Source: Nitrospirales bacterium (GTDB taxonomy: Bacteria; Nitrospirota; Nitrospiria; Nitrospirales; UBA8639). From it: 64,000 nucleotides of DNA. The notes under the pieces were generated by a model, which worked only from the letters and a program-made list of their open reading frames with translations, searched no databases and had not been told where the DNA came from. Below are positions 1 through 64,000 of the stretch, piece after piece. The stretch's first letter is position 1, and each line of letters begins with the position of its first letter. Where the stretch lies: contig JALDRJ010000002.1 in the NCBI GenBank assembly GCA_031315865.1, positions 1,896,001-1,960,000 of the forward strand, given 5' to 3'. The position numbers and the translations under genes were made by a program.

Positions 1-6
1 CTGGAG

Positions 7-1086
7 CTATTGATGCCGGAACCAGCGCGTGACGCGGAGCGCTTCACCGGCGGTATTGGCGAAGAAGGTGGTGGGAAGGAGTTGTTGTCCCTCTTGAAGT
101 CCGGTTTGAATGGCGAAGGGGGAGCGGCTGCGCCGGGTCCCGGTAAAGCCTTGAGGAATGATCGGCGCTTCCGTGACCTGATCGGGGGTGTCACGTGGAC
201 TGCGTTCACGTCCTCCAATGCGAGCCATGATTTGCTCGATATCGTCCCGCTTCTGTTGCGTGGCCACGAAAAAGATGGTTTCGATCCCTTTAAACTGGTC
301 TAAGCTGAACCAGTTGTTCTGTTCCGGAATGACGTATTGCGTACCGGCTTTGACCGGATTCGCAAAGGGGTTTCCGGGAGGTGGAAAAACGCCTTGGGCC
401 CAGGCCGACCCATCGATCGCGATCACGTACACGTAGCAATCGGTATTTGCCCGAAACATGATGCGGAATTTATCTCCGGCCTGTGGATTGCCTCGCCCAT
501 CTCGCAACACATCTCCATCGTTGATCGGTAAGAGTGTGACAGCCCCGTTTCTGATCTTTTGGCGGACAAGCAGGACATCCAAGGTAATGAGGTCAGGCCG
601 TTCTTTAGGGGACTCAACTCGGTAGCTGTCCGGAATTGAGTCTCCTGAATTGTCATTGTATTGTTGGTATTGTTGACCGGCCGACGGTTCCATACCATCG
701 TCTGCGTTGTCTTGGTATGGCTCAGATTGTTGATGTTCATAGTGTTCGTCGTATCCGGTCTCTTGCGCACTTGGCCCCTGTCCGTCCTGGTCTGAATAGG
801 TCGGATCATCGTAGGTGTGATATTCTGCATACGGGTTTTCTGAAAGGACTTGTGGCGAACCTGTCACGTGATTTTCTTGCGAATTGGGATCCGCCCGCAG
901 CGACATCATGAGTTCTTGCAAGTCATAATTATAGGGCTTGTCGTAATTGTGCGTGGCGGTCTGAAGCATCCCGCTGGCGAATTCCAGGAGCGGCGGGATG
1001 ACGAAGGGGAGGGCCGCCATGCATCCGCTCAGGAGAACGCACAGCACGGAACCGCTGACGAGTGAGGTCCGGTATCGCGTCTTCAT
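7..1086 (-). CDS. DUF4384 domain lipoprotein (paralogue 1)
   Basis: Predicted lipoprotein of about 359 residues. The start is placed at the ATG of MKTRYR, because an upstream in-frame start would put eleven residues before the signal peptide and a purine-rich GAGAAG precedes this ATG. The signal peptide ends in the lipobox LLSGC (Cys22). A low-complexity Q/Y/D/E-rich linker follows, then a C-terminal DUF4384 domain with the core LRDGRGNPQAGDKF and a conserved WFSLDQFKG segment. DUF4384 domains are commonly found in secreted bacterial proteins, often with caspase-like or kinase domains; their function is unknown. It is last in a minus-strand run with sigma factor, anti-sigma factor and a second DUF4384 lipoprotein. 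No enzymatic motif is visible. Confidence 0.8.
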   Translation of the reverse strand: MKTRYRTSLVSGSVLCVLLSGCMAALPFVIPPLLEFASGMLQTATHNYDKPYNYDLQELMMSLRADPNSQENHVTGSPQVLSENPYAEYHTYDDPTYSDQDGQGPSAQETGYDEHYEHQQSEPYQDNADDGMEPSAGQQYQQYNDNSGDSIPDSYRVESPKERPDLITLDVLLVRQKIRNGAVTLLPINDGDVLRDGRGNPQAGDKFRIMFRANTDCYVYVIAIDGSAWAQGVFPPPGNPFANPVKAGTQYVIPEQNNWFSLDQFKGIETIFFVATQQKRDDIEQIMARIGGRERSPRDTPDQVTEAPIIPQGFTGTRRSRSPFAIQTGLQEGQQLLPTTFFANTAGEALRVTRWFRHQ

Positions 1087-1132
1087 GATCAATCTTCTCG
1101 GTGGTTCTCTGAGATTCATGAATACGGCGGGC

Positions 1133-2518
1133 CTATTGATGCCGGAACCAGCGCGTAATTCGAAGGTCCTCCCCCGCCGTCTTCGCTAAAAAGCTGGTCG
1201 GGACGATTTCATGTTGACCGCCGGAGGCTAAGGTGATGTCGAACGGGGTTTGACTGGGGTGGGCACCGCCGTAACCATTCGGAATGATCGCAGCTTGTGT
1301 GACTTGTTGAGGAGTCGCGGAAGCTGGCCGTTCCCGGCCCATGATGCTCTTGAAAATATCTTCGATGTCTTGACGAGGCCCATTCGAAGCGATAAAGAAA
1401 AGCGTCTCTACTCCCTTGAACTGATCCAAGCTGAACCAGTGTGATGATTCAGGGATGACGTATTGTTCCCCGGCTTTGACCGGATTCGCAAACGGAGAAG
1501 TCGGGGACGGAAAAATACCTTGTGCCCACCCCGAGCCATCTACAGCGATGACGTAGACGTAAGCGGTACTATTCGGTCGGAACATGACGCGGAATTTATC
1601 TCCGGCTTGTGGGTTGCCGCGTCCATCCCGTAACACGTCGCCATCTTGAACGGGGAGAATGACAGGGGCACCGTTTCGCATCGTCTTCCGGACGAGCGCG
1701 ACGTCCAGGCCGATTGCCTCTCCTGAACCCCCTTGATCGTATCCCTGTCCCTGATCGTCAACGCCATCTTGCGTAGACTCGTCATACCCTTGGTCTTCGT
1801 AGCCTTGCTGTGACTGAGCCTCGTCATACGCATATTGCTGGCCATCTTCTTGGTAGCCATCCTGTTGGCCAGCATAGGTCTGATCGCCGCCTTGCTGGTC
1901 TTGAAATTGCGCACAAGGATCCTGTTCAGGTTGTCCGACCGGAAATCGTCCAGAAATGCCCCGTGAAACCGGTTCCTCGACAAATTGCGCGGAAACTTCT
2001 TGGTCGAATTCTCCGTCTTGTTGCTCTTGAAACTCCACATCAACAAAGCCTTGTTCGTCCCCGCTGCCTTGATCTTGGAACGCTTCGTTGGGATCACCGC
2101 CTTCCTCCACGAATTCTTGTCCATCATCGACAACGCCTTGATCTTGATCGAAGACGCCCTGATCACTGTCCGATGTACCCTGAAAGTCCTGCTGGTCATC
2201 GGTGAAGACCTGATCTTGGGTGAACTGGTCATCGTCCTGATTGCGTTTTCGCTTTTTCTTGGGCGTGACGAGTTTTGTTAAAAATTTCTCGAGTTTCCCT
2301 GTGTATTTTTGGCTGTAATTGTTGGCCGCCGTCGCCAGCAGGTTGCCTCCGAATTTCATAAGAGATGAGGCAAATTGACTCTGCATGAAGCTTGATCCGA
2401 AGGATTGCGTGTTGGGTTGACAGGGGTTGTCGGAAAGCGAACTTCCCCCCATGGGTTGCGTGGCGCAGGAGGTCAGAAATATGAGGAGGACGATGAATGT
2501 TGTAACGTGTTTCAACAT
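1133..2518 (-). CDS. DUF4384 domain lipoprotein (paralogue 2) with long acidic Q/D/E/G-rich linker
   Basis: Predicted 461-residue lipoprotein. MLKHVTTFIVLLIFLTSC gives a short signal peptide with lipobox LTSC (Cys18). A short basic KKKRKR patch is followed by about 170 residues rich in D, Q, E, G and Y, likely disordered, then a DUF4384 domain closely matching the downstream gene (shared DVLRDGRGNPQAGDKFR and endings RITRWFRHQ / RVTRWFRHQ). A GAGAGG-type ribosome site precedes the ATG. It lies 46 bp upstream of paralogue 1 and about 160 bp downstream of the anti-sigma gene, so co-transcription is plausible. The linker differs strongly between the paralogues while the domain is conserved, suggesting the linker acts as a spacer. 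Function unknown. Confidence 0.8.
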   Translation of the reverse strand: MLKHVTTFIVLLIFLTSCATQPMGGSSLSDNPCQPNTQSFGSSFMQSQFASSLMKFGGNLLATAANNYSQKYTGKLEKFLTKLVTPKKKRKRNQDDDQFTQDQVFTDDQQDFQGTSDSDQGVFDQDQGVVDDGQEFVEEGGDPNEAFQDQGSGDEQGFVDVEFQEQQDGEFDQEVSAQFVEEPVSRGISGRFPVGQPEQDPCAQFQDQQGGDQTYAGQQDGYQEDGQQYAYDEAQSQQGYEDQGYDESTQDGVDDQGQGYDQGGSGEAIGLDVALVRKTMRNGAPVILPVQDGDVLRDGRGNPQAGDKFRVMFRPNSTAYVYVIAVDGSGWAQGIFPSPTSPFANPVKAGEQYVIPESSHWFSLDQFKGVETLFFIASNGPRQDIEDIFKSIMGRERPASATPQQVTQAAIIPNGYGGAHPSQTPFDITLASGGQHEIVPTSFLAKTAGEDLRITRWFRHQ

Positions 2519-2680
2519 GGGTTTACCTCTCGTCGTTCAAGAACCGGAATCTCGGTTGAGTATGCGTTCTCTGGATTCGCGTTCATTCTATGTGTCTTCG
2601 TGAAGGAGGGTCAACGAAAGAGGCCTCGGCCCCGGTGTTGCCTTTCTCACAACGTCTGTCGATGCGAGTCGGTTTTTGGT

Positions 2681-3403
2681 TCAAGGAGATACGGAGATCG
2701 CTGAACGGATGAGCTGTGGTTTGGCGAGGAGGGTCTGTAGGCTATCTTGTATTTGAGTATGATTCGTCGTAGGGATCGTCAGGATGTAGGACCCGTCGGG
2801 CAAAGGTCCTCGGGTGACCTGGGCTTCAATCGTCCGGAGTAAGGACTGAATGTCACCCTGTGTCGCTGATTCGGCAAAGGTGACTTGTAGCCGGCTTGTA
2901 TGTACTGGCGTTGGAGCTTTCGGAATTCCTCGTTCGATGATAGGCCCAGGTCCTTGGCCGGCCGGATCTGATCCTGATGATGGTCCGCCAAGATTTGTTA
3001 ACAGAAAAGCCGATTGGCCGACGATGAGCGCGGTCGCGAGAACAGGCACCCAGGGAGTGGCGAAGAGCGATTGAAGCCAGGATTCAAGTCGACTCCAGAG
3101 ACCGGGATCGTGCTCATGGACAGGTTGGGACGTCGTGTGTTGAGCGGATGCCTTCTCTTCTCGAATCCGCGACATGACTTTGGTCAACACGGCGGGAGAG
3201 GGACCTTGCCGTTCACCGATCGCAGCCTTTACAGCCAGTTGGGTGCGTTGTATCTCGTCAAATTCCATCCGACAGGTCTCACAATTCTTCAAGTGAGTTT
3301 CAACCTCAAGCTTTTCCCGATCGTCCAGCGTACCGGCGACATACCAGGGAAGGAGTATGGCTTGCTGGTGAGTCGTGGGTTCTAAGGCTTCTGGTTCATT
3401 CAT
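2681..3403 (-). CDS. Anti-sigma factor with zinc-finger (zf-HC2) domain and one membrane segment
   Basis: A 240-residue single-pass protein. The N-terminus has the ZAS/zf-HC2 motif H37-x3-C41-x2-C44 (HLKNCETC), typical of anti-sigma factors that hold an ECF sigma at the membrane. One hydrophobic segment lies at about residues 118-138 (WVPVLATALIVGQSAFLL). About 100 residues would then be periplasmic and could sense an envelope signal. Its ATG overlaps the sigma-factor stop codon by four bases (ATGA), indicating translational coupling. Family assignment is from the motif and neighbour; the signal is unknown. Confidence 0.85.
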   Translation of the reverse strand: MNEPEALEPTTHQQAILLPWYVAGTLDDREKLEVETHLKNCETCRMEFDEIQRTQLAVKAAIGERQGPSPAVLTKVMSRIREEKASAQHTTSQPVHEHDPGLWSRLESWLQSLFATPWVPVLATALIVGQSAFLLTNLGGPSSGSDPAGQGPGPIIERGIPKAPTPVHTSRLQVTFAESATQGDIQSLLRTIEAQVTRGPLPDGSYILTIPTTNHTQIQDSLQTLLAKPQLIRSAISVSP

Positions 3404-3984
3404 AACATGCTCTCGCTCACGCCCAAGGACTGCATCTGGCCCTTGAGCTGTTGCTTGGCATAATAGACCCGTGTTTTGACCGTATTGATCGGGATTTCTA
3501 ACATTGCTGCGATGTCTTGATAGGAAAGCTCCTCGAAAAACGCCAAATGCAGCACTTCCCGGTGATCGGCGGAGAGATCTTGCATGGCCTGATTCGTCAA
3601 TTTCGCCAGGTCTTGTTGCTGGGCCTTGTCTTCCGGGCCGTCAGAGGGGTCGACGGTTTCTGCCGCATCGTCTAGCGGGAGCGAACTCCGGCGTTGGCTC
3701 GAGACTCGACGGATCGCATCGATGGCTTTATGATGAGCGATCCCAAAGATCCAAGTCGACACTTTGGAGGCCCCGCGAAATTTCCCGGCACCCTTCCACA
3801 CGGCAACCATAACCTCCACCATGGTTTCTTCAGTGAGATGAGGGTCGCCAAGCGTACTCATCATGTATTGAAACACCCGTTTTTCATACCGATGATACAA
3901 TGCCTGAAAGGCGTCTTCATCTCCTTTTCCGGCCATCGCGACCAACTCCTGATCGCTCCTGTCCTGAAAGTCAGTCGTGTCCAT
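3400..3984 (-). CDS. ECF-type RNA polymerase sigma factor
   Basis: A 194-residue sigma-70 family protein of ECF size. Region 2 is visible around DAFQALYHRYEKRVFQYMM and the helix ending STWIFGIAHHKAIDAIRR. Region 4 is visible as LSADHREVLHLAFFEELSYQ followed by a helix-turn-helix (IAAMLEIPINTVKTRVYYAK). There is no region 1.1 or region 3. It is translationally coupled to the downstream zinc-finger anti-sigma factor, which probably controls it. It diverges from the caspase-like gene, so the 233 bp between them may contain its target promoters, though I could not identify a convincing ECF motif. Confidence 0.9.
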   Translation of the reverse strand: MDTTDFQDRSDQELVAMAGKGDEDAFQALYHRYEKRVFQYMMSTLGDPHLTEETMVEVMVAVWKGAGKFRGASKVSTWIFGIAHHKAIDAIRRVSSQRRSSLPLDDAAETVDPSDGPEDKAQQQDLAKLTNQAMQDLSADHREVLHLAFFEELSYQDIAAMLEIPINTVKTRVYYAKQQLKGQMQSLGVSESML

Positions 3985-4217
3985 CGGTAGGGATGTTCAA
4001 GGGAGATTGACGATTCATCACTTGAGTCTATAGAGGTCTGAATGTATGCCCTAACATATTTTGCCGTTTGCCACAATAGATCGCACGATTCTGGCTTGTG
4101 GGTTTGAACTATTTGAATGGTGCATCAGACTTACCGCATGTTTGGAGCTTGAGTGTTGAGAATTTGAAGATTAGACTAGTAACCCATAACATTTTCAAGT
4201 ATTTCGTGAGGTCAACC
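3985..4217. promoter_or_regulatory. Divergent intergenic region between the sigma-factor operon and the caspase-like gene
   Basis: This 233-bp AT-richer stretch must hold the promoters for both the minus-strand sigma/anti-sigma/DUF4384 operon and the plus-strand caspase-like gene. I see no clear housekeeping -35/-10 pair on either strand and cannot assign an ECF promoter by eye. No RNA gene is visible. Confidence 0.4.
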
Positions 4218-6509
4218 ATGAAGATTCGGCATATTCCATCCGTAAGAAACATGCTTCCGATACTGTGTGTTCTTTGCCTCGCTCACCTGTTCTCGTGGCT
4301 GAGTCCGGGGTTGGCTCAATCTTCCACCTCTTCTGAACCCGTGCGACGGGCCTTGCTCATTGGCATCGGGAAGTATCAAGGGTTACCGAGACTCCCCGGC
4401 TCGAAGAACGATATTAACCTGGTTCACCAAGTGTTAAAGACTCAGTACGGATTCGCGGACGAGAATATGCGCATTCTCCGTGACGAAGACGCCACCCGGG
4501 AGAACGTTCTGTCGGCGCTGGAACAGTTTGTCTCCGAAGTCGGTCCGAATGACGTGGCATATATTCATTATTCCGGCCATGGGTCTCAGGTGGAAGATGT
4601 GAACGGCGATGAGGCGAATGACCAACTGGATGAAACGATCGTTCCGCACGATGGCCGGACGGAAGGCGTTCCGGATATTACGGATGATGAGTTGGAAGCC
4701 ATTTTCGCCAAACTCAAGACAACGAATGCCGTGGTGGTATTGGATTCCTGTCATTCGGGTACTGCCACTCGCGGGTTAGAGGTGCGGGTCCGATCCATCC
4801 CACAGGATACTCGCGTGAATCTGTACAAGCGGTCTGCAGTAAGGACACGAGCCATCGTTCCGTTGGCCTCGGCCCGCTATGTGCTCATGAGTGGGGCCGC
4901 GGCCAATGAAGAAGCGCTCGATGGTCCGGTTGATGGACGCTATCACGGGTTTTTCACACATTCCTTGTTCAAGAGCCTTCAATCGGCGGATGCTGACTCA
5001 TCCGCGTCAGAGGTCTTTGCCGGAGCCAAACAGGAATTAAAGCGCATTCAGAATCAATTCGGACGGTCCAGCATGCCGGAACCGCAACTCGAAGCTCCTC
5101 AGGGCCGATTAGCTCAACCACTCTTTGTTTTGGCCCGTGGAACGAGTTCACGTAAGAGCCCTTCGCAAGCGACGGAAGTTCGTCGGTCTTGGGTAAAGGT
5201 AGAAAATCATGGAAAAGACAGTGTGTTGCTGGTGCAGGCGGTTGAACTCGGTGGTGCGCCAGGTTCCGTCTGGGGGATTTTTGGAAAAGATGAAAGAGAG
5301 TTTCATACGGCACAAGCCCAAGCATTTGCCAGAGTCGTCAAGACTCAAGGAACCCATTCAATGGCTGTGGTCGAACCTCACGGTGTGAAAATTGGGCAAG
5401 GGGCACGGGCGACGTTGTTGGTCCCGGCCCCGCCATCCGGGCGCATACCCGTCCGTCTTCGTCGTGTTGATTCCAAGAGTCAAGCCTGGTTGCAGGCGGA
5501 GTTGAAAAAACGATTAGGTGATGTGGAGATCGTCGGAGAAGGTGTGTTTGCGAGGTTCATCGTTGATGTCGAGGGCAAGAGCCTTCGAGTGTACAGCGCT
5601 GATGCGGCAAAGGAAGTGGCTGCCTTACCGGCTTCGCGAACGGCCGACTCTGCGGATTCTCTCGCACAGGTTCTTACGCAATCCAGGAATGCCTCCAATC
5701 TATTAGCCCTGGAAAACCCCAATTCTCGGATAGGCCTGGACGTTCGTGTCGTACAGGTTGGCGAACGGGGCATCGCGGTGGTCAGCGATCGGATGGAGGC
5801 CCCCACCTACCAGATTCGCCAGCAAGGGCAACCACGCACGTTGACGAATAGTCTGCAACTCGAAATTTCTACTGATACCGACGCGTACATCACGATCGTG
5901 GATGTCGATGCCGAAGGCAGTGTTAATGTGCTGTTCCCCAATCCTTACCAGAAGAGAACTTTTCTGGCTGACGGCTTTATTAAAGCCAATCAACCGGTGT
6001 TGGTTCCTGATTCGCTTCGATCGGGAAACCGTGCCGGTTTTCATTTTGACTATGCGAACCCTCCAGGAGTGGATACGATTCGGGTTTTTGCCAGCACCGA
6101 CCGGCGCCTGGCCGAGAAAATTCGTCGAGCGGTTCATCCTCAGCGCTCAGGAGAATCCAATCGTCCTTCTCTATCTGGGAGACCAGGTGCGCAATTGGCG
6201 AGCCTTCGGCAAGAATTAGTGGGCAGTCTCACTCGTGGGTTGATTACGGTGCCTGACGAACCTGTCATGATGCCGGCTCAGACGACCGTGCCCCAGGAAT
6301 TGCCGGTGATGGCGCAAGCCCAGGAAGTCGTCGAACCTGAACAATATGAAGAAAGTATGAACCAACAGTCAGAATATGCCGAAGAGGCCGGCTTGATGGA
6401 AACCCAGTACGAAGAGCCTTCCGAGCCAATCGCCTTTGAGGCTATCCCCGTACAACAAACCATTCCGGATTGGACCGCCGCTTCGGTTACCGTACTGGTA
6501 GGAGAATAA
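4218..6509 (+). CDS. Secreted caspase-like (peptidase C14) protein with DUF4384 domain
   Basis: A 763-residue exported protein. The start is the ATG preceded by GTGAGGTCAACC; an upstream in-frame start would only add 40 non-conserved residues. The signal peptide ends near residue 34 (GLAQ). A caspase-like p20 domain follows (RRALLIGIGKYQ), with catalytic His121 in HYSGHGSQ and Cys178 in VLDSCHSG, both intact. A DUF4384 domain follows at about residues 570-670 (DAYITIVDVDAEGSVNVLFP), then an acidic Q/E-rich tail. Caspase-like peptidases of bacteria usually cleave after Arg/Lys (family knowledge). It shares DUF4384 with the two lipoproteins of the divergent operon, suggesting one envelope-associated system. 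Substrate and role are unknown. Confidence 0.88.
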   Translation: MKIRHIPSVRNMLPILCVLCLAHLFSWLSPGLAQSSTSSEPVRRALLIGIGKYQGLPRLPGSKNDINLVHQVLKTQYGFADENMRILRDEDATRENVLSALEQFVSEVGPNDVAYIHYSGHGSQVEDVNGDEANDQLDETIVPHDGRTEGVPDITDDELEAIFAKLKTTNAVVVLDSCHSGTATRGLEVRVRSIPQDTRVNLYKRSAVRTRAIVPLASARYVLMSGAAANEEALDGPVDGRYHGFFTHSLFKSLQSADADSSASEVFAGAKQELKRIQNQFGRSSMPEPQLEAPQGRLAQPLFVLARGTSSRKSPSQATEVRRSWVKVENHGKDSVLLVQAVELGGAPGSVWGIFGKDEREFHTAQAQAFARVVKTQGTHSMAVVEPHGVKIGQGARATLLVPAPPSGRIPVRLRRVDSKSQAWLQAELKKRLGDVEIVGEGVFARFIVDVEGKSLRVYSADAAKEVAALPASRTADSADSLAQVLTQSRNASNLLALENPNSRIGLDVRVVQVGERGIAVVSDRMEAPTYQIRQQGQPRTLTNSLQLEISTDTDAYITIVDVDAEGSVNVLFPNPYQKRTFLADGFIKANQPVLVPDSLRSGNRAGFHFDYANPPGVDTIRVFASTDRRLAEKIRRAVHPQRSGESNRPSLSGRPGAQLASLRQELVGSLTRGLITVPDEPVMMPAQTTVPQELPVMAQAQEVVEPEQYEESMNQQSEYAEEAGLMETQYEEPSEPIAFEAIPVQQTIPDWTAASVTVLVGE

Positions 6510-6553
6510 AACTTCCACAAATTAAGCCAATAGCCACGACGCGATGTGTTTCG

Positions 6554-6589
6554 AACGAGCCTCTTGTCCGTAAGGACAAGGGGCTCGTT
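6554..6589. terminator. Long perfect-type hairpin downstream of the caspase-like gene
   Basis: A 16-bp stem (AACGAGCCTCTTGTCC paired with GGACAAGGGGCTCGTT, one G-U pair) closed by a GTAA tetraloop, 45 bp after the stop codon. There is no T-tract on the plus side, so it may be a 3'-end stabilising hairpin, a processed terminator or a structured RNA element rather than a classic intrinsic terminator. Confidence 0.55.
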
Positions 6590-6991
6590 GGCGAAATTAC
6601 TCGTCCTTCTTCATCCCATCACGCAGTATACGAAGTCCCCAACTCCACGATCTCTGTATCCAGCGAGAGTTTCAGTCATTTCCTTGTTGCTCTGCTGTAA
6701 AACACCTCAGTCAATGTATGGCAGATCTCCTGCCCACCTTCCTCGCAACCCCGGATGCCAGGACTGTTCAACGACATGAGCGTTCAAAAGACGCTCGTTA
6801 CTTTTTTGCAAAATGCTTTGAACTAAGTGCACATGGCCTGCGACTCATGATGCAGAAGGGGGGGAATGAAGGCGACTTTATTCATTTGTAAAGATCAGAC
6901 GCAAAAAGGAAGTCGCGTATCCCTCAACCAGGGTAACGAGCATTCTCTGGTTACTTCATCACCACATATCACATTACAAGGAGGTTCTGTC
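6590..6991. other. Intergenic region before the first cationic-tail protein gene
   Basis: About 400 bp without a supported gene; the short open frames here look random. A small inverted repeat (GAGCGT / ACGCTC, 6778-6796) is followed by a T6 run and could be a weak terminator or leader hairpin. A strong ribosome site (AAGGAGG) lies at the 3' edge, just before the ATG at 6992. Confidence 0.4.
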
Positions 6992-8113
6992 ATGGCACCA
7001 TTTATCAAATTACGACGCACGGTCTATCTAGGGCTCTTGGCATCCATGTTTGTCGGGAGTCCAGCTTATGCGGAGATTAGTCTGCCATCTGCTATTGAGC
7101 TGGAACAATCCATCTATTTCCAAAATCCATCAGGTGAACCTGTCCAGTTTCAAGCAGGTCTGTATGATGTTCAACAAAAAGGCGAGAATGCGCTGAACAT
7201 GATTCCCATTGGTACGAAGGCTGGAGAAGCCATGTCAATTCAGGCGCTTCCGGCAGGACATGATGAGGATATCGAGGCCAACACGGCAAACTTGGTCCCG
7301 CCTCCCGATCACAACACGGATAAACAGCACTTAGTGTTTATGACCCCCGATGGGCTGGCGTTGGAATCGATTGGTTCCTACAGCGGAGTCTTTTCCCGAT
7401 CTCCGGCGACTTGGGAGCAGAATGTCAGTGCAGATGGGGCTGAACAGGAAGCTCCGCTCACCGTACGTTTTGAAAAAGCCACATATTTTAAGACGATTGG
7501 CGGTGCTCCGAAGTCCATCCAACCTGGTGAGTATGAGGTGGCCCTGACCGATGACGGGCTGATCCTAACGCCAAGCGGGGATACGGAGGGCGAAGCCATG
7601 ACGGTTGAGTCAGAGGCTCTAGGGACTTCAACGGCGACGATTATTCCTGAATTTGGAGATAATCCAGACCTGGAATTGCTGATGATTGCGACAGCTGGCG
7701 GCCAATCAATCGCGGCTGTGGGGTCACACACCGGTACGTTTCCGCGCGGGTTTGGCAGTTTATTGAAAAGAGTCGGCGGCAAGGTGAAAAAGTCCGCGCA
7801 GGGCGCTGTGAATACAGCCAGGAAACATGTCGTTCAAAAAGTCAAAAAAGGTGTTCAAATTGCTCATGGTCATGCGAAAAAAGGCGTGAAGAAAGCCGTC
7901 ATGGCTGCCAAGAAGCACGGGGCGGAAGCTATGCAAAAGGTGAAGAGTCATGGCGTGAAGTATGCGAAAAAATACGGAAAAAAGATCAAGGACGGGGCCC
8001 TAACGCATGGGAAGAAATTTATCAGCAAAGTGTGTGGCCAAGGCAAAAGCGGCAAATGTATCGAAGTGATCGCGCAACAGGGTGGAAAGCTACTCCAAGG
8101 TGCAGGGGGCTGA
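6992..8113 (+). CDS. Secreted two-repeat protein with lysine-rich C-terminal tail (paralogue A)
   Basis: A 373-residue exported protein I do not recognise. AAGGAGG precedes the chosen ATG; in-frame codons upstream are not needed. The signal peptide cleaves near Ala27 (SPAYA). Two related segments of about 100 residues follow (about 36-136 and 160-252), each with a 'YF..GxPxxxQxGxYEV' start and a 'GSHTGTFPR'/'GSYSGVFSR' end. From about residue 255 the protein changes to a Lys/Gly/Ala/His-rich tail of about 120 residues resembling histone-H1-like or cationic amphipathic sequence, ending with Cys348 and Cys356 that could form a disulfide. A strong terminator follows. The neighbouring gene is a full-length paralogue. 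Confidence 0.75.
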   Translation: MAPFIKLRRTVYLGLLASMFVGSPAYAEISLPSAIELEQSIYFQNPSGEPVQFQAGLYDVQQKGENALNMIPIGTKAGEAMSIQALPAGHDEDIEANTANLVPPPDHNTDKQHLVFMTPDGLALESIGSYSGVFSRSPATWEQNVSADGAEQEAPLTVRFEKATYFKTIGGAPKSIQPGEYEVALTDDGLILTPSGDTEGEAMTVESEALGTSTATIIPEFGDNPDLELLMIATAGGQSIAAVGSHTGTFPRGFGSLLKRVGGKVKKSAQGAVNTARKHVVQKVKKGVQIAHGHAKKGVKKAVMAAKKHGAEAMQKVKSHGVKYAKKYGKKIKDGALTHGKKFISKVCGQGKSGKCIEVIAQQGGKLLQGAGG

Positions 8114-8144
8114 CCACTCTTTGTAGGCCGGGCAATCGTCAACG

Positions 8145-8182
8145 CAACAAAAAGGGCGTTCTCCGGGGCGCCCTTTTTGTTG
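8145..8182. terminator. Bidirectional-type intrinsic terminator
   Basis: A perfect 14-bp stem CAACAAAAAGGGCG / CGCCCTTTTTGTTG with a 10-nt loop, starting 31 bp after the paralogue A stop codon. The A-run and T-run inside the stem make it a good intrinsic terminator. It separates the two paralogous cationic-tail genes, so the second gene probably has its own promoter or depends on read-through. Confidence 0.85.
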
Positions 8183-8225
8183 AATCGGACCAGAAAGATT
8201 TGGGACATGCCTAAGGGGGAAAACC

Positions 8226-9353
8226 ATGAGAATACATTCATGCTATCGATCATGCTATCGATGCGCCATCTTATTTCAGTTGTTGGCCGTCACCCTGTTC
8301 GTCGGGCCGGCATTCGGGGAACTCCTATTTCCAACAGCCGTTCACCTTGGATCACCTGTGTATTTCCAGCAACCGGATGGTCATCCGATTCAACTACAGG
8401 CAGGGGTGTATGAAGTGGAACGGGGAGAGGATGCAGTACTCAATGTGTATGCCGTTGGGGCCAAGGAGGATGATTCTGTCACGATTCAAGCGATTTCAGC
8501 AGAGCATGATCTGGAACTCACGGAAGCGACGGCTGAACTGATTCCGTCTCCTGATCAGGATGCCGACACACAGCATTTGTTATTATGGATGCCCGACGGG
8601 GAGGCTCTGGAAGCGGTAGGATCGTTCAGTGGCGTTTTTTCACGGTCCGTCTTGACCTGGGCCATAGCGACGAGTGGTGGCGCTGATGGATTGCCTGAAG
8701 AGACGCTAACCGTAGATTTTGAAGAGAGCATCTCCTTTAAGACGGTTGGTGGCGATCCTACAGCTATTCAAGCGGGGCAGTATGAAGTCTCGATCGATGA
8801 ACATGGGCTTGTCCTGAGCTCAACGACCAGTGCTCAGGGCGATTCTATCACCGTTGAAACGGAATCGCTGGGAACTTCCCTGGCGGTACTCCTGCCAGGT
8901 TTGTCTGGAAATTCTGACTTGGAACTTCTGATGATCGGTACCGCGAATGGCCAATCTTTGATGGCCATGGGCTCCCATAGCGGGACCTTTCCCCGTGGTG
9001 TGTTCGGCGAGATTGGCAAAGGATTAAAGAAGGCCGGTGGAAAAATCAAATCAGGAGCAGGAAAAATCGGTGGCGGCGTGAAAAAGGGGATGACGCGAGT
9101 GGGCAGTGGGATCAAGACCGGGGCGAAATTCGCACACGGCAAAGTGGGCCGGCATGTCGTGAAACACGCCAGAAAAGGCATTCAGGCCGGCGTGAAATAT
9201 GGCGACAAGTATGGGAAAAAGATCGCGGTCGGAGCGTATCGAGTGGGGGAGAAAGCCGGGAAAGAGGTCGTCAAGTTCTGTACGGGTTCCATTCAGCAAG
9301 CGCATACTTGTTACAAAGTTGGTAAGATGGCTGCCATGGTCGCGGCCAGTTAA
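8226..9353 (+). CDS. Secreted two-repeat protein with lysine-rich C-terminal tail (paralogue B)
   Basis: A 375-residue paralogue of the preceding protein. The ribosome site AAGGGGGA precedes the ATG. The signal peptide is MRIHSCYRSCYRCAILFQLL onward to about AFG. Two related domains follow (SPVYFQQPDGHPIQLQAGVYEV; SISFKTVGGDPTAIQAGQYEV), each closed by a 'GSFSGVFSR'/'GSHSGTFPR' motif. A tail of about 115 residues is rich in Lys, Gly and Ala with periodic GxxxG (KGLKKAGGKIKSGAGKIGGG) and two Cys near the end (KFCTG, HTCYKVG). The overall architecture matches paralogue A while the tail sequence is diverged. Function unknown; candidates are a cationic membrane-active effector or a DNA/polyanion-binding matrix protein. 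Confidence 0.75.
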   Translation: MRIHSCYRSCYRCAILFQLLAVTLFVGPAFGELLFPTAVHLGSPVYFQQPDGHPIQLQAGVYEVERGEDAVLNVYAVGAKEDDSVTIQAISAEHDLELTEATAELIPSPDQDADTQHLLLWMPDGEALEAVGSFSGVFSRSVLTWAIATSGGADGLPEETLTVDFEESISFKTVGGDPTAIQAGQYEVSIDEHGLVLSSTTSAQGDSITVETESLGTSLAVLLPGLSGNSDLELLMIGTANGQSLMAMGSHSGTFPRGVFGEIGKGLKKAGGKIKSGAGKIGGGVKKGMTRVGSGIKTGAKFAHGKVGRHVVKHARKGIQAGVKYGDKYGKKIAVGAYRVGEKAGKEVVKFCTGSIQQAHTCYKVGKMAAMVAAS

Positions 9354-9413
9354 AGAGAAGCCCGTGGATTCTGGGGATGGGATTTCCCGGGTTCGTCGTC
9401 GTGGATGTGGAAT

Positions 9414-10325
9414 ATGTCCGATTCAATCGAGCAGTTGGTGTTGGCGACCGTCTTAGAGAGGAAGTTGTCCGATCATGGCTTTACGGACATGCCAAACGGA
9501 ACGTTTCGCCCGGATGCCACCTCGTGGGCATTGATCGTCCTAAAAGGGAATGCCGTGCATTCTCAAATATTCAAGGAGGCTGGGGATCGATTGATCGATT
9601 ATCAAATGCCCGATGGGCGGGTGGTGATATCCCCCGATCATCCAGATGCCTATTGGCCTACGCCATTAGCGATCTTGGCCTGGCATGGGTCAACAGCACA
9701 CCAGAAGGCGTTATGGCAGGCTACAGATTTTCTTCTGCGTACCACTGGCGTTCATTGGGAAAAACATGAGGATGACATGGTCGGACATGATACATCGATT
9801 CCGGGCTGGCCCTGGATCGGTCAGACTCATTCATGGATTACTCCAACGGCGATGTCGATGTTGGCGCTCTCGGTAGCCGGGTATGCGGATCATGAACGAG
9901 TGATGGCTGGAGTGCGCCTGTTGCTAGACCGGCAGATTTCCGCCGGGGGTTGGAATTACGGAAATACGTCCGTGTTGGGACAAACGCTTCGGCCTTTTCC
10001 TGAAACAACGGGGATTGCACTCTACGCGCTGGCCGGTCGTGTCAAACGTGAAGCGGTCAGGCCTAGTCTCGAGTATCTTCGTGCACGAATTTCAACGCTT
10101 CGAAGTCCCTTGTCTCTTGGCTGGGCGCTCCTCGGTCTAGGGGCGTGGGAGCTTATGCCTCATAACGGCGAAGAATGGATCTGCGAAACTCTCGATCGCG
10201 GCACACGGTATGGTGGGTTTGACACGGCTTCTTTATGTGTGCTGCTGCTGGCGGCTTTGAGTGTTCGCGGGATTGAACCCTGGAAGACACGGACGATTGC
10301 TCCTGCCAAAGCAGACTCCTTTTAA
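9414..10325 (+). CDS. Terpene-cyclase-like alpha/alpha-toroid protein
   Basis: About 303 residues. Helical repeats with motifs such as SWALIVLKG, TPLAILAWHG, TPTAMSMLALS, AGGWNYGN and ETTGIALYALAG resemble the alpha/alpha barrel of squalene-cyclase/prenyltransferase proteins (the 'GGWNYG' is QW-like). No signal peptide. It is shorter than real squalene cyclases (about 630 residues) and lacks an obvious DxDD motif, so catalysis is doubtful. The start is uncertain: ATG at 9405 or 9414, neither with a strong ribosome site. The DUF362 gene follows after 18 bp, so the two are probably co-transcribed. Confidence 0.7.
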   Translation: MSDSIEQLVLATVLERKLSDHGFTDMPNGTFRPDATSWALIVLKGNAVHSQIFKEAGDRLIDYQMPDGRVVISPDHPDAYWPTPLAILAWHGSTAHQKALWQATDFLLRTTGVHWEKHEDDMVGHDTSIPGWPWIGQTHSWITPTAMSMLALSVAGYADHERVMAGVRLLLDRQISAGGWNYGNTSVLGQTLRPFPETTGIALYALAGRVKREAVRPSLEYLRARISTLRSPLSLGWALLGLGAWELMPHNGEEWICETLDRGTRYGGFDTASLCVLLLAALSVRGIEPWKTRTIAPAKADSF

Positions 10326-10343
10326 AAAATAGATCTTTCCCCT

Positions 10344-11363
10344 ATGCATGACGAAGCAAAGAATTTTCTGACCTGGTCCCGGCGTCAGTTCCTCAAGCTC
10401 TTGTTGGCCAGCGGCTCCCTGGCTGCCTCTTCGTTGCCGCAACCATCGGTTGGAGGGGGATCAGAGTTTCATGCCCAGGTATTCATCGGAAAAGCGAGTG
10501 CCTACGGGAGTAATCTTCGCGACGTGATCGCCAGAGGATTTCACGAACTTGGGGTTTCTCCTGCAGAGATTAAGGGGAAAAGGATCTTACTCAAGCCGAA
10601 TCTCGTTGAAACCCACGTTGAGCGCGCGCATATCAATACCCATCCATTGGTCGTGCGTGCGGCCATTGAGGTTTTTCTGAGTCTTGGCGCTCGTGCGGTT
10701 CTGGTGGGTGAAGGGCCTGGGCATCGGCAGGATGCGTGGCAGATTCTAGAGGAATCAGGCTTGGGACCGATTCTGCACGAGGACCGTATTCCATTCACGA
10801 ACTTGAATGAACAAACGGGTTTCTCTGTCGCGAATCAAGGCCGGTGGACGGCTTTGGCCACTCTCACGTTTCCCAGAATGTTTCGTGATATCGATTGGAT
10901 CGTCTCGATGCCCAAGTTGAAAACCCATCATTGGGCTGGAGTCACGCTGTCCATGAAAAATCTATTTGGCGTCATGCCCGGGCTGTACTATGGGTGGCCC
11001 AAGAATGTGTTCCATCATCAAGGCATACACCAATCGATCGTGGATATTACTGCGACGTTGAAACCGCACTTTTCGATCGTGGACGGAATCGTAGGCATGG
11101 AGGGCGATGGCCCGATTATGGGGACGCCGAAACCCATGGGAGTCCTGGCGATGGGAAGAAATCTCACCGCCGTGGATGCGACTTGCGCGCGGTTGATGGG
11201 CATCGACCCCTACAAGGTTCCCTATCTGCTGGCCGCCGATGAATGGCTTGGTCCTCTCGGTGAGGCGCGCATCGTGCAGCGTGGAGAACCAATTTGGTCA
11301 ATGCGGCAAGACTTTGCTCTGCTCGAAGACGTTCCGGCGCACCAAGGCCTACGGTTGGGATAA
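10344..11363 (+). CDS. DUF362 domain protein with Tat signal
   Basis: A 339-residue protein with a twin-arginine signal SRRQFLKLLLASG at residues 12-24, predicting folded export. The mature part carries DUF362 features: GKRILLKPNLVE, a central MPKLKTHHWAGVTLSMKN and a C-terminal LTAVDATCARLMGIDP. DUF362 is often fused to 4Fe-4S ferredoxin domains; no CxxCxxC cluster motif is present here. It follows the toroid-fold gene after 18 bp. The biochemical function of the family is not established. Confidence 0.82.
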   Translation: MHDEAKNFLTWSRRQFLKLLLASGSLAASSLPQPSVGGGSEFHAQVFIGKASAYGSNLRDVIARGFHELGVSPAEIKGKRILLKPNLVETHVERAHINTHPLVVRAAIEVFLSLGARAVLVGEGPGHRQDAWQILEESGLGPILHEDRIPFTNLNEQTGFSVANQGRWTALATLTFPRMFRDIDWIVSMPKLKTHHWAGVTLSMKNLFGVMPGLYYGWPKNVFHHQGIHQSIVDITATLKPHFSIVDGIVGMEGDGPIMGTPKPMGVLAMGRNLTAVDATCARLMGIDPYKVPYLLAADEWLGPLGEARIVQRGEPIWSMRQDFALLEDVPAHQGLRLG

Positions 11364-11397
11364 GACCATTCAAGCCTGCCTGTTGTCTTTCTCCCGA

Positions 11398-12060
11398 TTA
11401 ACCCTGTTTGATGAGTGAGCGCGCGGCTTCAAAGGCGGCTTCCATGTCGGGTAATTCGGCCAATTCAGGCGTAACCTGTAAATACCGGATGACGTTATCT
11501 TTGTCGACCACCATGACGGCTCTGGACAGGATGTGTGGCTGTTGAATAAAGAGTCCGTGCGATTTTCCGAATTCCCCACCCCGGTAATCCGAATAAAACG
11601 TGACATTGTGAATGTTGGCCTCTTTGGCGAATCGGTCCTGGGCAAAAGGTGTGTCGATGCTCACCGTCAGGAGTTCCACTTCCTGGTCCAGGCCTTCGTT
11701 CTTCTCACTGAGATAATGTGTTTGTTGCTCGCACACCTTCGTATCGATCGACGGCACGACACTAATGATCCGGACTTTTCCTTTTGTCTGCGCGATATCG
11801 ACGAGAGAAAGGTCTTTGCTCGCCACCTGTACGTTGCGAAGCGTGTCGCCGAGTTTGAGTTCGTTGCCGGACAGCGCAAAATTTTTCCCATGAAGCGTGA
11901 CGCTCGTCCCTTCACCGACTGACACCGTTTTGTGGGTTACGGGCAGGTCTTTGTAAATGAACCCCTTGTGACTGCCTTCTTGAGTTGTCGTACATCCTAT
12001 GACGACACACAGACTTATTCCACTCATTAAACAGATGGTCATTGATCGTTTGTATCGCAC
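11398..12060 (-). CDS. tpx: Lipoprotein thiol peroxidase (Tpx family) lacking the resolving cysteine
   Basis: A 220-residue atypical 2-Cys peroxiredoxin relative. The start is GTG at 12060, because AAGGAGGTTTCC lies directly upstream; a more distant in-frame ATG lies in front of this ribosome site. The signal peptide ends in lipobox VIGC (Cys23), so it should be membrane-anchored, unlike the cytoplasmic or soluble periplasmic Tpx of model species. The peroxidatic motif is intact (DTKVC, Cys110 with Thr107). The resolving cysteine of E. coli Tpx (RFC) is Ala145 here (RFAKE), so recycling would need an external thiol. It is convergent with the DUF362 gene and adjacent to ergothioneine genes. 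Confidence 0.88.
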   Translation of the reverse strand: MRYKRSMTICLMSGISLCVVIGCTTTQEGSHKGFIYKDLPVTHKTVSVGEGTSVTLHGKNFALSGNELKLGDTLRNVQVASKDLSLVDIAQTKGKVRIISVVPSIDTKVCEQQTHYLSEKNEGLDQEVELLTVSIDTPFAQDRFAKEANIHNVTFYSDYRGGEFGKSHGLFIQQPHILSRAVMVVDKDNVIRYLQVTPELAELPDMEAAFEAARSLIKQG

Positions 12061-12188
12061 GGAAACCTCCTTTAGGTAATTTATGTCATTCGGTGGATGC
12101 AAAATTCTGATGAATGCAAAGCCTATTGTGGCATAAAGCGCACTCCTTGAAAACTACTGTATAGAGAGCGCGTGTGAAATAAGACGAT

Positions 12189-13289
12189 TTACACATAGAG
12201 CTTGATCGTTTCCAAGACTTTTTTCACGTCCTGAAGATCGGTTTCCGGCATCCAGGAAAGCCGGAAACTGGGGCATGCGCCAGCTGGATAATCCGAGAAG
12301 GCTTTGACCACGATATGCCAATCGTCGTACAGCTGTCGATAGAGACGGTCATGCCTGTCGGGACGCAGACACCGGAATGTCAGAATCCCCGGAGCCTGCG
12401 GTCCGGTCCATCCTTGAATTTTGATCATGGGCATCTGCTGGAATTCTCGCAGTACGAATTCCCGGATTTGAAAAAGCTTGGCCGTCTCTACGCCATGCTG
12501 ACGCTTTATGTGACAGGTCCGTGCCAAGCCGGCGATGAGTCCGATGTTGTGTGTGCCGATCTCGAATCGAGAGGCGGGGGATTGTCCATGGTCGATGGGT
12601 TGTGACCAAAGCGACGAGGCAGATGCGGCCAAACGGTCAGAGATGATGAGCGCTCCTGTTCCTAATGGCCCCCGGCACCATTTATAGCCTGAGAAAAAGT
12701 ATGCGTCGCAATTCAAAGCCTGAAAGTTGACGTCGATCTGTCCTACGGCTTGTGCGCCATCCACAGCGAAAAAGATGTCATGGGATCTGGAAAATTCCGC
12801 AATCTCGGCGATGGGAAAAACCCGTCCATCGACGTGCGATACGTGACTGAGGATGATGGCTTTGAGGTTCAATCGGCTCACGTTTTGTTCCAGCGATTTC
12901 AAAAAATGTTCTGGAGAAGATGAAGGGGGAATAAAGTGCGTCTTGACGCCTTTTGCTTGGAGTGCCAGTAGTGCATTTCGTATGGAAGGATTCTCGTGAG
13001 TGGTGCTGACAATATCATCGCCTGGGTTCCAGGTCAGCGCGGAGACGAGGAGATGGTTCGCCGTCGAGGCATTGGGCACAAACGCGATATTCGAAGCATC
13101 AGGCACGTGTAGCAAGCCCGCCACGGTTTCACGACATTGTTGAATTTTCGTGCGATACCATTCGACGCCGGCATCGGAGTATAAATAGTGCTTGAGTGAG
13201 GCAAGTGTATCTGCGACCTCCTGTTCGGCTTCTGGATGAGTCGGACAGAGGCCAGCGTAATTGAGGTAGGTCATCGGCCGTTTGTTCAT
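12189..13289 (-). CDS. egtE: Class V aminotransferase-like PLP enzyme, likely ergothioneine C-S lyase (EgtE-like)
   Basis: A 366-residue fold-type I PLP protein of the cysteine desulfurase/class V family. Visible motifs are FVPNASTANHLLVSAL near the phosphate site, the cofactor Asp in FFAVDGAQAVGQ, and the Schiff-base lysine in FFSGYKWCRGPLGTG. EgtE performs the last step of ergothioneine synthesis, C-S cleavage of the hercynyl-cysteine sulfoxide. The sequence alone cannot separate this from other class V enzymes; the call rests on egtD being next to it on the same strand and egtB nearby. The stop of this gene and the start of the Tpx gene are about 130 bp apart. Confidence 0.72.
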   Translation of the reverse strand: MNKRPMTYLNYAGLCPTHPEAEQEVADTLASLKHYLYSDAGVEWYRTKIQQCRETVAGLLHVPDASNIAFVPNASTANHLLVSALTWNPGDDIVSTTHENPSIRNALLALQAKGVKTHFIPPSSSPEHFLKSLEQNVSRLNLKAIILSHVSHVDGRVFPIAEIAEFSRSHDIFFAVDGAQAVGQIDVNFQALNCDAYFFSGYKWCRGPLGTGALIISDRLAASASSLWSQPIDHGQSPASRFEIGTHNIGLIAGLARTCHIKRQHGVETAKLFQIREFVLREFQQMPMIKIQGWTGPQAPGILTFRCLRPDRHDRLYRQLYDDWHIVVKAFSDYPAGACPSFRLSWMPETDLQDVKKVLETIKLYV

Positions 13290-13430
13290 TCGATTCTCCA
13301 GCGGGACGATTCGATCGAGAGCCTTTCAGGGTACTCTTTCAGTGGACCCTATGGAGAGTGGAGGGAGAGCCATGGAATGTCGGAAAAGAACAAACAGGCG
13401 GCATTTTGTATGGAGAGGCGGATATGGCGG

Positions 13431-14417
13431 TCAGGGTTTTCGCGCAAGCGCCAGGCCGATGAGTTCTTCAGGGTCGGTGTACCATTTGATCATGTCGAAC
13501 CCGGATTGACGTAAAAGAGCCTCAGTCCGCGAGTGATCATACTTGGTGCTGATTTCTGTGAGGATATCTTCCCCTTTTTCAAGAGTAAAGGAAAAGTCAA
13601 TGCTCGGCATGTGGATATGTTGCTGCTCTTTCGAACGTAAGCGCATTTCGATCCGGTGGTTGGTCGAGTCATAGAGGGCAACATGGTCGAATGTGTCGGG
13701 ATCAAGTGTCGCTCCGACCATACCTTGCATGACATATAAAATATTTTTATTGAACTCAGCGGTGACGCCGGCTGAATCGTTGTAGGCTCGTTCGATGCGT
13801 ACGATGTTGGTTTCGAGTTGCACGCCTAATAAGAAAAAATCGCCAGACGCCATCTCCCTCTGAATGGACGAGACAAAGTTCAGCGCGGCCTGCGGATTGA
13901 GATTTCCGATCGTGCCGCCCAAGATGACGACCAGTCGGCGACCACCCTCTGGAATATGTTCGAGATGTGACAGGAAATCCCCAACGACGCCATGGACGTG
14001 AAGACCTTCATATTCGTCGACGAGTTCCTGGGCGACTCGACGGACGATGCCTTCACTGACATCGAAGGGCACATAGAAACGTAATTGATTGGCCTTTTCC
14101 ATCGCATCGAGCAGTACGCGAGTTTTAGTCGCAGCTCCTGAACCGAGCTCAACTAATTCTTCGGCGTTTGTGAGGCTAATGATCTGATCGGCGCAGGTAT
14201 TGAGCAATGCCCGTTCCGTTCGTGTCTGGTAATACTCAGGAAGATTACAGATATCCTCGAACAGCTCTGAGCCTCGATCGTCATAGAGATATTTGGTCGG
14301 CAATGTTCGAGGCGATGCTGACAAGCCTTGTCGTAATTCTGATTTGATGTTGTGCGGCGTCTCACCACTGATATGAACATCGACGATGATTTTGGGCAGT
14401 CCTGTCATACAATCCAT
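13431..14417 (-). CDS. egtD: L-histidine N-alpha-methyltransferase (EgtD)
   Basis: A 328-residue SAM-dependent methyltransferase converting histidine to hercynine (N-alpha-trimethylhistidine), the first step of ergothioneine synthesis. The typical EgtD N-terminus is present (LPTKYLYDDRGSELFEDICNLPEYY), as are the SAM site VELGSGAATKTRVLLDA and a YVPFDVSEG segment. The length matches the family (about 320). GGGGAGA precedes the ATG at 14417. It lies 141 bp upstream of the EgtE-like gene on the same strand. Confidence 0.93.
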   Translation of the reverse strand: MDCMTGLPKIIVDVHISGETPHNIKSELRQGLSASPRTLPTKYLYDDRGSELFEDICNLPEYYQTRTERALLNTCADQIISLTNAEELVELGSGAATKTRVLLDAMEKANQLRFYVPFDVSEGIVRRVAQELVDEYEGLHVHGVVGDFLSHLEHIPEGGRRLVVILGGTIGNLNPQAALNFVSSIQREMASGDFFLLGVQLETNIVRIERAYNDSAGVTAEFNKNILYVMQGMVGATLDPDTFDHVALYDSTNHRIEMRLRSKEQQHIHMPSIDFSFTLEKGEDILTEISTKYDHSRTEALLRQSGFDMIKWYTDPEELIGLALARKP

Positions 14418-14840
14418 ACGTTCTCCCCTTCAAGGCGTGGCTCGATACATCCGCGTTGGTTCTGCGAAGAGTGAGCTTCCGCTATCGCTCCTGGTGATTT
14501 CAGCCGGTATTCTGTCAAATAACGAACATGGGGTGCATGAAGAATATAAGATGATCGCGTATGGAAGATGGAGAAAAATAATGGTTAGCCTTACGAGATC
14601 GTGAGTGGTGAGTAAATGAGACGAATCGAACAAAGTCGCAATGGGAAACGCGTCATTGCGGGCAATGTGACTGATAAGAATTTCCCGTAGAATGTCTGTA
14701 GTATAAAAGGGCAGGTCTATTGGCGCAACCTTTGCGTATGACGATTGTCATAGAAGTGTGCAGTTCTCCTAAGAGTAGAATGTCTAGGGATTCGGTATTA
14801 TGCCGTGGAACATCACATCCTATCTATCAAGGCTTCGTGG
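14418..14840. other. Intergenic region between egtD and the transporter gene
   Basis: About 420 bp with no supported gene. It should contain the egtD promoter, reading leftward. A three-part alternating repeat is present: CGCAATG (14637), CATTGCG (14654) and CAATG (14663), which could form mutually exclusive small hairpins. One half of a 21-bp tandem duplication lies at its right edge. Confidence 0.4.
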
Positions 14841-14861
14841 CTATCTCTCAAGGCCTCGTGG
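14820..14861. repeat. 21-bp imperfect tandem duplication covering a stop codon
   Basis: Two adjacent 21-bp units (14820-14840 and 14841-14861) match at 19 of 21 positions; the second contains the last codons and TAG stop of the transporter gene, the first lies just past the stop. It looks like a local slippage or duplication event, leaving a stop codon in both copies. Confidence 0.8.
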
Positions 14862-16406
14862 CTTTATCCATCGCTCAAGGAGACTTAACAGACCGTCAAC
14901 GATGAGGGCGAGCAGTGCAGCAGGCAGGGCTCCTGAGAGGATCAGTGTCGTGTTGGCCAGCTGCAATCCTGAAACAATGGGGACGCCCAGTCCGCCTGCT
15001 CCGATGAATGCGGCAAGAGTTGCCGTTCCGACGGTGATGACGGCGGATGTGCGAATGCCTGCCATGATCACAGGAGCGGACAGTGGGAGACGCACCCAGG
15101 TCAGGATTTGCCAATCGGTCATCCCGAGCGCACGGGCGGCTTCGACGGCAGATGGCGCGGCATCGCGCAAACCGGAGTACGTGTTTCGGAGGATGGGATA
15201 TAGTGAATAGAGCCACAAGGCCATGATAGCCGGCAGCATGCCCACTCCAAAGAACGGTATCATGAAGGCGAGTAACGCGATAGACGGAATCGTTTGTGTC
15301 GTCCCAATCAATCGGATCAGAGGTTCAGCGATGGATCGTTGACGTTCGAGGAGAAGGCCAAGCGGAACAGCCAGAAGAATGCCCAGGCTCAGTCCCATTC
15401 CTGCGAGCCGTAGGTGTTCCAGGGTATGGGTGGCAAGCGTCTGTCTGTGTTCCAGTAGATAGTGGAACATGTTTGTATCCCGAGAATTGTCTGAAGCGGC
15501 AGTCGGTTGCGGTTTGAAGAGACCGATGGCTTCCAGGGCGTCATGGGCCACGCGTTCGACGGTATCCCCTTTTTCTTGAATTCGCAGATTCAGGGATTGC
15601 ATCAGTTTCGTATCAAGGGCATCCGTTAAGAGGGATAAGATCACGCCTACTCGTGGATAGCGCGTCAGTGTCTCCTCGCGGATTAAGGCGGCGGCTTCAT
15701 AGGGCGGGAAAAACCGGCGGTCATCTTCGAGCACCGTAAAATCGTAGACCGCAAGGCGTCCGTCAGTCGTGTACACGTCTAAGACATCCACTTCTCCAGT
15801 GTTTGCCGCTTGATACTTCATGGTTTGTTGCATCGTCACGATTTCTTTAAATGCAAGTCCGTATGTTTGCCGCAACCCTGGAATGCCGTCCGGCCGTTGA
15901 ACGAACTCATACCCTAAGCCGGCTTTCAGAGTGGGGGCAATCTTCGCGAGATCAGAAATTGTTCGAAGTTTGAGTTGCTTCGCGCGTGTTCTCGGGACGG
16001 CCAGGGCGTAAGAGTTTTCAAACCCTAACGGGCTGATCCATACCAGATTCCATCGAGACAAAAATTCCACGCGAACGCGATTCAACGTGTCACGTGCACT
16101 TTTAGCTGGTGCTTGCTTGAGGATGCTGACGAGCCCGGTTCCTGTGTATTCAGGGTAAAGGTCTATTGCTCCCGTCTTCAGTGCTTCAAATGCGACTTGA
16201 GTTCCGGCGAGACCGAGCCGGCGTTCCACTCGTATGTCTGTCTTGGCTTCGATGAGCTGAGCGAATATTTCTGCGAGCAGACGGTTTTCCATAAAATTTT
16301 TGGACCCGACGATGATGTGGCGGTCCCGGGAAGATGCGGACGTCTCAAGAGGGACGAGGAGGGAAAGGAATACGAGACTCGTCAAGAAACGCATCCAGCC
16401 TGTCAT
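14841..16406 (-). CDS. Fused substrate-binding/permease protein of an OpuC/EgtU-like ABC transporter
   Basis: A 521-residue fusion. A signal peptide (to about residue 25) precedes an OpuCC/ProX-type binding domain (IIVGSKNFMENRLLAEIF, GAIDLYPEYTGTGL), ending near residue 290. A permease domain follows with about six membrane segments and the EAA-like loop near DAAPSAVEAARALGMTDW. Domain order (binding domain first) is opposite to that described for EgtU, where the permease is N-terminal. The ATPase gene is directly upstream on the same strand. The family transports betaine, choline or related quaternary amines; enclosure by egtD, egtE and egtB suggests ergothioneine, hercynine or a precursor as substrate. 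That is inference from context. Confidence 0.85.
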   Translation of the reverse strand: MTGWMRFLTSLVFLSLLVPLETSASSRDRHIIVGSKNFMENRLLAEIFAQLIEAKTDIRVERRLGLAGTQVAFEALKTGAIDLYPEYTGTGLVSILKQAPAKSARDTLNRVRVEFLSRWNLVWISPLGFENSYALAVPRTRAKQLKLRTISDLAKIAPTLKAGLGYEFVQRPDGIPGLRQTYGLAFKEIVTMQQTMKYQAANTGEVDVLDVYTTDGRLAVYDFTVLEDDRRFFPPYEAAALIREETLTRYPRVGVILSLLTDALDTKLMQSLNLRIQEKGDTVERVAHDALEAIGLFKPQPTAASDNSRDTNMFHYLLEHRQTLATHTLEHLRLAGMGLSLGILLAVPLGLLLERQRSIAEPLIRLIGTTQTIPSIALLAFMIPFFGVGMLPAIMALWLYSLYPILRNTYSGLRDAAPSAVEAARALGMTDWQILTWVRLPLSAPVIMAGIRTSAVITVGTATLAAFIGAGGLGVPIVSGLQLANTTLILSGALPAALLALIVDGLLSLLERWIKPRGLER

Positions 16407-16421
16407 TGCTTGCCGCCCTCT

Positions 16422-17165
16422 CTAGGTCGTTGGAAGGTGTTGGAGCAGATTTTGAACATAGTCATCTGCCGGATGTTCCTGGAGTTCTCGAGGAGTAGCT
16501 ATCTGTCGTATCCGACCGTCTTTCATGATGGCAATACGATCCCCAAGGTAAAAGGCTTCGCGCAAATCATGGGTGACGAGCACCATCGTTTTATTAAGGT
16601 TCTGTTTAAGTGTAAGAAACTGTTCTTGAAGCTCGATCCGGGTAAGAGCGTCAAGCGCTCCAAACGGTTCATCAAGGAGGACGATGTCCGGGTCACCGGC
16701 GAGCGCGCGGGCTACGGCCACCCGCTGTCGCTGGCCCCCTGAAAGGGTGATGGGGTAGCGGCTGCGGTACTGATGTGGCCTGAGGCCAACCAGGGTTAAC
16801 AGCTGATCGATGCGTTGGTCGCGATGTTCGGGGTTCCACCCGAGCAGGGTCGGAAGGAGTCCGACGTTTTGCTCCACAGTCCAATGGGGAAGGAGCCCTC
16901 CGTCTTGTTGGACGTACCCTATCTGTCGACGGAGTGTGATCGGGTTCTGGAGCGTCACTTCTTCTTCCATCATCAGGATCTCACCTGACGTTGGCTCGTC
17001 GAGCCGGTTAAGAAGTCGGAGGAGCGTGGTCTTTCCCGACCCACTCTCTCCGATAAGCACCATCGTTTCGCCTACCTCGACTTGCCAATTGATGTCCTGA
17101 AGAGCATTGGTCCCATCGGGAAAGGTTTTTGTCACGTGACAGGCTCGTAGTGCGCAGTGAGACAT
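16422..17165 (-). CDS. ABC transporter ATP-binding protein, OpuCA/EgtV-like
   Basis: About 247 residues from the ATG of MSHCALRACHV. Walker A GESGSGKTT, Q-loop GYVQQDGGLLPHW, signature LSGGQRQRVAVARAL, Walker B IVLLDEPFGALD and H-loop LVTHD are all intact. There is no C-terminal CBS pair, which many OpuCA proteins carry, in line with a short EgtV-like ATPase. It ends 15 bp before the fused binding/permease gene, so the two form one transporter operon. An earlier in-frame ATG at 17216 would add 17 residues with no clear ribosome site. Confidence 0.88.
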   Translation of the reverse strand: MSHCALRACHVTKTFPDGTNALQDINWQVEVGETMVLIGESGSGKTTLLRLLNRLDEPTSGEILMMEEEVTLQNPITLRRQIGYVQQDGGLLPHWTVEQNVGLLPTLLGWNPEHRDQRIDQLLTLVGLRPHQYRSRYPITLSGGQRQRVAVARALAGDPDIVLLDEPFGALDALTRIELQEQFLTLKQNLNKTMVLVTHDLREAFYLGDRIAIMKDGRIRQIATPRELQEHPADDYVQNLLQHLPTT

Positions 17166-17511
17166 GCGTAACAAAGCAGGGAGAATGACGGAAATTGCGG
17201 GTGGAAATTGTCTCACTCAGGATACCAAGACCGGCTATGTGTGACCATAGAAAACTCTCGAATCATTTGAATTATCCTGAAAACTATCACAATCTCACGT
17301 GTCGGGATTTCACGAATCCGGAGGGGAAAATCCGGCAGGCTAGGCTTTTCTCGTATTGTCAGGCTCTCGTCAGTTTGCTAATCTGCTGCGATGGCCTGTT
17401 GACTTCAATTGGTATTATCATTCATACGTAGGTGTGTGATGCCCCTTACGAGGGGTTTTTTATTGATTGTTTCTGAATGAGTAAGGCGTCTTGTTCGTGA
17501 AGGAGGGGTTT
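17166..17511. promoter_or_regulatory. Divergent control region between the transporter operon and egtB
   Basis: About 345 bp with no gene. It holds leftward promoter(s) for the transporter and rightward ones for egtB. A TTGACT (17399-17404) with TCATAC 17 bp later is a poor but possible egtB promoter. A terminator-like hairpin follows within the leader at 17442. Confidence 0.4.
17442..17461 (+). terminator. Intrinsic-terminator-like hairpin in the egtB leader
   Basis: CCCCT-TACG-AGGGG stem-loop followed by T6, reading toward egtB and ending about 50 bp before its start. No plus-strand gene lies upstream for it to terminate, so it may act as an attenuator. Confidence 0.65.
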
Positions 17512-18723
17512 ATGATTTCATCATCCGTGCTCCCCGTGGCATTGAATGAAGCTCGTGAATGCATGGATTCGATCTTTGCGCATGTCCACCCTGATTCGTT
17601 TTATGAGCGGGGGATTCCAGAACGTCACCGGTTGATCTTTTATTTAGGACATGTGGAGGCGTTTGATTGGAACCAGGTTTGTCGCTGGACGTTGGGAAAA
17701 CCTTCATTTCATGAAACCTTTGATCAGTTGTTTGAAGCCGGGATTGACCCGAAGGTAGGTACATTATCTCAAGATCAGCCATCAGACTGGCCTACTCTTG
17801 ATGAGGTGTTCGAATACAATCGACGAGTGCGTGAAGAGATTGATCAAGCGATGGAATATGCCCCGCCCGATATCGTATCTATTGCGATTGAACATCGGTG
17901 GATGCATGTGGAAACGACAGCCTACATTCTTCATCGGCTTCCGAACACCAGTAAAGTGATTCCTGCGTGCTCTCCTCTTCGGAAATATCCATCTCCAATT
18001 CATGACATGATTGAGGTGCCGGCGGGTGTTGCGACATTGGGTGAAGAGCCTTCCACGACGTTTGGCTGGGACAATGAGTTTAACCGGCATGAAGTGCCTG
18101 TTCCGGCGTTTTCGATGAGTAAGTACAAAGTGACCAATGGGCAGTACCTTCGGTTTGTTCAGGAAGGAGCCGCTCCGCCCTCGTTTTGGGTTCAACGTGG
18201 CAACACGTGGTTTCTGCGTACGATGTTCGGAGAACAAGAACTGCCTCTGGATTGGCCGGTCTATGTTTCACAGCGTGAGGCTCAGGCCTATGCGGCATGG
18301 GCTGGTTTGGCACTTCCGACCGAAGCCCAGTTCCATCGTGCCGCTTACGGGACACGGATTGGTGAAGAACGCCTTTATCCATGGGGTGACGACACACCTG
18401 ATAAAAAATATGGGAATTTTGGCTTTCACCGTTGGGATCCCGAACCTGTTACGGCCCACCCGGAAGGGGAGAGTGATTTTGGGTTCGCGCAGCTCGTGGG
18501 CAACGGATGGGAGTGGACATCGACGCCGTTTCATCCATTCGAAGGATTCATGCCCCACTCAACGTACCCGGGTTATTCGGCAAGATTTTTTGACGATGAT
18601 CATTACGTGGTAAAAGGAGCGGGTCCTCAAACAGCTCCGTGTTTGTTGCGTCGTTCGTTCCGAAACTGGTTTCGTCCGGGCTATCCCTATGCCGATATCG
18701 GATTTCGCTGCGTGCAAAATTAG
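17512..18723 (+). CDS. egtB: EgtB-like sulfoxide synthase (DinB-type iron domain plus FGE-sulfatase domain)
   Basis: A 403-residue protein. The ATG at 17512 follows a strong GAAGGAGGGG. The N-terminal DinB-like domain carries probable iron ligands His47 (LGHVEAFDW), His128 and His132 (EHRWMHVE). The C-terminal formylglycine-enzyme-like domain shows YKVTNGQYLRFV, LPTEAQFHRAAYG, GNGWEWTSTPF and the ending YADIGFRCVQN. EgtB joins hercynine to a cysteine or gamma-glutamyl-cysteine thiol with O2. No egtA or egtC is present here, so a cysteine-using EgtB is possible, but those genes could lie elsewhere. It diverges from the transporter operon. SenA-type selenoneine synthases are related; no senB neighbour is seen. 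Confidence 0.85.
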   Translation: MISSSVLPVALNEARECMDSIFAHVHPDSFYERGIPERHRLIFYLGHVEAFDWNQVCRWTLGKPSFHETFDQLFEAGIDPKVGTLSQDQPSDWPTLDEVFEYNRRVREEIDQAMEYAPPDIVSIAIEHRWMHVETTAYILHRLPNTSKVIPACSPLRKYPSPIHDMIEVPAGVATLGEEPSTTFGWDNEFNRHEVPVPAFSMSKYKVTNGQYLRFVQEGAAPPSFWVQRGNTWFLRTMFGEQELPLDWPVYVSQREAQAYAAWAGLALPTEAQFHRAAYGTRIGEERLYPWGDDTPDKKYGNFGFHRWDPEPVTAHPEGESDFGFAQLVGNGWEWTSTPFHPFEGFMPHSTYPGYSARFFDDDHYVVKGAGPQTAPCLLRRSFRNWFRPGYPYADIGFRCVQN

Positions 18724-18790
18724 CCATACCTCGTACGCCGAGAATCTGATCGCCGGGGAACATGCCCTGTTTACCTAATTCCCCACATTG

Positions 18791-21211
18791 ATGATGAATC
18801 GTCGACGAAGCTCGGCTTTGTCCCCGGGACGTTGGATATCTGAGCTCGTTGCGGTTTGGCGTCAGACGAAGTTAATCGTGCTCACGGCTCAAGTCGCGGC
18901 CATCTATGCGGCTATCCTCATCCCGTTCAAAGTCGGCATTCCCATCATTCCCGGGTTTGTCGAATTGCGTCCGGCTAACGCGATTCCTCTAGTCACCTCT
19001 CTACTGTTTGGTCCGGTTGCCGCATGGGGCGCGGGCATCGGCAACATTATCGGAGATTGTTTTGGAACGTTAGGCCCCGCCAGTGTCTTTGGATTTCTCG
19101 GGAACTTTTTCCTGGGTTTGCTGCCTTACACACTATGGGGAGCCCTTGGTCCCCTCTCTTCAGGGACAGCTCCACATGTCAAAGCTTGGCGGCCCGGACT
19201 GGAGTATGCGCTCATTTGTTGCCTTGCTTCTGGGGGGTGTGCGGTCATCATCGCATGGGGCGTGGAATGGTTAGGGTTCCTCCCATTCATGGTCCTGGCG
19301 CCGGCCATTTTTTTTAACAATGTGGCGATGGGGTTGTTCCTCGGTCCTCCCCTCCTGTGGTTTCTCTATCCTCGAGTCAAACAATGGGGACTACTCTACC
19401 CAGATCTTCTTGACGGACAGCGTGATATGGCTGATCCGGCAATGGTAAGAAGTCAATCAATCGTGCGTAGCGGCGCATCCGGTTTGACAGTACCCGACTC
19501 CAGTCTCATCGCTGAATTGAACGATATTACGTTTCAGTATCAATCATCCGAGACTCCGGCGTTGAAAAACCTCACTCTGACCATTCGTCGAGGTGAATGG
19601 GTCGCCATCATGGGACGTCGAGGCTCAGGGAAATCGACGGTATGTCATCTGCTCAGCGATCTGATTCCACGGTCTGTTCCCGGCCGGCTTTCCGGGCATA
19701 TTCGAACAACCTTCGAGCCAGTATCAAACCATGATCCTTCCGGCTATCAGCGCAAGGGCGTTGGCCTGGTGTTTCAAGACTTTGATGCTCAATTACTCGC
19801 ATCGAGCGTTGAGCGTGAGGTCTTGTTTCCCCTTGAATATCTCTCACCTTCACTTTCACCAGACGAGATGAAGGAGCGAATTCAATGGGCATTGCGCGAG
19901 GTAGGCCTGGAGGGCTTTTCTTCACGCGACCCGCTGTCGTTGTCTGGAGGACAGCGGCAGCGATTAGTCCTGGCAACGGTGCTCGTGTGTTACCCCTCTC
20001 TCTTGGTCTTGGATCAGCCTTTGACCGACCTTGATCCGCAGGCACGAGTCCAATTGAAAGAACTTTTCAGGATTTTAAGGGATCAAGGCATGACGATCGT
20101 CCTTGTAGGGCAAGAGTCGGCGGAAGTCTTGCAGGCGGATCGCCTCTGTGTATTGGATCATGGCGAAATCTGTTGGACAGGAACTCCACGTGAGTTTTTC
20201 GGATCGCCAACCTTGCCTGCACAATTCGGCATTGCCGCCATTCCTTTGGCTGAATGTTTCGTCGATATGAATGTCCCGATGCTGCCTGTAACTGTGGAGG
20301 AAGCCTGGCGTGTGATGGATGAACAGGCTTGTACGCTTCACCCGAAGCGTGAAACGTCTCAAGGCTATCAACCGAATGTTGCCGACTGTGCGGTCGCAGG
20401 CCAGGATATTCCCCTGCTTCAGGTTGATGCCGTATCGTTCGAATACTCCGGTGAGTCTCGAGTCCTTGAAGATATTTCTTTCATTGTGACTCAAGGAGAA
20501 TTTGTGGCCGTGCTGGGAAAGAATGGGTCGGGAAAAAGTACGTTGAGCAAGCTATTGAATGGCCTTCTCCTTCCGTTGAAGGGCGAGGTGTTTGTCGGAG
20601 GCCGCAGTACGAAAACGACCTCGATGAGTGAATTATCCCGGTTGGTGGGGTATGTATTTCAGAATCCTGACCATCAAATTTTTGCGGAGACTGTTTGGCA
20701 GGAGGTTGAGTTTGGGGTGAAGAACTTTGGATTTCCCAGATCGGAGTGCGAACAACGGGTTGCCGATGCTCTGGAGGCGGTAGGCCTGGACGTCGACTAT
20801 TATCGCTCGCAGGATCCTTTTTCTCTCACGAAAGGAGAGCGTCAGCGAATTGCCGTGGCATCGATTTTAGCGACTAAACCTGACATTCTAATTTTTGATG
20901 AACCAACGACCGGACTCGATGCTCAAGAGATCGAGCAGATGATGAACATGATTTTCTTCCTTCACCAACAGGGCCACACGATATTGATGATTACACACAT
21001 GATTCACTTAGTCGCCACGTATTCTACCCGGTGTATTTTAATGCATGAGGGCCGGGTCATCGCTGATGACACGACGCGGGCGGTGTTTTCTAATCCGTCT
21101 CACCTTCACCGTGCTTCCCTGGAAGTCCCGGCCTTAACGACGTTTAGCCAACGTTGGGGATGTACCTTATTGACCGTCGACGAAATCAAGGCCGCAATGG
21201 AAGCCTCATGA
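18791..21211 (+). CDS. Fused ECF transporter: S-like membrane domain plus two ABC ATPases
   Basis: About 806 residues. Residues about 25-200 form a multi-pass S-component-like domain (GIPIIPGFVELRPANAIPLV, GNIIGDCFG). Two ATPase domains follow. The first has Walker A GRRGSGKST and signature LSGGQRQRL but Walker B LVLDQP with Gln replacing the catalytic Glu. The second has Walker A GKNGSGKST and an intact LIFDEPTTGLD but a degenerate signature LTKGERQRI. This pattern gives one canonical and one degenerate site. EcfT follows with a 4-bp overlap. The substrate (a vitamin, metal or similar) cannot be told from sequence. The start is TTG 18788, ATG 18791 or ATG 18794; the ribosome site is weak. 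Confidence 0.88.
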   Translation: MMNRRRSSALSPGRWISELVAVWRQTKLIVLTAQVAAIYAAILIPFKVGIPIIPGFVELRPANAIPLVTSLLFGPVAAWGAGIGNIIGDCFGTLGPASVFGFLGNFFLGLLPYTLWGALGPLSSGTAPHVKAWRPGLEYALICCLASGGCAVIIAWGVEWLGFLPFMVLAPAIFFNNVAMGLFLGPPLLWFLYPRVKQWGLLYPDLLDGQRDMADPAMVRSQSIVRSGASGLTVPDSSLIAELNDITFQYQSSETPALKNLTLTIRRGEWVAIMGRRGSGKSTVCHLLSDLIPRSVPGRLSGHIRTTFEPVSNHDPSGYQRKGVGLVFQDFDAQLLASSVEREVLFPLEYLSPSLSPDEMKERIQWALREVGLEGFSSRDPLSLSGGQRQRLVLATVLVCYPSLLVLDQPLTDLDPQARVQLKELFRILRDQGMTIVLVGQESAEVLQADRLCVLDHGEICWTGTPREFFGSPTLPAQFGIAAIPLAECFVDMNVPMLPVTVEEAWRVMDEQACTLHPKRETSQGYQPNVADCAVAGQDIPLLQVDAVSFEYSGESRVLEDISFIVTQGEFVAVLGKNGSGKSTLSKLLNGLLLPLKGEVFVGGRSTKTTSMSELSRLVGYVFQNPDHQIFAETVWQEVEFGVKNFGFPRSECEQRVADALEAVGLDVDYYRSQDPFSLTKGERQRIAVASILATKPDILIFDEPTTGLDAQEIEQMMNMIFFLHQQGHTILMITHMIHLVATYSTRCILMHEGRVIADDTTRAVFSNPSHLHRASLEVPALTTFSQRWGCTLLTVDEIKAAMEAS

Positions 21212-21981
21212 CGATTTCACTCTATCTTGATCGAGACACATGGATCCACCGCTTGGATGCCAGGACGAAAATTCTGGGCGTCTTAGCCCTCTTCTCCCTC
21301 GCTTTGCTGTATACGCACCCCATGTATCTGTTAGGTGTCTGGAGCCTGGTCCTCTTCTTTACAGCAAGCGCCCAAGCGTGGGCCAATATCCGGAAATTCT
21401 TGATCCTTCTTGTCCTCTTGTTTCTGTATAGCCTTGTGCTGTGGCCATTTTTCATTGAAGGCCAGACGCCTCTCTTTCACTGGTGGGTTTTCACCGTATC
21501 GGTAGAGGGGATGATGCTCGGGTTGAGTATGGCGATGCGTCTTACGGTAATGGTGGTGAGCGGGGTGCTCTTGCTTTCGACGACACGATTAGAAGATTTT
21601 GCATTCGGTCTTCAACGATTCGGGGTTCCTTCCCCGATGTGTTTTGCCCTCTCTCTAGCGTTTCGGTGGGTGCCAGCATTGCTAGGGGCCAGTCGTCTGA
21701 TCGTACAAGCCCAACGTTCCAGAGGCTTGGATTTGTCAGCAGGAACCTTGGGAGAAAAGATTCGTGGCTATGTTCCATTAGTGGTTCCGTTGATTGGTCA
21801 CACGCTTCGGCAAACGACATTGCTGACTATGGCCCTTGAGGTGAAAGGCTTTCGTCCGGGACGACAGCCTCATCCGTATAATCTGTCCACCTTCAAGTTT
21901 TTCGACTATGTGGTGTTAATCACTATAACGTGTCTGGTGGGAGTGAGTTGGTTATTGAGAATGAAAGGATATGGAGTATAA
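21208..21981 (+). CDS. ecfT: ECF transporter transmembrane component EcfT
   Basis: A 257-residue integral membrane protein. The ATG overlaps the ATPase-fusion stop codon (ATGA), which decides the start. Typical EcfT features are the N-terminal HRLDARTKILGVLALFSLAL, several hydrophobic segments, and coupling motifs such as AQRSRGLDLS and ALEVKGFRPG (the two 'ARG'-like coupling helices). With the upstream fusion it forms a complete energy-coupling-factor importer encoded by two genes. A strong terminator follows. Confidence 0.9.
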   Translation: MTISLYLDRDTWIHRLDARTKILGVLALFSLALLYTHPMYLLGVWSLVLFFTASAQAWANIRKFLILLVLLFLYSLVLWPFFIEGQTPLFHWWVFTVSVEGMMLGLSMAMRLTVMVVSGVLLLSTTRLEDFAFGLQRFGVPSPMCFALSLAFRWVPALLGASRLIVQAQRSRGLDLSAGTLGEKIRGYVPLVVPLIGHTLRQTTLLTMALEVKGFRPGRQPHPYNLSTFKFFDYVVLITITCLVGVSWLLRMKGYGV

Positions 21982-22022
21982 ACAAAACGGGGAGCCAGTT
22001 TAATGAGGGTATTCTCTACGAA

Positions 22023-22054
22023 AAAAGCCCTTTCTTTGGCAAGAAAGGGCTTTT
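22023..22054. terminator. Bidirectional intrinsic terminator between ecfT and the PEP-CTERM gene
   Basis: A 14-bp stem AAAAGCCCTTTCTT / AAGAAAGGGCTTTT with a TGGC loop, between two convergent genes. A- and T-runs flank the stem, so it can serve both ecfT and the leftward PEP-CTERM gene. Confidence 0.88.
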
Positions 22055-22088
22055 CCATATACATCGTGCTTTAATTGTCGGCTACACG

Positions 22089-22673
22089 TTATGCGTTCTT
22101 TTTCCTCATACGCCAAGCGGCCAATCCCATGAGGCCTGAGCCAAGAAGAATGACAGTTGATGGTTCAGGGTTGGCTACTAACTTGTTGTTGTTTGTCGCT
22201 GTGGGATCGTGCGCTTCCGTATTTGAAAAAGAAAAGATGAGGTCATTGTAGTCTCTGTCTCCCCCTCCCAAAAGGTCTTCAAAACTCACTAATGTTTCGT
22301 TCTCACCGAAGGCATCGTTAATCAATGCGTGAGCGATGCCGTCGATGTTGTTGGATCCGGGACCAGTGAAAAATGAGTGACCTGTATTATGAACGGCAAG
22401 CCTAAAATTGAGGACCGTTCCAGCGGAAAAGTTTCCTAAGTCGAATGTCGAGCCAGCGGCTTGAGTCGTCGTGAATATTTTCGTGTCACCCAGGTACAGT
22501 GAACTGATATACCCGGCATTGCTGCCTTGAAACGTAGCGGTCACATTTCCGGTATGTTGAACGACCAGATTTCCACCTAATACTGAAGTTGCCATTGACG
22601 TCGAAGGAAAAAGAAAGAGTCCACATACCAGGATGGCAAAGGAAGTCGCTTTGAGATGCCTAAGTGTTTTCAT
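22089..22673 (-). CDS. PEP-CTERM sorted protein with DUF4114-like domain (copy 1)
   Basis: A 194-residue exported protein, start at ATG 22673 before the signal peptide MKTLRHLKATSFAILVCGLF. The mature region contains FSAGTVLNFRLAVHNTGHSF and FEDLLGGGDRDYNDLIFSF, a DUF4114-like calcium-type motif. The C-terminus is a textbook PEP-CTERM signal: PEPSTVILLGSGLMGLAAW followed by RMRKK. In this class the signal is processed by exosortase and proteins reach the surface or biofilm matrix; no exosortase gene is in the window. A paralogue lies about 600 bp away on the same strand. Confidence 0.88.
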   Translation of the reverse strand: MKTLRHLKATSFAILVCGLFLFPSTSMATSVLGGNLVVQHTGNVTATFQGSNAGYISSLYLGDTKIFTTTQAAGSTFDLGNFSAGTVLNFRLAVHNTGHSFFTGPGSNNIDGIAHALINDAFGENETLVSFEDLLGGGDRDYNDLIFSFSNTEAHDPTATNNNKLVANPEPSTVILLGSGLMGLAAWRMRKKNA

Positions 22674-23267
22674 TAGCCTGTCCCCCCATGTCCGTTGTCT
22701 TTCCTTTATCGATGTTGATGAGCCCTCTACAGATTGTCTTGGGCTCGTCCCTAACTCTAAGGGAAAAACGTAAAATTGTTGAATATTTCTTTTGGACAAG
22801 AGAGCAATTTCGAGACCAATGTGGGAGCGCTGCCTGGGCAATGTGATGTTGTGTTTTATTGATAGTGGTTACTTCTGCTTGTTGTGAGTTGCTTTATTTC
22901 CTGGCATGAAGCGCAAATGCAGAAACTATCAAGACAAGCCTGAAAATCGTAAAGAACATTGACAGGTGTGAGTGCAAGAATAGATCTAAACGTACCCCAA
23001 CGAGCAGTAAAATTATAGAATGAGAAAAGACTCTCTTTGGTCTGTCACGTTTGAGAAGAAAGAAAGTCGACAGATGGATGATGAGGATAAAAACTCGAAA
23101 AAAAGGACAGAATTCAGTGTCTAAAATGGTTGTACGGAAGACGGCAAGCGGAAAGCCAAGACCAAAAATTTTATATTCTTGCGTGAAACGAAAAAGCCGC
23201 TCTTCTCACGCGTATGAGAAGAGCGGCTGGGAAGGTGCCTAGATATTGTAAAACGCCATGCTGAAAT
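22674..23267. other. Intergenic region between the two PEP-CTERM genes
   Basis: About 590 bp. It holds the terminator of copy 2 (23195-23228) and the promoter region of copy 1. A good plus-strand -35 TTGACA (22959) with TAGATC 16 bp later has no supported plus-strand gene behind it. A basic 63-residue open frame (23051-23242) lacks a ribosome site and runs into the terminator, so I do not call it. Confidence 0.4.
23195..23228 (-). terminator. Intrinsic terminator of PEP-CTERM copy 2
   Basis: A perfect 14-bp stem AGCCGCTCTTCTCA / TGAGAAGAGCGGCT with a 6-nt loop. On the minus strand it ends in a T5 run, about 40 bp after the stop codon of the leftward gene. Confidence 0.88.
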
Positions 23268-23858
23268 TTACTTAAGGAATCGCTCTTTTTTCCAGCGCCA
23301 AGCGGCTAAGCCCAGTATTCCAGACCCGAGCAGGATCACTGTGGAAGGTTCAGGATTTTGCACCAACCTATCATCTCCTGATCCCGAAGACTTATCGCCC
23401 AGGTGTGTATTGGTATTAGAGAAGGAAAAGGTCAAGTCATTATAATCCCGGTCGCCTCCTCCAAGAAGATCTTCGAAGCTGACGAGTGTCTCGTTCTCTC
23501 CGAATGATTCATCGACGATGGCATGAGCCAGACCATCAGAGTTATTGGCCCCGCTACCGGTATAAAAAGAGTGACCTGTGTTTTGGACTTCCAGTCGAAA
23601 TTGCAATTCAGTTCCCGCAGAAAAATTCCCCAAGTCAAAAGTTGTTCCGGCATTCTGTGTTGAAGAAAAGAGCTTCGTATTTCCCAGGTACAAAGCACTG
23701 ATGTATCCGGCACTGCTGCCCTGAAATGTAGCCGTGACATTTCCATCATGTTTGACGGCGATGGTTCCACCGAGTATGGGGGTTGCCAATGCTATTGCTG
23801 GCAAAGCGAGAATGCAAAGATTAACAGCAAGGTATTTCATTTGGGGTAATAATCTCAT
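23268..23858 (-). CDS. PEP-CTERM sorted protein with DUF4114-like domain (copy 2)
   Basis: A 196-residue paralogue of the neighbouring PEP-CTERM protein, starting at the ATG of MRLLPQMKYLA, spaced correctly from AAGGAGA. It has a signal peptide to about IALATP, conserved NVTATFQGSSAGYISALYLG, FEDLLGGGDRDYNDLTFSF and a C-terminal PEPSTVILLGSGILGLAAW followed by RWKKE. The variable part between the domain and the sorting signal (HLGDKSSGSGDDRLVQ) differs from copy 1. Each copy has its own terminator, so they are probably separately transcribed. Confidence 0.88.
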   Translation of the reverse strand: MRLLPQMKYLAVNLCILALPAIALATPILGGTIAVKHDGNVTATFQGSSAGYISALYLGNTKLFSSTQNAGTTFDLGNFSAGTELQFRLEVQNTGHSFYTGSGANNSDGLAHAIVDESFGENETLVSFEDLLGGGDRDYNDLTFSFSNTNTHLGDKSSGSGDDRLVQNPEPSTVILLGSGILGLAAWRWKKERFLK

Positions 23859-24404
23859 GATGGTCATTCTCCTTGAAGTCATAAATGCATAAAAAGTAGA
23901 AATCACCCGATGGGCGTTCTTAAATCGTTCTACAAGTACAACAACGTCACAATGTTTCTATTAGAGCAAAAGAGAGGCCAAAGTGAGATCAGAGGAAGAT
24001 TGTTATCGTAAGTAGCTGACTTTTAAATGATATTTTTGATGTGCTCGATGAAGAAAATACAAAAAGTATTCAAAAAACGAAGAAGTATTTTAAAATATGG
24101 AAAAAAATTCGACAAATTCACCTAAAATGCAAGAACTAATCGTAAACACCTAGGTTTGAAGGTGTGAAATTCTTTAAAATCAACATGTTGCAAAATCATA
24201 AAAGTGATAGGAAAATCGACAGCTTCTCTCGCGTCCATCGGATAGCTTATAGCCGATTCAAATAATTTCCGTATGGTTCAACGTCGTACCGTGCGGGGTT
24301 TGTCGTCTGTATCGATTGGAACGTATTTGGATTCGCTATAATATTGAGTCAACGTAGATATTGCACTTGCTAGGAAGGCGAACCTTGAGGAATTGAAGGA
24401 ACGG
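23859..24404. other. AT-rich intergenic region
   Basis: About 545 bp, clearly more AT-rich than its surroundings (many A-runs around 24050-24120). It contains the promoter of PEP-CTERM copy 2 and the 3' side of the S9 peptidase gene. No gene, RNA or strong hairpin was recognised. Confidence 0.5.
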
Positions 24405-26351
24405 CTAAGAAAAATTGAGGATTTGTATTGGCTCAATTGGGTCGGCTGGAGAAAATTTGAAAATTCTCGAATAAAAATATAACTCAACATCGAGCACACG
24501 CTTGATATTGTCTGCCTTCCGAAATCCATGCTGCTCTCCTTCGAATGCCACATATGCCACAGGCAGACCTTTATTGTTTAGGGCTTCCACCATTCTTCCC
24601 GCCTGATCGGGAGGAACCACTTTGTCTTCCAGTCCTTGAAATAGAATAATCGGACACGAAAGCTGGCTGGCATGATGAATTGGCGAACGTTGTTGATAGC
24701 GTTCCCGTTCTTCCGGGTATGGCCCCACCAATCCGTGTAAATAGCGAGACTCAAATTTATGCGTGTCCCGTGCAAGCGCCTCCAAGTCGGAAACGCCGTA
24801 GTGACTCGATCCCGCTGAAAAGATGTCGCGAAACGTCAGCGCGCAAAGGGTCGTATATCCACCTGCGCTTCCACCCATGATTGCGACTCGTTTCGGATCG
24901 ATCTTGTCTTGCCGGATGAGAGACTTGACGCCATTCACGCAATCGTCAATATCGACGATTCCCCATTGTCCGTTCAATCTGGCTCGATACGTTCGGCCAT
25001 ATCCGGTACTTCCTCCGTAATTGACATCAAGGACGGCAAAGCCTCGACTGGTCCAGTATTGGATCATCACATCAAATGACTGATCGGTAGCGCCTGTCGG
25101 ACCACCATGGCTTTTGACGATTAATGGAGGACGTTCCTGCGAGGGAGCTGAAAAGTCCGGATTATGTGGCGGATAAAAGAACGCATGGGCTTGCTGTCCA
25201 TTCTCTGTCGGATACGTAATGGCCTCAGGCGTCGAAAGATAGTCTTGCGAAACAGGAAGACCCCTTGAACGATAGAGGATCGAATGGTGGTTAGACAGCA
25301 GATCAACCTGAATCAGGCAATGAGGTTCAGTTGGAGAGCTGGCGAGACAGTAAGCGTGACCGTTGAAGACGCGAAGGTCGCTGAGTTCGGGATAGGAAAG
25401 ATCAAAGCTTGATAGTTGCCGCGATTCAACATCAAGGGTCGCGAGATGCCAGTTTCCTTCCTGCGTGTAAAGACAGGCGAGGGTGGTGGGGGAATGGAAT
25501 CCATACGTAGAAAGGCCGAAGTTCCATTGAGGAAGCCCCCATTCAGCCTCCATTGGGAAAAGGGCATTTACCTCATCCTGCCAAATTCTGTAAAGATTCC
25601 ACCAACCTGTACGGTCAGATATGAAATACAGGGTTCCGGTCGGAGACCATTCTGGTTGAAAGATTGATTCCTCAGGACCACCTGCGACGATCTTACCCTC
25701 CGTTACCGCTCCGTCGGCATCAAAGTCGGCAACCCATAATTCGCATCCATCCCAAGGCATGTTCGGATGGTTCCAGGAAAGCCACGCGAGCTGTCGTCCG
25801 TCAGGACTCAAGCGTGGGGATGCATAAAAATCATATCCCTGAACGAGTAGCTGTTCACGGGGCTCTTTCGAGCTCTCATCTAATGAGATGCTAACGATCG
25901 CGTTTGATGGCTCATGATCTGTGACAGAATGATCTTCTCTGATGGCGATCAGGCGGTTGCGAGAGGCATCCAAGGTGAAATCCGCGTAACGAAAAGGCCC
26001 TGGGTCTGTCATTGGTTCCGGCCAGGCACCTGAAAGAGGGTGTCGATAGACTCGTTGATCGGAGTCATTCGAGAAATAGATGGCTTCATTGGCGATAAGA
26101 TATGCGGCTCCGCCATATTCATGAACCCGTGACCGAACATTAAATGTGGACGGCGTGATATCAGAGATGTCGGCGTCAGATGTTCGACGGACAATGACGT
26201 TGCGTCCGCCTTCTGTTGGTCGTCCTTCAACCCAAAAGAGTCCTTGAGCCGTGACTTGTATTTGTCCCAATCTGACGGCCTGAGCGACGATCATTCCTGA
26301 CGTCAATGGAGACTTCCAAGAACCATAGGGAGAAACGTTTACGGATGTCAT
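24405..26351 (-). CDS. S9 family peptidase (prolyl oligopeptidase/acylaminoacyl peptidase type)
   Basis: A 648-residue cytoplasmic protein (no signal peptide). An N-terminal beta-propeller-like half has repeated segments such as YFSNDSDQRVYRHPL, SPDGRQLAWLSWNHPNMPW and YFISDRTGWWNLYRI. The C-terminal alpha/beta hydrolase has the nucleophile elbow MGGSAGGYTTL, catalytic Asp in QGLEDKVVPPDQ and catalytic His in EGEQHGFRK. It hydrolyses short peptides or acyl-peptides by family knowledge; the exact specificity is unknown. It stands alone on the minus strand. Confidence 0.9.
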   Translation of the reverse strand: MTSVNVSPYGSWKSPLTSGMIVAQAVRLGQIQVTAQGLFWVEGRPTEGGRNVIVRRTSDADISDITPSTFNVRSRVHEYGGAAYLIANEAIYFSNDSDQRVYRHPLSGAWPEPMTDPGPFRYADFTLDASRNRLIAIREDHSVTDHEPSNAIVSISLDESSKEPREQLLVQGYDFYASPRLSPDGRQLAWLSWNHPNMPWDGCELWVADFDADGAVTEGKIVAGGPEESIFQPEWSPTGTLYFISDRTGWWNLYRIWQDEVNALFPMEAEWGLPQWNFGLSTYGFHSPTTLACLYTQEGNWHLATLDVESRQLSSFDLSYPELSDLRVFNGHAYCLASSPTEPHCLIQVDLLSNHHSILYRSRGLPVSQDYLSTPEAITYPTENGQQAHAFFYPPHNPDFSAPSQERPPLIVKSHGGPTGATDQSFDVMIQYWTSRGFAVLDVNYGGSTGYGRTYRARLNGQWGIVDIDDCVNGVKSLIRQDKIDPKRVAIMGGSAGGYTTLCALTFRDIFSAGSSHYGVSDLEALARDTHKFESRYLHGLVGPYPEERERYQQRSPIHHASQLSCPIILFQGLEDKVVPPDQAGRMVEALNNKGLPVAYVAFEGEQHGFRKADNIKRVLDVELYFYSRIFKFSPADPIEPIQILNFS

Positions 26352-26521
26352 GGGGGTCGTGCACTCCTCGATTCACGGATAAGTTGCGATTGAGCGTACG
26401 GGGTATGAGGCAACGATGTTTAACTACGTGGAGGGCATGCCTAAGAACAGGTATCTTAAGCAAGCACGGAAGCCTCAGGGAGACGAGACCGGAAGAGGGA
26501 TTGGAGAACTTCAGTTATGCT

Positions 26522-26722
26522 TCAACCGACATATGACGACCGGGCGTGTTCCTCGCGAGCTATTTCAACGAAGCTCGAGATATTCTTCCTGCAACGCCCG
26601 CAGCAACTACCTTTATCATTGATGCCTAGGGTTGACGCCAGTAATTTTGGACATGTGATGCCTTCACGTCCCAAATCGCGAACATCTGACTCTTTGATAC
26701 CTTTACAAACACAGATGTACAT
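26522..26722 (-). CDS. bfd: Bacterioferritin-associated ferredoxin (Bfd)-like [2Fe-2S] protein
   Basis: A 66-residue protein with four cysteines in the Bfd arrangement: CVC near the N-terminus and CCGRC. Bfd reduces ferric iron stored in bacterioferritin to release it when iron is scarce. AAGAGGGA precedes the ATG. A strong sigma-70 promoter and a Fur-box-like operator lie directly upstream, in line with iron control. No bacterioferritin gene is in the window. Confidence 0.9.
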   Translation of the reverse strand: MYICVCKGIKESDVRDLGREGITCPKLLASTLGINDKGSCCGRCRKNISSFVEIAREEHARSSYVG

Positions 26723-26758
26723 GGCTTCCCTCTTTTTTGTCGGTCTTTAGTTTAATAC

Positions 26759-26777
26759 GATATTGATAACCATTTTC
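26759..26777 (-). promoter_or_regulatory. Fur-box-like operator upstream of bfd
   Basis: GATATTGATAACCATTTTC matches the classical 19-bp Fur consensus GATAATGATAATCATTATC at 16 positions. It begins about 37 bp upstream of the bfd ATG and covers the predicted transcription start, so iron-bound Fur would block initiation. Confidence 0.85.
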
Positions 26778-26787
26778 AATATAAATC

Positions 26788-26816
26788 ATTTTACTCATAT
26801 GTCTATCGGCTGTCAA
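26788..26816 (-). promoter_or_regulatory. Sigma-70 promoter of bfd
   Basis: On the minus strand TTGACA (26816-26811), a 17-bp spacer and TAAAAT (26793-26788) form a near-consensus housekeeping promoter reading toward bfd. The Fur-box-like site lies 10 bp downstream of the -10. Confidence 0.85.
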
Positions 26817-26971
26817 CCTGACGGGCTGAAGAAAATTATGAAGGTATTTTCATGTAAGATATTGAAAGATAATGACTTATGGGATATGGCGTTCTATATT
26901 TCGAGTGGCTTCTGGAATTTTTGTCAAAATTCATCATGATGCGTGACCGCAAAACATTTTCTTGAATTTTT

Positions 26972-27274
26972 ATGGTTGATGACTACATACATGAAACGGC
27001 TGATGGTGTGATCTTACGTGTCTACGCGCAGCCTCGAGCTTCAAAGACGGCATACGTCGGTCCGCACGGCGAGAAAGGTCTAAAATTTACCTTGGCCGCT
27101 CCGCCAGTTGAAGGTGAGGCGAATGAAATGCTCTGTGCATTCCTTGCCAAGCAACTGCAGTTGCCGAAAGGTGCCGTCATCATGATCTCTGGGTCCGGGA
27201 GTCGTCATAAACGAATCAGGTTGACCGGCATATCAATAGAGAAAGTTAAACAGTATTTCAGGAAGTGGAAGTAG
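26972..27274 (+). CDS. DUF167 (YggU-family) protein
   Basis: A 100-residue small protein with the family signatures VYAQPRASKTAYVG and APPVEGEANEMLCAFLAKQL, and a late GSGSRHKRIRLTG. The length matches the family (about 95-100). Function is not established; it is often found near cell-division or membrane genes in other bacteria. It precedes the VWA gene on the same strand. Confidence 0.88.
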   Translation: MVDDYIHETADGVILRVYAQPRASKTAYVGPHGEKGLKFTLAAPPVEGEANEMLCAFLAKQLQLPKGAVIMISGSGSRHKRIRLTGISIEKVKQYFRKWK

Positions 27275-27448
27275 GGCGAACGACGAAGATTCTTCGTGGC
27301 TTAGGAAACAAGCCTGCACCCATGAGAGTATATGGTACGTCGTCATCGAAATTTGATGTCGTTCCGACAAGCCTCAAGACTTGGGGTGGGATTTCCTGTC
27401 CTGATGGTGGTAAGGTCCAGTTTGCCTTCACCATCGTCTTGAGGATTC

Positions 27449-30400
27449 ATGAACTCACGGTCCCAACATTCCTCACTTCTCGAGTGCCTCTTAGATCGGC
27501 ATGAGCCATCGACGGCGGAACGTTTGCTCGATGGACTCATTGAGCAAGGTGTGGCAACGACTGTCTTCGAGCTGCTGGAAGAGCTTCGTGACGTGTCTTC
27601 AAAAGTCGCCAGCGAAGCCGTCTGGAGTTTGGAAGAGTTTCGGCGACGTTGTGGACTGCAGGCCGTCATCTCTTGGCTGGATCTTGGCATTTGCCTGACT
27701 GGGACAAGGGGGGCGCTTGGGTTACGCTATTTTAAAGAAAGCCCGTTGATCCTTGGGGTTTTGGAAGATTCGGAACAACGTGAAGGTCTTTTGCGACTCA
27801 TCCTAGAGTTGGCGGATGGTCCGTCTGACGTGGCTCCCAATTGTGCGTATGAATTTTTTAAAAAAGCCCCAGAACTGTTGCTGGAAATTCCCTTGACTGA
27901 GTTGGGGGCCTGGGCTGAGGTTGGAATGGAATTGGCGCAATGGGATTATGTGTTAGGAGTGGAATTTTTCACCGAAAGCCCCTCGATCGCCAAAGCCCTT
28001 TCATTCGATCAGGTCAGGCCATGGATCGGGTTCGGGATGAAATTGGTGACTACAAATAGTTTGGGTAAAACCGACTATGTGGGAACGATTGAATACTTCC
28101 GTTCAAGTCCCAATATTCTGCGGGAAATCGAACCGGTCGAAATCAAGCAATTAGTCTTGGAAATGGGCTCTACGCTGGCTGACGAGTCGCCGGAATTGGC
28201 CATTGCTTTTTTAGCGGACTGTCCCAGACTACTCCAAAACTTGTCATCGACCGACTGGAAAGTCAGGGTTTTTCAGTATGGGTTATTGCTCGCCGACCGT
28301 GATGCCAAATCCACACTCGCCTATTTGAATCGCGTGCCGGAGATTCTTTACCTCACGGGAGAATCGGAAGATGCTCTTCACGTATTCGAGGAATGGTACC
28401 GTCACGGGATGGACGTGTTGGAATATAGTGCCGAAGGGGCACGAGCGTACTTTTCGCTCGAGACCAAACATGCTCTGACTGCCGTGGAGCAGGCGATGCA
28501 AGGCGTTCCGTTGCGGCAAATCGCGCGAACGTTGAAATTATTCGCGCAGGGGATGTGCGGGCGGGATGTTGCGATTGAGGCGTTACCGCAGACTTCTCAG
28601 GCAGTAACGACGCGGGTTCCTGGTGCCCCAGAACCTCGAGCGAAAGTGAGTGCTGACGGGCAAACGATTTATCTGCCGCTCTTGATGAGGCAAGGCGCAA
28701 CCCGGGAAGGCAATATGAGGCGGTACACCGTGATGACGGCACATGAAGCTGGTCATCTTGAGTTTGGAACGTACCGGGTGAGTCGAGAACGGCTTCATGC
28801 ACTGGCTCGCGACGTTCATCAACGCTATGCACCGCTTCAGGATGAAACGTCGGCGTCCATGCCTGACACACTGGGAAACGTATTTGCCCTGTACCCGCAG
28901 AAAGGAGTCATCCATGACTTGTGGGAGATTTTAGAAGATGCCCGCATCGAATTTTTATTACAACATGAGTATCCTGGACTCCGGCAAGATTTGGTTGTCT
29001 TAACGAAAGAGGCGGTGCAGACTCGATCATTTTTGCACGGAATGACAGTACGTGAGATCGTGCTGGATGCTCTTCTCTTGCGGTTTGCCAACGAACCATC
29101 GGGTATAGCAGAACAACCAGATCTTCAAGATGTCGTCGAAAGGTCATGGCAATTAGCGCAAACGATTCTGCATCTGGAGGCGACAGCCGATGACGTGGTT
29201 CTCGTGGCAGACCGTATTTATCAGGTGTTGGATGAAATGATCGCCAAATTGAGCTCTGCTGATAAACAGGAGTGGCGTGAGTTAGATGAAGAAGAGTCGT
29301 CTGAAGTCGGCGCTGGGCCCCGGGCAGCGGAGGAGACATCGGATGAGTACCGGCCCATTACGAACCTTTCCTATCGGGGGGCGATGGATCCAGATATGGT
29401 CCAAGGACAGGGGCAGGACGAGTGGACTGGACAAACGGCAGCGGATGAGAAGCGTGAGGCGGACTCCATTTCACCTGAACACCGCGAAGAATCTTCTCAA
29501 CCATCGGTGTCACCGGGAGCCCGTGAAAAGGAGCGGGCATTCCAGTCTACAGGCCAACCGCGGCAAGAATATGGTCAGTCACCACTCGAACAATGGTTGG
29601 ACCTGGACAATAGTCGACGCCAGGGAGTCTCGAATGTCCCGCAGGGTGCTCACGAAATTCTCTATGATGAATGGGATGGTATCCTGAATGATTACCGCCC
29701 GCGCTGGTGTCGGGTGCTTGAACGTCATGGACAAGAAGGCCACACAGAATTTGTTGAAGACACGTTAGCCAGTTATGGTCATGAAATACGTCTCTTGCGT
29801 CGTTATTTCGAAACCATTCGGCCAACCGCTCTTCGGCATTTGGGTCGGCAGGAGGGGGGAGACGACATCGATATCGACGAAGTGGTCAGGCGTATCGCGG
29901 ACAAGCGCGTGGGAAACGAGCCGTCTGACCGAGTGTATCTCCGTCGCGAACGACATGATCGGCAAGTGGCGGTGGCCTTTTTAATCGACATGAGTGGTTC
30001 AACTGGACAACGAATTGGTTCGGAGTCGCGGCGTGTTCTTGATGTGGAAAAAGAAGGGTTGATACTGTTATCGGAAGCCTTGAGCGCTATCGGCGATGCC
30101 TATGCGATGTATGGCTATTCCGGCCAAGGACGCGGGCACGTGGAGCTGACTGTCCTGAAAGAGTTCGATGAGGCTTCATTAAGCCGAACCGTCTCGCGAA
30201 TCGGGGGAATTGCACCCAAGAAGCAGAACCGTGATGGAGCCGCGATTCGTCATGCCGTCACTCGCCTGCTTCGACAGCCAGCTCGAACGAGACTCCTGGT
30301 TATCCTCAGCGATGGAAAGCCGTTAGACGATGGCTATGCTGACGAGTATGCTTTGGAAGATACCAGGATGGCGCTTCGGGAAGCGCGAAAGAAAGGAATT

Positions 30401-30541
30401 CACCCGTTCTGCATCACCGTGGATCGAGAGGCTGGGGACTATATCGCACGCATGTACGGTGAAGTCGGGTTTTTGGTGATTGACGATGTGACTAGCTTGC
30501 CGCGACGGCTTCCCCGTATTTATCAACGATTAACGACCTAA
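27449..30541 (+). CDS. NorD/CbbO-like VWA domain protein with N-terminal solenoid repeats
   Basis: A 1030-residue cytoplasmic protein. The N-terminal third (about residues 80-330) has six degenerate helical repeats sharing an 'xxFFxxSPxIL' core (LRYFKESPLIL, YEFFKKAPELL, VEFFTESPSIA, IEYFRSSPNIL). A middle region carries a zinc-protease-like HEAGH motif (residues 432-436). An acidic low-complexity linker (about 610-715) follows, then a C-terminal VWA domain with MIDAS DMSGS (Asp847). NorD/CbbO proteins work with MoxR-type AAA+ ATPases to activate metalloenzymes such as NO reductase or Rubisco; no MoxR gene is nearby. It is followed within 20 bp by a small hypothetical gene. Confidence 0.85.
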   Translation: MNSRSQHSSLLECLLDRHEPSTAERLLDGLIEQGVATTVFELLEELRDVSSKVASEAVWSLEEFRRRCGLQAVISWLDLGICLTGTRGALGLRYFKESPLILGVLEDSEQREGLLRLILELADGPSDVAPNCAYEFFKKAPELLLEIPLTELGAWAEVGMELAQWDYVLGVEFFTESPSIAKALSFDQVRPWIGFGMKLVTTNSLGKTDYVGTIEYFRSSPNILREIEPVEIKQLVLEMGSTLADESPELAIAFLADCPRLLQNLSSTDWKVRVFQYGLLLADRDAKSTLAYLNRVPEILYLTGESEDALHVFEEWYRHGMDVLEYSAEGARAYFSLETKHALTAVEQAMQGVPLRQIARTLKLFAQGMCGRDVAIEALPQTSQAVTTRVPGAPEPRAKVSADGQTIYLPLLMRQGATREGNMRRYTVMTAHEAGHLEFGTYRVSRERLHALARDVHQRYAPLQDETSASMPDTLGNVFALYPQKGVIHDLWEILEDARIEFLLQHEYPGLRQDLVVLTKEAVQTRSFLHGMTVREIVLDALLLRFANEPSGIAEQPDLQDVVERSWQLAQTILHLEATADDVVLVADRIYQVLDEMIAKLSSADKQEWRELDEEESSEVGAGPRAAEETSDEYRPITNLSYRGAMDPDMVQGQGQDEWTGQTAADEKREADSISPEHREESSQPSVSPGAREKERAFQSTGQPRQEYGQSPLEQWLDLDNSRRQGVSNVPQGAHEILYDEWDGILNDYRPRWCRVLERHGQEGHTEFVEDTLASYGHEIRLLRRYFETIRPTALRHLGRQEGGDDIDIDEVVRRIADKRVGNEPSDRVYLRRERHDRQVAVAFLIDMSGSTGQRIGSESRRVLDVEKEGLILLSEALSAIGDAYAMYGYSGQGRGHVELTVLKEFDEASLSRTVSRIGGIAPKKQNRDGAAIRHAVTRLLRQPARTRLLVILSDGKPLDDGYADEYALEDTRMALREARKKGIHPFCITVDREAGDYIARMYGEVGFLVIDDVTSLPRRLPRIYQRLTT

Positions 30542-30558
30542 CAAATTTCCTGGTACGA

Positions 30559-30972
30559 ATGAATCAACAACCATCAAATCCAACGGTTCCTCCCTGGTTG
30601 TATAAGTTATTTACGGGGCACCAGTACCCCTACGTCCGTCGTCAGGCCAAGTTCGGACGAAAAGATCGTCAGCCGGGAGAAGCCTCGAGAGAACCGACTC
30701 GCGAAGAAATCGATGAGAAGTTTTGGGAGATTTATCCTCGTTGTTGGGTGAAAGTCTTGCAGGAAGTCAAGACAGGGATGATCGTGAGTTTCATCGAATT
30801 AGGGACCTATGAGCCGGGTACCTATCAAGAGCTGGTCGATGACCCGGAATCGTTTCTCGCCCGGGAATATGGCAAGAAGAAGATCAAGGTCAATTTTTAC
30901 GAAGGCGATAATTTCGTGTGTACGATTAATTTTAAAGTCGCGGGATGGGAGTCTCACGAGGGAGATCATTAG
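30559..30972 (+). CDS. Hypothetical protein next to the NorD-like gene
   Basis: A 137-residue soluble protein that I do not recognise. It starts with [24 protein letters not shown] and ends in a beta-rich [20 protein letters not shown]. There are no membrane segments and no cluster of metal ligands. It follows the VWA gene by 17 bp and precedes malate dehydrogenase by 40 bp, so it is probably in their operon. A chaperone-like or accessory role to NorD is possible but unsupported. Confidence 0.65.
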
Positions 30973-31012
30973 TCAACTCTCACTCACTTTCGAAATAAAT
31001 AAAGGTTATCGC

Positions 31013-31960
31013 ATGAAACGAATCAAGGTTACCGTGGTCGGAGCAGGGAATGTTGGTGGATCCATTGCGCAGCGCGTTGCGGAGAAGAATGGGTATGATG
31101 TCATACTCGTCGATATTGTCGAGGGCATGCCTCAAGGCAAGGCATTGGATTTAGCCCAGGCGGGTCCGGTCTGTGGGTATGATTCGCAGATTATTGGCTC
31201 GAATCAGTTCGAAGAAACCGCGAGGTCTTCCGTGGTGGTGATCACGTCCGGCATTGCCCGAAAGCCTGGCATGAGCCGTGATGCCCTGATCGAAACGAAT
31301 ACGAAGATCGTGTCGTCAGTCGTGAAAGAAATCGTTCAACGCTCTCCTGATGCCATCATTATCATCGTCGCGAACCCTCTCGATGCCATGACCTACGTGG
31401 CCTATCATGTCAGCCAATTTCCCAAACAACGAGTCCTTGGTATGGCGGGGATATTGGATTCTGCGCGTTTCCGGGCCTTTATTGCCGAAGAACTCAATGT
31501 GTCCGTGGAAAACGTGCAAGCTATGGTTCTAGGCGGCCATGGGGATGCCATGGTCCCATTGATTCGATACACCACGGTGGCGGGTCGGCCGCTTCATGAA
31601 TGGATGTCTCAGGACCGCCTTGACGCGTTAGTCAAGAGAACGCGTCAAGGCGGGGCAGAAATCGTCAACTTACTCAAGACCGGAAGTGCCTATTACGCTC
31701 CGGCTGCTTCAGCGGTTGAGATGATCGAAGCCATCACTCGAGATCAAAAGAAAATCCTGCCCTGCGCGACGCTCTGTGAGGGGGAGTATGGATTTCACGG
31801 CTTGATCATGGGAGTGCCGGTGAAATTGGGAGGCTCGGGCGTCGAAGAAATTATTGAATATACACTTTCACCCGAAGAACAGTCGGCTTTGAAACTTTCT
31901 GGAGATGCTGTGCGGGAATTATGTCAGAAAGTCGATCGGTTACTTGGCAGGCAAAAGTAA
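31013..31960 (+). CDS. mdh: Malate dehydrogenase, LDH-like type
   Basis: A 315-residue NAD-dependent oxidoreductase. The start at [17 protein letters not shown] puts the Rossmann glycine motif close to the N-terminus. Catalytic residues include His in GGHGD and the substrate loop Arg in [13 protein letters not shown] is also present. The MKRIKV...[13 protein letters not shown] pattern matches tetrameric LDH-like malate dehydrogenases used in the TCA or reductive TCA cycle. Downstream is a flavoprotein/ferredoxin pair. Confidence 0.93.
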
Positions 31961-32181
31961 CGGCAAGACCATCGCCTTCGTTTTGACTAGATGGCAGGTT
32001 TCTTCCAGGCTCGTTTTCGGCGGGCCGTGTGGCAATGTACATTAGTGGAATGGTGATTCTTACTTTGTCTGTCATGCCACGGTTGAGTCGGGAAATATGC
32101 TTGACGGGTTGAGAGAGTGAACCGTATAGTGGCGTGAAGATTTGTGACCGTTCATGAGACGATGACGCATTCAGACAAATA

Positions 32182-33480
32182 ATGATAGATCAAGTAACCA
32201 ACGCTCCCCGAATACTCGCGGGTGCGGACGAAGAACCTTGGAAGATTGATTCGTACGTTCGTCGTGGCGGATACGAAGCATGGAAAGCCTGCGTGATTAA
32301 CGCGGATCGGGAGTCAGTGATTGCGGTGCTCAAGCACTCGCATCTTCGCGGTCGAGGCGGGGCAGGGTTTCCAACCGGGATAAAATGGGAAAAAGTGTTT
32401 CATCATCGCGTCAAGGAACGGTACTTCGTGTGTAATGCCGGAGAACATGAACCGGGGACCTTCAAGGATCGCTATTTATTGAGACATCATCCGCATCAAT
32501 TGCTCGAAGGGTGTTTGATCGCGGCGTTTACCGTGCATGCTCAAAAGGCCTTTATTTATCTCAACGCGGAATTCGAAGAGGAGCGAGAGCATTTTGAAAA
32601 GGCGATCGCGGAGGCCCGCGCCAATGGGCTCATGGGAGAGAATATTCTCGGAACGACGCTCAACCTGGACCTTGAGATTTTTGAAGGCCACGGCAGTTAC
32701 GTGGCGGGTGAAGAGACGGCTATGCTGGAGTCGATGCAGGGCAGGCCGGCGCAACCCAAGCAGAAACCGCCTTTTTATCCCACAGAATTTGGGCTGTATG
32801 GGAAACCGACATTAGTCAACAATGTCGAAACGCTGTCGAATATTCCGAGTATCCTGAGGAACGGAGCAGGCTGGTTCATGCAGGTGGGCACTGAAAAAAG
32901 TCCTGGGACCATGTTGTTCTCGCTCAGTGGTGCTGTCAATCGTCCTGGCGTGTATGAATTGCCGTTAGGCACGCCACTGCGCTACCTGATCGAAGAATGC
33001 GGACAGGGCATTCCTGATGGACGAGGGCTCAAAGCGGTTTTTCCTGGCGGGCCGTCATTTGCGATGGTTGGTCCTGACGAGCTTGATCTTCCGATGGATT
33101 TTGATTCATTGAAAAAGGCTGGAACGGGTTTGGGGTCTGCCGGTGTGATTGTCGTGGATGATGCGACCTGTATGGTGACGCAAACGCTGAAGCTGTCGAA
33201 GTTTTTTGAAGCTGAAAGTTGCGGGCAATGTCCGCCTTGCCGGATTGGAACGGGTGAGCTCGCCAAGCTGGTTCAAAAAATCGAGGAAGGGAATGGGACG
33301 CAAAAGGATCTGGATCAAATGTTGCAGATTTGCGGTTTTGTCAAGGGTACGGGCTTTTGCACCCTGGTAACCGGAGCCTCAGTCCTCATTCAAAACAGTC
33401 TTCGCATGTTCAAGCATGAATATGAAGAACATATCAAGTTGGGGGGATGTCCCTTTTCCGCACAAGCTGCACACGTCTAG
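32182..33480 (+). CDS. NuoF-like NADH-binding flavoprotein subunit
   Basis: A 432-residue protein of the NuoF/HoxF family. The FMN/NADH site (HLRGRGGAGFPTGIKW, VCNAGEHEPGTFKDR) and GEETAMLESMQGR are conserved. The 4Fe-4S motif ESCGQCPPCRIGTGEL with a later FCTL cysteine is intact. One difference is AGEH where most members have ADES/ADEM in the flavin region. It stands alone without nuoE or nuoG, but a 2Fe-2S ferredoxin gene follows after 15 bp. The likely role is NAD(P)H:ferredoxin electron exchange; this is inferred from the pair. Confidence 0.85.
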   Translation: MIDQVTNAPRILAGADEEPWKIDSYVRRGGYEAWKACVINADRESVIAVLKHSHLRGRGGAGFPTGIKWEKVFHHRVKERYFVCNAGEHEPGTFKDRYLLRHHPHQLLEGCLIAAFTVHAQKAFIYLNAEFEEEREHFEKAIAEARANGLMGENILGTTLNLDLEIFEGHGSYVAGEETAMLESMQGRPAQPKQKPPFYPTEFGLYGKPTLVNNVETLSNIPSILRNGAGWFMQVGTEKSPGTMLFSLSGAVNRPGVYELPLGTPLRYLIEECGQGIPDGRGLKAVFPGGPSFAMVGPDELDLPMDFDSLKKAGTGLGSAGVIVVDDATCMVTQTLKLSKFFEAESCGQCPPCRIGTGELAKLVQKIEEGNGTQKDLDQMLQICGFVKGTGFCTLVTGASVLIQNSLRMFKHEYEEHIKLGGCPFSAQAAHV

Positions 33481-33495
33481 CTGAGTGAATCGGTC

Positions 33496-33855
33496 ATGCC
33501 ACATGTCACGTTCATCCACCCGGAAGGAAAAAGCGGGGAAGTGCCAGAGAATGTCACGCTCCTGGAGGCCGCCGATGTTCTAGGATTTCCCCTCAATCAC
33601 GACTGCGGCGGGAATGCGTCTTGTACTACCTGTCGCGTGGATGTGGCTGTCGGCGAAGACCATCTTTCGGAAATCGACTTTGAAGAACAAGATCTCTTAG
33701 ATCGTGAAGCCCTCACCGAATCCTATCATCGCCTTGGCTGTCAGGCCAGAGTCCTCGGGGATGTCATTGTGCAAGTACCGGAGCAAAAGTGGGGAGAAAC
33801 GACCGCGAGTGATCAGCCTCAGAGCCAACAGACTTCGAGTAAAAACGTGGTGTAA
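33496..33855 (+). CDS. [2Fe-2S] ferredoxin
   Basis: A 119-residue plant/adrenodoxin-type ferredoxin. Cluster ligands are in CGGNASCTTC and a distal LGCQA. LLEAADVLGFPLNHDCG is typical of the fold. It follows the NuoF-like gene after 15 bp and is probably its electron partner. Confidence 0.9.
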   Translation: MPHVTFIHPEGKSGEVPENVTLLEAADVLGFPLNHDCGGNASCTTCRVDVAVGEDHLSEIDFEEQDLLDREALTESYHRLGCQARVLGDVIVQVPEQKWGETTASDQPQSQQTSSKNVV

Positions 33856-33913
33856 TCCTACGTCTGGCCCCCTCATTTACCACATCGACTTCGCATAAGA
33901 CCGATCACGAATC

Positions 33914-34330
33914 ATGTCGTCACAACTTGCCATTACCCGGTCGTATTATTTTTCAGCCGCTCACCGATTACACACTCCACAGTTAAGCGACGAGGCCAAT
34001 CAAAAAATTTTCGGAAAGTGTAATAATCTCAACGGACACGGCCATAACTACACCGTTTTTGTGACCGTGAATCAAAAAAATGATTCCCGACCCCACGAGC
34101 CACTTGATTGCGCTTCGCTCGATCGCTTTGTGACACGCCATATTGTCGAGCGTTTTGATCATCAACATTTGAACTATGATCCAGCCTTTGACGGTGTCGT
34201 CACGACTGGTGAAAATTTGGCCAAGTTGATTTGGGAATTGTTGGTCGATGAACTTCCTGTCGGAACACTCCAAAAAATTGGGGTGCTTGAAACACGAGAC
34301 AATTATTTTGAGTACGTTGGTGATCGATAG
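33914..34330 (+). CDS. 6-pyruvoyl-tetrahydropterin synthase, eukaryote-like type
   Basis: A 138-residue protein of the PTPS/QueD family. Zinc ligands are His17, His42 and His44; the catalytic Cys36 lies in FGKCNNLNGHGHNY, and Asp82-His83 and Glu126 (VLETRD) complete the site. The CNNxNGHGHNY spacing and the C-terminal ENLAKLIWELLVDELPVG resemble animal PTPS more than E. coli QueD (which has C-x3-HGH). The substrate is the dihydroneopterin triphosphate made by FolE, encoded 68 bp downstream. Product may be a tetrahydrobiopterin-type pterin or a queuosine precursor; no sepiapterin reductase, queC or queE is in the window. Confidence 0.88.
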   Translation: MSSQLAITRSYYFSAAHRLHTPQLSDEANQKIFGKCNNLNGHGHNYTVFVTVNQKNDSRPHEPLDCASLDRFVTRHIVERFDHQHLNYDPAFDGVVTTGENLAKLIWELLVDELPVGTLQKIGVLETRDNYFEYVGDR

Positions 34331-34398
34331 GGATACTCCAGATTAACCGATCGGTCTCTTCAATCGAGTAAGTATTTATTCAAAACACAGGGATTTTT

Positions 34399-35022
34399 AT
34401 GGCTAGGAAAACACGCAGCTCTCGCTCACGCACTTCACCCAGCGCATCGGCGATGCATCAGAGTCAGACCAGGGGAGTAGGGTTGGAATCCACGGTCCAC
34501 ACGATGCTCACGCAACTTGGTGAAGATCCCACTCGTCACGGGTTACAGGATACGCCGAAGCGGGTCGCCAAGGCTCTTACGTTTCTCACCAGCGGGTACC
34601 AGCAGGATATCGATGAACTGTTGAACGGAGCGCTGTTTCCGATCGACTATGATGAAATGGTGATCGTGAAAGATATCGATTTTTTTAGCTTGTGCGAACA
34701 TCATATGCTTCCATTCTTCGGAAAATGTCATGTGGGATACATTCCAAGAAAACATGTCGTCGGCTTGAGCAAGATTCCCCGGCTCGTGGATGCGTTTAGT
34801 CGTCGCTTACAGGTTCAAGAGCGTTTAACGGTCCAAATTGCCAAGACACTACAAGAAAAACTGAACCCCCATGGTGTAGGCGTCGTGCTCGAAGCCAGGC
34901 ATTTGTGCATGAGCATGAGGGGTGTTGAAAAACAAAACACCATCGCGGTGACGAGTGAAATGCAAGGCGTGTTCCGCAAACAACAGCAGACGCGGGAAGA
35001 GTTTCTTAAGCTCATTCGGTGA
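34399..35022 (+). CDS. folE: GTP cyclohydrolase I (FolE)
   Basis: A 207-residue enzyme opening GTP to 7,8-dihydroneopterin triphosphate, the first pterin step. Zinc ligands are Cys99 and His102 ([10 protein letters not shown]) and Cys170 (HLCMSMRG). [11 protein letters not shown] and the start TPKRVAKAL are typical. The first 25 residues are a basic Ser/Arg tail outside the fold. It directly follows the PTPS gene, so the two form a short pterin pathway. Confidence 0.95.
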
Positions 35023-35339
35023 GGTAATCCCAACTCTGATTAAAGCCTGGAGACCGGACTGATTGATGTATTGGAGGGAAAGGAGTATGATGGAACCACT
35101 ACTCAGTCTTTTACGGACTTCCAGGGATGGACTCGTTGCGCAGGAAGCGCAGGCTTAATACGAGGTCATAACTATTCGGGTGTTATGCGGTGTATTCGTG
35201 AAGGCTGAGTGTCAAGAGTTTGTGATATTAGTACCGTTTCTCTCTTCAATAGTGCCTGTCCTATTTTCTTCGTCACCACTCGGTGATTTTCCCTGTCGAT
35301 CCGTCTGATAATTGAATTTCGCAACTCTGCCTTCGGTTT
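35023..35339. other. Intergenic region after folE
   Basis: About 317 bp. It contains one possible 23-residue open frame (35087-35158, MMEPLLSLLRTSRDGLVAQE...) preceded by GGAGGGAAAGGAG; it is too short to judge. No terminator or RNA gene was recognised. Confidence 0.35.
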
Positions 35340-36134
35340 CTATAGACATTTGGAGGCCATAAACGTTCGAACGGCATCATTAAAAGCTTCAGGTTGCTCG
35401 TAGTTGGATAAATGTCCGGCATGAGGAATGATGACCAGCTTCGAGTCTGGAATAAGGTCAGCCATATCATGAGAGTCTGAAGGAGGCGTCGCGACGTCGT
35501 TCTCTCCTACCAGGATCAGCGTCGGGTGGGAGATGGTTTTTAAGAGGGCTGTTGAATCCGGGCGAGCGGCCATGGCCATAAGATCGACGATGACGGCAGG
35601 TGGCTGAGTCGTCAGTATCATCTCCCTGATTGAATCGACGACATCTTTTCTCGTTTCTATCGTCTGAGCCGCGAGCAGCTTGGGGAGCATTATGTCGGCA
35701 ATCGCCGCTTGGCCCTGTGTGTAGGCGATTTGAGCCGTGGCCATGCGACCAGCCTTCCCTTCCTGACTGTCTTCCTGGGCGCGCGTGTCGGCGAGGATGA
35801 GCGCTTTCACCATGCCGGGGAATAACCGGTACAAGGCAAAGAGCGTATAGCCTCCCATCGAGAGTCCGACAAACATCGCCTGTGAGATATTCAAGAACTG
35901 TAAAAGGGCGTGGACATCTTTGGCATAGTCTTCCATCGTAAAATTCCACAACAAGACATCTGACTCACCATGACCTCGAAGGTCGATAGTGATGACGCGA
36001 TAATGTTGCGATAAGGCCTCGACTTGAGGGTTCCACATCATACGGGATAGGGGAAATGCATGGATGAATACGATCGGCGGACCTTCCCCTCTGTCAGAAT
36101 ACGCGAGATTCACCCCATTGACGTACGCCTTCAC
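35340..36134 (-). CDS. Alpha/beta-fold hydrolase
   Basis: About 264 residues. The start is GTG at 36134, because AAGGAGGATACT directly precedes it. Motifs are the oxyanion loop HAFPLS, DLRGHGESD, nucleophile elbow GLSMGGYT, catalytic Asp in VGENDVATPP and His in PHAGHLSN. This pattern fits esterases, 3-oxoadipate enol-lactonase-like or haloperoxidase-like hydrolases; the substrate is unknown. No signal peptide. It is convergent with the folE side and divergent from rarA. Confidence 0.88.
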   Translation of the reverse strand: MKAYVNGVNLAYSDRGEGPPIVFIHAFPLSRMMWNPQVEALSQHYRVITIDLRGHGESDVLLWNFTMEDYAKDVHALLQFLNISQAMFVGLSMGGYTLFALYRLFPGMVKALILADTRAQEDSQEGKAGRMATAQIAYTQGQAAIADIMLPKLLAAQTIETRKDVVDSIREMILTTQPPAVIVDLMAMAARPDSTALLKTISHPTLILVGENDVATPPSDSHDMADLIPDSKLVIIPHAGHLSNYEQPEAFNDAVRTFMASKCL

Positions 36135-36405
36135 AGTATCCTCCTTCCTGTCATCTTTGTCTTGCACCTGGTAAGTGTTCTAAAGTCCTGAGGCGTTCCA
36201 ACAGCAAAACAATAGCGACGGACTTGCCCATCTTGATTTGCCGAAATCCGCTCAATGGTTATAGCATAGCCTTGGAATTTTTCAAGATTTGAACACCTGC
36301 AATGGTAGGCCCAATAAGGCAACTGCATGTGCGTGAGATAATTTGCCTTATGACGACCAATGCATCATTCAATCCTCGTGTTCAAGGCCATTTCTCTAGG
36401 ACACA

Positions 36406-37761
36406 ATGTCGCTTCGAGTGATAAATGATATGAACGAAGCCGAACAATCTGAGTTATTTCCTGTCCAGGGCGATAAGCCGGCTGTTCTGGCGCCTTTGGC
36501 CGATCGTATGCGACCTCGAAACTTTTCTGACTTTGTTGGCCAAGAGGGCATCCTGGGGCATGGGACGCCGTTGCGGCGGGCCATTGAAAACCAGACGCTT
36601 CCTTCCTTGATTCTCTGGGGGCCTCCAGGATCGGGGAAGACTACGCTGGCCGGATTGATCGCGCAAAAAGTCCGCGGAACATTCGTTCCGTTTTCCGCGG
36701 TCTTAAGCGGAGTGCCGGAGTTACGTACCATTCTTAAAGTGGCCGCACAGCGTCGAAAGGCTTCCGGGACGCAGACGATTCTGTTCGTCGATGAAATACA
36801 CCGGTTTAATAAAGCGCAACAAGATGCGTTTCTCCCCCATGTCGAGCGGGGCGACGTGACGCTGATTGGCGCAACGACTCAGAATCCGTCCTTTGAAGTC
36901 ATCGCGCCCCTGTTATCTCGGTCGCTCATCGTGCCTTTGCAACAACTTGATGCCGATGCGATGGGGCAGATCCTCGACCGTGCGTTGACAGATACGAAGG
37001 ATGGTCTTGGTGCGCTCCAGATTTCTCTGACTCCGAACGCGCGTGACTTGTTGATCCGGTATGGAAATGGCGATGCCCGGTCGATGCTCACGGCATTGGA
37101 CTTTGTCGTGAGTCAGGCTCAGCCATCAACATCTGCGCCTTTGGTCATTGAGCTGGAGGCGGTCGAGGCAGGCCTTCAGAAAAAGGCGCTGCGGTATGAT
37201 CGGGATGGCGAGGAACATTACAACCTCATTTCAGCCTATATCAAAAGTCTGCGTGATTCAGATCCGGATGGCGCGTTGTATTGGCTCGCACGAATGCTGG
37301 AAGGGGGAGAGGACCCGAAGTTTATCGCCAGGCGAATGGTCATTTTTGCCTCAGAAGATGTGGGGAACGCCAACCCCGAAGCGTTGCTGATCGCCACATC
37401 CGTGTTTAAGGCCGCCGAAGTGATCGGTCCGCCAGAGGTGCACATCAATTTGGCTCATGGCACGACCTACCTGGCCTCTAGCGCCAAGAGCAATGCCTCG
37501 TATGTGGGACTGCAGGAAGCCATGCATGACGCGAAGGAATTCGGCAATCTTCCCGTTCCCATGCATCTTCGCAATGCCGTGACTTCTTTGATGAAAGGTA
37601 TGGGCTATGGCAAGGGATATCGTTATGCCCATGATGATTCGAAGGCAAAGGACGAGCAGGAACATCTGCCGAAAGAACTCAAGGATCGAACGTATTACCG
37701 CCCTCGTGCCCCCCTTTCTCCTCATCAAGACTCAGATGAAGAAGACCCCACCGCATCTTGA
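36406..37761 (+). CDS. rarA: Replication-associated recombination protein A (RarA/MgsA) AAA+ ATPase
   Basis: About 451 residues. N-terminal ADRMRPRNFSDFVGQEGILG and Walker A WGPPGSGKTT, Walker B LFVDEIHRFNKAQQDAFLP and sensor region GATTQNPSFEV are all canonical. The C-terminal part has DRDGEEHYNLISAYIKSLRDSDPD and ASEDVGNANP, RarA hallmarks. The protein acts at stalled replication forks. Start ATG 36406 or 36430; neither has a strong ribosome site. Confidence 0.94.
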   Translation: MSLRVINDMNEAEQSELFPVQGDKPAVLAPLADRMRPRNFSDFVGQEGILGHGTPLRRAIENQTLPSLILWGPPGSGKTTLAGLIAQKVRGTFVPFSAVLSGVPELRTILKVAAQRRKASGTQTILFVDEIHRFNKAQQDAFLPHVERGDVTLIGATTQNPSFEVIAPLLSRSLIVPLQQLDADAMGQILDRALTDTKDGLGALQISLTPNARDLLIRYGNGDARSMLTALDFVVSQAQPSTSAPLVIELEAVEAGLQKKALRYDRDGEEHYNLISAYIKSLRDSDPDGALYWLARMLEGGEDPKFIARRMVIFASEDVGNANPEALLIATSVFKAAEVIGPPEVHINLAHGTTYLASSAKSNASYVGLQEAMHDAKEFGNLPVPMHLRNAVTSLMKGMGYGKGYRYAHDDSKAKDEQEHLPKELKDRTYYRPRAPLSPHQDSDEEDPTAS

Positions 37762-37863
37762 GTAAGGGGTCCAAGAGGGAACAAACGTGTGACCCTGTAT
37801 ACGTTTCGCGATAATCTTGAAAACGTCAACAACTCCACTCACAGGCATGGCCTTTGATGTTCA

Positions 37864-37890
37864 CGTAATCATGTGATATGCATCATTACG
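37864..37890. promoter_or_regulatory. Candidate vapBC operator
   Basis: Inverted repeat CGTAAT-N15-ATTACG, 28 bp before the antitoxin ATG. Ribbon-helix-helix antitoxins commonly autorepress by binding such palindromes; binding here is inferred. Confidence 0.5.
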
Positions 37891-37917
37891 GGATAAATGC
37901 TGATTCGGCAGGCAGCC

Positions 37918-38163
37918 ATGGAACATCAAAAAGTGACTCTTTCTCTTCCCAAAAGCCTTTTAAAAAAGGCCAAAATCGTGGCGGCACAGGAAGAGAAATC
38001 GTTGAGTGAACTGATGCGGGAAGTGTTGCGGGGGAAAGTTGAGCAACAGCGAGGCTATAAACATGCCAAGCAGCGGCATCTCGCGCTCCTGAATAAGGGA
38101 TTGGATCTAGGGACGAAAGGCCGTTCCTCTTCTACTCGAGAAGGCTTGCATGATCGAACCTAA
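37918..38163 (+). CDS. Ribbon-helix-helix antitoxin (VapB-like)
   Basis: An 81-residue protein; the chosen ATG places the DNA-binding strand at once (MEHQKVTLSLPKSLLKKAKIVA, helices to LSELMREVLR). An in-frame ATG at 37897 would add seven residues. The C-terminal basic part (about 40 residues) would bind the toxin. It overlaps the PIN-toxin start by 14 bp, a typical type II toxin-antitoxin layout. Confidence 0.85.
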   Translation: MEHQKVTLSLPKSLLKKAKIVAAQEEKSLSELMREVLRGKVEQQRGYKHAKQRHLALLNKGLDLGTKGRSSSTREGLHDRT

Positions 38164-38578
38164 ATCCTTTGTCGATACGAATGTGTTGGTGTATGCTCAT
38201 GACAAGACGGCGGGGCGAAAACGTGGTGCTGCGAGAGAAATACCCCTCAATCAGTGGGATTCAGAGACCGGTGTGTTCAGTACGCAGGTCTTTCAGGAAG
38301 TCTTCGTCAGTCTGACCCAAAAGATTCCCGCCCCGATTGACAAGAAGAAGGCCCGCGCCATCATCGAAGATCTTTGTGTGTGGGAAGTCGTCGTCACTGA
38401 CGAGCAGGCGGTGTTGGCTGCTATTGACTTGCAAGCCAAACACCGGTTGTCCTTCTGGGATTCTCTCATTATTGAAGCCGCCTGCCGGAGTGGGGCTCAG
38501 GCATTATATTCGGAAGATCTCTCACATGGGCAGCATGTCGGAAACCTCACGATCGTCAATCCTTTTTTCACGGGTTGA
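38150..38578 (+). CDS. PIN-domain toxin (VapC-like ribonuclease)
   Basis: A 142-residue PIN nuclease. Acidic active-site residues are visible in SFVDTNVLVYAHD, the central LSFWDSLIIEAACR and the C-terminal ALYSEDLSHG. Such toxins cleave tRNA or rRNA by family knowledge. The start overlaps the antitoxin reading frame. No other toxin genes were seen nearby. Confidence 0.88.
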   Translation: MIEPKSFVDTNVLVYAHDKTAGRKRGAAREIPLNQWDSETGVFSTQVFQEVFVSLTQKIPAPIDKKKARAIIEDLCVWEVVVTDEQAVLAAIDLQAKHRLSFWDSLIIEAACRSGAQALYSEDLSHGQHVGNLTIVNPFFTG

Positions 38579-38652
38579 ACGCGGGTGTTTGTCATTCTCA
38601 AACGATACGAAACAGTAAGCATGACAGAAAAACCTGATTAGCCGTTCAAAAG

Positions 38653-40491
38653 TCAAAGTTGCTTGAGTTGCTTTTTCGCTGTTTCAAGCTGAGTTGAAAG
38701 GTCCGACCAGCGATTCGTGAGTTTTTCGAGCTCCCTTCCCCATGTTTCCCGCTCTTGGTGTAGGGTATTCCAGCGGCTGTAGTCTTGGTAGGTTTTGGGA
38801 TCGGCTAATTCTTTGTCGCGTTGGCCGAGACGTTCCTCCAGTTTGGTGATGTCTTCCTCTGCTTTGCTCACTTGTTTTTCCAGCCTGGCTACGGTCTTCG
38901 ACAGTTCTCTTCGCGATGGGCCCGAAGGTTTGCCGGAGTCGTTTTTCGCCTGTGCCGATGTGTCCCGATGCTGTTTCGTCGGTTTGGCTGAGTCGATCGT
39001 CTTGGTCGATTGTTTGATCGATTCCCATTCCTGCGCACGTTTCCAGAGATAATATTCATAGTCGCCGATGTAGTCCCGGGCTTGCCCGTCGTCGATTTCC
39101 ACGACGCGAGTAGCGGCGCGAGAGAGGAACACCGGGTCGTGTGAAATAAACACGATGGTTCCAGGAAATGTCGTGAGCGCATCGGTCAGCACATCTACCG
39201 AGGTGGGGTCTAAATGATTGGTGGGCTCGTCGAGCAGCAGGGTATTCGCCGGTTCGATCAACATCCGGGCCAGGGCGACACGATTTCGTTCTCCTCCGCT
39301 CAGGGCTTTGATGGGTTTTTTTTGATCGTCGCCTGAAAATAAAAATACGCCGGCGATACTGCGCAAGAAGTTTCTCTCGGCTTGGGGGGCGGCTTCTTCC
39401 AGCGAGTCCAGGATCGAATGCTCTGGGTTCAAAATTTCAGCTTGATGTTGGGCGAAGTAATGGACGGAAACTTCATGCCCCAATGTTCGCGAACCCTGTT
39501 CGAAGTCCAGCACGCCGGCGAGCATTTTCAGCAGAGTCGACTTGCCGGCCCCGTTTTCACCGACTAGAGCTACCCGCTGTCCACGCGCCACGGAAAAATC
39601 CAGGCCGGCATAGATCACCTTTTCTCCGTAGGCTTTGTGAATCCCCTGCAAATCGATCACCTGTCTCCCGCTTGGACGGGGGTCGGGAAACTTGAAGCGA
39701 AGCCGTTTCCCATCGCGTTTCTGTTCTATGAGTTTGACTTTTTCGAGTTGTTTGATCCGTGATTGAACCTGACTGGCTTTATTGGCCTGGTACCGAAATC
39801 GATCCACGAATGTCTGGACGCGCGCCACCTCTTTCGCCTGCCGGTTGGCAGCCGCGGCCTCTTGCGCATCACGTTCGGCGCGTAATGTTTGAAAGGTTTG
39901 ATAAGAGCCTCGGTATTCCTGAATCGTGTAGTTTCGGAGTTCCCAGATATGGGTCACCATACGATCAAGAAAATCCGTATCATGACTGATCATCAGCAAC
40001 GTCATCTGAGTCGAGAGCAGAAACTTTTCGAGCCATGTCTGCGTGATTTTGTCGAGATGGTTCGTGGGCTCGTCGAGCATCAGGACATCTGGATGCGATA
40101 AGAGCAGGTGAGCGAGCGCGACGCGCATACGATAGCCGCCCGAAAGGGTTTGCATGTTGCGCTCCCAATCGTCTTCTCCAAACCCGAGCCCCGCAAGAAT
40201 GCGTTTGGCTTCGTGCTCCGGATACTCATGTCGATGGGTGGCTTCGATGATCGTTCGGCCTGGGAGCGTTTCGAGCTCTTGGGGTAGATAGCCGATTTTC
40301 AAGTGCGGACGTTTCCGGACTTTTCCCTCATCGACACCATCAGTTCCTATAATAATGCGAAGAAGCGTCGTCTTGCCTGTCCCGTTTGGGCCGACGAGAC
40401 CAACACGGGTGTTGGGACGCAAGTGAGCCGAGGCGTTCGCAAATAACGTTTTTGTGGGATATTCTTTACTGAGGTTCTCGATATGAAACAT
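38653..40491 (-). CDS. ABC-F family ATPase (Uup/YheS-like)
   Basis: A 612-residue soluble protein with two ABC domains and no membrane segment. Walker A motifs are GPNGTGKTT and GENGAGKST, signatures LSGGYRMR and LSGGERNR, Walker B MLDEPTNHLD and LLDEPTNHLD. A long linker (RAERDAQEAAAANRQAKEVA) separates them, and the C-terminus is a charged coiled coil (RRELSKTVARLEKQVSKAEE) as in Uup. ABC-F proteins act on ribosomes or in antibiotic tolerance; the exact subclass is not settled. Confidence 0.92.
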   Translation of the reverse strand: MFHIENLSKEYPTKTLFANASAHLRPNTRVGLVGPNGTGKTTLLRIIIGTDGVDEGKVRKRPHLKIGYLPQELETLPGRTIIEATHRHEYPEHEAKRILAGLGFGEDDWERNMQTLSGGYRMRVALAHLLLSHPDVLMLDEPTNHLDKITQTWLEKFLLSTQMTLLMISHDTDFLDRMVTHIWELRNYTIQEYRGSYQTFQTLRAERDAQEAAAANRQAKEVARVQTFVDRFRYQANKASQVQSRIKQLEKVKLIEQKRDGKRLRFKFPDPRPSGRQVIDLQGIHKAYGEKVIYAGLDFSVARGQRVALVGENGAGKSTLLKMLAGVLDFEQGSRTLGHEVSVHYFAQHQAEILNPEHSILDSLEEAAPQAERNFLRSIAGVFLFSGDDQKKPIKALSGGERNRVALARMLIEPANTLLLDEPTNHLDPTSVDVLTDALTTFPGTIVFISHDPVFLSRAATRVVEIDDGQARDYIGDYEYYLWKRAQEWESIKQSTKTIDSAKPTKQHRDTSAQAKNDSGKPSGPSRRELSKTVARLEKQVSKAEEDITKLEERLGQRDKELADPKTYQDYSRWNTLHQERETWGRELEKLTNRWSDLSTQLETAKKQLKQL

Positions 40492-40591
40492 CGTGTTACG
40501 GCGTACGGCTACCCGATCGTTCCGATGGGAGCCAACTCATAATGAAGTACGTGTAGGTAAAGCCAGATGAGGAATCGCTACTGAGGAATTT

Positions 40592-40667
40592 TGGTGGAGC
40601 TGGCCGGGATTGAACCGGCGACCTCGTGAATGCCATTCACGCGCGCTCCCAACTGCGCCACAGCCCC
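40592..40667 (-). tRNA. tRNA-Ala(GGC)
   Basis: A 76-nt cloverleaf on the minus strand, GGGGCTG...CAGCTCC with discriminator A and an encoded CCA end. D-arm GGCGCAGTTGGGAGC, anticodon loop ATGGCAT (anticodon GGC) and T-arm GCCGGTTCGATCCCGGC are all present. Confidence 0.93.
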
Positions 40668-40842
40668 ACTCGCAAGGGTGATGCTACCACGCGACCTGGA
40701 ATCGGTCAAGAAATGAGCGCGGTCAAACATGAAACGTGAAAATGAGGGGACGAATGGAGAGGGAGGCCGGTATGAGTGTAAGGCACTGCATATGGTCCAG
40801 CGATGACCATCGACGAGGTGGGCGAGAAATCTTTATTAAATA

Positions 40843-40871
40843 TTGACAAAAGAGGCGTCGCGACCTAGGAT
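40843..40871 (+). promoter_or_regulatory. Sigma-70 promoter of purA
   Basis: TTGACA, a 17-bp spacer and TAGGAT. Transcription should start near 40878, about 82 nt before the purA ATG. Confidence 0.85.
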
Positions 40872-40882
40872 CATGCTGTACG

Positions 40883-40914
40883 CTCTGGCAAGTCGTTTGT
40901 CAGAGTTTTTTTTT
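40883..40914 (+). terminator. Intrinsic terminator in the purA leader
   Basis: CTCTGGCAA-GTCGT-TTGTCAGAG stem (nine pairs, one G-U) followed by T9. It begins about 11 bp after the -10 and points toward purA, so most transcripts might stop within the leader unless antitermination occurs. Confidence 0.8.
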
Positions 40915-40959
40915 GCTTCTAGGCACAAGGTTGTCGGGTGGTCGTGACAGGGTAAAACT

Positions 40960-42279
40960 ATGGCAAATTTAGTTGTCGTCGGCTCGCAATGGGGTGATGA
41001 GGGAAAGGGCAAAATTGTCGACCTGCTCGCGCGCGAGGCGCGCGTGATCGTGCGTTATCAGGGGGGATCGAACGCCGGTCATACCGTGATTACGAAGCGC
41101 GGAACGTTTATTTTTCACCTTGTGCCTTCCGGCATTTTATACCGAGGAAAGCTTTGCGTGCTCGGCAATGGCGTGGCTATGGATCCGGGTGGATTCATCG
41201 ATGAACTGGATGGCTTGATCGCCAAGGGCGTCAAGGTTGGGCGCAATTTGGTGATCAGTGATCGTGCCCATTTGATCATGCCCTATCATAAAGCCATTGA
41301 TCGTGCCGCCGAGGAAGCCAAGGGCGCCAGGCGGATTGGAACGACCGGCCGTGGCATTGGGCCGGCTTATGTCGATAAAATGGCGCGAATTGGGATGAGG
41401 GTCGGAGATCTGTTGAACCCGGATGCGTTTAAACGAAAATTACAAGATAATCTTGTCGAAGTGAACAGTCTTTTGCGCTATGTGCACAAGACGAATGGTT
41501 TCCATACCGACAAAATCTACGATCAATATATGGGCTATGCAGACCGATTGCGGGACTATATTACGGATGTTCCGCAGCTTCTCCAGAAAGTGATCAACCA
41601 GGGCCAGCCGATTTTGTTTGAAGGCGCACAAGGCACGCACCTGGACATAGATTTCGGGACCTATCCCTATGTGACGTCTTCCAGTTCGTGTGCGGGGGGC
41701 GCGTGCATTGGGGCGGGGGTCGGGCCGACAAAAATTGACGCCGTGCTCGGCGTGACGAAAGCCTATACCACCCGTGTGGGAGGCGGCCCCTTTCCAACGG
41801 AACTGACCGATGAAGTGGGTGAAGGATTGAAAGCCAGAGGGAATGAATTCGGTGCGACCACTGGGCGTGCGCGCCGGTGCGGATGGTTCGATGCCGTGCT
41901 GCTTCGCCATGCCGTCCGCGTGAATGGGCTCTCCTCTCTCGCTGTCACCAAGTTGGACGTGTTGGATGGCTGCCAGGAGCTGAAGATTTGTATCGGTTAT
42001 CGGCATGCAGGAAAGCTCTATAAGGAGATGCCGGCGGATTTAGATGTGCTGTCCACATGTACGCCCGTCTATGAACGTTTCCCCGGTTGGGATTCTGATA
42101 CGACCGGGATGGTGTCGTATAAAACGTTGCCGACTCCCGCCAAGCGTTATTTAGCGAGAATTGAAGAACTGACTGAATGTCCTATCGATATGATTTCAAC
42201 GGGCTCCAAACGGGAACATACTATTATTCTCAAGAATCCCTTAGTCTCGAAAAAGAAATCTACGCGGTCGCATCATTGA
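40960..42279 (+). CDS. purA: Adenylosuccinate synthetase (PurA)
   Basis: A 439-residue GTP-dependent enzyme joining IMP and aspartate in AMP synthesis. The N-terminus GSQWGDEGKGKIVDLL carries the IMP/GTP loop, followed by RYQGGSNAGHTVI, RRIGTTGRGIGPAYVDK and the C-terminal GW..DT..MVSYKTLPTPAKRYL. The length fits the family (about 430). A consensus promoter and a leader terminator lie upstream; tRNA-Lys follows. Confidence 0.97.
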   Translation: MANLVVVGSQWGDEGKGKIVDLLAREARVIVRYQGGSNAGHTVITKRGTFIFHLVPSGILYRGKLCVLGNGVAMDPGGFIDELDGLIAKGVKVGRNLVISDRAHLIMPYHKAIDRAAEEAKGARRIGTTGRGIGPAYVDKMARIGMRVGDLLNPDAFKRKLQDNLVEVNSLLRYVHKTNGFHTDKIYDQYMGYADRLRDYITDVPQLLQKVINQGQPILFEGAQGTHLDIDFGTYPYVTSSSSCAGGACIGAGVGPTKIDAVLGVTKAYTTRVGGGPFPTELTDEVGEGLKARGNEFGATTGRARRCGWFDAVLLRHAVRVNGLSSLAVTKLDVLDGCQELKICIGYRHAGKLYKEMPADLDVLSTCTPVYERFPGWDSDTTGMVSYKTLPTPAKRYLARIEELTECPIDMISTGSKREHTIILKNPLVSKKKSTRSHH

Positions 42280-42455
42280 CTTGGGCGCCGAAATCGTTAG
42301 CACCAAGAGCCATGTGATATTTCACGAAACGACGTTTTCCTGAGGGTCTCAGCCATCGGAACAATCGTGCCCAAGCCCACAGTTCGTCTCAGTTTACTGC
42401 AGATTTCCACTCTTGTTTGACAACCTCATATGTGGTTGTTAGCATCGCCTCAGGT

Positions 42456-42531
42456 GAGCCGCTAGCTCAGTTGGTAGAGCATCGCCCTTTTAAGGCGAGG
42501 GTCGAGCGTTCGAGCCGCTCGCGGCTCACCA
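42456..42531 (+). tRNA. tRNA-Lys(TTT)
   Basis: A 76-nt cloverleaf: acceptor GAGCCGC / GCGGCTC, discriminator A, encoded CCA, D-arm GCTCAGTTGGTAGAGC, anticodon loop CTTTTAA (TTT) and T-arm GAGCG-TTCGAGC-CGCTC. Confidence 0.95.
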
Positions 42532-42769
42532 GTTATTCTTCGACTATTCTTACGTGATTCGCAGCTTTCCATCCGACTCCATCCGTTCCTTGCATTTTTC
42601 GTAATCATCCACCTATTCGCTTAGGATTTGATGTTGTATCAGTGCATGGCGATGGCCTTTTGAGGGGATTCCATCATCGTGAGTGGGAGACGAATTTTTC
42701 TCCTCTTGTCATGACGAATTTCTTCCTGCTTTCTTTAGGTTTACTGAATTTTCAACCGAATAAGAAAGT

Positions 42770-43519
42770 ATGGACTGGTGGAATGCGAAGCCTGAGTATT
42801 TACTTCAACAACGTTGCCTATGTGTCGAGTCCTTTACGGCTTTTCGTCGCCTCTTGGTCTGTGTGAGCATTGTTTGCCCTCTGCTTTTAATTCCGCATGA
42901 TGTATTCGGAATGTCTCTAGAACGAGAACGTGTCGAAGATATGCCTATGAAGGTTATCTCTCACGCTCATCGACTGGTGAAAGCAGGGTACCGCAACAAT
43001 GTTCAATCCGGATATCACCACGCGTTACTTGATGTCTATCTGGATAAAGACCGTCCTTTCGTGAGGGAAGAAATAGGAAAAGCCTTCGAAGAAAGTGCGA
43101 GGCTGATGCGACGAATCGACCCGACCGGATCTCTGTATATCGAAATCTATTGTGATCAACGGGGAGCAGGTGCCTATAGTTTAGCGCTGGGGCACCGGAG
43201 ATCGTTGCAACTTCAAGCCTATGCGCACGATCTTGGTATGCCTCGGTCGCAAATTCGTGTTGTCAACTTTGGAAATGAAAACCCGCGATGCCGGGATGCC
43301 TCAACCAGCTGTTGGGAAGAAAATATTCGAATTCAATCTACGTTCCGGTATCTGGCGATCGTCGAGCCCAAATTTGGTTGCATCGGACGGTTACGCATTC
43401 GGACCAATGACAGCCAACTGAGGGACCGGCCTGCCGGGCCATTTCTTCAGAGGCTTCGTCTTGCGCCTGTCGCCTCGAAACGATCGTCCGTCGTCCCTCC
43501 TTCGTCCCTGCGTCAATAG
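42770..43519 (+). CDS. Exported protein with degenerate OmpA/Pal-like peptidoglycan-binding domain
   Basis: A 249-residue protein. The N-terminus contains a signal-like stretch (RRLLVCVSIVCPLLLIPHDV, about residues 26-45), though the exact start is uncertain. The central segment SLYIEIYCDQRGAGAYSLAL then GHRRSLQLQAYAHDLG aligns with the Pal/OmpA motif '[20 protein letters not shown]', and ends with ENIRIQ in place of NRR. So the fold is likely but the peptidoglycan-binding Arg pair is partly lost. It lies at the edge of the surface/secretion locus. Confidence 0.7.
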   Translation: MDWWNAKPEYLLQQRCLCVESFTAFRRLLVCVSIVCPLLLIPHDVFGMSLERERVEDMPMKVISHAHRLVKAGYRNNVQSGYHHALLDVYLDKDRPFVREEIGKAFEESARLMRRIDPTGSLYIEIYCDQRGAGAYSLALGHRRSLQLQAYAHDLGMPRSQIRVVNFGNENPRCRDASTSCWEENIRIQSTFRYLAIVEPKFGCIGRLRIRTNDSQLRDRPAGPFLQRLRLAPVASKRSSVVPPSSLRQ

Positions 43520-43559
43520 ATCACCTCCCCACTCGCCTCTCTTCAGGACTGCCGCAGAT

Positions 43560-45341
43560 CTACAATAACGTCAAGACCACCTGCACATGGATTCCGTGAT
43601 CTTGCAGATTTTGTTGAGGCTCGTGTTTGAGATGATTCAATTGTTGTCCCCAGTAAATACTGGCTTGCACCTGTTGCAGTAACGGATGGGCCTGTTGATG
43701 GAAGGAGAAGCGCAGTCCCGCCCCGATGCTGGCAAGGGTCTGTGGCGGTTGGGTATTGCCTTTCGCATCCCACGATCGTCCCACATCGATGAAGGGCGCA
43801 AATTGAACGGTGTCTAGCCCCAGAATCGATGGAAGGACGGGTATGCGAGATTCGATCGTCCATAAGAACGCATTGTCTCGAACCAGCTGATTCTCACGGT
43901 ATCCCCTGACGGTGTAGCGGCCACCGAGGGCGTATTGCTCCAGGGGAAACAGGCGATCGTTTGCCAATTGTAGATCCATGCGTGTAATCACTTGAATTCG
44001 GTAAGGATCGAACCGGTGGGCAGCTTGAGCTTGACCGAGCCAGGTAAAGAATTGTCCGTCTGGAATCGAGGATGAGGAGTGAATGGTCGCGCCAAGGACA
44101 TCAAGTCCGAGACTGAATCGGGACCGTGCGGATAAGACTTGATTGGGACGGCGATCGACCCATTCCTGCGCAAAGCGCAAGACTGAAAAAATGGCCTTTC
44201 CCTGGGCCGTCGTGCCCGGAGTGAACGAAAATGGGATGCCGAGCAGAAAGTTTTTGTTTTCAAGGCGTTCTCCGATGAGCGTGATTGCAAACTCTTGCGT
44301 TGGGCTTCGATAGATCGGCTGTCGGATGGAAAGCGTGAAAATTTCGGTTTTACTCTTGATGTCTAAGGGCTTGAATGGCGATTCGACGACCGAAAAGTCA
44401 TTCTTGCGATATTGAAAAATAAATGTCGTATCCCATGGCGTGAAGGGAATGGCATAGCTCCCGTCAATCAGTGGATCGACGCCTTCTGATATTCCCCAGG
44501 TGACACTGATGGAATCGCCTAATCCTAAAGGGTTTAAATTCGCGAGGGTAAAAAGACCGCGTTCTGCGCCGACGGTCGGAGATTGGTAGTTATTAAATTC
44601 AGCCCATGCACGCCACGGGTTGGTCTCCTGGACACGAACATTCAGAACCCCCAAGCCTGGTTTGAGTCCAGGTTGAAGCTCTGAATTAATTCGGGCAATG
44701 CGCTGATCCTGTATAAAGAGTTGGAGTCGGTCGCGAAGTTGATTCAAGTTGACCGGTGGTCCGGCACTCAAATTAAGGCGGCTCGAAAAATACGACGGCC
44801 GAAACCACTCGGTACCTTCAATGTGTATGTCCGAGAGTTTCCCTTCGATGACCTGAAAGGTAATCACACCGTTTGCCACTCGTTGATCTGGCAAAATTGC
44901 TCCGGAGGTAATATATCCTTTCTGGACATATTGCAGCGTGATGGCGCGCCGGAGTTCCTCGAGTTGCTCGGTCGTCAGTTCTTGGTTGAGATAGGGTTTG
45001 ACAACCTCCGTTAGTTCCTGAGGCGTCAAGACGGTTGTGCCTACAATGCGGACTTCCTTGACGAACACTTTGAGAGGTGGGGACCCTTCTGGATCTTCTG
45101 GAATAGGTGTTACAGGAGGCAGGATGTTGGGAATGTGATCAGGAGGAGAAGAGGGAACTTCGTATTGCGTGATGGGTGGAGGGGAGCCATAGAGGCCGGT
45201 TGGATCATCGGTTGGAGGAAGTTGCGACCTGGAAGCGTCATCCCCGAATGTATGATGTGGGAATATCCCTCCAAATAGAATGACACAGCACCCTAAAATC
45301 AGAAGAAATTTGTATGTTTTGAGCCGAATGCACTCTATCAT
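43560..45341 (-). CDS. TpsB-type outer-membrane transporter (ShlB/FhaC family)
   Basis: About 593 residues from the ATG of MIECIRLKTYKF; a TTG 54 bp upstream is possible. A signal peptide is followed by a proline-rich linker, one or two POTRA domains (VFVKEVRIVGTTVLTPQELT; SDIHIEGTEWFRPSYF) and a C-terminal beta-barrel ending GIHVQVVLTLL. The surface motif ALGGRYTVRGYREN is a hallmark VRGY/F loop. These proteins export large adhesins or haemolysins across the outer membrane. A large surface-protein candidate lies 2.5 kb away, beyond the TPR/barrel gene. Confidence 0.88.
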   Translation of the reverse strand: MIECIRLKTYKFLLILGCCVILFGGIFPHHTFGDDASRSQLPPTDDPTGLYGSPPPITQYEVPSSPPDHIPNILPPVTPIPEDPEGSPPLKVFVKEVRIVGTTVLTPQELTEVVKPYLNQELTTEQLEELRRAITLQYVQKGYITSGAILPDQRVANGVITFQVIEGKLSDIHIEGTEWFRPSYFSSRLNLSAGPPVNLNQLRDRLQLFIQDQRIARINSELQPGLKPGLGVLNVRVQETNPWRAWAEFNNYQSPTVGAERGLFTLANLNPLGLGDSISVTWGISEGVDPLIDGSYAIPFTPWDTTFIFQYRKNDFSVVESPFKPLDIKSKTEIFTLSIRQPIYRSPTQEFAITLIGERLENKNFLLGIPFSFTPGTTAQGKAIFSVLRFAQEWVDRRPNQVLSARSRFSLGLDVLGATIHSSSSIPDGQFFTWLGQAQAAHRFDPYRIQVITRMDLQLANDRLFPLEQYALGGRYTVRGYRENQLVRDNAFLWTIESRIPVLPSILGLDTVQFAPFIDVGRSWDAKGNTQPPQTLASIGAGLRFSFHQQAHPLLQQVQASIYWGQQLNHLKHEPQQNLQDHGIHVQVVLTLL

Positions 45342-45759
45342 AAGAATGCTTTTCGCCTTTCCTTGTATCTTGTCTCCTGAGCGTTGCTCCCTCAACGAAA
45401 GAGTAGAGGGAAAAGATAGAAGTATGAATGGAATGTTGAACGCGTGCCCTCCATGAATGGTTTCGCGTCCTTAATGAGAAAGCCCCTACCATAATCAAAT
45501 TAAAGTAAACAGTCCAATTTTCTCGTTCTCGAAGTGTGGATCAGGCATTCAATCGTAAGACCCGCGCGATATATCGAGGAGGCCAAGATCATGCAGGGAG
45601 TGTGTTTTTATCAGAAAGAGCGAGAGGGGAAAGCATGAGAAAGACAAGCGCGAAATGTGTCGGGAAAAAATGGCGACGAGGGTTCCTTGATGCGGCCGTG
45701 TTGATATCGCGCAGAATATACGAATGTGGTTGCGGGAACGAGGTTAACGATCCATACGT
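45342..45759. other. Intergenic region upstream of the TpsB-type gene
   Basis: About 418 bp. A 42-residue open frame (45635-45763, MRKTSAKCVGKKWRR...) has a GAGGGGAAAGC ribosome-like site but no recognisable domain and overlaps the end of the neighbouring gene. I do not call it. The tpsB promoter should be here; no strong terminator seen. Confidence 0.35.
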
Positions 45760-47448
45760 CTAATACGTCCAGTTCGCGATGACGGTAAAGGCATTTTTGG
45801 TATAGTCGTAGATTGGAACTCGCGACTGATTCCGAATTCTTTGATATTGAAAAGCAAGAGAAATGTTGTGGGGCAACGGTTTGATCACTTGGACGAGGTG
45901 GGTCTGTTGTGTGTCATACCGAGACCTCAGCACGCCGTGGCGGTTCGTGAAAAGGGTCTGGGCATTCTTGTAGTTCCGCCAATGGACATCGTAGTCATAG
46001 CGGATCGCAATGCCTCCCCACGGCAATGTCGCTTGTCCTCCCGTGAGTAATCGGTCTCCCGTATACGAGAACGCACTACCGTCCGTGCTCTCATTATCGT
46101 ATTGATAGCCGATACGGAGAATCATTCGATCATCGGCGAACCGAACTGCATGAACCACACCGATCATATTGTTGAACGCATCCCGGCTTTCTGTCGCGAA
46201 TCGCACATCTACATTTGACGTTTCTCGGAAAAACGTCTTGACTTGAAAACGATATTGGGCCGTGGTGAGGCTTCCTACTTGGCCGACGAACGGGAGTTCA
46301 AAGATGGGTCCGACGAGGGTGGCCGTAACGGTCGGGGTATGGCGAGCCAAAAATGCCTTGGAATCAAGGAACAGGTAATCGTAGGTGTATTGAACGCTGA
46401 GTTGGTACGGAAGGTCAGAGTCGGCCAAGGTGCCACGATAAAATCCCGCCGTGCCGATGGTGTGGTCTTGGATATTGAAGTCATCAAGGCTGTTAAAATT
46501 GAGCGTTTGAAAGAAGGAATACGTGGCGGTGGCTTCCCATGGTCCTTTTTTCAGGAACGCATAGTCGCCCAGAATCGACACTAAGATGCCGGGCGCGGAG
46601 GTTTGCCGACGTCGTAGGCTGCTAATGGTTGTGTTTTGATCCACGATCCCGCCGACGTTCTGGTTGGGGATGAATCCCGTCTTGTCAGGATTAATCGCCA
46701 CGTTGTCGTCGTAATAGACTCCAAGACTAAGGCGGGCGGTGAACCGTTTGTCGGCCAGTGAGGCTTGTTTGCCAGCCGCAAGCGCATCGCGTAGTTGAAT
46801 GGCGCCTTGTGTCAACGGAGACACGGCTCCTGTTCTTAACGACTCGTCGAGTTCGACGATTGCCTGTTCGGGAAGTCCAAGGACCCCCTTCGTCATGCCG
46901 CTGTAGAAATGCGTGAGCTGACGAATATTCGGGTTCGAGGATTTGGCGGTATCAAAAGCCGTGAGAGCGTCCTTGTAGTCCTTCTCGCGATACCGTAAAA
47001 ATCCGACGCAGAATCCCAGGCCATCCATTTGCGGGTCTTTGTCATACGCCTCAAACAGCAGCGGCTCCGCTTGATCGTAGTCATGCAGCGCGAAGTAGGC
47101 AAAGCCCAGTTGCGTCCGAATGTACATGTCATCGGGTTTGAGCTGACGGGCCGCTTGTAAGTGTTGTTTGGCGATGGCCGGTTGATTGAGGGCGAGGTTC
47201 GTCAATCCAAGGTAATAGAGGACTCTGGCATTCTGAGGGTCACGCTCATGAGCCTGTGTGAGCAGGGAAAGAGCTTCGTCGTACCGTTTCTCATCATACG
47301 CGATCGTGGCTTGAGCGAGTAAGACTTCCGCCTCTCCTTGCTGTGCGAGTACGGGTTGGAGACAGGGGAGACTCAACCCCAGGACGAGAAGAAAGAAGAC
47401 ACCTATTCGTAAGGAAGCGTGACACGTGTGCCCTTGAATACGTTGCAT
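45760..47448 (-). CDS. TPR-repeat protein with predicted C-terminal outer-membrane beta-barrel
   Basis: About 562 residues. The ATG of MQRIQGHTCH follows GGGAGGA; an upstream TTG is less likely. A signal peptide ends near VLAQQ. About five TPR units follow (AYDEKRYDEALSLLTQAHER, YYLGLTNLALNQPAIAKQHL, YFALHDYDQAEPLLFEAYDK). From about residue 240 alternating aromatic/polar strands (RFTARLSLGVYYDDN, LSVQYTYDYLFLDS) suggest a barrel of about 320 residues ending in an aromatic (VIANWTY). The layout of TPR plus barrel resembles Slam-type (DUF560) surface export proteins, but I cannot confirm that family. It lies between the TpsB-type and FecR/polyproline genes. Confidence 0.8.
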   Translation of the reverse strand: MQRIQGHTCHASLRIGVFFLLVLGLSLPCLQPVLAQQGEAEVLLAQATIAYDEKRYDEALSLLTQAHERDPQNARVLYYLGLTNLALNQPAIAKQHLQAARQLKPDDMYIRTQLGFAYFALHDYDQAEPLLFEAYDKDPQMDGLGFCVGFLRYREKDYKDALTAFDTAKSSNPNIRQLTHFYSGMTKGVLGLPEQAIVELDESLRTGAVSPLTQGAIQLRDALAAGKQASLADKRFTARLSLGVYYDDNVAINPDKTGFIPNQNVGGIVDQNTTISSLRRRQTSAPGILVSILGDYAFLKKGPWEATATYSFFQTLNFNSLDDFNIQDHTIGTAGFYRGTLADSDLPYQLSVQYTYDYLFLDSKAFLARHTPTVTATLVGPIFELPFVGQVGSLTTAQYRFQVKTFFRETSNVDVRFATESRDAFNNMIGVVHAVRFADDRMILRIGYQYDNESTDGSAFSYTGDRLLTGGQATLPWGGIAIRYDYDVHWRNYKNAQTLFTNRHGVLRSRYDTQQTHLVQVIKPLPHNISLAFQYQRIRNQSRVPIYDYTKNAFTVIANWTY

Positions 47449-47872
47449 AGAGAACGTTCCTCCCAATCTGAATGTGGGATAACAATGAAACTGTACGCCG
47501 GCTTTTACGTAAGCCTTCCTGGTTTGTCAAGGGAAAATCCCGCATTCCTCGTCTTCCCGAATGCCGTTACCTTCAATACGTTGAGTGTGTGCTCGCGAAG
47601 AATGCCGTTGGAAACAGCGCCTCCAACACGGTGCGCGGAGAATTTGCGGTCTCGTTCGATGGGGATCGGCCTGTTCGAGATGTCTTGCCTTGATATTTAG
47701 GAGAGTTATTCTTTTCTTGACAAATTTTTACGAGCGCAGAATCGGTCATGAGTGAAGGAAACGTTGATCGACGAAAAAAAATATTGAGAATCTCTGCTTG
47801 GTAAGGTATCTTACTGAAAAACCATGACAGCATGAGTGCATTCTAGAGAGAGGCAAAGGAGGGCCACTTCTT
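47449..47872. other. Divergent intergenic region before the FecR/polyproline gene
   Basis: About 424 bp separating the leftward TPR/barrel gene from the rightward FecR/polyproline gene. It contains TTGACA at about 47717 without a convincing -10 and a good ribosome site (AAAGGAGGG) at the right edge. Open frames here have no ribosome site or domain and look random. Confidence 0.4.
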
Positions 47873-51238
<3,366 letters not shown>

Positions 51239-51519
51239 CGACGGAGTTTTGTCGTCTTTCCGGAACTTGTTGAGGTGTGCTGCGCCGGGAGAATGGTCAT
51301 GTCATGATTTCTGAGAAAGAAATTCTCGCCGATTCAGAAAATTTCTCCGACGGTCTCGAATACGATGAAAATTATTGGTAGTGTTGGAATGAATGCGGAA
51401 ACATCGTGACGGAAGATTTTGGGAGAAGAAGATCAGTCGCATCAATCTCCTAATGCCTGTCGGCGGTAAGTATTCGGTAGAGGGTCATGAAGTGCGTGTA
51501 CCTTAGGAGGAGAAGCATT

Positions 51520-52014
51520 TTGCATTTTCAAGTACAAGTAAAGATGAGTGTGCTTCTGATTGTCCTGCTTCTGGGAAGTGGAGCATTTGTGCACGCGGAA
51601 GAGGGGGGGGGGCGGGAGCGGATCGTCGAGCATCTGGAATTCCTGGGCTATCAATGTGAGCCCTTTCATCAGGGAGTGAAAGTCACGCATCCTTCGAAGA
51701 TCGGGTTTCTTCTCGTGCCGCTAAAGGATGGCATCATGGTCCAAGCCGCGTTTGCCGGCATCGAATCTCAGAGTCAATCCTCATCGGTCTCCTCAACCGA
51801 CGATGATCCATCACGACTTTCCATTATCAATTCCTTGAATCAGCGCGCATCGGTTTCCCGTTTTTTCTGGGCTGAGACCGGGGAGCTCGTTATACGTGCA
51901 TCTGTCCTGGGGGCTTATGATAAACGTCGCTTTTCGACGTTTATGCAAGCTTGGGAGAAAGATGGTCAGACCTTGGGCCAGAGCTATCAACACCTCCGTC
52001 CTTATCTCAAGTAA
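51520..52014 (+). CDS. Exported YbjN-domain-like protein
   Basis: About 164 residues. A TTG start at 51520 is chosen, since AGGAGGAG lies directly upstream; ATG 51487 and ATG 51544 are alternatives. The signal peptide is VKMSVLLIVLLLGSGAFVHA. The mature part (VEHLEFLGYQCEPF ... SVSRFFWAETGELVIRASVL ... YDKRRFSTFMQAWEKD) resembles the YbjN/sensory-transduction-regulator fold, which in other species is cytoplasmic. Function unknown. Confidence 0.72.
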   Translation: MHFQVQVKMSVLLIVLLLGSGAFVHAEEGGGRERIVEHLEFLGYQCEPFHQGVKVTHPSKIGFLLVPLKDGIMVQAAFAGIESQSQSSSVSSTDDDPSRLSIINSLNQRASVSRFFWAETGELVIRASVLGAYDKRRFSTFMQAWEKDGQTLGQSYQHLRPYLK

Positions 52015-52258
52015 CCGTCTCGCCATCATCTGCTTAATCGAACAATCCAACTCAGATACACGGAATTCTCTTTCAAGAGGGCTTCGCGTGTTGTGTTGTT
52101 GGTGTTTGACTGTCATAGCGGGCTGCTCAGAAATTAATGGGAAGGCTTCTTCGTTCAAGGCTTTGAAGTCATGATTATGGTTATTAAGAAGTTCGGCCAG
52201 AAAACCGAGAAGATGGGTAGTCATCCTCGTTTTTCTAGGAGTGTTCCCGCATCGGACC

Positions 52259-52654
52259 ATGTCGTTCTGCCAATTATTCGGCTACATGCCTATTCAAACT
52301 TTTCCTGTTTACTCCCCCATTTCTCGATTTTCTGCATTTCTGGTGGGCCTGCTGCTGATGGTTGGATTCGTAGGGTGCGCGGCGAATCCACAGTATCGAG
52401 AAGAACATGAAATACAAGATTTACGCGTGGTGTTTGTCGATCAGCAAACCTTGCACGAAGAGTGGAAAACCCGCACAGGTCGCGATGGCGTTGAAATCAT
52501 GCCCTTTCATGGAACCAACATGCCGGCGGTCAAAACCCTCAAAGGATTTTTTGACTTTGCGTCGAATACCCTTTACTGCCCCAAATGGAATTTTTCGGTC
52601 TGCGGTCATGAACTGCATCATGCGGTCTTGGGTCAATTCCATGCCCTAGACTAA
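52259..52654 (+). CDS. Putative lipoprotein with HExxH-like zinc motif
   Basis: About 131 residues. The signal peptide ends in lipobox FVGC (SAFLVGLLLMVGFVGCAANP). The mature part carries CGHELHHAVLGQFH near the C-terminus: HELHH fits the zinc-metalloprotease pattern, with Cys and a further His nearby. It is very small for a peptidase, and I do not recognise the family. The start is uncertain (GTG 52241 or ATG 52259); neither ribosome site is strong. It follows the YbjN-like gene on the same strand. Confidence 0.6.
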   Translation: MSFCQLFGYMPIQTFPVYSPISRFSAFLVGLLLMVGFVGCAANPQYREEHEIQDLRVVFVDQQTLHEEWKTRTGRDGVEIMPFHGTNMPAVKTLKGFFDFASNTLYCPKWNFSVCGHELHHAVLGQFHALD

Positions 52655-52865
52655 TCCTCGTATCTGTTATAGCCGTTTCAGTGATACCAAAACGATCCAG
52701 CGCTCTCTTGTACGCCTTAGCTCTTCAAGACGTGAGAGAAACATCCAGGTGTGGCAGGACATCCGAGCGAGTATCACCAATCGACATCTCAACCTAATCT
52801 TCCCACCTTCGATCTTGAGAGATCGTCTGTTTGAGGTCCGGCATAGAAAATGTCTTCCGCACGGA

Positions 52866-54449
52866 TTATTTTGAAAGTCGTACAAGATTGGAATTGACGA
52901 CTGAGAGGATGAGCGAAAAGCTGGCGAAGTGCGAGTCGGTCAGTGGCTGTTGGCTTACGCCCTTGTCGGCGATGATGACGCCAATGGGATTGGAGGGTGA
53001 GAAAAGAGATCCGATGAAAAAGGGGGCGTGACCCCAGCGAGCGATAAATTCTGAGTTTGCTTGGCTGAATTCCGCGTCTGTTTCAAGCGAGTCAATTTTC
53101 TCGGGGCAATAGCGGTGAAGCGCCCGAGTGAGGAAATGAGTTTCCTTCAGGGAACATTTAAACAAAGGGAGCATGGCTTGAACATGTTCTCCGTGACCGA
53201 TGCGCCCCTCGAGTGTTGACGATGATGGGGTGACGAGCGTGAGGACAACCCGTTCGAACCCACATGCGGTTCCTAAAATTTGAGCGGCCATGTTCAGTAA
53301 GACATTGGGATCCCTCACCTGCATGGCTTTTAACGTAAATTCATTGATGACTGTTCCTGTCGGTACTTGGGGGGGCTTGTCAACGGCGAGTTCGTCTTGT
53401 TGAGGTGGTGGCGCGGATAGAGTTTCAGGAGAAGTCTGGACAGCGGTTTTGTGCACCAGGGGCGAAAGCGCGTCGCTGATGCTTTTCATGAGTCGTTGGC
53501 CGGTGGCGGATGGTGTTTCTACATCGGGATCATGACGTGGAACAAAAAACAACGTGTCGATCTTGACCATTTCGGAAAATTGACATGCTTTCGTAAAGGC
53601 TTTGATCACAATTTTTTCCAGGGCGTCGTACTTGAGCCCGAACGCTCCCGGCATCTTTTCCAGTAACTGTTTGTACCGAGCTGCCCGTCCAGGAGAAGGC
53701 TGGCATAGGAGGCATTGACTGAGTTCATTGGCAGCAAAGACGACGCTCTCAAGTTTTTTCTGCTGCGAGTCATGACGACAATTCCCCAGCACTAATTTTT
53801 TGCCCACTAACATCGTGAGGTTGTCTGGCAGTCGCCAATTTTTGGCTACGGCGGATGCTAAATCATGTAAGGAACGCCCAAGAAGCTCTACTTCAATTTT
53901 ATTGATGCTAGGCAAATTCTCCGCTCTGGCGTTTTCGAGTTTTTCGAAGACCTCCGGGTGACAAAAGGCTAAAACCAAGTCTCCGAGCGTGTAGAGCATG
54001 GCATTCGTGAAGAGAATACCTTCATCAGGAATCTCAAGCGTTTTTCCCAGTTCCACTGCGGCTGTGGCTGCGACGAGTGAGCGGGCGAGTAATCGCTTCA
54101 GGCATTCAGAGCTCGCTCCATATTCTTGTGCATGTTCCACGAGTTGGGAGGCTACGACTAAGGAGCGAATGACGTCAAATCCGATAATCGTGACCGCATG
54201 CGTGGGGGTTTTGACCGGAGAAATTGTGTGGTAGGTTGGACTATTCGCGATTTTAATAATGTTGGCTAGCAGAGCTTGGTCATGCATAATAACTTTGCCA
54301 ACGTCGCTTGCGCTCGAGTGTTGATCAGACGTCAAGTTCAGGACTTGCAGGCAACTTTGCTGGAGGATGGGCAACGTTCTGGGAGGTTCTTTCGTTAACC
54401 GGTGAAAGAGCGTTCCCTGTACTGGGGTTTTGATTGTGTTGACGCTCAT
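52866..54449 (-). CDS. HDOD domain protein with C-terminal GAF-like region
   Basis: A 527-residue cytoplasmic protein. The N-terminus (about 15-260) matches the HDOD domain (RTLPILQQSCLQVLNL, VIMHDQALLANIIKIANSPT, AVTIIGFDVIRSLVVASQLV). The C-terminal 200 residues (VLTLVTPSSSTLEGRIGHGE ... GSLFSPSNPIGVIIADKG) look GAF-like. HDOD proteins act in signalling linked to motility, stress and cyclic nucleotides. It is monocistronic on the minus strand. Confidence 0.85.
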   Translation of the reverse strand: MSVNTIKTPVQGTLFHRLTKEPPRTLPILQQSCLQVLNLTSDQHSSASDVGKVIMHDQALLANIIKIANSPTYHTISPVKTPTHAVTIIGFDVIRSLVVASQLVEHAQEYGASSECLKRLLARSLVAATAAVELGKTLEIPDEGILFTNAMLYTLGDLVLAFCHPEVFEKLENARAENLPSINKIEVELLGRSLHDLASAVAKNWRLPDNLTMLVGKKLVLGNCRHDSQQKKLESVVFAANELSQCLLCQPSPGRAARYKQLLEKMPGAFGLKYDALEKIVIKAFTKACQFSEMVKIDTLFFVPRHDPDVETPSATGQRLMKSISDALSPLVHKTAVQTSPETLSAPPPQQDELAVDKPPQVPTGTVINEFTLKAMQVRDPNVLLNMAAQILGTACGFERVVLTLVTPSSSTLEGRIGHGEHVQAMLPLFKCSLKETHFLTRALHRYCPEKIDSLETDAEFSQANSEFIARWGHAPFFIGSLFSPSNPIGVIIADKGVSQQPLTDSHFASFSLILSVVNSNLVRLSK

Positions 54450-54673
54450 CGTGATCCTGTACGACGTAGAATGTTCATCATGCGTTGCCGAGATGGGTTC
54501 CTACACACCTTGGTTTGGCGTGATATTAATTTTCGGTCAATATGACCGATACATTAAGGGAATTCTTATGGGTATGTTAGAATAAGGAACCCCTCAACGG
54601 CGTCGTTGTTTGTCATAAGACGAACGTTCCTGGTCGATAAGCCATTTTCGAGCCAGCTAGGGAGGGAGAACTC

Positions 54674-55558
54674 ATGCGTAACCGGATTGCCTGTTCAGCG
54701 CAAACTCTCACACAACTTCAGCCTGAAATGATTCGGTCCGTGGTTGGCGGTCAAGTGTTCCGACTGGGGAATCAATACTTCTCCGAGAGCCGGGTACAAA
54801 TTCTCGAACATAGCGCGGCAATGGTATCAGCCGAAGTCAGTGGAACGTTTGGGGTGTATACTCAGACGATTAAACTTCGGTCTGGTGTCTTGTCCACCAA
54901 GTGTTCATGTCCTTCCAATGAAAAACCGTTCTGTCGGCATTGCGTCGCAGTCCTACTTCAGCATTATGAAGATATGGCGGATGAAAATGAAAATGATGTT
55001 GATGTCGAGGCCGATTCTGAATCGGTCAACCCGCCGCCTCGACATGATTCGACCGTTGTCCATTCCTCATCAAATGATTTTAATTTTCGTGATGTGACGA
55101 TTTTTGTGGACTGGCTCTCGACGAGTGTTCAGGTGTTAGGCCAATCGGGACCATTGCCTCCTTTACCTTCGTTGCCCGCGGGTCCTGTTCGAGAGTGGAG
55201 TGAGGCGATTGTTTCACTACATCAAAGGATCGTGAAGAGCGTGGCGATGCAGCAGGAAACCCATACGGAGTTGAAGACGGCACAGGAGCAAATCGTGAGG
55301 TTAACGCAAGATCTCGAATCTGCCAGAAGTGAAGTGAAGGCAACTCAAGCGATTTCTAAAGAGCTAGAATCCGAGATAAAAAAATATCAAGATTCTTTGG
55401 CCGTCTTTGCCCAAGTCGGTCAGGAACGTGATGTGTTGGCAAAGCAGCTTCAAGACATCCGTGGGGAAGTTCGCAGGCGGGGAACTGAACTGGCGGGTTT
55501 ATCCAAATCTCTTGACGCGCTCTCAAATGGCCTTCCGGAACAACATCACTCTCGTTGA
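54674..55558 (+). CDS. SWIM zinc-finger protein with C-terminal coiled coil
   Basis: A 294-residue soluble protein. The SWIM motif is visible as STKCSCPSNEKPFCRHC at about residues 74-90 (C-x-C-x8-C-x-H pattern). VVGGQVFRLGNQYFSESRVQ before it is typical of bacterial SWIM proteins. A charged coiled coil spans about 180-290 (HTELKTAQEQIVRLTQDLES). SWIM proteins bind nucleic acid or partners in recombination; no helicase partner is next to it. The start follows GGGAGGGAGAACTC. Confidence 0.88.
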   Translation: MRNRIACSAQTLTQLQPEMIRSVVGGQVFRLGNQYFSESRVQILEHSAAMVSAEVSGTFGVYTQTIKLRSGVLSTKCSCPSNEKPFCRHCVAVLLQHYEDMADENENDVDVEADSESVNPPPRHDSTVVHSSSNDFNFRDVTIFVDWLSTSVQVLGQSGPLPPLPSLPAGPVREWSEAIVSLHQRIVKSVAMQQETHTELKTAQEQIVRLTQDLESARSEVKATQAISKELESEIKKYQDSLAVFAQVGQERDVLAKQLQDIRGEVRRRGTELAGLSKSLDALSNGLPEQHHSR

Positions 55559-55675
55559 GTGATCGTTTCCCCTCTCTTCCCAATTCAGAATACCTGTGTC
55601 GTCCACCGGGCTTTCTCTATCTTCCGAGGCCAATGCGGTGCGAAAATGATATCGGATTAAATCCGTGAGCGTTTG

Positions 55676-56551
55676 TTAGAGGCGAGCCAAGATATTGTCA
55701 GCGATCTGTCCCAAGGCGAGTGAGGCGGGAGAGGCGGGGTCTAGATCGACGACCGGCAGGTATTTATGCACGGAACGTGCGACTGATTCGTGGTCTGGAA
55801 TATTCCCCAATAACGTGAGTTCGGCTCCGACATATTGCTTGAGGAGATTTTGTAGTTGAAGGGTATTGATTCGCGAACCATTCGTCATTCGATTCAGGAT
55901 CAGGTGCGGATGAAAATCTCGAAGCGCCTCTTCCGCTGTCGGCACTCCATCTTCATTCGTTTGTCCCACTGCTTCCAGCACCTCCGAGACACTTTGGAAC
56001 TCTCGATCAAGTAAGGTATGAGCGACAGGGTCTCGAGCGGCGAACGAAGTCAAGACTTTTCGAATCGCGGAAAGTTTAATGAAGCGATATAAATCCAATA
56101 CCGAGGTAGGGTCAGGTGTCGCGACAGCCAAGTGGTGGTCGGCCAGGAGGAAAAAATCAAGGGCATGATAGTGAGTGCCGGCTCCAACGTCTACGATGAT
56201 GATATCGGTTTCGAGCTCTTTGAGGTGCCGAATCAGCCGTTTTTTCTTCGCATATTGGAGATTCGATGTTCGTAAGGTATCGCCAGTTCCAGGGATTAAT
56301 CGAAGATTCTGGTATCCATTCACCTGCTGCGCCACCTCTTCCAGGGTCTTGAATCGGCGGTTCAGAAAATCAGTCATGGTAGCTTTGGGGTGAAACATCC
56401 CAAACAGCACGTGCTGATTCGCCCCACCTGTGTCAAAATCGGTTAAAATGACTCGTTTGCCGCGTTTGGTGAACAGGAGTGCCAAGTTACTACTGATGAC
56501 ACTTTTCCCGACGCCACCCTTCCCTGAAGCGATTGATACAATTTTTGCCAT
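55676..56551 (-). CDS. MinD/ParA-family ATPase
   Basis: About 291 residues from MAKIVSIASG. The deviant Walker A SGKGGVGKSVISSN, DFDTGGANQH and IIIVDVGAGTHYHALDFFLL mark the MinD/FlhG-like group. The C-terminal half lacks a visible amphipathic membrane-targeting helix. In-frame codons upstream (to 56608) would add 19 residues and are less likely. Possible roles are division, chemotaxis-array or flagellar positioning; no partner gene is adjacent. Confidence 0.87.
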   Translation of the reverse strand: MAKIVSIASGKGGVGKSVISSNLALLFTKRGKRVILTDFDTGGANQHVLFGMFHPKATMTDFLNRRFKTLEEVAQQVNGYQNLRLIPGTGDTLRTSNLQYAKKKRLIRHLKELETDIIIVDVGAGTHYHALDFFLLADHHLAVATPDPTSVLDLYRFIKLSAIRKVLTSFAARDPVAHTLLDREFQSVSEVLEAVGQTNEDGVPTAEEALRDFHPHLILNRMTNGSRINTLQLQNLLKQYVGAELTLLGNIPDHESVARSVHKYLPVVDLDPASPASLALGQIADNILARL

Positions 56552-56882
56552 GTTGTCCAACATTCGGTAATCCGCCATCCATCCGACGATGCGGATGGTC
56601 AACCTCATCTCCTCATTTTTACTCTATCATAGGGTCTGTCTTAAGCCTATCGAGCCCATATGTCTCTACAAGCGTGGGAAATAGCTAGATCGACGAGCCG
56701 GCAGGAATTTTCTTGTAATGGGCATTATTAAGGAGGGGGGACGTGTTGAAAGGTAGGGCTATTGCGTTTAGACTGAAGAAATGCTAGGGTCTGACTAGGT
56801 GAAGTGGGCGAAGGCCCACTTTTTTTTGTTCTCAAGCTATCAGTTTCGAGCAAAAGGCACGAGAGTCGAGTCATTTTTGAGC
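56552..56882 (+). promoter_or_regulatory. rimP operon leader with terminator-like hairpin
   Basis: About 330 bp between the MinD-like gene and rimP. Near its end TTGCGT (56762) and TAGGGT (56785, 17-bp spacer) may be a promoter. Just after, AAGTGGGC-GAAG-GCCCACTT (56802-56821) is followed by a T-run to 56827. Such leader hairpins upstream of rimP-nusA are common and fit autoregulation of NusA by attenuation. An open frame starting at 56799 (MKWAKAH...) runs into rimP but begins inside this hairpin, so it is not the natural start. Confidence 0.6.
56802..56827 (+). terminator. Intrinsic terminator in the rimP leader
   Basis: An 8-bp stem AAGTGGGC / GCCCACTT with a GAAG tetraloop and T-run, beginning 11 bp after the possible -10 and about 55 bp before the rimP start. 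Probable attenuator of the rimP-nusA-infB operon. Confidence 0.8.
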
Positions 56883-57368
56883 ATGACGCTATCCGGGCAT
56901 AGTTTGGAGCAACAAATTGAACGTGTTGCCGAACCTTTAGCTCGAGCTCTTGAGGTCGATCTTGTTGAAATTCGTTGTTTAGGAAAAGGTGCCGGTTCCT
57001 GCATTCGCATCACAATCGATAAGCCGGGCGGCGTTGGGATTCAGGATTGTGAAGGACTTCACCAATCTCTTAGTCGTGCCCTGGACGCACTAGGTCCCCT
57101 TCCTCATTCCCACCGACTGGAGGTTTCATCGCCTGGGCTTGATCGTCCCCTCAAGCACAGAAGAGACTATCAACGGGTCCTAGATAAATTAGTGAGAATT
57201 CAGTTCTTCAACGATGCCAAGCAAAAGACCTCGATCGTGGGGCATCTGCATGCCCTATCAGACGATGGTGTTGAGATTCTGCCTCTGTCACCAAAAAAGA
57301 GGCAACAGCCATCGGTGTCCATTGCATGGCAAGAAATCGTCAAAGCCAGGTTGGAAGTTGAATTTTAA
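56883..57368 (+). CDS. rimP: Ribosome maturation factor RimP
   Basis: About 161 residues from ATG 56883 (MTLSGHSLEQQIERVAEPL). The family fold is clear: LEVDLVEIRCLGKGAGSCIR, the GIQDCEGLHQSLSRALD segment and SSPGLDRPLKHRRDYQR. It is needed for 30S maturation. Placement ahead of nusA and infB is the conserved bacterial order. Confidence 0.93.
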   Translation: MTLSGHSLEQQIERVAEPLARALEVDLVEIRCLGKGAGSCIRITIDKPGGVGIQDCEGLHQSLSRALDALGPLPHSHRLEVSSPGLDRPLKHRRDYQRVLDKLVRIQFFNDAKQKTSIVGHLHALSDDGVEILPLSPKKRQQPSVSIAWQEIVKARLEVEF

Positions 57369-57428
57369 GATGAGCCAACGATCAAAGGGAGTGAACACTC
57401 AATATTCACTTTGCCGGGGAGCTGATAC

Positions 57429-58643
57429 ATGAAGCGTGAATTAATGGCGGTTATCGAGCAAATTGGCCGCGAAAAAGGTATTGATAAAGAACGTGTCCTC
57501 GCTGCCGTCGAATCGGCTCTCGTGACAGCTGCCAAGAAGCGTTACGGGCACAATGAAAACATACAAGTGGATGTTGATCAGGAGACCGGTGAGATTTCGA
57601 TTGTCTCCAAAAAGACGATCGCTGAAACGGTGACTGATGCCCGCACTGAAATTTCTCTCGAAGAGGCTCGTCAAATCGATAGTGACGCGGAGATGGGTGA
57701 TGAGATTGGCTCCTTGATCGATATGGAAGAGTTCGGCCGCATTGCGGCGCAAGCTGCGAAGCAGGTCATTTGTCAAAAAGTGAGAGAAGCGGAATGGGAA
57801 GCCGTTGAGCGTGATTATTCCAAGCGACAGGGCGATTTAGTGCATGGAGTGATCCTGGGGCAAGAACGGCGCAATTATCTCGTAGAAATAGGGAAAACCG
57901 AAGCGCTGCTGCCATTGCAAGAGCAGATTCCCCGTGAAACGCATCGTCGGGGGGATCGTATACGAGCCTACCTGCTCGAGGTTCGTCGAACTCCGAAGGA
58001 TGTCCAGGTCATACTGTCGAGAGCTCACCCACAGTTTGTGGTAAAGCTGTTTGCGTTGGAGGTTCCCGAAGTTTCGGAGAAAATCGTCGAAATTAAAGGC
58101 GTCGTTCGTGAGCCTGGCGACCGAACCAAGATCTCGGTGGCCTCTCGTGATAAAGCCGTTGACCCTGTCGGGGCGTGCGTCGGTATTAAGGGATCCAGAG
58201 TGCAAGCGATCGTGAGGGAACTGCGAGGGGAGAAGATTGATATTATTCCTTGGACGAATGATCCTCGCGTATTTATCGGAGAAGCGCTTAACCCTGCTTC
58301 CATAGAAAAAGTTGGGATTGACGAAGAGAAAAAAGCCGCTTTGGTCGTGGTGGCCGACTCTCAACTTTCGTTAGCGATCGGGAAAAATGGTCAGAATGTT
58401 CGGTTGGCGGCCAAATTAACCGGGTGGAAAATTGATATAATCAGCGCGACAGAATATGAAAAAGAAAAGCAGGAACGAGATCGCGATATTAAAGCCGCGT
58501 TAGCGGAAGAAACCGCCGCCCAATTAGGCCCATCGGAGTCCCAAGAGTCGCCAGGGTCAAATGACAGCGCAGAACAAGTCGCAGAATCTGAACATTCTGA
58601 GAAGCCAGAACCTGAACAGGCATCAACCACAGAAACCGTCTAA
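57429..58643 (+). CDS. nusA: Transcription termination/antitermination factor NusA
   Basis: A 404-residue protein; GGGGAGC precedes the ATG. The N-terminal polymerase-binding domain (MKRELMAVIEQIGREKGID) is followed by an S1 domain (about 130-200, VHGVILGQERRNYLVEIGKT), KH1 (GACVGIKGSRVQAIVRELRG) and KH2 (GKNGQNVRLAAKLTGWKIDI). The tail is acidic and short, without the AR repeats of E. coli NusA. It starts 60 bp after rimP. Confidence 0.96.
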   Translation: MKRELMAVIEQIGREKGIDKERVLAAVESALVTAAKKRYGHNENIQVDVDQETGEISIVSKKTIAETVTDARTEISLEEARQIDSDAEMGDEIGSLIDMEEFGRIAAQAAKQVICQKVREAEWEAVERDYSKRQGDLVHGVILGQERRNYLVEIGKTEALLPLQEQIPRETHRRGDRIRAYLLEVRRTPKDVQVILSRAHPQFVVKLFALEVPEVSEKIVEIKGVVREPGDRTKISVASRDKAVDPVGACVGIKGSRVQAIVRELRGEKIDIIPWTNDPRVFIGEALNPASIEKVGIDEEKKAALVVVADSQLSLAIGKNGQNVRLAAKLTGWKIDIISATEYEKEKQERDRDIKAALAEETAAQLGPSESQESPGSNDSAEQVAESEHSEKPEPEQASTTETV

Positions 58644-58663
58644 CGTGTGAGGGGCATTGCTGG

Positions 58664-61228
58664 ATGAGGGTGTATGAGTTAGCCAAGAAGCTTGGGATGG
58701 AAAGTCGAATTCTGATTCCTGAACTGGTTCAGTTAGGAATAGAGGTCACTTCTCACAGCAACACGCTGGATGAAGACAGCGTGCGGCGTGCTCTCGAGGT
58801 TCTGCAAGATAAGAAGATTACTGACATGAGTGAGGACTCCAAAAAGCGATTGCGAAAACCGTCCGGCAAGATAGGGAGTGGCGGTAAAAAGGATAAAGTG
58901 CAAGCAGATTCAGGAGTGGAAGAGTCTAAAAAAACCGAGAAGAAACATATCCTCATTAAGAAAAAGAAGGTAGAAGAACCATTGCTAGAGTCATCGGAGG
59001 CTGCTGATGTGGGAGAGATGTCTCTTCTCGATGCTCAGGATGCAGAGACTTCTCTCGATGCTATGAGTCCAGCGAACGTACCATCAGAAGAGGAACCTGC
59101 TGTCCTGTCCCCAGAGGTTTCTACAATGGATGCTCACCCTGTTTCGACTATCATGGAGGATTCTGCGCAGGAGATGACAGCTGAAAGTCGTGACGGGGTT
59201 GATGATTCGCAAAAATCTGAAGCCGAGGTTATGAGCGACAAAGTGCCTAAGAAGGATGCTTCTCAATCCGTAGCCGATGACCCAAGAGAAGAAAAAATCA
59301 AAAAACCCAAGAAGGTTGGGCGTAAACGTGATGATGATCTTTTTGCGGCTCGCTATGAAGACGCCGCGCGGTGGCAAGATCTTCGTCCGTTACCCGCTTT
59401 GCGCCGTGAAGAACGATCACGTCCCAGTCAATCTGCCTCGGTTGCTGAAGTCACGAAACCTCGTAAAAAGGGGATTAAAGTTCAAACAGGCGTTTCAGTA
59501 AAAGAATTTTCCGAATTACTCGGTCAACGACCGGCGGAAATCATCAGAAAGCTCATGGATATGGGAATTGCGTTGGCAATGAATCAGCCGATGGACCTTG
59601 ATGCGGCAGCCCTTATTGCTGAGGGCGCTGGGGTCAACATCGAAATCGTGGCGGAAAAGCAGGGCGAAGAGCTTCTTGAGGCGGTTCTTGAGGAACATGT
59701 CGAGAAGAAACTCGTGTCGCGTGCTCCCGTGGTGACGATCATGGGACATGTGGATCATGGCAAAACCTCGCTCTTGGACGCCATCCGACAATCGCATGTC
59801 ACGGATCGAGAGGCGGGCGGCATTACTCAACATATCGGAGCCTATTCGGTCAAGGTCGGGGATAAGCGCGTCACCTTCCTCGATACCCCTGGGCATGAAG
59901 CTTTTACGGCGATGCGGGCTCGTGGTGCGCAGGTGACCGATATAGTTGTCCTTGTTGTTTCCGCCGATGATGGTGTGATGCCGCAAACCGTTGAAGCGAT
60001 TCATCATGCGCAGGCTGCCGATGTTCCGATTGTCGTCGCGGTCAACAAAATTGATAAGCCCGAAGCGAATCCTGACCGGGTGAAGCAAGGGTTGAGTGAA
60101 CATGGATTGATTCCGGAGGCGTGGGGTGGACAGACAATTTTTGTAGAAGTGTCTGCCAAGGAAAAACGCGGGCTGGACCAACTGTTGGAAATGATATTAT
60201 TGCAGGCGGAAATTCTTGAGTTGAAAGCCGATATTGGTTGTTCCGCGCGAGGCGTCGTATTGGAGGCACGTCTGGATCGAGGCCGGGGACCTGTGGCCAC
60301 GGTGCTCGTTCAACACGGCAAACTCAAAACTTCGGATATTTTTGTCATGGGAGCCGTGAGCGGTCGTGTCCGGGCTTTAAATTCTGACACGGGTGCGAAG
60401 ATTAAGGAGGCGGGTCCTTCTATACCCGTCGAAGTCATTGGCCTGCTCAGTGTACCTGAGGCGGGAGATCAGGTGGTCGTCGTGAAGGATGAGCGGATGG
60501 CTCGCGGGATTGCCGAAGGTCGTCAGCAAAAACAGCGGTCGGCTGATCTTGCCGCAACCGGGCCACGTCGCACACTCGAGGAACTATACGCCGAAGTTCA
60601 GGAGGGGGAAGTCAAGGAACTTGCCGTACTCATTAAGTCTGACGTTCAAGGTTCAGCGGGGGCGATCGGTGATGCCGTCCAAAAGTTTACCTCCGATCTG
60701 GTGCGTTTCCGCGTTATTCATAGTGGAGTGGGGGGGATCAGCGAATCCGATGTCTTATTAGCCGCCGCGTCACAGGCCCTCATCATCGGGTTTCATGTCA
60801 GGCCGGAGCCGAAAGCGGCTGCCTTGGCCGAACGCGAAGGTGTGGACATTCGATTGCATACGGTCATTTATAATGTGATGGCTGAGTTGAAGTCGGCCGC
60901 CGAGGGTTTGCTGGCCCCGACATTGAAGGAGCGAGTGCTGGGCCGTGCCGAAGTTCGCCAGTTGTTCACGGTTCCCAAGATGGGGACCATCGCAGGCTGT
61001 TATGTGACGGATGGGATGATTGCGAGGACAAGTGCGGGAATTCGGGTGTTACGAGATCATATTCAGGTGTATGAGGGGAAGTTAGGGTCGTTAAGGCGAT
61101 TTAAAGACGATGCCCGAGAAGTTCAGCAAGGGTATGAATGTGGTATAGGGATAGAGAATTTTAACGATGTGAAGATTGGCGATATTCTAGAAGCCTTTGT
61201 TTTCGACGAAGAGGCCGTAAAGCTATAG
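58664..61228 (+). CDS. infB: Translation initiation factor IF-2
   Basis: An 854-residue GTPase. The N-terminal IF2-N domain ([20 protein letters not shown]) is followed by a long acidic/lysine linker (to about 265), a second IF2-N-like segment ([20 protein letters not shown]) and the G domain: [27 protein letters not shown]. It delivers initiator tRNA to the 30S. It starts 20 bp after nusA; no ylxR gene lies between, unlike in many Firmicutes. Confidence 0.97.
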
Positions 61229-61276
61229 GCTGAGGGCTTCTCCCTGGCCTAGGACGATGGTCTGTTTTGACGGCGA

Positions 61277-61558
61277 ATGATTATCGGACTATGCACGGTA
61301 GAGTTATACTTCCCTGACAGTCATTCTTTAAAGGCCAAGCGGCAGATTCTTTCCAGCTTGAAAACCCGACTTCGCGCGAAGTTTAATATCTCGATAGCTG
61401 AAGTCGACGAACAGGATTTGTGGCAAAAGTCAATTCTCGGCATTGCTTGTGTGGCGAACGAATCCGGGCAGGTACATCACGTGTTAGACTTGGTTTTGAA
61501 CATGATTCAATCCAATCCATCCCTGGAATTGTGTCGGTCTCGCATTGAGCTATTATAA
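61277..61558 (+). CDS. DUF503 (YlxP-like) protein
   Basis: A 93-residue protein: MIIGLCTVELYFPDSHSLKA and KRQILSSLKTRLRAKFNISI are the family signature. Usually encoded between infB and rbfA, as here. Function not established; it may assist ribosome assembly. Confidence 0.9.
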   Translation: MIIGLCTVELYFPDSHSLKAKRQILSSLKTRLRAKFNISIAEVDEQDLWQKSILGIACVANESGQVHHVLDLVLNMIQSNPSLELCRSRIELL

Positions 61559-61598
61559 TGGGTTCATGAAAAGAGGGTTGCGAGGAACGTGAAGGGCC

Positions 61599-61967
61599 AT
61601 GTCCAAGTCAAGTTACAAACGGGCAGAGCGGGTTGCCGATCAAATACGAATGGAAGTTGCTGATATTCTCGCACGCAAGGCCAAGGACCCTCGTATTGGT
61701 TTTGTCACCGTGACCGATGTCGACCTGAGCCCGGACTTGCGGGTGGCGCGTATTTACGTAAGCTCTTTGCGTGAAGGAGAATCGGAGGAATTGGCCTTAC
61801 AAGGACTCTCAAAGGCTGTGGGGTTTGTTCGGGGTGAGCTAGGACGACGGCTTGAATTACGGTACACCCCAGAGCTCATTTTCTGTCAAGATGGCAGTTA
61901 TCGGTACGGTCGGCGAATCGATCAATTATTAGACTCCCTTCACCTTGAGGAAGATTCCAAGGACTGA
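61599..61967 (+). CDS. rbfA: Ribosome-binding factor A (RbfA)
   Basis: A 122-residue KH-type protein needed for late 16S processing and cold adaptation. YKRAERVADQIRMEVADILA, VTDVDLSPDLRVARIYVSS and LRYTPELIFCQDGS are typical. It lies 40 bp after the DUF503 gene. Confidence 0.95.
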   Translation: MSKSSYKRAERVADQIRMEVADILARKAKDPRIGFVTVTDVDLSPDLRVARIYVSSLREGESEELALQGLSKAVGFVRGELGRRLELRYTPELIFCQDGSYRYGRRIDQLLDSLHLEEDSKD

Positions 61968-61996
61968 TCATCAGATCAGTCAATTGCTTGCGTTCT

Positions 61997-63001
61997 ATGG
62001 AAACCATGGTCGCCGTTCATCCGAGCCCGAATCCATCAAGCTCTGCCGGAGCTCGTCTCCATGGGGTATTGAATGTTCGAAAGCCTGCGGGCTGGACCTC
62101 TCACGATGTCGTGTTGCGACTGCGCCGGGTTTTGGGCATCCAAAAGATTGGTCATGCCGGAACGCTGGATCCGGCAGCTATTGGCGTGCTCCCTATCTTG
62201 CTCGGCAAAGGCACGAAGGTTGCCAATCATCTCTTGGAGTGGTCCAAAGAATATGCAGCTGTTCTCCGGCTCGGGGAATCAACGGATACCCAGGATGCGA
62301 CAGGTCTTGTGCTTCGTCAAGCTTCCCTAGAGACGGTGACCGAAGATGCCATTCGGTCGGCTGTCAAGGAGTTCCAAGGAGAGATCCAGCAGATTCCTCC
62401 GATGTATTCGGCTGTTAAGATGAATGGAGAGCCATTGTACAAGGCTGCTCGCCGTGGAGAAACCGTGACCAGAAAATCTCGGTCTGTCATGATTTATCAG
62501 ATAGAAGTCATGGATATTCGGGGAAGCGATGTCGACTTCGTCGTGCATTGTTCCAAGGGGACGTATATCCGGACGTTGTGTGCGGACATTGGGGACCGTC
62601 TAAACGTTGGTGGCCATCTCTGTTGGTTGGAACGACGTCGGGTGGGCTCTCTTCATATTGACGATGCGCTCGATATCGAGCGAGTCACGAAAGAGTCGTG
62701 GCCCTTCTTTGCTGAGAGGTCGTTCTTGACGATTGACGAGGCTCTGTCTTTCCTGCCAGCTGTCGACATCAAAGACCGGCATGTTCCGAGAGTCATGAAT
62801 GGGGCATCAGTTGCGTGGCAAGAGGTTTCGGCCAGCCTGCACGATGATCAGAGAGCGGAGCTTCGAGATGGTCAGGCTGTTCGCGTACGAAGCCCCAGTG
62901 GAAAATTGTTGGCGGTCGGCAGACTGCATGGTCCAGGCTCCTCTGTTCGGGGAGGAGAAAGCGGTCATGTCAGTATGGAGACCCTGTGCGTTGAGCAATA
63001 A
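61997..63001 (+). CDS. truB: tRNA pseudouridine-55 synthase (TruB)
   Basis: About 334 residues. Catalytic Asp lies in KIGHAGTLDPAAIGVLPI. GWTSHDVVLRLRR, PPMYSAVKMNGEPLYKAARR and KGTYIRTLCADIG are family motifs; the C-terminus is a PUA-like extension (VSASLHDDQRAELRDGQAVR). Start candidates are TTG 61988, ATG 61997 and ATG 62006; no strong ribosome site decides. 29 bp follow rbfA. Confidence 0.95.
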   Translation: METMVAVHPSPNPSSSAGARLHGVLNVRKPAGWTSHDVVLRLRRVLGIQKIGHAGTLDPAAIGVLPILLGKGTKVANHLLEWSKEYAAVLRLGESTDTQDATGLVLRQASLETVTEDAIRSAVKEFQGEIQQIPPMYSAVKMNGEPLYKAARRGETVTRKSRSVMIYQIEVMDIRGSDVDFVVHCSKGTYIRTLCADIGDRLNVGGHLCWLERRRVGSLHIDDALDIERVTKESWPFFAERSFLTIDEALSFLPAVDIKDRHVPRVMNGASVAWQEVSASLHDDQRAELRDGQAVRVRSPSGKLLAVGRLHGPGSSVRGGESGHVSMETLCVEQ

Positions 63002-63031
63002 TCTAGGATACAGACAACGAGGAGGAAGGTG

Positions 63032-63301
63032 ATGGCGTTTACTAAGGAAGCGAAGACGGCAGTGATGGGTCAATACCGGCAACATGAGACGGATACCGGG
63101 TCGTCGGAGGTGCAGATCGCGGTATTAACAAACCGCATTTCTGAGCTGACGGAACATTTCAAACAACATAAGAAAGATCATCACTCTCGACGAGGTTTAT
63201 TGAAAATGGTGAGTCGCCGCCGTCGTCTGTTGGATTACTTGCGACGAGTGAATAGGGAAAAGTATCAGACGCTATTAGCGTCGTTGGGTCTACGTAAATA
63301 A
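63032..63301 (+). CDS. rpsO: 30S ribosomal protein S15
   Basis: An 89-residue protein ([20 protein letters not shown] ... [20 protein letters not shown]). Start ATG 63032, following GAGGAGGAAGGTG; a GTG three bases upstream is not needed. S15 binds 16S helices h20-h22. It is between truB and pnp, as usual. Confidence 0.97.
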
Positions 63302-63383
63302 TTTACACTGTGACTGCGTTCCTGAGAAAGACACTTTTGACACCAGTGTGGTGCGCGCGGAAAACGCTCGAGAGGAGAGAGCA

Positions 63384-64000
63384 ATGATGCATGCCGTAGA
63401 AATTGAAGTTGGTGGGCAAACCCTTCGATTAGAAACAGGAAAGATGGCCAAGCAAGCTGATGGGGCCGTCTTGGCTACCTACGCGGATACCGTGGTGTTG
63501 GCGACGGCTGTGTCAGCCAAAACTCTCAAGCCGCAGACCGACTTTCTGCCCTTGACCGTGAACTATCAAGAGAAGACGTACGCGGCCGGGAAAATTCCGG
63601 GGGGATATTTCAGAAGAGAGGGGGCTCCGAGTGAAAAAGAAGTCCTGACGAGCCGGTTGATTGATCGCCCGATACGACCCCTGTTTCCTGAAGGTTATTA
63701 TTATGAAACGCAGGTGATCGCTTCAGTCCTTTCAATTGACCATACGCTTTCCTCCGATGTTCTCGCGATGACCGCTTCTTCTGCCGCGTTGGCGATTTCT
63801 GATATTCCTTTTGGCGGACCGTTGGCGGGAGTGAAGATTGGCCGAGCAAATGGCGAGTTGGTGGTGAACCCGGACCTCAAGACCATGGAAGAAAGTGACT
63901 TAAACTTAGTGGTCGCGGGGACAGCTGATGCGGTGATGATGGTTGAGGCAGGAGCTCACGGTTTATCTGAAACGACCATGATCGCCGCTATTGAACTGGC
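63384..64000 (+). CDS. pnp: Polyribonucleotide nucleotidyltransferase (PNPase), partial
   Basis: The N-terminal 205 residues of PNPase, cut by the window end. The ATG follows [65 protein letters not shown] and [17 protein letters not shown] are canonical RNase PH-1 domain motifs. It degrades RNA phosphorolytically. The reading frame is open to the window edge. Confidence 0.95.

Follow-up and report, generated by a model that had tools for sequence, protein, structure and literature searches.

The window, our term for the whole 64,000-nucleotide stretch of Nitrospirales DNA analysed here, encodes on its minus strand a 220-aa thiol peroxidase (Tpx) that reads as an exported, one-cysteine lipoprotein (11398..12060; called from the translation and the match to NF001808). 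A strong ribosome site supports its GTG start at 12060: the Shine-Dalgarno sequence AAAGGAGG (12066..12073, minus strand; read from the sequence) lies 5 nt ahead of it. The N-terminus follows the bacterial lipoprotein pattern, with a charged n-region, a hydrophobic stretch and then the lipobox VIGC at residues 20–23 (signal peptide 11992..12060, minus strand), whose +1 residue, Cys23 (codon 11992-11994, minus strand), is the predicted lipidated cysteine. Export versus cytosol was assigned by eye and by the lipobox pattern, from which the protein is predicted to be anchored facing the periplasm. Translation places cysteines at positions 10, 18, 23 and 110; as the first two lie within the signal peptide and the third is the lipobox +1 residue, Cys110 is left as the sole free cysteine of the mature chain. 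This peroxidatic residue (codon 11731..11733, minus strand) sits in the motif PSIDTKVC. The resolving-cysteine position is taken, by alignment and translation, by Ala145 (codon 11626..11628, minus strand) within FAQDRFAKEA.

Upstream of tpx, and on the same strand, lie a gene for an EgtE-like class-V PLP enzyme (12189..13289; PF00266) and egtD, encoding the histidine methyltransferase (13431..14417; TIGR03438, 335.5 bits against a cut-off of 290.9). The earlier note had placed tpx next to ergothioneine genes, which is correct; the name EgtE itself is weakly founded, with 62.2 bits where TIGR04343 asks for 400. Directly upstream of egtD is a betaine-type ABC importer (14841-17216) in which the binding domain is fused ahead of the permease, plus an ATPase; it is a possible ergothioneine or hercynine importer. 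An EgtB-like FGE enzyme (17491-18723) stays under every cut-off (OvoA N-terminus 222.5 bits versus 400, SenA 186.7 versus 420, EgtB 179.4 versus 360), and its product is uncertain. Further out, 18788-21211 forms a single 807-aa ORF with a QueT-like S component fused to two ECF ATPase domains, and 6866-9353 holds two similar, tandem, secreted-looking proteins with Lys/Ala-rich C-terminal tails (by eye). Rfam returned two tRNAs only, and promoter and terminator scans of 11300-17600 gave no excess over shuffled sequences.

With 143.9 bits the window protein exceeds the cut-off (123) of NF001808, the NCBIfam thiol peroxidase equivalog, and it matches the Pfam models Redoxin and AhpC-TSA. The selenocysteine Tpx model NF045827 is matched as well, at 120.8 bits, but this reading was rejected, the score being well under the cut-off of 298. 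The excerpted text of PMC5302317 describes Tpx as a 2-Cys enzyme, defines the subgroup by the motif PS(I/L/V)DTx(V/T/I)C and names AxxR(F/W)C as its hallmark, the resolving Cys lying in helix alpha-3 in the known structures. PSIDTKVC agrees with the first of these motifs; at the canonical second one the window protein departs, reading AQDRFA, and in the alignments shown for three solved Tpx chains (1psq, 3p7x and 8zwt) Ala145 pairs with the Cys of RWC. An AlphaFold2 model built from a 48-row alignment reached a pLDDT of 92.8 and a pTM of 0.89, the N-terminal segment being modelled with high confidence past the first ~8–10 mature residues. With this predicted model as query, Foldseek ranks 1–32 were all Tpx entries, led by 2yzh (titled peroxiredoxin-like), 3p7x (titled atypical two-cysteine peroxiredoxin) and 1psq.

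Family model, motif, predicted fold and active-site Arg are shared with the canonical atypical 2-Cys Tpx of E. coli, S. pneumoniae (1psq) and S. aureus (3p7x), whereas the window protein differs in its Ala for the helix alpha-3 resolving Cys, in His115 for Arg, in predicted export and lipid anchoring, and in an ordered N-terminal segment with F34, Y36, G49 and G51 near-invariant across 31 lipoprotein rows. Those 31 rows also agree, wholly or almost so, on E111, H115, T137, A145, N152, H176 and Q195, positions at which seven cytosolic rows have other residues. The mature chain has the one cysteine that marks 1-Cys peroxiredoxins, a mechanistic class. AhpE and Prx6, with a single catalytic cysteine and an outside reductant, represent the same way of working but another subfamily: the window protein clears the NCBIfam cut-off of the Tpx model only, and AhpE first appears at rank 35 of the Foldseek list. 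Family membership, active site and predicted fold make the protein a Tpx—a new variant within an already known fold—and its sequence suggests that it works like a 1-Cys peroxiredoxin and not like a canonical 2-Cys Tpx.

The missing cysteine could also mean that the protein is no longer a peroxidase and has become a redox-dead or structural lipoprotein. We regard this as very improbable. The loss itself and the change at residue 115 (His in 31/31 lipoprotein rows, Arg in 7/7 cytosolic rows) would suit such a fate, but the peroxidatic motif and the active-site Arg are invariant: P, T, V, C and this Arg (mature 158, precursor 180) are unchanged throughout the 48 rows of alignment A1, and Cys110 is kept in all 93 distinct orthologues.

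These orthologues combine 80 loci from a contig scan (77 labelled Nitrospirota; L037, L058 and L109 labelled otherwise) with matches from a genome search. At the resolving position 92 of them have Ala and one has Ser (L100), which rules out chance or sequencing error as the source of Ala145. The lipobox is strict in 87, reads SLPGC or LWSC in five, and is out of view in one whose start is missing (L051). A resolving cysteine elsewhere in the fold, which had been set beforehand as the condition against a one-cysteine enzyme, occurs in none of the 87 strict-lipobox orthologues, where the peroxidatic cysteine is the only one besides the anchor. The earlier note's reading of the protein—Cys110 kept, Ala145 at the resolving position, a lipobox at Cys23—is borne out on each point, and the absent resolving cysteine is, across these sequences, a fixed trait of the lipoprotein Tpx. 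Counting as carriers those genomes with a best E of at most 1e-55, we found the lipoprotein in 48 of the 78 genomes searched, its own included; G010 and G076, which hold fragments only, were counted as lacking it. Both exported Tpx genes of G010 (L130, L131) look broken or mis-assembled, their frame being lost.

Many relatives additionally encode a soluble exported paralogue (signal peptide called by eye) with the motif PQLNTPVC, mostly 40–46% identity and Ala or Ser at the resolving position. Its gene belongs to a separate conserved cluster (L192-L199, L203) that also encodes a B12-binding MerR regulator, a photolyase, DUF1722 and DUF4149 proteins and an epimerase, which suggests a light-stress role and possibly a light-stress regulon. 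Glutathione-peroxidase family proteins also occur near exported Tpx genes (L193:1765-2421 and L200:5843-6328), one of them starting with a hydrophobic stretch at its N-terminus; no GshB exceeded the cut-off in the family to which the L193 genome belongs.

Among 153 distinct Tpx domains (a count that leaves out L130 and L131, which are short, and L172, which gave no hit), the peroxidatic Cys is retained in every one, while the resolving position holds Ala in 105, Cys in 36, Ser in six, Leu in four, and Val and Met in one each. With N-termini judged by eye, Cys occupies it in none of 111 exported but in 36 of 42 cytosolic domains; 30 of the loci sampled (L134-L163) are best scorers to the family model, which may favour the canonical cysteine. 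Both forms occur together in G212, G227 and G296, three genomes from family f7 of the same class: a cytosolic 2-Cys Tpx (L134, L138 and L136, respectively) and, elsewhere in the genome, an exported 1-Cys lipoprotein (L164, L165 and L166). In a tree of 42 chosen rows, calculated with the resolving column dropped, a branch supported at 100/99 set all 21 exported rows apart, with the caution that long branches are joined there (those of Vibrio and L164/L165); an earlier 89-row tree, which took in 22 of the 93 lipoprotein rows, agrees on the exported branch (SH-aLRT 99). Because both export and the loss of the cysteine go with a single branch, their correlation amounts to one event and provides no independent evidence that export caused the loss.

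Export is, moreover, not the sole cause. Six of the 42 cytosolic Tpx in the main sample lack the resolving cysteine, as do five of 23 from another phylum, probably Myxococcota, to which G336 belongs, so the loss does not require export. In that phylum 25 of 57 genomes had a Tpx match, and the 23 proteins read, a count excluding the weak match of G343, all look cytosolic, 18 of them with the Cys; G336's own Tpx is of the Nitrospirota type and may come from a stray contig. Vibrio megaplasmids carry a tandem Tpx pair (L183:4456-5570, L184:4453-5570) in which neither member has the usual resolving cysteine: the last gene is exported with Ile at this position, and its cytosolic partner has Val. In one Nitrospirota genus (g42; L167-L170), a cytosolic Tpx has Leu there. 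The underlying finding is a predicted exported, one-cysteine Tpx subfamily. Literature searches, Nitrospira included, listed no one-cysteine Tpx of exported or lipoprotein type that could be recognised by title or abstract opening.

What recycles such an enzyme was approached through gene neighbourhoods and genome content. The common order at most Nitrospirota loci is carboxylase, alpha/beta-hydrolase lipoprotein, tpx, SthA and TenA on one strand (in L086, SthA scores 662.4 bits against a cut-off of 465 and TenA 154.7 against 130). Over 95 distinct loci, carboxylase and hydrolase, joined by clustering, occur at least 80 times, SthA at least 56 and TenA at least 57 times; these are lower bounds, many loci being short. 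This conserved neighbourhood showed no thioredoxin-like gene next to tpx. The neighbouring hydrolase was rejected as a thiol partner, the L086 copy having no cysteine past that of its lipobox (by eye, one copy).

Ergothioneine made by the adjoining egt genes might reduce the Cys110 sulfenic acid, as the earlier note had proposed from the location next to ergothioneine genes. Both egtD and the EgtE-like gene do lie immediately upstream in the same orientation, and the EgtB-like gene (17491-18723) is nearby. This arrangement is peculiar to the window: among the 95 loci, 34 of which extend at least 4 kb to each side, egtD is near tpx in one, that of the window itself, and an EgtE-like gene in two, the window and L035 from the same genus, in whose genome (G001) egtD lies on a different contig from tpx. 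Matches to egtD occur in 58 of 78 genomes and in 31 of the 48 carriers, but are missing from the other 17 carriers (family f3, 15/17), G065 among them. Cross-tabulating the protein by egtD (31/17/27/3) gives an association that is, if anything, negative (Fisher p 0.016, uncorrected for kinship). Neither the tpx–egt linkage nor the co-occurrence in relatives expected of an ergothioneine-dependent system was found. Ergothioneine is, besides, a weakly reducing thione. Taken together, these observations speak against the proposal, and we consider recycling by ergothioneine very improbable.

Reduction by some other small sulfur compound (cysteine, sulfide, coenzyme A or a further thiol) is unlikely too, but deserves more weight. 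1-Cys peroxiredoxins elsewhere do use low-mass thiols, as AhpE does with mycothiol, and an AhpE entry titled with mycothiol is among the Foldseek matches. Against it, GshB scored over the cut-off in 0 of 78 genomes, with weak matches in 18; on this search for the classical GshB, glutathione is not a strong alternative donor. We assign a similarly small likelihood to an intermolecular Cys110–Cys110 disulfide, the resulting dimer acting as a peroxide sensor or being reduced by a thioredoxin-like protein. Lipid anchoring would raise the local concentration and so favour such a dimer, and 3hvx, the C95S variant of E. coli Tpx that is without the resolving cysteine, is described in its entry title as having an intermolecular disulfide.

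A CcdA/DsbD-type match is present in 74 of 78 genomes and in 57 of the 57 good ones, and the window's own genome encodes a TlpA-like CGPC protein with a lipobox (L212:6871-7524) followed by CcdA (7511-8257). Given this distribution, the adjacency of CcdA to the TlpA-like protein and the weak record of egtD and GshB, a CcdA–TlpA route appears likelier than the others. Trust in it is limited by the second task of CcdA and TlpA-like proteins, the maturation of cytochrome c; in G065 their genes adjoin apparent cytochrome c maturation genes (by eye), and their presence is therefore no pointer to Tpx. The best candidate electron donor is a TlpA-like periplasmic thioredoxin fed by CcdA, a tentative choice that we hold at somewhat less than evens.

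The window protein itself is very probably an exported one-cysteine peroxidase, as its sequence features suggest. Peroxide would oxidise Cys110 to a sulfenic acid, which, no resolving cysteine being present, a second molecule would attack with its thiol, the likeliest attacker being a TlpA/ResA-like thioredoxin bound to the membrane and supplied with cytosolic electrons by CcdA; the second thiol of that protein would then release Cys110. In a compartment devoid of cytosolic thioredoxin, doing without the resolving cysteine would keep a stable disulfide from forming within the chain. The earlier note had held that a different reductant would be needed: a different recycling route is what we, too, infer, though a thioredoxin-like protein can still reduce a 1-Cys peroxiredoxin. 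In Caulobacter, ScsB–TlpL–PprX reportedly forms a periplasmic peroxide-reduction path, PprX not being a Tpx. The proposed logic is the same, a membrane electron transporter feeding a periplasmic peroxiredoxin, but at the loci studied here no gene for a transporter of that kind was found next to tpx. The pneumococcal Etrx1 and Etrx2 are likewise lipid-anchored thiol defences outside the membrane but not Tpx; they are surface thioredoxin-like lipoproteins, with the methionine sulfoxide reductase SpMsrAB2 listed as redox partner (PMC3914529). The whole explanation, an envelope peroxidase of the one-cysteine exported Tpx branch recycled by TlpA and CcdA, stands in our estimation at an even balance.

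At a wider scale, and more tentatively than that, the exported one-cysteine Tpx subfamily, lipid-anchored and soluble, in Nitrospirota and on Vibrio megaplasmids, may constitute a dedicated envelope peroxide defence that works without glutathione or ergothioneine, its site remodelled by His115 and Ala145 and its ordered N-terminal segment fitted to a periplasmic thioredoxin-like donor. An exported Tpx branch without the resolving cysteine would offer a natural case in which to test what makes peroxiredoxins retain or drop this residue. Nitrospira defluvii is reported, in an excerpt of PMC8115632, to be without catalase and superoxide dismutase; the exported branch would equip nitrite oxidisers with a peroxide defence in the envelope.
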